IMG/VR virus record: IMGVR_UViG_3300023219_000740
Location: 1-22,389 of that record
DNA length: 22,389 nt
Source of the DNA: a virus
Direction: 5' to 3' (one strand)
Part shown: positions 1-22,389 of the stretch, piece after piece
How the letters are laid out: each line of letters begins with the position of its first letter
Position numbering within the stretch: position 1 is the first letter of the stretch
The notes under the pieces: model-generated
What the model was told of the DNA's origin: nothing
The model's database searches: none
The model's input: only the letters and a program-made list of their open reading frames with translations
Translations under genes and position numbers: made by a program

Positions 1-1050
1 TTATGCAACCTCTGCCGCCATATTGTCGCCAACATACAGCGATAACGGATTGAGGGTTACAGCTTGTTCAAGGTGGTCAGGAGCAAAGTGCGCATACTTC
101 ATTGTTTCTCGAATATTGGCATGTCCGAGAATTTTCTGCAGCACCAGTATATTCCCTCCGTTCATCATAAAATGCGCACCAAAAGTATGACGCAAAACGT
201 GCGTCTTCTGCCCTTCCGTCAATTCAATATTCGTTAGTTTGAGCATCTTTTTAAACTCCTGATAGCAGGGTTTAAACATTCTGCCTTGACGTACGGACAA
301 CTCGTCGTACAGCCATTTAGGAATAGGAACTGTGCGATTCTTCTTACCTTTGGTTTTGGTAAACGTCAGTTTATATGGAGAAAGTTGAGGGCGGGTCAAT
401 CTCTCCGCTTCCCCCCATCGAGCGCCGGTTGCAAGGCACACCTTAACAATCATGGTGAGGTCTTCTTTGCCGTATTGCTCGCAGGCTCGAAACAGCTCCG
501 GGAGCTGAGACAAAGTTAGCCAGGACATTTCTTTCTCAGCTTCTTTGAATACTCGGATCCCATCAAGTGGATTGGGTAGGCTCCACTCCCCTAACCGGCG
601 GAGCTCATTAAACACTGCTTCTAGATATTGTTGTTCGCGATTGACGGTTATAGGTTTGGCGATCCATTTCGAGGGGTCTTTATGATAACCATTATCTATT
701 TCACCACGTAATCGACGGTCACGATAATGAGCCCAGTCTTTCGCGGTAAGGCGAGATGCAATCGGGTCGCCAAGTCCATTACATACGATTTGAAGCTTTG
801 CAAACCTCGACTTACTGGCGACTAACGCTTGACCGTGCAAATTGTGCCAAAGCTGAATAATCTCGCTTAAGCGTCGGCGGTCTTCTTTCTTGCCGAGCCA
901 CGGCTTATCTTCACTCTCGCTTTTGGTAAATGCTTCGAATGCCTCGGCCTCACCTTTGGTATTGAATTGCCGACGTATACGCCGCCCTTCTCGACCATTT
1001 GGATAGAGCTCGCATAACCATTTGCCATTTTTTTGCTTACTTACAGTCAT
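1..1050 (-). CDS. int: P2/186-type tyrosine-recombinase integrase
   Basis: Site-specific recombinase that would integrate the phage at its bacterial attachment site and, with the Cox/Apl-like protein, excise it. The C-terminal half carries the full tyrosine-recombinase residue set: R211 (in TGARWGE), H284-x-x-R287 (HVLRH), H310 (LGH) and nucleophile Y319 (MKYAHF). The N-terminal part has the basic arm-binding region and core-binding domain usual for P2 integrases. At 349 aa it is close to the P2 enzyme (about 337 aa) and appears complete. Its stop codon is the first three bases of the window, so attP/attL should lie just to the left. It is the last gene of the leftward repressor operon, 22 bp after the small exported protein, so it is probably transcribed during lysogeny. 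Identification is secure; the attachment site is unknown. Confidence 0.97.
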   Translation of the reverse strand: MTVSKQKNGKWLCELYPNGREGRRIRRQFNTKGEAEAFEAFTKSESEDKPWLGKKEDRRRLSEIIQLWHNLHGQALVASKSRFAKLQIVCNGLGDPIASRLTAKDWAHYRDRRLRGEIDNGYHKDPSKWIAKPITVNREQQYLEAVFNELRRLGEWSLPNPLDGIRVFKEAEKEMSWLTLSQLPELFRACEQYGKEDLTMIVKVCLATGARWGEAERLTRPQLSPYKLTFTKTKGKKNRTVPIPKWLYDELSVRQGRMFKPCYQEFKKMLKLTNIELTEGQKTHVLRHTFGAHFMMNGGNILVLQKILGHANIRETMKYAHFAPDHLEQAVTLNPLSLYVGDNMAAEVA

Positions 1051-1072
1051 AATGTCACCGAAGCAACTCTAA

Positions 1073-1411
1073 TTATTCGCAAAGTGCTGTTGCGGCATCC
1101 ATTACAGGATCCAAAGGAATTTTTACACCTGCATACTCTGGACTGTCTTTCCAAACAGCATCAATATTGCTCCCCTCAAGCTTTCCAGACTTTACTCCAT
1201 CAATAGCTAAACCATTTAATGGGTATCGGTCATCAGTTGCTTTGTCGTACACAAAGGCATACTTACCGTTGACGCAAGACACCGTAGCTTTCTCAAAAGT
1301 TAACGGCCAATCATCACCAAACTTAGCGCCGTCTAAATCCTGTGTTTTTTCAGCGGCTAAGGAGCCAAAAGAAAAGGTAAGAAGCATAGCTAAAAAGAGT
1401 TTACGTTTCAT
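1073..1411 (-). CDS. Small exported protein, YebY-like (DUF2511-like) lysogenic-conversion gene
   Basis: A 112-aa protein with a clear signal peptide: MKRK basic start, hydrophobic core at about residues 5-18, and a likely cut near SLA-AE at 19/20. The mature part resembles E. coli YebY (DUF2511) in length, in a F-G-x-D-x-W-x-L-x-F opening, a central V-S-C motif (C46), a YPLN segment and a C-terminal cysteine (C111). The two cysteines suggest a disulfide and a periplasmic location. A longer frame opens at 1483, but the ATG at 1411 has a good AGGGA ribosome site about 6 bases upstream and begins the signal peptide, so I chose it. It starts 8 bp after the repressor stop and precedes int, so it should be expressed from the lysogenic operon. 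It is not a core P2/186 gene and looks like cargo that changes the lysogen. The function is unknown. Confidence 0.75.
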   Translation of the reverse strand: MKRKLFLAMLLTFSFGSLAAEKTQDLDGAKFGDDWPLTFEKATVSCVNGKYAFVYDKATDDRYPLNGLAIDGVKSGKLEGSNIDAVWKDSPEYAGVKIPLDPVMDAATALCE

Positions 1412-1419
1412 AATTTCCC

Positions 1420-2280
1420 TTATACGTGTTTTTCCAATGTGAAAACCACAACCCCGACAGGCGTAATGTCGGTAATGTTGCATTCAAACTCAGCAGACTT
1501 ATTTGACAACCTGACTTTTCCACCAGGTAAACGAATTACATCAAAAACATCAAGAGCGCCGTCGATATCGATTAACCAGCGGCCATTACTTATATTCGAA
1601 GCAGAACAGTCGACAAGCCAAGAGGCGGCCACACCGTCAACAAAAATCAATTCCCCTGAGTTAGAAGGAATCATTGAGGGGTCAGGCTGCCACGTTCCTG
1701 CATCCTTAAGCTCACCAGATTCAAGGCGAGATTTTTTAATAGAAAAACCAGATGTGACACCTTCCCTGTTAGCTCGCATTTGCCCCTTGCCTGTTGCTAA
1801 CCATTCCAGTGACGTATCGGTATCAAGAGCGCATGTAACAACAACATCACCGGGGAAAAAATCTCGCCTTACCCATGTGCTAATTGTGCCAGAGGAAATG
1901 CCGAGCAAATCACCAAGCTCCTTTTGCATGGTAAAGCCGTACGCATCAAGAATCCTACGCAAAACGGTTTTACCACCATTCGTCATAATCTCGTCATAAA
2001 GCTCTTTGCCTTTTAACTTGCAACTGGCACGCTCGTAATTTGCATTTGCAAGCTCTCCATTTACAAGCCAATTGATATCAGCTCCCGTGTCAAGACAACA
2101 CCTAACTATGACGTTGCCAGGTATTGCATCACGCTGAACCCAGCCGCTAACGCTGTGTTTAGCGATACCTAGCAGGTCAGCTAAATCCTTTTGCATCTTG
2201 ACGCCATAGGCTGACATTAAGCGTTCCAATACGCCGTTCGTTGCACCAACACGCCACTGAACATCAAGCTCAGAACTCAT
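1420..2280 (-). CDS. cI: CI-type lysogeny repressor with tandem duplicated DNA-binding domain
   Basis: Transcriptional repressor that maintains lysogeny. Residues 16-76 and 105-165 are two copies of the same helix-turn-helix domain of the Phage_CI_repr type; about half the aligned residues are identical, including YG..MQK.L.DLLGI, S.WV.RD..PG and the closing WL..G. The C-terminal part, about 170-286, resembles the 186 CI oligomerisation domain (IFVD, GRWLIDIDGA, LPGGK, FECNITDI). Phage 186 CI is 192 aa with one DNA-binding domain; the 94 extra residues here correspond to one extra domain plus linker. No S24-type Ala-Gly cleavage and Ser/Lys dyad is apparent, so induction probably needs an antirepressor, which fits the SOS module at 7667-8126. 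The ATG at 2280 is used; M99 at 1986 is a possible internal start giving a single-domain form of 188 aa. Confidence 0.92.
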   Translation of the reverse strand: MSSELDVQWRVGATNGVLERLMSAYGVKMQKDLADLLGIAKHSVSGWVQRDAIPGNVIVRCCLDTGADINWLVNGELANANYERASCKLKGKELYDEIMTNGGKTVLRRILDAYGFTMQKELGDLLGISSGTISTWVRRDFFPGDVVVTCALDTDTSLEWLATGKGQMRANREGVTSGFSIKKSRLESGELKDAGTWQPDPSMIPSNSGELIFVDGVAASWLVDCSASNISNGRWLIDIDGALDVFDVIRLPGGKVRLSNKSAEFECNITDITPVGVVVFTLEKHV

Positions 2281-2309
2281 AAAAACCCCTACAGATAATT
2301 TTATGGGTG

Positions 2310-2338
2310 TTTACAGAAAACTTTTTACGATCTATAGT
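2310..2338 (+). promoter_or_regulatory. Early lytic promoter (pR/Pe equivalent)
   Basis: TTTACA at 2310-2315 and TATAGT at 2333-2338 are separated by exactly 17 bp, giving a near-consensus sigma70 promoter reading toward the Cox-like gene; transcription should start near 2345. It lies in the 121-bp gap between the divergent repressor and early genes, where P2 and 186 have their switch promoters. I could not pick a convincing leftward promoter for the repressor; in 186 that promoter is weak and faces pR. Confidence 0.7.
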
Positions 2339-2367
2339 GGCATTCATCGACCAAGATGCACGCCACT
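2336..2367. promoter_or_regulatory. 32-bp imperfect palindrome, candidate repressor operator
   Basis: AGTGGCATTCATC at 2336-2348 is mirrored by GATGCACGCCACT at 2355-2367 around a 6-bp centre; 11 of the 13 outer base pairs match. The dyad overlaps the last bases of the early promoter -10 and its start point, so a bound protein would block the promoter. Each arm contains two blocks, AGTGGC and CATC, which would suit a repressor carrying two DNA-binding domains per chain. Operator assignment is inferred from position and symmetry. Confidence 0.5.
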
Positions 2368-2401
2368 GCACTACATTTCAAACAACAGGAGATAATGCGA
2401 T

Positions 2402-2773
2402 ATGTCAGATGCAAAATCAATCTCGACGCATGATTCGCAAAACTCACAAAATCAAACTGTGCTGTTAGATCCAACACAATTTGATGCCATCGTCACCGCC
2501 ATGCTGCCAGCTCTACAGACAATGATTCGCTCCGCTATGTCAGACACAATGACAGTGAAAGACTTTGCCGCCACACGCGGTGTAAGCGAGCGTCTGGTCT
2601 GGCAATGGCTCGATGAGGGCATTCTTCTCAAAGCTCCGACCAAAGACTTTTCCAACAAAGAGGAAGCCGGTAAACGAAGCCGCACCCTCGTAAACGTGAA
2701 AGCATGGCGCGACAAACTAACCCAACAAGCAATTGATTGTCGTTACATCGACCAGCGCACCGCTCTCAACTGA
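2402..2773 (+). CDS. Cox/Apl-like excisionase and regulator
   Basis: The first gene of the early operon and, by position and shape, the counterpart of P2 Cox or 186 Apl: a small protein that binds near attP to direct excision and represses the lysogenic promoter. Residues 50-75 (TVKDFAATRGVSERLVWQWLDEG) form a MerR/excisionase-like winged helix-turn-helix, followed by an insert rich in K and E and a VNVKAWRDKL strand-helix, the same layout as P2 Cox. At 123 aa it is longer than Cox (91 aa) or Apl (87 aa) because of a polar N-terminal extension of about 40 residues. The ATG at 2402 has an AGGAG at 2387-2391, which supports the long form. Confidence is good for the class, moderate for the exact equivalence. 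Confidence 0.75.
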   Translation: MSDAKSISTHDSQNSQNQTVLLDPTQFDAIVTAMLPALQTMIRSAMSDTMTVKDFAATRGVSERLVWQWLDEGILLKAPTKDFSNKEEAGKRSRTLVNVKAWRDKLTQQAIDCRYIDQRTALN

Positions 2774-2805
2774 ATTTGATTATGCAAGTTAGAGGGAATT
2801 TAACC

Positions 2806-3315
2806 ATGTTTGATTTTCAGATTTCCAAACACCCACACTATGACGAAGCGTGCCGGGCTTTTGCACAGCGTCACAACATGGCGAAGCTGGCCGAGCGTGC
2901 GGGTATGAACGTTCAAACGTTACGTAACAAGCTCAACCCGGAACAGCCTCACCAGTTCACACCGCCTGAATTGTGGCTACTGACAGACCTGACCGAAGAC
3001 TCAACCCTCGTTGATGGTTTTCTGGCGCAGATTCATTGTCTGCCATGCGTGCCAGTTAATGAGCTGGCTAAAGACAAATTGCAGTCTTATGTCATGCGCG
3101 CAATGAGTGAACTCGGCGAACTGGCAAGCGGTGCGGTATCTGATGAACGTCTGACTACTGCCCGTAAGCACAATATGATTGAAAGCGTTAACTCCGGCAT
3201 TCGCATGTTGTCATTGTCGGCTCTGGCGCTGCATGCACGCCTGCAGACTAATCCAGCAATGTCGAGCGTGGTCGATACCATGAGCGGTATTGGCGCATCG
3301 TTTGGTCTGATTTGA
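2806..3315 (+). CDS. cII: CII-type establishment regulator (186 CII homologue)
   Basis: A 169-aa protein, the length of phage 186 CII, which activates a promoter for repressor synthesis when the phage chooses lysogeny. An N-terminal helix-turn-helix spans about residues 24-45 (NMAKLAERAGMNVQTLRNKL); the remainder is alpha-helical and would carry the oligomerisation region. The frame is open further upstream to 2737, inside the Cox-like gene, but the ATG at 2806 follows an AGAGGGA ribosome site at 2790-2796 and gives the family length, so I use it. It sits between the Cox-like gene and Fil, as in 186. Confidence 0.9.
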   Translation: MFDFQISKHPHYDEACRAFAQRHNMAKLAERAGMNVQTLRNKLNPEQPHQFTPPELWLLTDLTEDSTLVDGFLAQIHCLPCVPVNELAKDKLQSYVMRAMSELGELASGAVSDERLTTARKHNMIESVNSGIRMLSLSALALHARLQTNPAMSSVVDTMSGIGASFGLI

Positions 3316-3322
3316 GGTGCAT

Positions 3323-3550
3323 ATGCTGAAAAGTGAACCGTCATTCGCGTCTCTGCTCGTTAAGCAAAGCCCCGGCATGCATTACGGCCACGGCTGGATC
3401 GCTGGTAAGGACGGCAAACGCTGGCACCCGTGCCGCTCACAGTCCGAATTATTAAAAGGGCTGAAAACAAAGTCGCCGAAATCGTCAGGCTTTTTAATTA
3501 TTCGTATTGTCCACTTTGTAATTAAAGGAGTGAAACATGTCACGCGATGA
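3323..3550 (+). CDS. fil: Fil-like early protein (filamentation protein family, DUF2724-like)
   Basis: A 75-aa protein matching the Fil family of 186-like phages, in which expression makes host cells filament by interfering with division. The recognisable segment is LLVKQSPGMHYGHGWIAGK and then DGKRWHPCRSQSELL. The start is the ATG at 3323, preceded by TGAGG at 3313-3317; a GTG at 3317 is also in frame but too close to that site. It begins 7 bp after cII ends and overlaps the next gene by 14 bp, indicating coupled expression. The function is taken from 186 and has not been shown for this sequence. Confidence 0.78.
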   Translation: MLKSEPSFASLLVKQSPGMHYGHGWIAGKDGKRWHPCRSQSELLKGLKTKSPKSSGFLIIRIVHFVIKGVKHVTR

Positions 3551-3737
3551 ATTAAGAATTGTTTTGGGTGCCATGATTCCAAATATGGAGGAAGGTTTTG
3601 AAATTAAAACCCGCGACGGCGCAATACTTCGCGTTGACCCTGAGTGGGAGTGCTGCAAAGAATTTAAGGATGGATTGAAAGCCGAAATCATCAAGCAGTT
3701 AAAAAGCAAGCCTGCTGTTGTATTTGGATATAGTTAA
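3537..3737 (+). CDS. Small early-operon protein of 186-like phages, function unknown
   Basis: A 66-aa acidic/basic mixed protein (MSRDELRIVLGAMIPNMEEG...) with no recognisable catalytic motif, signal peptide or membrane segment. Its start lies inside the end of fil, and a strong AAAGGAG at 3524-3530 precedes the ATG by 6 bases, so it is clearly translated. Comparable small proteins occupy this place in 186-like early operons. The ending KPAVVFGYS is the most distinctive feature. I do not assign a function. Confidence 0.75.
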   Translation: MSRDELRIVLGAMIPNMEEGFEIKTRDGAILRVDPEWECCKEFKDGLKAEIIKQLKSKPAVVFGYS

Positions 3738-3803
3738 TTAATTAAACGTAATTACTTGGCGTAAACCCGCCGGGCATTCTTTTGCCAAAAATCAGGAGGA
3801 TAT

Positions 3804-4037
3804 ATGAGTAGAACTATTTATTTATCAACGCCGAGTAGTGCTGGCGACCACGTGCTGGAGTCTTTGTTTAAAGAAGCCAAAAAAGAAGAGCGCAAAGACC
3901 GCGCTCTCGCCGTTTCAATCCGTCTCGAAGCTCTGGCCGTTCACATTACCAACTCAGATATGACCGGCAAAGAAGCGGCCGAACTTCTGCGCCGCGAAGC
4001 CACTCGCTACGAAAACGAATCACAGGAACTGCACTAA
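3804..4037 (+). CDS. DUF2732-like small early protein
   Basis: A 77-aa, mostly helical, highly charged protein that resembles the DUF2732 family found in P2-like early operons. Residues 20-75 (LESLFKEAKKEERKDRAL to ELLRREATRYENE) look like one long amphipathic helix or a helical hairpin. AGGAGGAT at 3795-3802 is a near-ideal ribosome site, suggesting strong translation. A 66-bp gap separates it from the previous gene, and its stop shares one base with the next start (TAATG), so the next gene is probably coupled. The function of the family is unknown. Confidence 0.8.
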   Translation: MSRTIYLSTPSSAGDHVLESLFKEAKKEERKDRALAVSIRLEALAVHITNSDMTGKEAAELLRREATRYENESQELH

Positions 4038-4258
4038 TGGCCGACACAATTGATTTAGCCCAACAGCGTGAGCAGGAAGACCGCGAACGCTACATCAACA
4101 AAGCGCGCAGCCATATCGCTGCGCCTTCTCGTTTCCTCTGCGAAGAATGTGACGCACCAATCCCGGAAGCTCGCCGCATTGCGATTCCGGGCGTGGCCTT
4201 TTGCGTGACATGTCAGCAAATCGCGGAGCTCAAACACAAACATTACAGGGGCGTATAA
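4037..4258 (+). CDS. DksA/TraR-family zinc-finger protein
   Basis: A 73-aa protein with a four-cysteine zinc finger, C35-x2-C38 and C56-x2-C59, preceded by a charged helix. This is the compact TraR/DksA C4 zinc-finger form known from P2 (Orf82-type), 186 and F plasmid TraR. TraR binds RNA polymerase in the secondary channel and changes promoter choice in the way DksA plus ppGpp does; whether the phage version does the same is inference. It starts on the stop of the DUF2732-like gene and is directly followed by the next ATG with no gap. Confidence 0.9.
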   Translation: MADTIDLAQQREQEDRERYINKARSHIAAPSRFLCEECDAPIPEARRIAIPGVAFCVTCQQIAELKHKHYRGV

Positions 4259-4537
4259 ATGGGTATTCGTATCGAAGTCGGCGACAAATGGGTAATTACC
4301 AGCGACCAGTATCAATTCATCCTGAATGAAAAGAAAGTCGCTCAATCCGGGAAAAAAGCTGGCGAGGAATGGCTCGACATTATCGGATATTATCCGAAGA
4401 TTAACCAACTTATTTCCGGTCTGGCACATCACTACATCCATAATTCGGAGCTTCAAACTCTGAGTGACATTGCCTCAGAAATTAAGAAGTTGGCGATGTT
4501 ATGTGAGTCAGCCTTTCGTGCTGGGATTGCGAAATAA
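4259..4537 (+). CDS. DUF5405-like early protein
   Basis: A 92-aa protein (MGIRIEVGDKWVITSDQYQFILNE...) that I recognise as the DUF5405 family common in P2-like phages of enterobacteria. The first half should be beta-rich (IRIEVGDKWVITSDQYQFIL) and the second half helical. The ATG follows the stop of the zinc-finger gene directly, so it is probably translated by coupling. No catalytic residues are evident and the family role is unknown. Confidence 0.8.
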   Translation: MGIRIEVGDKWVITSDQYQFILNEKKVAQSGKKAGEEWLDIIGYYPKINQLISGLAHHYIHNSELQTLSDIASEIKKLAMLCESAFRAGIAK

Positions 4538-4540
4538 TAT

Positions 4541-5371
4541 ATGGTTAAGGGCGTGGCAGACGTTATTCATTACCACGGAACACCTGTATGGGGTGACGCT
4601 GGTAACGTTCACCGTATTGCGGTCACCGGTGCTGGCGCATTTGTATCGTATGCACGTCCTGACCAATTAGCTGCATCAATTAAATACGCCCTTTCCGTTG
4701 CTATAGATAATGGAGCTTTTTCAGCGTGGAAGCGTGGCCTCGTTATTGACTGGCAGCAATTCTATCAATGGCTTATTCCTCATTATCATCACCCCAAACT
4801 GTCATTTTTTGTTATCCCTGATGTGGTTGAAGGTGGCGAAGCTGACAATGACGCGCTTATCGCTAAGCTACCGCGCTGCTTCAAAGACAAAGCAGCGCCA
4901 GTTTGGCATTTGCATGAATCATTGCATCGTTTAGTTGAGCTTTGCCGAGAGTGGCCGCGCGTGTGCTTTGGGTCGTCAGGTGAGTACACAACTATCAGAA
5001 CCCAGCTCTGGCATCGCAGGATGTCAGATGCGTTTGAAACCATTTACTGCAAACATAGTTTCTCAACACAGGTGCACGGGCTCCGCATGCTCGATGGTAG
5101 GGTTTTGGGGAACTATCCTTTGGCGACTGCCGATAGCACAAACCTTGCCTGTAATGTGCCGAAATTCGAAGTCAAATACCCAGAGCTCACAAAAGCAATT
5201 CGCGAAGCCGATTATGCGAAAAACCTTTCTGAAGATGAACTTAAGGCAGTCATTCTCAAACGCCGTTGCGCCATTCTGAAAAATACTATTGAGGCCGTAT
5301 CCCCTCCATCGATTGCAAGCTGGATATCAAAAGGGTTGGCTCCGCTTCAACTGGAGTTGGCTATCGCATGA
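4541..5371 (+). CDS. TGT/DpdA-like TIM-barrel protein, possible 7-deazaguanine base exchange
   Basis: A 276-aa protein of a phage family usually left hypothetical. Its motif order follows tRNA-guanine transglycosylase: D56-N-G-A-F (TGT DSGGFQ), I-P-D94 in a strand end (TGT second Asp), G144-S-S-G (TGT GGLAVG), H179-G-L-R-M-L (TGT YLMGVG) and P-L-A-T-A-D198-S-T-N (TGT nucleophile Asp region). TGT-type enzymes swap guanine for preQ0 or preQ1 in tRNA; DpdA proteins do so in DNA, and phage versions protect DNA from restriction. No preQ0-synthesis genes are nearby, so a substrate would come from the host queuosine pathway. It lies 3 bp after the DUF5405-like gene and overlaps gene A by ATGA. The GTG at 4553 is an alternative start. 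The fold is inferred from motifs and the substrate is unknown. Confidence 0.72.
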   Translation: MVKGVADVIHYHGTPVWGDAGNVHRIAVTGAGAFVSYARPDQLAASIKYALSVAIDNGAFSAWKRGLVIDWQQFYQWLIPHYHHPKLSFFVIPDVVEGGEADNDALIAKLPRCFKDKAAPVWHLHESLHRLVELCREWPRVCFGSSGEYTTIRTQLWHRRMSDAFETIYCKHSFSTQVHGLRMLDGRVLGNYPLATADSTNLACNVPKFEVKYPELTKAIREADYAKNLSEDELKAVILKRRCAILKNTIEAVSPPSIASWISKGLAPLQLELAIA

Positions 5372-7593
5372 CGAAATATACATTTGCATACCCGTGGAAT
5401 GCTCCACGGTCGGCAATAGCCAGCCCATACCTTACCTATGACCAACAGTATCGCCGCGACCGTATGTTCGCGGCTTTGCTGTATGCGAGAAAGGTGCTTT
5501 CTCTCCAGCCTGAGTGCGTGCGTTTTGATGTTTATCGAACCGCTGCGGTGCTGGAGCAAAATCAGGGCAGTCAACGAGCCAATGCTTTTTTAATCAGCTT
5601 CTGCAAAAAGGCATTGCCGCGTCTTGAACTGGTCGCAAAAAAATACGAGTGCGCGGGTATTAACAGCAATGTATCAGCCGCTGTTTTCGATGGTCATTTT
5701 GATACCCAGCTTATGCAATATCTGGCGTCACGCATGGTCAATATGGTCGCCAGATTTAACCGCCTCCCGGATATGTCGCGCGCCGATATTGACCTGCTGG
5801 CTGCTGATATCGCTAATTTCATTCGTTCTGAACTGGCTGATATTGATGACACCGGATTTAGCGAACTCAAAACGCTGTACACCTGGTACATGCGCGCCGG
5901 TTTTATTTCCCTGCAATTCAACGTTACACCGCCGAAATGGGAGCGTGTGACTAAAAAATATTTTGGCGAGGATGAAATCGCACCGGCAGTAATTCGAATG
6001 TTTAATGAGGTTTGGTGGCGTGGTCGTTTACGTCGCATTGCGTCTGCATGGCGCGAACATCTACAAATTGCTGTTGGCAATGTCAGTAAGAAAAAGCACG
6101 TCTATGCGAGTAAAAACTGCGTGACTGACTGGCGCGAGCAGAAACGCCGTACGCGCGAATTTCTTAAAGGACTGGAACTCGAAGACGAAGACGGCAATCG
6201 CATCAGTCTGATTGAAAAATATGATGGCTCGGTCGCTAACCCTGCGATACGTCGTTGCGAGCTGATGACCCGCATCCGTGGGTTTGAAAATATCTGCAAT
6301 GAGCTCGGTTATGTCGGTGAGTTTTACACTCTGACTACACCGTCTAAATATCACGCCACCACCAAAGCGGGCTACCGTAACAGCAAATGGAACGGTGCCA
6401 GCCCATCGGACACGCAGAGCTATCTAACCGGTCTTTGGGCACGCATACGCGCCAAGCTACACCGGGAAGAAATCCGCATTTTCGGTATACGTGTTGCCGA
6501 GCCTCATCACGACGGAACGCCGCACTGGCACATGCTTATGTTCATGTTGCCGGAAGACGTCGAGCGTGTGCGTCGCATCATCCGTGATTATGCGTGGGAG
6601 GAAGACCTCCACGAACTGAGAAGCGATAAAGCCAAAAAAGCGCGCTTTCATGCCGAAGCCATTGACCCAGAAAAGGGTAGCGCTACCGGCTATGTCGCTA
6701 AATACATTTCCAAAAACATCGACGGATATGCTCTTGATGGTGAAACCGATGACGAAAGCGGTGAGCTGCTGAAAGAGACAGCCCCCGCCGTATCAGCATG
6801 GGCGGCGCGCTGGCACATCCGTCAGTTCCAGTTTATCGGCGGTGCGCCGGTGACGGTCTACCGTGAATTACGTCGTCTCGCTGATACCGAGACCGCGCAC
6901 GGTCTGAGCGTTGAGTTTGCTGCCGTCCATGATGCCGCTGACGCCGGTGACTGGGCTGGTTACGTTAATGCGCAGGGTGGTCCGTTTGTCCGTCGCGATG
7001 ATTTACAGGTGCGCACGCTGTATGAGCCGCGCCCCGAGTTTAACCAGTATGGTGAGGAAACCGTCTGCATTCGTGGCGTCTACGACTCTGCTGTCGGCGC
7101 TGGCACCCCGATTTTAACCCGGTTAACGCAGTGGAAAATTGTGCCGAAGCGTGCCGTTGATTTGGCCGTTGACGTTAAGGGCGCTCCTGCGCCCTCTCGG
7201 AGTTCTGTCAATAACTGTACGGGAAGCGAAAGCGATCCACCGGAACTCGATTTATCAAAACCCCTGAGTCGACGTGAAAGACGAGAGCTGACCAACCGAC
7301 TCAGGAAGCAAAAACCAGCAATACGGCGAAAATTCATCCACGGAACGGATGAGCAAAACGCAGCTATAGCTAAAACTATCGACGAGATACAACTGACAAC
7401 CGGCATTACAATCGGCCGTGGCGAAGCTCTGCACCTGATGGCCGGTGGTAAAAGTTGTTTTGATGGCAAATGGCTACGCGGAACGGCCAAAGGAGAAATA
7501 TTCTTAGCAGCACCATCGCATCAGGCTAAGGCTAGAAAAATCCTTTATCGTGTTGCTGCGATGGCTGAGGCATCAAAACCAATGCCTGAGTAA
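5368..7593 (+). CDS. A: Rolling-circle replication initiator, gpA HUH endonuclease
   Basis: Nicks one strand at the phage origin, stays covalently attached, and starts rolling-circle replication with host Rep helicase and DNA polymerase III. The HUH motifs are intact: motif 1 TLTTPSKYH (about residues 320-330), motif 2 HHDGTPHWH with H386-x-H388, and motif 3 YVAKYISKN with paired catalytic tyrosines Y442 and Y446; P2 A has the same pair. At 741 aa it falls between 186 A (694) and P2 A (761) and appears complete. Its ATG overlaps the preceding stop (ATGA), so it is translationally coupled to the TGT-like gene. The probable origin lies within its own coding sequence near 7196. Confidence 0.97.
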   Translation: MTKYTFAYPWNAPRSAIASPYLTYDQQYRRDRMFAALLYARKVLSLQPECVRFDVYRTAAVLEQNQGSQRANAFLISFCKKALPRLELVAKKYECAGINSNVSAAVFDGHFDTQLMQYLASRMVNMVARFNRLPDMSRADIDLLAADIANFIRSELADIDDTGFSELKTLYTWYMRAGFISLQFNVTPPKWERVTKKYFGEDEIAPAVIRMFNEVWWRGRLRRIASAWREHLQIAVGNVSKKKHVYASKNCVTDWREQKRRTREFLKGLELEDEDGNRISLIEKYDGSVANPAIRRCELMTRIRGFENICNELGYVGEFYTLTTPSKYHATTKAGYRNSKWNGASPSDTQSYLTGLWARIRAKLHREEIRIFGIRVAEPHHDGTPHWHMLMFMLPEDVERVRRIIRDYAWEEDLHELRSDKAKKARFHAEAIDPEKGSATGYVAKYISKNIDGYALDGETDDESGELLKETAPAVSAWAARWHIRQFQFIGGAPVTVYRELRRLADTETAHGLSVEFAAVHDAADAGDWAGYVNAQGGPFVRRDDLQVRTLYEPRPEFNQYGEETVCIRGVYDSAVGAGTPILTRLTQWKIVPKRAVDLAVDVKGAPAPSRSSVNNCTGSESDPPELDLSKPLSRRERRELTNRLRKQKPAIRRKFIHGTDEQNAAIAKTIDEIQLTTGITIGRGEALHLMAGGKSCFDGKWLRGTAKGEIFLAAPSHQAKARKILYRVAAMAEASKPMPE
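7196..7215 (+). other. Probable phage replication origin (gpA nick site) inside gene A
   Basis: In P2 the A protein nicks within its own gene, in DNA encoding a P-R-S-P-V-N-N-C peptide (CTCGGAGTCCTGTCAATAAC, as I recall it). The same place here reads CTCGGAGTTCTGTCAATAAC and encodes S-R-S-S-V-N-N-C, differing at one base. Conservation at DNA level in an otherwise diverged, low-complexity linker of the protein supports an origin. The exact nick position is not visible from sequence. Confidence 0.6.
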
Positions 7594-7666
7594 TTCATAT
7601 CCATATCATGCACATACAGCAATCACCCTATTCATTTTTTTCTTCCCATCTTTTACCAATACGTGC

Positions 7667-7686
7667 TACTGTATAAATATACAGTA
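7667..7686. promoter_or_regulatory. LexA (SOS) box of the tum-like operon
   Basis: TACTGTATAAATATACAGTA is a perfect 20-bp palindrome and a textbook LexA operator (CTGT at 7669-7672, eight A/T bases, ACAG at 7681-7684). It sits about 20 bp before the start of the 60-aa gene and overlaps the likely -10 region, so LexA should shut this promoter until DNA damage. 186 p95 and the Fels-2 tum promoter are controlled in this way at the same map position. Confidence 0.93.
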
Positions 7687-7706
7687 CACCCTATGGGAGG
7701 GATTTC

Positions 7707-7889
7707 ATGGTTGGCGAACATTTCAGCCGAACGCAGCAAAAGTGGGCTTGTGTGCAATTTATCGCCGAGGTATCTCTGATTGCAAACTGCAAGCCATCAG
7801 ACTTAAAGCTCGCGCTCACTCTCATTGCAGACTTAGCAAACAGCGAAAATAACGAAACCGAAGATGATATTTTTTATAAGGCTGATTAG
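7707..7889 (+). CDS. First SOS-controlled ORF, probable N-terminal Tum-like antirepressor part
   Basis: A 60-aa ORF directly downstream of the LexA box, with a strong GGGAGGG ribosome site at 7695-7701. The protein is mainly helical (QQKWACVQFIAEVSLIANCKPSDLKLALTLIADLAN) with an acidic tail, and shows no known domain. It ends in TAG at 7887-7889, and the following DinI-like ORF is in the same reading frame only one codon later. Phage 186 Tum is a single protein of about 146 aa whose C-terminal half is DinI-like; reading through the TAG here would give 139 aa. It may therefore be the N-terminal half of a split or amber-interrupted Tum, or the first of two separate tum genes. Its action on the repressor is inferred from 186. 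Confidence 0.7.
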   Translation: MVGEHFSRTQQKWACVQFIAEVSLIANCKPSDLKLALTLIADLANSENNETEDDIFYKAD

Positions 7890-7892
7890 ATT

Positions 7893-8126
7893 ATGAGAAT
7901 CAATATCACGTTGGATAAAGAGCAAAAAATTAGTCAGGCAACGTTGGATGCACTGGAGGCTGAGCTGTACCGCAATCTTCAACCTATTTACCCAAAGACT
8001 GCTATCCGCATTCGCAAGGGCTCCGCAAATGGTGTTGAGCTAAGCGGTTTGAAACTGGACGAAGATAAAAAACGAGTAATGGAAATCATGCAGCAAGTAT
8101 GGGAAGACGATAGCTGGCTGCATTAA
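7893..8126 (+). CDS. DinI-like protein, C-terminal Tum-like domain
   Basis: A 77-aa protein closely patterned on E. coli DinI (81 aa): MRINITLDKE strand, an ALEAELYRNLQ helix, the P-K-T-A-I-R-I-R-K strand, and a final helix KKRVMEIMQQVWEDDSWLH matching the DinI EILQETWE.ADDWF ending. DinI modulates RecA filaments; in 186 the DinI-like domain is part of the Tum antirepressor. It follows the 60-aa ORF after TAG-ATT, in the same frame, with only a weak ribosome site, so reinitiation or amber readthrough is plausible. LexA control comes from the shared box at 7667. A strong hairpin follows the stop. Confidence 0.85.
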   Translation: MRINITLDKEQKISQATLDALEAELYRNLQPIYPKTAIRIRKGSANGVELSGLKLDEDKKRVMEIMQQVWEDDSWLH

Positions 8127-8132
8127 TAAACG

Positions 8133-8167
8133 CCGCCAGCGCTGAAACTCGCTTTCAGTGCTGGCGG
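8133..8167. terminator. Bidirectional hairpin between convergent genes
   Basis: CCGCCAGCGCTGAAA at 8133-8147 pairs with TTTCAGTGCTGGCGG at 8153-8167 (15 bp, one G-U, 5-base loop). It lies between the stop of the DinI-like gene (8126, rightward) and the stop of the HEPN gene (8200, leftward). The T-rich side is on the minus strand (CGTTTATTAATG after the stem), so it is a better intrinsic terminator for the leftward gene; rightward there is no T-run. Confidence 0.75.
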
Positions 8168-8199
8168 GGTTGAACAACGAGCTACGCGAGGCGTTAGTG

Positions 8200-9138
8200 T
8201 TAATTTAGTTTTAATGAATGGTACTCAACCGAGTCGACCTTAGATTTGATATATGTACAATCATTTACAGAGAGTAATGCTGCTAGTAAGCGACATACCA
8301 GAGCCTGCATTTCTCGTAATATATCATCACCATATTGACCGCCATTAACACTGGAGAAACCAAGCGGTTGACCATAGAAAATAGCCTCATGAAAATTATC
8401 ATTGCGGATGGTTGTAATATTTTTTTTGCCTGTTACCCATGAAGGACGTGGTATGCCATAGGTTTCGCACAGCCACTTTAACCGCCTGGAGTGATTTAAC
8501 GTTTTTTCAGGGCACTTGTTTTTTTCTGCCCACGCTAAAGCAAAACAACCATCCAATGCCATATAAAGATACTGGAACTTTTCAAATGAAAGGTATTGTG
8601 GGTTGTGAGATAAAAATAGTGCGTGCACCACTGCCGCTATTTTTATTGGTGATTTCTCAGTTTTTTGCTCGCTAGATATGTAATTGAGAGCCAATTCTAT
8701 GATTGCTTTTTCAGAGCATCTGCCGAGAATAAAGTCTGTTAACTTAGCAGGCTTGATGGGGGTTGCATCTAAAAAACCAGCATCGGTGGTTGTTAATCTC
8801 ATCCCCCTGAAAAAAGACAGGCACCACACTACAAAGTTGAGAGTTTCTAGCGAGGATGTATTTTTTAATTTTAGTATGTGCGTTTTTGGCAATCCGAATA
8901 CTCGGCAACTATAAGGCATTATGGATATGCCGCCATTAAAGTTATATATCTCTTGGTTTCCTGGGTATATCCAGCCATTAACAACATTTTTGTCATTGTT
9001 AACGCGCTCTACTTTCTCAGCGAGGCCGGGTAAAGTAAGTAAAGAAAAATTTTCAGTCTCAATGTTAACTTCTACTGGATAGTATCCAAACTCAGATCCA
9101 ATCTCATCGGGCTGCTGTTCGTTAACTTCACCTTGCAT
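8200..9138 (-). CDS. HEPN-domain protein, candidate anti-phage abortive-infection RNase
   Basis: A 312-aa cytoplasmic protein without signal peptide, in visibly AT-richer DNA than its neighbours and transcribed against the early operon. The C-terminal half is helical and contains R245-N-D-N-F-H250, the R-x4-H motif with the usual polar residue after Arg that marks active HEPN ribonucleases; the preceding helices (YLYMALDGCFALAWAEKN, SRRLKWLCETYGI) fit a HEPN bundle. The N-terminal 130 residues are mixed and could be a sensor, a layout like ApeA-type defence proteins. It sits between the early genes and cos, where P2 carries tin and old and where related prophages exchange defence genes. The ATG at 9138 has GGAGAAAG just upstream. 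I infer the defence role from motif and location; the N-terminal domain is unrecognised. Confidence 0.72.
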   Translation of the reverse strand: MQGEVNEQQPDEIGSEFGYYPVEVNIETENFSLLTLPGLAEKVERVNNDKNVVNGWIYPGNQEIYNFNGGISIMPYSCRVFGLPKTHILKLKNTSSLETLNFVVWCLSFFRGMRLTTTDAGFLDATPIKPAKLTDFILGRCSEKAIIELALNYISSEQKTEKSPIKIAAVVHALFLSHNPQYLSFEKFQYLYMALDGCFALAWAEKNKCPEKTLNHSRRLKWLCETYGIPRPSWVTGKKNITTIRNDNFHEAIFYGQPLGFSSVNGGQYGDDILREMQALVCRLLAALLSVNDCTYIKSKVDSVEYHSLKLN

Positions 9139-9375
9139 ATCTTTCTCCGTTCAAAAATAGGCTCGATAGTTATGGAGAGGCTATCATGTTTGGAAATTGC
9201 CAATGTTCGTGATTTTTGTAAATTTAAGGTGATTTATCAATAAATAAGCTGTGCATGCAACAGGTGCATGGTTTTGCATGCGTCAGGCTTGCCCGTTCTG
9301 GTAGTGCGCAGCCAGAGCTGGCGCGGATCCAGAGTGGTCATGCAACTGCATTAAAACCGACCCATAAAGCGGGCA
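9139..9375. other. Non-coding cos-left region with three TGCATG repeats
   Basis: No gene is supported in this stretch. TGCATG occurs three times at 9252-9257, 9265-9270 and 9275-9280, spaced 13 and 10 bp, roughly one helical turn apart, within about 125 bp of cos. This is the side and distance where P2-type terminase recognition sequences lie. A short dyad GATAG/CTATC (about 9169-9189) lies in the leader of the HEPN gene and could be a regulatory site; no clear promoter for that gene is recognisable. Confidence 0.45.
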
Positions 9376-9394
9376 GGCGTGGCGGGGAAAGCAT
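9376..9394 (+). other. cos site, 19-base cohesive end identical to phage 186
   Basis: GGCGTGGCGGGGAAAGCAT is the 19-base cohesive-end sequence I recall for coliphage 186; P2 differs by A for T at base 5 and C for T at the end. It fixes where terminase (P plus M) makes staggered cuts to form linear virion DNA, and shows that the physical phage genome would begin here and run through Q, P, O and onward. Bases 9395-9541 between cos and the Q terminator hold no gene that I can support. Confidence 0.93.
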
Positions 9395-9536
9395 TGCGCG
9401 CCAGAGGTGGTGCGTAATGATAAAAATTATCGTCTGAGCGCCTCGTAATGGCGCTATCGTGGTTGCTGTCGCTTCGTTGGTGGTCGTGTGTGTTCGTGCG
9501 CGTGTGGCGCGTCTGAGGCGTGATGGTGGCGGGGTA

Positions 9537-9562
9537 TGAAAAAGCCGCCATGCTGGCGGCTT
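9537..9562 (-). terminator. Intrinsic terminator of the leftward P-Q operon
   Basis: AAGCCGCCA at 9542-9550 pairs with TGGCGGCTT at 9554-9562 through a 3-base loop. Read on the minus strand, the stem is followed by TTTTT, giving a standard rho-independent terminator 8 bp after the Q stop codon. It should protect cos and the HEPN gene from read-through. Confidence 0.88.
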
Positions 9563-9569
9563 GAGGGAA

Positions 9570-10592
9570 TTATTCCGGGTTGTCGAGGGTGTACTCTTTG
9601 AACCTGATGACCTCCATGCCGAGCCAGTCGTTTACCTCCCTGAACCTGTCCTGTAGCGGCGACAGCTCATTGCGCACAAATACCTTTGCCACCTTCTCAA
9701 CGTCACCGAGTGAGCCGATATTCTCGGGCTTGCCACCCATTAGCTGGAACGGCACGCGGTGCGCATCCATCAGGTCGGCGGCACTGGCTTTCTTGATATT
9801 GAAAAAGTCATCCTTTGTGGCGACCTCGCTCAGTGGCACGATTTTGATACCGTCCGGTTTTCCGCCGGGGGCGTAGAAAAACAGGTTCTTAAAGTTGCCG
9901 AGCCCTTTCGAGTTGCGCATCGCCTCGCGCAGCGATTCGACGTCGGTCGCGCTCTGCGCCGGGTCGGTCACATACATGATGTAACCCGCGTGCGCGCCGT
10001 TCTGGTAATACTTGCGACGGAATAGCGTCGCGGATTCATTCAGCCAGGCAGAATTAAGCGCACTGAGATATTCCGGCAGGCCGTAAATTTCCTGATTAAT
10101 GTCAGGCTCCAGCAGGTGAAACACGGTGTCAGGCGCGAACTCATGCGGCAGAGTGAAGTTTTCCACAAACCAGAAAATCGAATCATCAACCCCACGACGG
10201 GTATATTTGGCCGGTGAGGTCAGTAGCTTGATTAACTGGCCGGTGACGCTGTGGCGCTGCTCAAGAAAGGCGTTGCCGAATACCAGATAGTCGAGCGCAA
10301 AACGGCTGAAATCCTGACGGGATAACAACGGGTGCGGAATGTAGGTGCTCGCGAGCACGTTGCGTTTAACGTAAATCGGTGAGCTGTGATGCACGGCAGA
10401 GCGCAGGCTCTTTGCCAGCCCGGAGAAGCTGACCGGCGGCTCGTACCATTTGCCGTTACTGATGCACTCGACATAATCCAGAATATCGCGCTTATCGAGT
10501 ACCGGCACCGGCTCGCCGAAGGTGAACGCCTCCATTTTTTGCGGGGCGCTGGCGGTCGTGGCGACTGTTTTGCGTGGCTTGCGCTTGCTCAT
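9570..10592 (-). CDS. Q: Portal protein gpQ
   Basis: Forms the 12-subunit portal ring at the capsid vertex through which DNA is packaged. The 340-aa length matches P2 Q (344 aa), with the family landmarks EPVPVLDKRDILDY near the start, a W-Y-E-P-P-V segment, the conserved FGNAFLE..H region around 110-120, and R-K-Y-Y-Q-N-G-A-H-A-G (about residues 193-203). Its ATG overlaps the stop of the upstream ATPase-like gene (ATGA), so in this phage portal translation is coupled to that extra gene instead of directly to P. Terminator at 9537. Confidence 0.97.
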   Translation of the reverse strand: MSKRKPRKTVATTASAPQKMEAFTFGEPVPVLDKRDILDYVECISNGKWYEPPVSFSGLAKSLRSAVHHSSPIYVKRNVLASTYIPHPLLSRQDFSRFALDYLVFGNAFLEQRHSVTGQLIKLLTSPAKYTRRGVDDSIFWFVENFTLPHEFAPDTVFHLLEPDINQEIYGLPEYLSALNSAWLNESATLFRRKYYQNGAHAGYIMYVTDPAQSATDVESLREAMRNSKGLGNFKNLFFYAPGGKPDGIKIVPLSEVATKDDFFNIKKASAADLMDAHRVPFQLMGGKPENIGSLGDVEKVAKVFVRNELSPLQDRFREVNDWLGMEVIRFKEYTLDNPE

Positions 10593-11335
10593 GCTGCCAC
10601 CTCACCCGCTGCAACAGCGAAAGACCAGTCGCAGCCAAACAGCAGACGATAATCATCGTCGCTGTATTCGCGTTTAATTTCTTGAGGCGCAAAGAGATTG
10701 CACCCGCGCTGGCATGCTGCATCCAGAGTGACCGACTGACGCCAGACACCATCTGTGCAAAATACGCTGTCGCCAGTATTGATTAGCGGTGACGGTCGGC
10801 GCTTGCGGGTTGTGCCGCTCCACACCCTGAATGCTGCATAGCTGTCTGATGGTGTGGTGAACATCGTCAGATTGTGGCGTTTATGGCTGGCGATAGCTGC
10901 CGCGACTTTTGCCGCTCTTAGAGGGTTATTGAACCACCCGAACTCATCAAGATAGACATTACCAGCCAGCGCGGCGCAATGGGATTCCTCGCCGACAAAG
11001 CTGATAACCGCACCGTCGTCGAGCTGCAGGCTGTGGCCGTTGCTCGTAAGGCTGACACCGACGCGCGCCGAAAGGTTGTTCATGTACATCAGCGCCACGC
11101 GCGCATGCTCAACGGTGTGAGCAAACCAGACCTGATTATCGCCCGTTGTCAGCGCATCGAGCAGCGCCTCGCGACTAAAGAGCTGCGTTGCGCCAATCTG
11201 GCGCGATTTGGTGATACTGCGGTCGATATTGAGTTTTCCGACCCGCAGCCATACTGCCTGATAATCAAAGCTGTCATTGTGCAGAATATCGGCCATTGCC
11301 TGAATCTGGCTTTGTGAGAAAACGTTATTTTTCAT
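10589..11335 (-). CDS. ATPase-only paralogue of terminase large subunit, inserted between P and Q
   Basis: A 248-aa protein that aligns with the ATPase domain of gpP in the next gene: K43-SRQIGAT50 equals P K166-SRQIGAT173, the Walker B pair D130-E131 equals P D253-E254, and FTTPS at 159-163 equals P FSTPS at 282-286, all at a constant offset of 123. It ends at C-D-W just where P crosses into its nuclease domain, and it lacks both the P N-terminal helix-turn-helix and the nuclease. All ATPase residues are kept, so it looks selected. P2 has no gene here (P and Q are adjacent). It overlaps P by one base (TAATG) and Q by four (ATGA), so it is fully built into the operon. A role in packaging, regulation or interference with satellites is speculation. 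Confidence 0.85.
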   Translation of the reverse strand: MKNNVFSQSQIQAMADILHNDSFDYQAVWLRVGKLNIDRSITKSRQIGATQLFSREALLDALTTGDNQVWFAHTVEHARVALMYMNNLSARVGVSLTSNGHSLQLDDGAVISFVGEESHCAALAGNVYLDEFGWFNNPLRAAKVAAAIASHKRHNLTMFTTPSDSYAAFRVWSGTTRKRRPSPLINTGDSVFCTDGVWRQSVTLDAACQRGCNLFAPQEIKREYSDDDYRLLFGCDWSFAVAAGEVAA

Positions 11336-13104
11336 TAATTAAACTCCAGAATAGATTTAGGCTGCATGCCGCTACCGGCAGAAAGCGGTTCGTTTAACAG
11401 GGCGTGCATGGTCGCCCATGCGATATCGGCGTGACTGGCTTCCTCGGTACGACTGGCCTCATAGGTGGCACTGCGCCCGCTGCTGGTCATGGTTTTGCGA
11501 ATCGACATAAACGACTGCGTGACGTCGGTTGCCCCGGCGTCGTACTCCAGACAGCCACGGCGAATGGTGTCTTTTGCCTTGAGAACCATCGCGGTTTTCA
11601 TTTCAGGTGTGTAACGGATGCCGCGTGCCGCCGGGTAGAATGAGCGCACCAACTGGAATACGCCCAGACCGAGGCCGGTTGCGTCAATGCCGATGTATTC
11701 GACGTTGTATTTCTCGGTCAGTTTGCGGATGCCCTCTGCCTGCGCGGCAAAGTCCATGCCTTTCCACTGGTGGCGCTCCAGCATGCGGAACTTGCCACCC
11801 GAGACCACCGGCGGTGCGAGCACGACACATCCGGCACTGTCGCCAGTGTGCGACGGGTCGTAGCCAATCCAGACCGGGCGAGAACCGAAAGGATGGTCGG
11901 CGAACGGGGCAAAGTCCTCCCATTCTTCCATCACATCGACCATGCAGCGCTGCAGCTCCTCGAACGGGAATACCGATGCCTTATCGTCGACAAACTCGCA
12001 CATAAACAGGTTCTTAAAATCATCATCACTGTTTTCGCGTTTGAGCTGGTCGAGGTCGAACAGGGTGCAGCCCCCGGCAAGGGCGTCCTCAATGGTGACA
12101 ATCTGCCGCCACTGGCCATCGTCGCAGAGCTGACCACCGGCGAGCGCGCGGTGACTGATGTCGATTTCGATGCGGTCAGCGGCACTGGCGCGCCCCTTGT
12201 TGAACAGCTCACCCGACCAGAAGGGGTAAGCCCCGTGCGCCAGTGTTGAGGGGGTCGAAAAGTAGGTTGAGCGCAGGTGCTTCTGCGAAGCCATGCCCGA
12301 GGCGACTTTGCGCAGTTTCTGAAAGTTCGGAATCCAGAATATTTCATCGACATACAGGTCGCCGTTATGGCTCTGCGCGGTGTTGGAATTGGTACCGAGA
12401 AAAATCAGTTTTGCGCCGTTGTTACCGATGACAATCGGGTCGCCGGTCAGGTCGACGTCGACCAGTCGCGCAAACTGGATGATGTATTCGCGGAACACGT
12501 AAGCCTGCGTTTTACTGGCTGACAGAAATATCTGGTTATGACCGGTTTTGAGCGCGCGCAGCAGCGCCTCGCGGGAGAAATAGAACGTCGCGCCAATCTG
12601 GCGGGATTTGAGAATGTCACGAATACGGTGCTCCAGTCCTGCGCGGTACCACTGCAACTGGTACTCGAAAGACTGGTCGAAAAATAATTCTTCCAGTTTC
12701 TCGATAGCCTCGTCGCTGAAAAAATTCTTTTTCGGCTTTTTGCGCTCCCCTTTGTTGCGGTTGGCGACGTTGGGGTTAAGGTCGGCCTCGTTGCCGGTCT
12801 GGCTGTAGCGGTTGACGCGCGCCAGCCGTTCAATCTGCCGTCCGAGCAGGTCAATCTCTTTGAAATCGCCGCCTGTCTTTTGCGGCTTGGCGATGAGCTG
12901 AATCAGCCTGGCCTCAAGGCTGCTTTCAACGCGGGAAATCGGCGCGATGCCGTCCCAGCCGTCGCGCTGCTTCCAGCTCTGCACGGTCGGGCGCTTGACC
13001 TGCAGCATTTCGGCAATCTGTGGCACGGAAAAGCCCTGCCAGTAAAGCAGCGATGCCTGTCGTCGCGGGTCATGCAACAAGGTTGTATCGGTGGAAATGG
13101 TCAT
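11335..13104 (-). CDS. P: Terminase large subunit gpP (ATPase and nuclease)
   Basis: Packaging motor that cuts cos with gpM and pumps DNA through the portal. At 589 aa it matches P2 P (590). Residues 13-50 form an N-terminal helix-turn-helix (SVPQIAEMLQVKRPTVQSWKQRDGW) for DNA recognition. The ATPase has the SRQIGAT Walker A-like loop at K166-T173, Walker B D253-E254 and the FSTPS coupling motif at 282-286. The C-terminal RNase H-like nuclease has D416 (GYDPSHTGDSAG), D474 (IGIDATG) and D560 (SHADIAWA). It is the first gene of the leftward late operon and diverges from O across a 165-bp promoter gap. Confidence 0.97.
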   Translation of the reverse strand: MTISTDTTLLHDPRRQASLLYWQGFSVPQIAEMLQVKRPTVQSWKQRDGWDGIAPISRVESSLEARLIQLIAKPQKTGGDFKEIDLLGRQIERLARVNRYSQTGNEADLNPNVANRNKGERKKPKKNFFSDEAIEKLEELFFDQSFEYQLQWYRAGLEHRIRDILKSRQIGATFYFSREALLRALKTGHNQIFLSASKTQAYVFREYIIQFARLVDVDLTGDPIVIGNNGAKLIFLGTNSNTAQSHNGDLYVDEIFWIPNFQKLRKVASGMASQKHLRSTYFSTPSTLAHGAYPFWSGELFNKGRASAADRIEIDISHRALAGGQLCDDGQWRQIVTIEDALAGGCTLFDLDQLKRENSDDDFKNLFMCEFVDDKASVFPFEELQRCMVDVMEEWEDFAPFADHPFGSRPVWIGYDPSHTGDSAGCVVLAPPVVSGGKFRMLERHQWKGMDFAAQAEGIRKLTEKYNVEYIGIDATGLGLGVFQLVRSFYPAARGIRYTPEMKTAMVLKAKDTIRRGCLEYDAGATDVTQSFMSIRKTMTSSGRSATYEASRTEEASHADIAWATMHALLNEPLSAGSGMQPKSILEFN

Positions 13105-13269
13105 TGATGCCTCGCCGTAGTGGATTCAGGGCAAGGCTACTTAATGGCCGTCAGTGATTCGCTAAGGTGCTGTTGTGTGGGCGATTGTCCAGCCGTCGTT
13201 AGTGGTCTGGCGTGCCCGGAGTCTGGAAACTGGCGTTGACCAGTAACCCTAACCTCAGGACTCCTGACA
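13105..13269. promoter_or_regulatory. Divergent late-promoter region between P and O
   Basis: In P2-like phages this gap holds two Ogr-activated late promoters reading outward into P-Q and O-N-M-L. Ogr-type sites are described as TGT-N12-ACA dyads; here TGT at 13174-13176, twelve bases, then CCA at 13189-13191 is a one-base miss, placed 78-97 bp from the O start. No sigma70-like -35 is evident, as expected of activator-dependent promoters. The gap codes for nothing. The activator gene (ogr/B) is outside the window. Confidence 0.4.
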
Positions 13270-14124
13270 ATGGCAAAAAAAGTCTCAAAATTCTTTCGCA
13301 TCGGCGTCGAGGGTGATACCTGCGACGGGCGCATTATCAGCGCCAGTGATATTCAGGAAATGGCCGAAACCTATGACCCGCGCGTCTACGGTTGCCGTAT
13401 CAACCTTGAACACCTGCGCGGCCTGCTGCCTGATGGCATATTCAAGCGTTATGGCGATGTGGTCGAGCTGAAAGCCGAGAAAATTGACGACGATTCTGCG
13501 CTTAACGGCAAATGGGCGTTGTTCGCTAAAATCACCCCGACCGATGACCTTATTGCGATGAATAAAGCCGCGCAGAAGGTCTACACCTCAATGGAAATTC
13601 AGCCGAATTTTGCCAATACCGGCAAATGCTATCTCGTTGGTCTGGCTGTGACCGATGACCCGGCAAGCCTCGGCACCGAATACCTCGAATTCTGTCGCAA
13701 TGCAAAACACAATCCGCTTAACCGATTTAAGGCTAACCCTGAAAACCTGATTTCAGCGGCAACGCTTGCAGAGCTTGAGTTTGAAGACCAGCCGGAAACG
13801 GTATTTACCGCCCTGACTGACAAGGTGAAAGCCATTTTCAGCCGTAAGCAGGTCAGCGACGATGCGCGCCTGAATGATGTGCATGAAGCGGTGACCACCG
13901 TCAGCGAACATGTGCAGACCAACCTGACCAAACAGGACGAGCGCCTTTCTGCTATGGAAACCGCGTTTGCCAACTTGAGTAAGGAGCTGACCGGCAAGGT
14001 TGAAGAAACCAGCCAGGCATTTTCCGCCCTGAAAACCACCATCGATAAAACCGAAAGTTTCAGCCAGCCGCGACGCACGAAAGCCAGCGGCGGTGGCGGC
14101 GATGAGCTGCTGACCGACTGCTGA
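13270..14124 (+). CDS. O: Capsid scaffold and maturation protease gpO
   Basis: Internal scaffold that also cleaves the capsid, portal and itself during head maturation. The length of 284 aa equals P2 O, and the serine-protease triad known for P2 O is at the same residues: D19, H48 and S107. The protease covers about residues 1-140; residues 190-260 are a coiled-coil scaffold region (VHEAVTTVSEHVQTNLTKQDERLSAMETAF), ending in a basic glycine-rich tail. CAGGA at 13256-13260 is the likely ribosome site for the ATG at 13270. Confidence 0.97.
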   Translation: MAKKVSKFFRIGVEGDTCDGRIISASDIQEMAETYDPRVYGCRINLEHLRGLLPDGIFKRYGDVVELKAEKIDDDSALNGKWALFAKITPTDDLIAMNKAAQKVYTSMEIQPNFANTGKCYLVGLAVTDDPASLGTEYLEFCRNAKHNPLNRFKANPENLISAATLAELEFEDQPETVFTALTDKVKAIFSRKQVSDDARLNDVHEAVTTVSEHVQTNLTKQDERLSAMETAFANLSKELTGKVEETSQAFSALKTTIDKTESFSQPRRTKASGGGGDELLTDC

Positions 14125-14143
14125 TAAACCGCAGACCCGAAAC

Positions 14144-14162
14144 CGGGCGGCAACCCCGCCCG
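14144..14162. other. Hairpin in the O-N intergenic gap
   Basis: CGGGCGG at 14144-14150 pairs with CCGCCCG at 14156-14162 around CAACC. There is no T-run, so it is more likely an mRNA processing or stability element than a terminator, lying just before the abundantly expressed capsid gene. A related CCGGGCGGCA sequence occurs in the M-L gap near 16032. Confidence 0.4.
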
Positions 14163-14200
14163 ATGCAGTGACTAACCGATAAATTCAAACAGGAAATACT

Positions 14201-15268
14201 ATGCGCCCGGAAACCCGTTTTAAGTTCAATGCCTATCTGAGCCAGCTCGCCAAACTGAACGGCATCAGCGTTGATGACGTCAGTAAAAAATTCGCCGTCG
14301 AGCCGTCCGTCACGCAGACGCTGATGAACAAAGTGCAGGCGTCATCCGCGTTTTTGCAGACGATTAACCTTCTGCCGGTCGCAGAAATGAAGGGTGAAAA
14401 AATTGGCGTCGGTGTGACCGGTACTATCGCCAGCACGACCGACACCTCGGGCGATGATGAGCGTAAGACCGCAGATTTCACCGCGCTTGAGTCTAACAAG
14501 TACGAGTGCGACCAGATTAACTTTGACTTCCACCTGAAATATAAAACCCTCGACCTGTGGGCGCGTTACCAGGACTTCCAGCGCCGTATTCGTGACGCCA
14601 TTGTCCAGCGTCAGGCGCTCGATTTCATCATGGCCGGTTTTAACGGTACCACCCGCGCCGCCACCTCTGACCGCACCAAAAATCCGATGCTGCAGGATGT
14701 GGCCGTCGGCTGGCTGCAGAAATACCGCAATGAAGCCCCGACGCGCGTGATGAGCAACATCACCGACGCTGACGGTAAGGTCGTTTCAGCAGTGATTCGT
14801 GTCGGTCGAAACGGTGACTATGAGAACCTCGACGCGCTGGTGATGGATGCGACCAACAACCTGATTGACGAGGTTTATCAGGATGACCCGAAACTCGTTG
14901 CCATCGTTGGCCGTAAGCTGCTGGCCGACAAATATTTCCCGCTGGTGAACAAGCCGCAGGAAAACAGCGAAGCGCTCGCGGCAGATATCATCATCAGCCA
15001 GAAGCGAATCGGCAACCTGCCTGCTGTGCGTGTGCCGTACTTCCCGGCGAATGCCGTGTTAGTGACCACGCTGGAAAACCTCTCTATCTATTTCATGGAT
15101 GAGAGCCACCGCCGCAGCATTGATGAAAACCCGAAAAAAGACCGTGTGGAAAACTACGAGTCGATGAATATCGACTATGTGGTCGAGGCGTATGCCGCCG
15201 GGTGCCTGCTGGAAAACATCACCCTGGGCGATTTCACCGCACCTGCAGCACCGGAAAGCGGAGCCTAA
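14201..15268 (+). CDS. N: Major capsid protein gpN
   Basis: Head shell protein of the HK97 fold in P2-like phages. At 355 aa it is within two residues of P2 N (357). The recognisable start MRPETRFKFNAYLSQLAKLNGI belongs to the part removed by gpO on maturation, with the mature protein expected to begin around residue 32. It also carries the conserved KYKTLDLWARYQDFQRRIRDAI segment. AGGAAATACT (14190-14199) precedes the ATG. It follows O and precedes M in the standard head-gene order. Confidence 0.97.
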   Translation: MRPETRFKFNAYLSQLAKLNGISVDDVSKKFAVEPSVTQTLMNKVQASSAFLQTINLLPVAEMKGEKIGVGVTGTIASTTDTSGDDERKTADFTALESNKYECDQINFDFHLKYKTLDLWARYQDFQRRIRDAIVQRQALDFIMAGFNGTTRAATSDRTKNPMLQDVAVGWLQKYRNEAPTRVMSNITDADGKVVSAVIRVGRNGDYENLDALVMDATNNLIDEVYQDDPKLVAIVGRKLLADKYFPLVNKPQENSEALAADIIISQKRIGNLPAVRVPYFPANAVLVTTLENLSIYFMDESHRRSIDENPKKDRVENYESMNIDYVVEAYAAGCLLENITLGDFTAPAAPESGA

Positions 15269-15271
15269 ACC

Positions 15272-16024
15272 ATGACGAGTCCCGCACAGCGTCACATGAT
15301 GCGGGTCTCGGCCTCTCAAGCCGCGCAGCGGGAGCAAGCCCCGCTGCGCCATGCAACCGCCTATGAGCAGATGCTGGTTAAGCTGGCCGATGACCGCCGC
15401 ACGTTAAAAAACATCCGTTCAAACGAACGTAAAGCCGAGAAAAAGCGCGAGCTGCTGCCGTTCTATGCGCCGTGGGTCGCCGGTGTGCTGGCTGATGGCC
15501 GTGGTGCGCAGGATGACATTGTCATGACCGTCATGCTGTGGCGTCTCGATGCCGGTGATATCGCTGGCGCGCTGGAAATTGCCCCCTACGCGCTGAAATA
15601 CGGCCTCACCTCTGACCATCGCCGCACAACACCTTACATGCTGGTTGAGGAAGTGGCGCTTGCCGCGCAGCGTCTGCGCGATGCCGGTGAGTCTGTCGAC
15701 CTTTCCTGGCTGCAGACCACTATCGATCTGACCGACGGCGCTGACGTTCCCGATATGGTGCGTGCCCGTCTGCATAAGGTGACTGGCCTGACCCTGCGTG
15801 ATGCCGGTATGAATGCCGAGGCGCTGGCGCAGTTTCAGCGCGCGATGCAGCTCGACCGCAATGCCGGTGTGCGCAAGGAGATTGAGCGACTGGAACGGGC
15901 ATTGAAGCCAAAGCCAGAGGCCGCACCCCGTAAAACGACTAAACCGCGCACGCGCAAACCTGCCAGCAAACCGGCAGCAAAGCGCGGGCGTCCACCAAAG
16001 GCGGCAAAACCGCCGGTTAACTGA
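15272..16024 (+). CDS. M: Terminase small subunit gpM
   Basis: Partner of gpP in cos recognition and cleavage. The 250-aa length matches P2 M (247). The protein is helical throughout, starts MTSPAQRHMMRVSASQAAQR, and ends in a very basic Lys/Pro/Arg tail (about residues 210-250) suited to DNA contact; the tail is low in complexity and is the likely place for length differences between relatives. It begins 3 bp after N, so co-translation with the capsid gene is likely. Confidence 0.95.
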   Translation: MTSPAQRHMMRVSASQAAQREQAPLRHATAYEQMLVKLADDRRTLKNIRSNERKAEKKRELLPFYAPWVAGVLADGRGAQDDIVMTVMLWRLDAGDIAGALEIAPYALKYGLTSDHRRTTPYMLVEEVALAAQRLRDAGESVDLSWLQTTIDLTDGADVPDMVRARLHKVTGLTLRDAGMNAEALAQFQRAMQLDRNAGVRKEIERLERALKPKPEAAPRKTTKPRTRKPASKPAAKRGRPPKAAKPPVN

Positions 16025-16112
16025 ACGCTCCCCGAGCCGGGCGGCACGCCGGTCAAAGCAGGCAAAGACCTGACGGCGACCGGCGTCCACCGCCCAACCT
16101 GATGAGGTTGTC

Positions 16113-16619
16113 ATGACGACAGTGATACTGAACCAGCCCGATGAACCGCAGGACGTACCGGGCGTGGTGATTCCCGCACCGGAGACAGGCGGTGCAGTGA
16201 TTAAAAACACGTTCTTTTTCCCTGATGTGGATCCGAAGCGCGTGCGCGAACTGATGCGCCTTGAGCAGACGGTTTCCGATGCGCGCCTGCGCAATGCCAT
16301 CAAGACCGGCATGGCCGAGACCAATGCGGAGCTTTACGACTACCGGCTGCGCCAGACAGCCGCCGGGTTTAAGCAACTGGCCGACGTGCCTGCCGAGGAA
16401 ATCGACGGCGAGAATGTGCGCGTTTTCCACTACCTCAGCGCCGTGACGGCGATGGCGACCGCCACCCTGTATGAGCGTTATCGCGGCGTTGAGGCCACCG
16501 GCAAGGGTGACAAAAAAGCCGACAGTGTGGAAACCACCATTGATGACCTGTGGCGGGATATGCGCTGGTCAGTTGCGCGTCTGCAGGACAAGCCGCGCTG
16601 CATAGTGGGTCAGCTCTGA
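16113..16619 (+). CDS. L: Head completion protein gpL
   Basis: Binds the portal after packaging to stabilise the filled head. The length of 168 aa matches P2 L (169). The family segment VVIPAPETGGAVIKNTFFFPDVDPKRVRELM in divided form, VSDARLRNAIKTGM and LADVPAEEIDGE are visible. A GAGG ribosome site precedes the ATG. Its stop shares one base with the X start (TGATG), so X is translationally coupled. The 88-bp gap before it contains GC-rich inverted segments but no gene. Confidence 0.95.
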   Translation: MTTVILNQPDEPQDVPGVVIPAPETGGAVIKNTFFFPDVDPKRVRELMRLEQTVSDARLRNAIKTGMAETNAELYDYRLRQTAAGFKQLADVPAEEIDGENVRVFHYLSAVTAMATATLYERYRGVEATGKGDKKADSVETTIDDLWRDMRWSVARLQDKPRCIVGQL

Positions 16620-16822
16620 TGAAAGTCAGGGCAATGCAGGGCGACACCCTCGATGCGATTTGCGCCCGGTATTACGGGCGCACTGAGGGCGTGGTCGAGA
16701 CGGTGCTGCAGGCTAATCCGGGTCTGTCTGAGCTGGGAGTCATTCTGCCGCATGGTACCGAGATTGACCTGCCCGATGTGCCATCTTCACCAGTAACTAA
16801 CACTATCAATCTTTGGGAGTAA
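16619..16822 (+). CDS. X: Tail protein gpX with LysM-like fold
   Basis: A 67-aa protein, the exact length of P2 X, needed for tail assembly. The sequence is a single LysM-like unit: GDTLDAICARYYG, then VLQANPGL, then LPHGTEIDLPD. The open frame extends upstream to 16550 inside L, but the ATG at 16619 overlapping the L stop gives the family start and length. LysM in gp53-like tail proteins contacts the tail tube or peptidoglycan. Confidence 0.95.
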   Translation: MKVRAMQGDTLDAICARYYGRTEGVVETVLQANPGLSELGVILPHGTEIDLPDVPSSPVTNTINLWE

Positions 16823-16825
16823 ACC

Positions 16826-17122
16826 ATGACAGAAGGGGAAAAAGGCGTCCTGTCACTGTTTGTGATTGGCGTGATGATTGTTGTCGGGAAAGTGCTGGCA
16901 GGTGGTGAGCCCATCACCCCGCGCCTGTTTGTCGGACGCATGCTGCTCGGCGGTTTCGTTTCGATGGTCGCCGGTGTTGTTCTGGTGCAGTTTCCTGATA
17001 TGTCACTGCCTGCCGTGTGCGGGATTGGATCCATGCTCGGCATTGCCGGTTATCAGGTGGTGGAAATCGCCATACAGCGCCGCTTTAAGTCACAGAAAGG
17101 GGAAGACGATGCCGGTCATTAA
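16826..17122 (+). CDS. Y: Holin gpY
   Basis: Inner-membrane holin that times lysis. At 98 aa (P2 Y is 93) it has three hydrophobic segments at about residues 7-24, 37-55 and 62-80, with a charged C-terminal end (RRFKSQKGEDDAGH), the class I layout. The segments GVMIVVGKVLAGGEPITPR and GIGSMLGIAGYQVVEIAIQRR are highly typical of P2 Y. The coding sequence overlaps K by 14 bp, in the usual holin-endolysin pairing. Confidence 0.95.
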   Translation: MTEGEKGVLSLFVIGVMIVVGKVLAGGEPITPRLFVGRMLLGGFVSMVAGVVLVQFPDMSLPAVCGIGSMLGIAGYQVVEIAIQRRFKSQKGEDDAGH

Positions 17123-17606
17123 TACTCACCAGAATATCGCCGCCTTTCTGGACATGCTGGCGTATTCCGAAGGAACAGCGAACCATCCGCTGACGAAAAA
17201 CCGTGGCTATGACGTCATTGTCACCGGTCTTGATGGTAAGCCAGAGATTTTCACCGATTACAGCGACCACCCTTTCGCACATGGCCGACCACCGAAAGTG
17301 TTTAATCGCCGTGGTGAGAAATCCACGGCATCGGGGCGTTACCAGCAGCTTTATCTGTTCTGGCCGCACTATAAAAAACAGCTCTCGTTGCCTGATTTCA
17401 GTCCACTGTCGCAGGACAAGCTCGCGATCCAGCTAATCCGGGAACGCGGTGCTATTGACGATATCCGGGCGGGGCGTATTGAGCGTGCTGTTTCCCGTTG
17501 TCGCAATATCTGGGCGTCATTACCGGGTGCCGGTTACGGCCAGCGCGAGCACAGTCTCGAAAAGCTGGTCACTGTCTGGCGCACGGCTGGCGGGGTGGAG
17601 GCATGA
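17109..17606 (+). CDS. K: Endolysin gpK, lambda R-type muramidase
   Basis: Degrades peptidoglycan after the holin opens the membrane. The 165-aa length equals P2 K. The catalytic glutamate of this family is E21 in MLAYSEGT; FAHGRPPKVFN, TASGRYQ and the GAIDDIRAGRIE segment complete the lambda R-like fold. There is no signal peptide, so release depends on holin gpY. The frame remains open upstream in the holin gene, but the ATG at 17109 gives the family length. Its stop overlaps the LysB start (ATGA). Confidence 0.96.
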   Translation: MPVINTHQNIAAFLDMLAYSEGTANHPLTKNRGYDVIVTGLDGKPEIFTDYSDHPFAHGRPPKVFNRRGEKSTASGRYQQLYLFWPHYKKQLSLPDFSPLSQDKLAIQLIRERGAIDDIRAGRIERAVSRCRNIWASLPGAGYGQREHSLEKLVTVWRTAGGVEA

Positions 17607-18016
17607 AAGTCCTGATAACGCTGCTTGTGCTGGCAGTGCTCGGGTTGCTGTGGTTGCGCCATGAGAACGGCAATTTATCCCGCTCTTTTGAGGCGGCAAA
17701 TCGTGTCGCGAGCGAGCAAAAGACGACGATTGGCATGCTGAAAAATCAGCTCAGTGTTGCCGGTCAGCTCGCCCGACGTAATGAATCCGCGCAGGTGGCA
17801 CTGCGCGAGCAGCTCGCAAAGGCAAGTGCAGAAGCCAGCCGCCGTGAGCAGACGATAACGAGGTTACTTAATGAAAATGAAGCCTTTCGCCGCTGGTATA
17901 ACGCTGCTCTGCCTGATGTTGTGCGTCGGTTGCACACCCGCCCCGCCTGCGCCAGCGCCGGTGATTGTGGTCAACGGATGCCCGAAGGTGAGCCTTTGCC
18001 CGATGCCGGGAAGTGA
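17603..18016 (+). CDS. lysB: Rz-like inner-membrane spanin LysB
   Basis: Inner-membrane half of the spanin pair that fuses the outer membrane at the end of lysis. The 137-aa protein (P2 LysB is 141) has one N-terminal membrane anchor (VLITLLVLAVLGLLWL, residues 3-18) and a long periplasmic coiled coil (about 25-105). ATG at 17603 overlaps the K stop; an upstream open frame inside K is ignored. The outer partner LysC begins within it in another frame. P2 has lysA, a multi-membrane-span lysis-timing gene, between K and lysB; there is no room for it here. Confidence 0.93.
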   Translation: MKVLITLLVLAVLGLLWLRHENGNLSRSFEAANRVASEQKTTIGMLKNQLSVAGQLARRNESAQVALREQLAKASAEASRREQTITRLLNENEAFRRWYNAALPDVVRRLHTRPACASAGDCGQRMPEGEPLPDAGK

Positions 18017-18161
18017 CCCGAAAACAAATGGTGACCTGAGCGCGGATATTCGCCGTCTTGAGGGCGCGCTGACTGCCTGTGCGCTGCAGGTCAAAACCGT
18101 CAAACACTGTCAGGATGAACTCGATGCAAAAGCACAAAAGCCTGCGCAAAGCGCTGATTAA
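17871..18161 (+). CDS. lysC: Rz1-like outer-membrane spanin lipoprotein LysC
   Basis: A 96-aa lipoprotein, the same length as P2 LysC, embedded in an alternative frame at the end of lysB (146 bp overlap) and continuing past it. The signal sequence ends in a lipobox C18-V-G-C21, with C21 the lipidated residue; a proline-rich APPAPAPV stretch follows. The second half is a helix that would pair with the LysB coiled coil. Such nested Rz/Rz1 arrangements are typical of phage spanins. Confidence 0.92.
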   Translation: MKMKPFAAGITLLCLMLCVGCTPAPPAPAPVIVVNGCPKVSLCPMPGSDPKTNGDLSADIRRLEGALTACALQVKTVKHCQDELDAKAQKPAQSAD

Positions 18162-18591
18162 CGCCGTGCCGCAGCTCCGAAATAACCCCGATATGCTGCG
18201 CCTGTTTGCCGACAACGGCCATACCGATTCCCGACTGGCGAGCTCGCTGTCGTTTGAAAAGGTGTACGTGCTTAACGTGGTGGTGACTGACTTCACCGGC
18301 GACCTCGACTTGATATTTGTGCCGGTGCAGGCGTGGCTGCGTGAGCATCAGCCGGACATTATGACCACCGACGCCGGGAGGGAGAAAGGATTCACCTGGA
18401 TGATTGATATCAATAACGACGATTCGCTCGATATCAGTATCAGCCTGAGACTCACCGAGCGCACGCTCGTCAAAGAAGTCGACGGCGCACTGCACGTCAG
18501 CTATGCGCCGGAGCCGTCGCTGCCTGAACCCGTGACGCGCCCGGTCGAGCTGTACGTTAACGGTGAGCTGGTGAGTAAGTGGGATGAGTGA
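18124..18591 (+). CDS. R: Tail completion protein gpR
   Basis: Caps the tail before head joining. The length of 155 aa from the ATG at 18124 equals P2 R, and the segments NNPDMLRLFADNG, LNVVVTDFTGD, QPDIMTTDAGREKGF, DISISL.LTERTLV and the ending ELYVNGELVSKWDE match the family. The open frame extends to 18079, but the family length supports 18124. It overlaps lysC by 38 bp and S by 8 bp, so the lysis and tail genes form one continuous transcript. Confidence 0.95.
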   Translation: MQKHKSLRKALINAVPQLRNNPDMLRLFADNGHTDSRLASSLSFEKVYVLNVVVTDFTGDLDLIFVPVQAWLREHQPDIMTTDAGREKGFTWMIDINNDDSLDISISLRLTERTLVKEVDGALHVSYAPEPSLPEPVTRPVELYVNGELVSKWDE

Positions 18592-19033
18592 GTTAACCGC
18601 ACTGCAGGAGCGCCTTGCCGGTCTGATTGCCAGCCTGTCACCGGCGGCGCGTCGTCAAATGGCGGCTGAGATTGCGAAAAAGCTGCGCGCCAGTCAGCAA
18701 CAGCGTATTAAGCGGCAGCAGGCACCCGACGGCACCCCGTATGCCGCGCGAAAGCGCCAGCCGGTGCGGAGCAAGAAAGGCCGCATTAAGCGCGAAATGT
18801 TCACCAGACTGCGCACCAATCGCTTTATGAAAGCCAAAGGCAGCGACAGTGCGGCGGTGGTGGAATTTACCGGCAAAGTGCAGCGCATGGCGCAGGTGCA
18901 TCAGTATGGCCTCAAAGACCGGCCAAACCGCAACAGCCGCGATGTGCAGTACGAGGCGCGCCCGTTGCTCGGTTTCACCCGCGACGATGAGCAGATGATT
19001 GAAGACGTCATTCTCAGTCACCTCGGCAAATAA
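18584..19033 (+). CDS. S: Tail completion protein gpS
   Basis: Needed for joining tail to head; 149 aa against 150 in P2. Very basic in its middle (KKLRASQQQRIKRQQAPDGTPYAARK and KKGRIKREMF), typical of the phage virion morphogenesis family. The ATG lies inside the R stop region. It is the last gene before a 68-bp gap with a strong hairpin, so it ends this transcription unit or a segment of it. Confidence 0.94.
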   Translation: MSELTALQERLAGLIASLSPAARRQMAAEIAKKLRASQQQRIKRQQAPDGTPYAARKRQPVRSKKGRIKREMFTRLRTNRFMKAKGSDSAAVVEFTGKVQRMAQVHQYGLKDRPNRNSRDVQYEARPLLGFTRDDEQMIEDVILSHLGK

Positions 19034-19101
19034 ATATTGTGTGAGCCATCACCGGAGCCGCGCGAATTGGCGCGGCTCCAGACCAGAGGCATCCTTGCAC
19101 T
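19034..19101. promoter_or_regulatory. S-V gap: strong hairpin and a late-promoter-like motif
   Basis: GGAGCCGCGC at 19054-19063 pairs with GGCGCGGCTCC-side bases 19070-19079, a 10-bp stem with loop GAATTG and no T-run. Just before it, TTGTGTGAGCCAT (19037-19049) repeats the motif TTGTGTGGGCGAT in the P-O gap (13173-13185). P2 has a separate late promoter before V. The spacing to the V start is only 65 bp, short for an activator site at -55, so the promoter assignment is tentative. Confidence 0.4.
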
Positions 19102-19743
19102 ATGAATACGTTATCCACTTTACAGGAGCTCGCGCGCGCAATTCGCAACCTCATCCGCTCAGGTGTGGTGACTGAGGTCGATATTGTGCAGGGGCTGTGC
19201 CGCGTACAAAGCGGCGGGATCCAGACTACATGGCTGAACTGGCTGACTACCCGCGCCGGTCGTTCGCGTACATGGTGGGCTCCCTCGGTCGGTGAGCAGG
19301 TGCTGCTGCTGGCGATTGGTGGCGAGCTTGATACCGCTTTCGTTCTGCCGGGGATTTTCTCAGACGATAACCCCGCCCCGTCTGCCTCGGCGGATGCGTG
19401 GCATGTGCTGTTCCCTGATGGCGCGGTTATGGAGTACGAGCCGGAAACCGGTGCGCTGACGGTCAGCGGCATCAAGACTGCCGACGTGACGGCATCGGAG
19501 TCCATCACCGCCACCGTGCCGGTGGTGCTGGTCAAAGCGGCAGAGCGTATCACCCTCGACACCCCGGAGGTGGTCTGCACCAACAAACTGACGACGGCGA
19601 CGCTTGAGGTGCAGAAAGGCGGCACCATGCGGGGAAACATCGAACATACCGACGGCACGTTGAAATCAAACGGTGTGCAGGTTGATGACCACGGTCACGG
19701 CGGCGTGCAACGGGGCGGGAGCTGGACGGAGGGCACCAAATGA
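19102..19743 (+). CDS. V: Baseplate spike protein gpV
   Basis: Trimeric needle that pierces the outer membrane. It has 213 aa (P2 V 211), with an OB-fold N-terminal part (VDIVQGLCRVQSGGIQTTWLNW, GEQVLLLAIGGEL) and a C-terminal beta-helix of short repeats. The tip carries the H-x-H motif in VDDHGHGGV, which in P2 gpV binds an iron ion at the point. It is the first gene of the V-W-J-I-H tail operon and overlaps W by 4 bp (ATGA). Confidence 0.96.
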   Translation: MNTLSTLQELARAIRNLIRSGVVTEVDIVQGLCRVQSGGIQTTWLNWLTTRAGRSRTWWAPSVGEQVLLLAIGGELDTAFVLPGIFSDDNPAPSASADAWHVLFPDGAVMEYEPETGALTVSGIKTADVTASESITATVPVVLVKAAERITLDTPEVVCTNKLTTATLEVQKGGTMRGNIEHTDGTLKSNGVQVDDHGHGGVQRGGSWTEGTK

Positions 19744-20087
19744 CGGCGCGCTATATGGGGATGAACCGCAATTCCGGCCTCGCTATCCGTGACAGTGAGC
19801 ATATCAGCCAGAGCATGCGCGACATTCTGCTGACGCCGGTCGGCTCGCGGGTAATGCGTCGTGAATATGGCTCGCTCCTGTCTGCGTTGATTGATATGCC
19901 GCAAACCCCGGCGCTCAGGCTGCAAATCATGGTGACGTGCTATTCCGCGATCCAGAAGTGGGAACCACGCATCAGGCTTACATCCATCAGTTTTGAGCGC
20001 GGCGACACTGGCGAAATGTATGTCGATATTACCGGTATGCGTACCGATACGGGTGCGTCAGTTTCAACCACTGTTTCACTGAGTTAA
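19740..20087 (+). CDS. W: Baseplate wedge protein gpW (gp25-like)
   Basis: A 115-aa protein, the same length as P2 W, with the gp25-like lysozyme-related fold of contractile-tail wedges. Landmarks are SISQSMRDILLTPVGSRVMRREYGS in divided form and PRIRLTSISFERGDTGEMYVDI. Translational coupling to V is shown by the ATGA overlap. It precedes J by 6 bp. Confidence 0.96.
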   Translation: MTARYMGMNRNSGLAIRDSEHISQSMRDILLTPVGSRVMRREYGSLLSALIDMPQTPALRLQIMVTCYSAIQKWEPRIRLTSISFERGDTGEMYVDITGMRTDTGASVSTTVSLS

Positions 20088-20093
20088 ATCACT

Positions 20094-21002
20094 ATGGCAA
20101 CTGTTGACCTGAGTCTGCTACCTGTTCCCGATGTGGTCGAGGAACTGGACTATGAAACTATCCTTGCGGAGCGCATTGCGACGCTGATTTCGCTCTATCC
20201 AGAAGACCAGCAGGAAGCCGTCGCCCGGACGCTCGCGCTTGAGTCTGAGCCGGTTGTTAAGCTGCTGCAGGAAAACGCCTACCGTGAGGTTATCTGGCGT
20301 CAGCGTGTCAATGAGGCAGCACGTGCAGTCATGCTGGCTTATGCCATAGACAGTGACCTCGATAATATCGGGGCGAATTTCAATGTTGAGCGCCTTGTCG
20401 TCACGCCTGCTGATGACACCACCATCCCACCCACTCCGGCAGAAATGGAGCTCGACGCCGATTATCGCCTGCGCATACAGCAGTCATTTGAAGGAATGAG
20501 CGTGGCGGGCTCTACGGGTGCCTATGAATTTCATGGCCGCAGTGCTGACGGGCGTGTCGCTGATATTTCTGTTATCAGCCCTTCCCCCGCGTGCGTCACG
20601 ATATCTGTGCTCTCGCGTGAAAATAACGGCGCGGCGTCTGATGAACTTCTGAGCATTGTACGCAATGCGCTTAACGGTGAAGACGTGAGGCCGGTTGCTG
20701 ACCGTGTAACGGTGCAGTCAGCTCAGATTGTTGATTACCAGATACGCGCAACGCTTTTCATTTATCCGGGGCCGGAAAGTGAGCCGATTCGCGCAGCGGC
20801 TGAGGCGAAGCTCAAAGCCTATGCCAGCGCTCAACACCGGTTAGGGCGGGATATTCGCCTGTCGGCCATCTATGCCGCGTTACATGTTGAGGGGGTGCAG
20901 CGTGTCGAGCTTACGGCGCCAGTGGCTGACATTGTGCTTGATAAAACGCAGGCCTCCTTTTGCACAGACTATCAGATAGTGATTGGTGGCTCCGATGAGT
21001 GA
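20094..21002 (+). CDS. J: Baseplate protein gpJ
   Basis: Baseplate J-family wedge protein of exactly the P2 length (302 aa). It begins with VDLSLLPVPDVVEELDYETILAER in divided form and carries the family segments YRLRIQQSFEGMSVAGSTGAYEFHGRSAD and RLGRDIRLSAIYAALHVEGVQRVEL. It overlaps gene I by 8 bp. With W and I it forms the wedge that links spike to tail fibres. Confidence 0.96.
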   Translation: MATVDLSLLPVPDVVEELDYETILAERIATLISLYPEDQQEAVARTLALESEPVVKLLQENAYREVIWRQRVNEAARAVMLAYAIDSDLDNIGANFNVERLVVTPADDTTIPPTPAEMELDADYRLRIQQSFEGMSVAGSTGAYEFHGRSADGRVADISVISPSPACVTISVLSRENNGAASDELLSIVRNALNGEDVRPVADRVTVQSAQIVDYQIRATLFIYPGPESEPIRAAAEAKLKAYASAQHRLGRDIRLSAIYAALHVEGVQRVELTAPVADIVLDKTQASFCTDYQIVIGGSDE

Positions 21003-21528
21003 TGCGCGCCTGTTACCTGCAGGCTCATCACCTCTTGAGGTGGCTGCTGCCCGTGCCTGTGCAGATATTGAAAATACCCCCATTCCGTTACGCCGCCTTT
21101 GGAGCCCTGACAACTGTCCTGCAAACCTTTTGCCGTGGCTGGCGTGGGCGTTTTCCGTTGACCGCTGGGATGAGAACTGGCCGGAAGAAACCAAGCGTGA
21201 CGTTATTCGCAGTGCGTATTACATCCACTGCCACAAAGGGACGATAGGCGCAGTCCGGCGTGTGGTTGAGCCGCTCGGTTACGTCATTAACGTTACTGAG
21301 TGGTGGGAGAATGACGACCCGGCGGGCACTTTTCGTCTTGATATCGGTGTGCTGGAAAGCGGCATCACCGAAGAAATGTATTTAGAAATGGAACGGTTAA
21401 TTGCGGATGCAAAACCTGCAAGCCGTCACCTGATTGGTCTGAATATTATTCAGGACATAGCGGGCTATATATACACCGGCGGTGTGGCATATGACGGCGA
21501 CATTATTACGGTTTACCCGGATGAGTGA
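20995..21528 (+). CDS. I: Baseplate/tail protein gpI
   Basis: Wedge protein that attaches tail fibres; 177 aa against 176 in P2. MSDARLLPAGSSPLEVAAARACA, the LWSPDNCPANLLPWLAWAFSVDRWDENW region and HKGTIGAVRRVVEPLGY are diagnostic of the phage tail protein I family. The frame opens 12 bases earlier at 20983, but the ATG at 20995 inside the J stop region gives the family start. H follows after 6 bp. Confidence 0.96.
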   Translation: MSDARLLPAGSSPLEVAAARACADIENTPIPLRRLWSPDNCPANLLPWLAWAFSVDRWDENWPEETKRDVIRSAYYIHCHKGTIGAVRRVVEPLGYVINVTEWWENDDPAGTFRLDIGVLESGITEEMYLEMERLIADAKPASRHLIGLNIIQDIAGYIYTGGVAYDGDIITVYPDE

Positions 21529-21534
21529 GGAATA

Positions 21535-22389
21535 ATGAGCAAAAAATTTAAAACAATTATTACCACCGCCGGTGCTGAGAAACTGGCGGCAGCCACTGTG
21601 CCGGGTGGTAAAAAAGTGAACCTTACTGCGATGGCTGTCGGTGATGGTGGCGGCACGCTGCCGGAGCCAGACGCCGGTCAGACGAAGCTCATTAATGAGG
21701 TCTGGCGTCATGCGCTGAATAAAATCAGCCAGGACAATAAAAATAAAAACTACATCGTAGCAGAGCTGGTCATCCCTCCTGATGTGGGGGGCTTCTGGAT
21801 GCGCGAGCTGGGTCTGTATGATGATGCAGGCACGCTGATTGCCGTTGCCAATATGGCTGAAAGTTACAAGCCGAAGCTGGCCGAGGGCTCGGGGCGTGCG
21901 CAGACCTGTCGTATGGTGATTATTGTCAGCAACGTTGACTCGGTGGCGTTATCCATTGATGCAACAACGGTGATGGCAACGCAGGATTATGTCGACGACA
22001 AACTCGCCGAGCATGAGCAGTCCCGCAACCATCCTGACGCCACGCTGAAAGAAAAAGGTTTTGTGCAACTCAGTAGCGCCACCGACAGCGAGTCTGAGAG
22101 CCACGCAGCGACGTCGAAAGCAGTTAAGGCGGCGTATGACCTTGCCAATGGTAAATATACGGCTCAGGACGCGAGCACAGCGCAAAAAGGCATTGTGCAA
22201 CTAAGCAGCGCAACTGATAGCAATGATGAAAGTAAGGCCGCAACCCCGAAAGCAGTCAAAATCGCGATGGATAATGCCAATGCGCGTCTTGCTAAAGAGC
22301 GGAATGGTGGGGATATCCTTAACCCTGCATTATTCAGGCAAAACATAGGTATTTACGATGCTTCTACCTCACAAAAGGGGCTGGTTCGT
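21535..22389 (+). CDS. H: Tail fibre protein gpH, N-terminal part (cut by window end)
   Basis: The first 285 codons of the tail fibre are open to the last base. Residues 1-160 are the conserved baseplate-binding domain of P2 H (MSKKFKTIITTAGAEKLAAAT, MAVGDGGG, GGFWMRELGLYDDAGTLIAVANMAESYKP in pieces, and VMATQDYVDDKLAEHEQSRNHPDA). From residue 174 onward, shaft repeats begin. The receptor-binding C-terminal part and the chaperone G lie outside. GAGGAAT (21527-21533) is the ribosome site. No frameshift or early stop is present in the visible part. Confidence 0.95.
   Translation, partial: MSKKFKTIITTAGAEKLAAATVPGGKKVNLTAMAVGDGGGTLPEPDAGQTKLINEVWRHALNKISQDNKNKNYIVAELVIPPDVGGFWMRELGLYDDAGTLIAVANMAESYKPKLAEGSGRAQTCRMVIIVSNVDSVALSIDATTVMATQDYVDDKLAEHEQSRNHPDATLKEKGFVQLSSATDSESESHAATSKAVKAAYDLANGKYTAQDASTAQKGIVQLSSATDSNDESKAATPKAVKIAMDNANARLAKERNGGDILNPALFRQNIGIYDASTSQKGLVR
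22054..22389 (+). repeat. Tail-fibre shaft repeats of about 44 residues
   Basis: Within gpH, K174-G-F-V-Q-LSSATDS..A.TSKAVKAAYD.AN recurs as K218-G-I-V-Q-LSSATDS..A.TPKAVK.AMDNAN, a 132-bp step, and a third start K281-G-L-V is reached at the window end after a longer spacer. These are Phage_fiber_2-type repeats that form the fibre shaft and are common places for recombination between tail-fibre genes. Confidence 0.85.

Follow-up and report, generated by a model that had tools for sequence, protein, structure and literature searches.

The repressor CI of phage 186 has been described as a 14-mer wheel that wraps or loops DNA. Its helix-turn-helix (HTH) is said, in the title of a 2002 paper, to bind two distinct recognition sequences. 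Each 192-aa chain carries one HTH domain of the PF07022 type together with a PF16452 domain (PDB 2FJR, 2FKD; U32222), and the 186 record (U32222) annotates CI sites at the lytic promoter pR (three), at FL inside cI, at FR before cII, and at pB. The 186 sites FL, FR and pB share ATTCAC-N5-GTGAAT at 11–12 of 12 positions; 186 pR reaches 9 of 12. Two DNA-binding domains per chain are found in the immunity repressor of mycobacteriophage L5/TipsytheTRex, which PMC9283540 describes as a monomer whose HTH and stoperator domain sit on one asymmetric sequence.

The DNA analysed here, called the window throughout, is the 22,389-nucleotide IMG/VR virus record IMGVR_UViG_3300023219_000740. An initial sequence-only reading had proposed that its cI gene encodes a repressor with two tandem CI-type HTH domains, about 50% identical to each other, provided that no stop lies between them. 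The open reading frame in fact runs from an ATG for 286 aa without internal stop, and Pfam finds Phage_CI_repr (PF07022) in two stretches (E 1.3e-52). These two heads, D1 (residues 16–76) and D2 (residues 105–165), are identical at 31 of 61 residues, and their BLOSUM62 local score of 182 compares with 2000 shuffles that average 22.7 and never exceed 44. The same reading was right that the C-terminal domain (CTD) is of the 186 type, since Phage_CI_C (PF16452) covers residues 180–278 (E 4.6e-21), that 186 CI has one HTH in 192 aa as against two in 286 aa here, and that the recognition helices read AKHSVSGW and SSGTISTW. With both PF07022 and PF16452 present, the protein belongs to the 186-type CI repressors, although it departs from the single HTH per subunit that is typical, if not defining, of them. 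It does not belong to the L5 type, as its CTD is 186-type and its putative D2 sites are palindromic; the two heads would also act on different sites within an oligomer, in contrast to the L5-type monomer. At the DNA level the two copies are only 54% identical, so that, as the earlier reading had maintained, they are not an assembly duplicate; near-identical full-length cI genes in PSP3, SEN1, 613R3 and E. coli chromosomes argue against a sequencing artefact. An AlphaFold2 model of the monomer (29 sequences, mean pLDDT 77.6, pTM 0.39, at which the relative placement of domains is unreliable) has two five-helix heads, a joining linker and a confident beta-rich CTD. Its best match in the PDB is 186 CI (2fjr), and the CTD fits 2fkd at 1.6 Å, a match by both sequence and fold.

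Table 1. Features of the cI region and associated genes in the window
Feature	Position	Strand	Basis or remark
cI, 286-aa immunity repressor: D1 + linker + D2 + 186-type CTD	1420..2280	-	ORF, Pfam, PSP3 likeness
D1, residues 16–76, first PF07022 head, helix AKHSVSGW; variable, swapped with pR; putative pR reader	2053..2235	-	
D1–D2 linker, residues 77–104; pLDDT <50 at residues 78–86	1969..2052	-	
D2, residues 105–165, second PF07022 head, near-invariant helix SSGTISTW	1786..1968	-	
CTD, residues 180–278, PF16452	1447..1743	-	
FL-type palindrome inside cI, ATTTGCATTTGCAAGC on the plus strand, 14/16, encodes part of ELANAN; putative D2 operator	2038..2053		
cI–cox intergenic region, presumed to hold pR and the D1 operator; lacks a clear palindrome in this D1 type	2281..2401		
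Presumed pR: TTTACA (2310–2315), 17-bp spacer, TATAGT (2333–2338)	2310..2338	+	read from sequence
cox/apl-like gene, 123 aa	2402..2773	+	phrog_3554; weak phrog_575 Cox-like
FR-type palindrome ATTTGATTATGCAAGT, 13/16, immediately upstream of cII; putative D2 operator	2774..2789		
cII-like activator (PF06892)	2807..3315	+	start 2807 picked by PSP3 comparison; listed ORF begins 2737
tumA-like gene for a presumed antirepressor; product identical to TumA of PSP3	7707..7889	+	
dinI/tumB-like gene	7893..8126		

The arrangement of the locus (Table 1) follows 186, with the gene order int-cI, apl-cII, and with cI near int and divergent from the cox/apl–cII operon as in 186-type CI loci generally. Between cI and int lies a DUF2511 gene (phrog_2950; 1073–1411, minus strand), annotated at the same place in SW9 and Midge, whose listed open reading frame overlaps the end of cI through an upstream extension. 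After the tum genes sits a 312-aa gene (8200–9138, minus strand) of phrog_5937, a phrog with no assigned function; the PSP3 record has other genes there. The −35 element of the presumed pR is conserved across most D1 types. So is a GATC (Dam site) at 2329–2332, adjoining the −10 element, and methylation control of pR through it is possible.

The window sequence is not new, and the two-headed CI is a widespread family. PSP3 CI (AAN08403), annotated merely as immunity repressor, is 97.9% identical over the whole length; the CIs of PSP3, SEN1, SW9 and Midge all have the same two-headed architecture, those of SW9 and Midge with D1 types different from that of the window. The cI gene plus intergenic region was matched in 66 of 5426 complete E. 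coli genomes, in 40 of them over at least 80% of the query. A scan of IMG/VR gave 119 loci, of which 80 were kept, and a scan of bacterial genomes gave 68, comprising 48 two-headed, 19 single-headed and one truncated locus (L157) that was excluded from domain counts. The two-headed set, with the window and PSP3, numbers 130 loci, which are not mutually independent. No published account of these two CI heads, or of a division of labour between D1 and D2, was found in searches of the open-licence literature; the comparisons below suggest such a division. One candidate source on PSP3, PMC6795024, proved a false lead, psp3 there being a proteinase.

Across the two-domain representatives the D2 helix is SSGTISTW or a near variant, whereas the D1 helices include AKHSVSGW, YANNISSW, HANNVSSW, PSNSVSTW, AKSNVASW, PLPTISNW and ARNNISGW. 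Loci L018, L019 and L020 share 54–61% identity with the window in D1 as against 92–95% in D2 and 79–90% in the CTD; E. coli TUM14697 matches the query solely from position 389, in the linker, onwards (D1 52%, D2 93%, CTD 88%). The promoter region follows D1. For 90 pairs of loci alike in D2 and CTD but different in D1, pR similarity is 13.3, near the all-pairs value of 14.9, but it rises to 29.8 for 213 pairs alike in D1 but different in the CTD. With D2 and CTD controlled for, the partial rank correlation between pR and D1 is 0.41, a value reached by none of 500 permutations. In the sequences compared, D1 is exchanged together with pR as one cassette, and D2, the CTD and TumA stay constant. 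The TumA sequences of the window, PSP3, SW9, SEN1, Midge and RCIP0057, six phages with three D1 types, are 100% identical, and for this reason TumA presumably targets a constant part of CI; the upstream tum gene of PSP3 is given as an antirepressor gene, on the authority of a personal communication as the source has it. Two observations count against a strict split. A partial correlation with pR, though a small one (0.16, matched by one of 500 permutations), is seen for D2 as well, and D1 adjoins pR, so that linkage alone would keep the pair together. Adjacency accounts for part of their common travel, and selection for a matched head and operator would be the natural reason. Clear pR palindromes, with 8–9 of 9 arm positions, occur in L020, L018, L059 and L047. 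In the window's own pR there is none beyond chance, the best having 7 of 9 arm positions, as reached in 49 of 100 shuffles that preserve base composition only.

A different palindrome, ACTTGCAWWTGCAAGT, recurs at fixed places. Its three best genome-wide matches lie at pB, in the D1–D2 linker (FL) and before cII (FR) in all five complete relatives (PSP3, SW9, Midge, RCIP0057 and SEN1, which are mutually related and represent three D1 types), and all of these matches score at least 13 of 16, where shuffles expect 0.45–0.78. Because the motif was recognised in PSP3, SW9 and Midge before it was scored, the matches in these three are to some extent built in, and RCIP0057 and SEN1 are closely related phages; the independent test is provided by the single-headed loci described below. 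In the window, where pB falls outside the stretch and FL and FR alone are seen, the top match is that at 2038–2053 in the linker DNA. A further 13/16 match in the late region (17812–17827) is probably due to chance, as 0.35 are expected per window at 13 or more. The FR position scores at least 12 in 62 of 103 two-domain loci with cII found; the other 41 score below 12, which counts against a universal site (of 149 loci, the 42 that gave no usable cII hit were left out, and shuffles for FR preserve base composition only). These putative operators occupy the places of the 186 CI sites FL, FR and pB. The region 2281–2401, which the earlier reading had singled out as the target, does contain the presumed pR; the likely D2 sites, however, lie elsewhere, at pB, upstream of cII and in the DNA of the linker.

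The linker site lies within translated DNA. Among matches inside cI it ranks first in 112 of 130 two-headed loci (11 ties), and its distance to D2 is 79 nt in 76 of 130, 82 nt in 15, and 68 or 71 nt in 23. Loci of the 68/71 group carry the element in another register, where it encodes a different peptide, such as NSHLQT or SLHLQD in place of ELANAN, which argues that it is the DNA and not the peptide that is conserved. Synonymous shuffles of the linker lend only moderate support (median p 0.04; p <0.05 in 73 of 130 loci). The match is absent (score 9) in some two-headed loci, including L114, L117, L118, L124, L127 and L133.

Relatives with one head provide a natural experiment. Their CIs, from 19 genome loci (L136 and L143 included), are about 196 aa long and resemble D2 plus the CTD, and 18 of the 19 have the SSGTISTW helix. 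For Salmonella phage RE2010 (L161) the deposited repressor gene is annotated at just 225 nt, although its open reading frame codes for a complete CI with one head. The palindrome ACTTGCAWWTGCAAGT is present at pR in 15 of the 19 loci, exactly 79 nt before the HTH in all 15; in the examples inspected it lies between TTGACA and TAGATT of the presumed pR, and in L153 it is perfect (16/16). By shuffling that preserves base composition only, the chance of a score of at least 12 of 16 in such a pR stretch is 0.024, and of at least 14, 0.001. A D2-type head thus goes with this operator where D1 is absent, although the 15 loci are closely related (mostly Rahnella and Ewingella) and amount to a few independent cases at best. 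Against this, the palindrome was not found at pR in L149, L150, L155 and L156. The helix of L150 is GNGTVSTW; the other three have SSGTISTW with other pR palindromes (ACCTC..GAGGT, ATCTCG..CGAGAT and ACCTT..AAGGT), and a single head may therefore recognise two sequences, as the title on 186 CI states. L149, with an FR site of 13/16, looks 186-like in this respect, having a single head and two unlike sites.

The 79 nt that separate the linker site from D2 in two-headed genes equal the spacing between pR operator and HTH in single-headed ones, and the same site has therefore probably turned from pR operator to FL, or the reverse, through gain or loss of D1. The linker may accordingly be a translated operator, one site 79 nt before the constant head that serves as pR operator in single-headed and as internal FL in two-headed phages, with immunity type evolving as a plug-in cassette of pR and D1; we regard the case for this as evenly balanced. 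In a tree of D2 plus CTD (without L122, L072 and L157) single-headed loci are nested among the two-headed loci. This favours a history in which D1 was lost and the linker site took over as pR operator; branches are long, recombination is probable, and the reverse direction is also possible. As to the heads themselves, the earlier reading had offered either an old duplication or a fusion of two immunity types, and had looked to single-domain relatives of each copy to tell them apart. In the domain tree, which is built on 64 columns and leaves many forks unresolved, all 31 D1 rows group together as a single clade (SH-aLRT 100) beside the D2s and single-headed CIs, with the 186-like, Fels-like and Felsduovirus domains outside (support 98). 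This looks like one old duplication in the lineage, after which D1 diversified and was swapped, and the tree gives no support to a fusion of separate immunity groups. CIs with two PF07022-like domains also occur in Felsduovirus/Elveevirus (ST437-OXA245phi4.2, 4LV2017), but those domains group with 186/Fels-like heads, unlike those of the window; these tandem heads (L084, L163; 186/Fels-like helices) are probably an independent duplication.

We think it probable that CI splits its tasks between its heads, D1 reading the operator at pR and so setting immunity, D2 reading the constant ACTTGCAWWTGCAAGT at FL, FR and pB, and the CTD joining subunits. The suggestion that the two heads differ in target specificity would then be sound; binding, oligomeric state and repression alike are what we infer from the sequences. 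In outline, D1 heads would sit on the operator of the lytic promoter pR, and D2 heads would hold FL (in the linker DNA of cI) or FR (before cII) and also pB, the ogr promoter. The CTD would oligomerise CI, presumably as a wheel like that of 186; repressor at pR and repressor at the flanking sites would then act jointly and silence the late activator gene along with the lytic promoter. SOS induction would lead to TumA, presumably acting on the constant part of CI.

An alternative is that both heads of one subunit sit on a long composite pR operator, giving tighter or more specific binding, and that the palindrome at FL, FR and pB is the target of some other constant protein, for instance CII or Cox. 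The three annotated CI sites at 186 pR and the small D2–pR correlation noted above fit such an arrangement, as does the FR-type site adjoining cII, where 186 CII activates pE. It is nevertheless unlikely: the window pR scores just 8/16 for the D2-type palindrome, the presence of that palindrome at pR of single-headed D2-type CIs is unexpected for CII or Cox, and the Cox-like gene is merely 78% identical between the window and PSP3/SW9, yet the sites agree. It is more doubtful still that CI joins two immunity specificities and renders the lysogen immune to two phage groups at once. The recognition helices do differ, and single-headed phages with the D2 helix carry its palindrome at pR, so that a two-headed lysogen might repress them; but the D1s form one clade next to D2 and do not come from separate immunity groups, and D2-type sites lie within the same phage at FL, FR and pB. 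Cross-immunity could remain as a by-product.

Very improbable, finally, is a single working head, the other being a relic or a short form starting at M99 being the active repressor. Single-headed relatives exist, and the residue is Met in 23 of 34 representatives; M99 is, however, not conserved, and AGGGG stands upstream of M1 with nothing as good at M99. Purifying selection is strong on both heads (window against L008, 22 synonymous to 1 non-synonymous change in D1, 16 to 4 in D2), and translation of the M99 form alone, which the sequence-only reading had raised against itself, is unlikely on the same D1 counts.

If CI does divide its tasks between D1 and D2, gain or loss of D1 together with a new pR would rewire immunity in one step, leaving FL, FR, pB, oligomerisation and antirepressor control untouched, and this would give phages a concrete route to a new immunity type with the remainder of the switch intact. 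It would also be a case of an operator retained inside coding DNA. Where the single head of 186 CI, a well-studied switch, is reported to read two unlike sequences, two tasks here appear on two heads, and with the heads separate the two-sequence question of 186 could be put to the test by deleting either of them in turn.

Follow-up and report, generated by a model that had tools for sequence, protein, structure and literature searches.

Sensor-HEPN proteins and the P2 defence hotspot

Defence of a lysogen by a single protein that joins an unrecognised N-terminus to a C-terminal HEPN domain has been described for Tha, the tail-activated HEPN anti-phage system of S. aureus prophages, with Tha-1 and Tha-2 (PMC11087260). 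The prophage protein Tha-1, of 301 aa and with the motif R265NSIMH270, is switched on by a minor tail protein and depends on H270 for defence (PMC11087260). Tha-1 shows that a sensor-plus-HEPN layout works as prophage defence. HEPN domains of the RNase type are defined by the motif R-x4-6-H with a polar residue following the arginine, and are also marked by an acidic residue in helix 2 upstream of it; KEN, PrrC and RloC depend on the R, the following N and the H for catalysis (PMC3710099). The interval between gpA and gpQ is a hotspot in which Rousset et al. validated defence genes, and the defence cargo described for the P2 hotspot includes tin, old, a DUF4238 protein, DprA-PRTase and the AC1 TIR system (PMC9122126). 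Four of Vassallo's systems also sit in this interval (PMC9519451).

Here we analyse the cargo gene of the gpA-gpQ interval in a provirus (IMG/VR record IMGVR_UViG_3300023219_000740, positions 1 to 22,389; this whole stretch of 22,389 nucleotides is referred to as the window). Its product is likely, in our assessment, to be a single-gene abortive-infection defence acting through a HEPN RNase. What is new is this HEPN family, while the class of sensor-plus-HEPN single-gene defences and the P2 hotspot itself are known.

The gpA-gpQ interval and its cargo gene

The window has the backbone of a 186/PSP3-like (Eganvirus-like) prophage, and its features of interest are given in Table 1. The original prediction, made from the letters of the window, had the slot right in placing the gene between A and cos, but had assigned it to P2, whereas the backbone is not that of P2 proper. 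The cos region, recognised by eye, lies between the cargo gene and gpQ. The locus has the arrangement of hotspot cargo, in which gpA and gpQ enclose, next to cos, a gene that varies and is missing from most relatives. The predicted open reading frame of 312 aa is present and AT-rich as described (GC content 39.3%, against 52.5% across the window), and it does run against the early operon, being convergent to gpA-tumA-dinI (5368-8126, + strand) and co-directional with gpQ, downstream of which it lies. Comparison with orthologues gave dN/dS values of 0.15-0.25, indicative of purifying selection; low dN/dS and low GC content together mark a selected gene that looks acquired.

Table 1. Coordinates of features in and around the gpA-gpQ interval of the window.
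Feature	Position	Strand	Evidence or remark
gpA replication endonuclease, left slot anchor	5368..7593	+	94% identical to PSP3 A protein
LexA box CTGTATAAATATACAG before tumA-dinI, the operon facing the HEPN gene	7669..7684	+	fits consensus
tumA, SOS induction of prophage	7707..7889	+	100% identical to PSP3 TumA over 60 aa
dinI-like (tumB)	7893..8126	+	Pfam DinI E 7e-24; PSP3 TumB 99% identical
Conserved ~70-bp hairpin element, terminator-like, boundary of exchangeable cargo	8128..8198	.	hairpin z; relatives
HEPN-domain cargo gene, 312 aa	8200..9138	-	PHROG 5937; orthologue of P2-EC67 ORF313
C-terminal HEPN domain, ~residues 140-291	8266..8721	-	model of 138-312 matches HEPN structures
R245-N-D-N-F-H250-E251, predicted HEPN catalytic motif	8386..8406	-	R245, N246, H250, E251 invariant
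D196, invariant acidic residue in helix before motif	8551..8553	-	alignment; predicted helix 185-206
N-terminal region, residues 1-112, beta-rich part and helix, proposed sensor	8803..9138	-	AlphaFold2; without recognised family
Shine-Dalgarno GGAG	9145..9148	-	7 nt 5' of ATG; kept in most orthologues
Imperfect palindrome CTCCATAACTATCGAG, possible operator	9162..9177	-	between likely promoter and start of cargo gene
Weak sigma70-like promoter candidate TTGATA-17-AAAAAT	9212..9240	-	alone not above chance
Terminator hairpin after gpQ	9542..9562	-	z -4.2; separates late P-Q transcript from HEPN gene
gpQ portal protein, right slot anchor	9570..10592	-	

The region upstream of the cargo gene, covering the promoter candidate, is conserved in relatives. 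The palindrome within it carries two mismatches in the window and is found in its perfect form, CTCGATAATTATCGAG, at the related loci L003, L004, L021 and L031.

Two LexA boxes were found in the window, against 0.22 expected. The second of them (CTGT-N8-ACAG, 1143-1158) also fits the consensus and is located inside a DUF2511 gene beside the repressor gene; it may be a chance occurrence. The CI-type repressor itself (1420-2280, - strand) consists of two tandem Phage_CI_repr DNA-binding domains followed by one CI C-terminal domain, the two Pfam stretches representing an unusual duplication. A further gene of the early operon (4541-5371, + strand) matches PHROG 887, queuine tRNA-ribosyltransferase (E 7e-95), and has no Pfam match; such an enzyme is also annotated in SW9 and SEN1, and the gene could belong to DNA or tRNA base modification.

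A hairpin element at the cargo boundary

An element of about 70 bp fills the whole gap between the stop codons of dinI (8126) and of the HEPN gene (8200), with hairpin z values of -3.5 and -5.0 on the two strands. The cargo gene had been credited with a terminator of its own. A strong hairpin is indeed present, but as the gap is shared with dinI it is bidirectional and not private to the HEPN gene. With conserved flanks of the form AACGCCG...GGGGTTGAACAACGAGC...GCGAGGCGTTAG, the element is found in 49 phage records and in 508 of 5,426 E. coli genomes, and every element-bearing region that was opened proved to be the gpA-portal interval, with SIR2, GmrSD, RT, DUF2971 or other cargo alongside. 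Two direct copies flank a small gene in PSP3, SW9, SEN1, L003 and L021. The single copy of the window has the left flank of one copy joined to the right part of the other, a composition that recombination between the copies, with loss of the small gene, would produce. The element is probably, we infer, a terminator that works in both directions and also provides a seam of homology at which cargo is exchanged; its conservation points to a way in which cargo is swapped at the P2 hotspot. An Rfam search with the 70-bp element gave no credible match. An integron attC site, with similar ends (AAC...GTTAG), was considered for it and rejected by eye, the element having neither a long imperfect hairpin nor a consistent core site.

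Distribution and mobility of the cargo gene

The cargo gene is present in 96 of 5,426 complete E. coli genomes and in 4 of 50,697 phage records, including that of P2-EC67 (ORF313). Close orthologues (74-100% identity) occur in P2- and 186-like IMG/VR proviruses and distant relatives in Lelliottia, Desulfovibrio and other proviruses; further homologues are carried by plasmids of Acinetobacter, Providencia, Burkholderia and Bradyrhizobium, and about 1% of the proteobacterial genomes sampled contain one. The gene is thus far from fixed in P2-like phages; fixation in all of them, with a housekeeping role, is what would have spoken against the original prediction. The A-to-cos interval proved variable in content across related prophages: the same slot is filled by other genes in 186, PSP3, EtG, SW9 and SEN1, and in others SIR2, GmrSD or RT genes follow the boundary element.

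Phage backbones exchange the HEPN gene as one piece. The protein encoded at locus L004 is 95% identical to that of the window, with gpA only 37% identical, and at loci L001, L004, L013 and L031 DNA similarity resumes exactly at position 8128. In another relative (L006:4611-6771) the gene is broken after codon 55 by an insertion of about 1.2 kb that arose naturally, which shows it to be dispensable for the prophage. Among 21 loci no neighbour recurs widely beyond the phage backbone genes, and the homologues on plasmids and chromosomes stand alone, without a shared neighbour; this marks the gene as a single-gene system. At locus L067, the HEPN homologue lies between two small lipoprotein-like genes (8962-9408 and 10607-11062) which look similar by eye, as if it had been inserted into a duplicated pair.

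Several homologues are found near other defence genes, an association which is supportive but not statistical. In one distant genome (L065:2310-11458 and L110:9851-16095) a homologue is embedded in a tight operon, 1-2 bases from its neighbours, in the order WYL regulator, DruE-like helicase, DrmD/DpdE-like helicase, DrmMI/type IIG-like methyltransferase, HEPN homologue, PDC-M04A and PDC-M04B; this operon looks like a DISARM/Druantia-like hybrid defence system. Large Ppl-like PHP-ATPase proteins, only 21% identical to each other, adjoin homologues at two unrelated loci (L035:3087-5765 and L066:5402-8272). The copy on the Burkholderia plasmid adjoins a PDC-S15 (FRG) gene, with a gene for a DUF4238 protein, which is a validated defence gene (PMC9122126), a few genes away. 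A defence role for the cargo gene appears well supported by its context.

The occupant of the slot in phage 186, orf97, is annotated 'expression from plasmid blocks 186 infection', and this raises the question of whether the cargo gene likewise serves its own phage, either as a host-takeover RNase or by superinfection exclusion directed at close relatives only. We regard this as unlikely: serving one phage would be senseless for the homologues on plasmids of four genera and for that in the chromosomal multi-gene defence operon, and the cargo gene is preceded by a conserved region of its own and shielded from the late operon.

Family membership, catalytic motif and predicted fold

Searches of Pfam, NCBIfam and PADLOC with the window protein gave no match, and Pfam and PADLOC searches with nine diverged relatives returned matches at chance level only. 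PHROG 5937, which carries no functional annotation, is the only family to match the window protein, and it does so over the whole length. Matches to BCL-xL and ribonucleotide reductase in a PDB sequence search were set aside as weak chance matches (E 0.2-2). Neither HEPN_Apea (PF18739) nor ApeA_NTD1 was matched in Pfam up to E 10 by the window protein or by 25 relatives, and the profile search against HEPN families proposed earlier brought no other Pfam HEPN family to light for the window protein. The silence of PF18739, which the library used contains, in the homologue genomes carries no weight, as the control genomes were equally silent. In the absence of a Pfam, NCBIfam or PADLOC match the cargo protein is not an ApeA by sequence, and ApeA membership was rejected on this basis. 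The family is thus absent from Pfam, NCBIfam and PADLOC 2023, and may have been predicted earlier in newer catalogues.

The motif R245-N-D-N-F-H250 is the sole R-x4..6-H in the 312-aa protein. A bare R-x4-H carries little weight on its own, because 19% of shuffles of the protein contain at least one, against 0.1% for R[ND]x3HE. The real evidence for the predicted motif is the invariance of R245, N246, H250 and E251 over 19 homologues, aligned at 23-81% identity. These residues belong to a set of 20 invariant columns that also comprises D196 and H216/R219 and, in the N-terminal region, G18, W56, P84, T86 and H87. With R245-N246-x3-H250 and the acidic D196 in the preceding helix, the protein shows the sequence features of an RNase-type HEPN domain.

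A full-length AlphaFold2 model built with 23 family sequences (mean pLDDT 69) is beta-rich near the N-terminus (about residues 12-92), continues in helices, and is helical in its C-terminal half. The N-terminal domain of about 130 residues postulated earlier is unrecognised as stated, but is not one uniform domain. The three best VIA-align matches of this model are the HEPN proteins 7bxo, 8pe3 (Csm6') and 6tug (Z 5.1-5.7). Confidence was low at the motif (residues 243-268), and residues 138-312 were for this reason folded alone (mean pLDDT 64). The best eight VIA-align matches of the resulting model are all HEPN domains, with Z values (5.4-8.3) that are modest, as helical bundles with Z below about 13 can reflect a common arrangement: Csm6 6tug (8.3), the HEPN-MNT toxins 7ae9 (7.6), 7bxo (6.9) and 5yep (6.9), the sacsin HEPN domain 3o10 (6.7), 1wty (6.4), which we take to be HEPN-like, 1wwp (6.2) and 2q00 (5.4). 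The ninth match drops to Z 4.6 over 40 residues. Both 1wwp and 2q00 are listed as HEPN (PMC3710099). Foldseek searches of PDB and BFVD gave no significant match for the full-length or the C-terminal model. The HEPN-like helical bundle seen in this model of moderate confidence is not conclusive by itself. Nevertheless, the fold matches agree with the motif despite their modest Z values, and the assignment of the C-terminal domain to HEPN is therefore safe. Both the R-x4-H motif and the bundle expected around it in the original prediction are thereby borne out.

HEPN domains are common as toxins of toxin-antitoxin systems, and the resemblance of the C-terminal model to HEPN-MNT toxins brings to mind an addiction module whose toxin acts on the host and stabilises the prophage, with its antitoxin encoded nearby. 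Such a module is very improbable, however, given that only phage backbone genes are conserved as neighbours among the 21 loci, that the cargo gene of the window adjoins no MNT-type or small antitoxin gene, its neighbours being dinI and gpQ, and that conservation extends over both the N-terminal region and the HEPN part, which fits built-in control. On the Acinetobacter plasmid, the copy is moreover followed by BrnT and BrnA genes that form a complete pair by themselves. We give equally little credence to a HEPN-fold binder of nucleotides or nucleic acids that acts as regulator or decoy without cutting RNA: RNase activity is absent in some HEPN families (PMC3710099), but such families usually lose R-x4-6-H, whereas the R, the following N and the H are invariant here.

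Proposed mode of action

We propose that the cargo gene encodes a stand-alone prophage defence protein in which an N-terminal region serves as sensor and a C-terminal HEPN domain as ribonuclease. The lysogen would produce it, in an inactive state, from the gene's own promoter. Upon infection by a second phage, a product of the invader would engage the N-terminal region, and the HEPN domains, as a dimer, would cut RNA through R245 and H250; metal-independent cleavage as a dimer is a hallmark of RNase-type HEPN domains. Translation and growth would then halt before the invading phage is released, an abortive infection like that brought about by Tha in staphylococcal prophages. Upon induction of the resident prophage, transcription of tumA-dinI, an operon under LexA control that is aimed at the 3' end of the HEPN gene, may lower expression of this gene through read-through or transcriptional collision, and self-targeting could be avoided in this way; the convergent orientation is the sole indication for such a shut-off.

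More tentatively, the homologues may together form a new, wide-ranging family of infection-activated HEPN RNases with an undescribed N-terminal sensor, which phages and plasmids carry as stand-alone cargo and which acts as suicide module within a multi-gene DISARM/Druantia-like operon; in prophages, convergent transcription of the SOS-controlled tum operon would switch it off at induction. Taken as a whole, this wider proposal is possible but rather doubtful.

If the prediction of a single-gene defence is true, nearly 2% of complete E. coli genomes and plasmids of several genera carry a defence family which is uncatalogued in the databases searched, and the trigger of its sensor would be accessible by simple selection of escapers.

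Comparison with known systems

Among P2 hotspot cargo, the HEPN gene occupies the same slot beside cos between gpA and gpQ, and it is likewise accessory, sporadic and exchanged between phages; it differs in that no PADLOC model of such systems matches its product. The closest solved folds are the HEPN domains of HEPN-MNT toxins and Csm6 (Z 6.9-8.3, in the modest range noted above), with which the protein shares an R-x4-6-H RNase site, but it has neither MNT antitoxin nor CARF domain nor CRISPR association. The likeness to ApeA put forward in the original prediction stands as regards layout, i.e. a single gene that places a HEPN effector behind a beta-rich N-terminal region. It does not extend further: HEPN_Apea is not matched, and the N-terminal part spans about 110-140 aa in a protein of 312 aa, compared to about 300 aa for ApeA-NTD1 alone (PMC3710099).

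Tha is a closer analogue than ApeA. Both Tha and the window protein are encoded by single prophage genes of about 300 codons facing an opposing transcript, and in both an unrecognised N-terminal part precedes a C-terminal HEPN domain with R-N-x3-H near residues 245-270. The phage and the slot differ, no dedicated inhibitor comparable to ith, which is encoded antisense, was found (no small neighbour is conserved beyond backbone genes in the 21 loci; the convergent tumA-dinI operon could play such a part through transcription only), and there is no detectable sequence homology. Indeed, homology to Tha was rejected on the basis of an hhalign comparison of the 19-sequence alignment with 80alpha ORF3 (Tha-1), which covered 13 columns with a probability of 0.6%. 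If the proposed function is correct, the two families together would suggest that sensor-plus-HEPN single genes have arisen repeatedly as prophage weapons.
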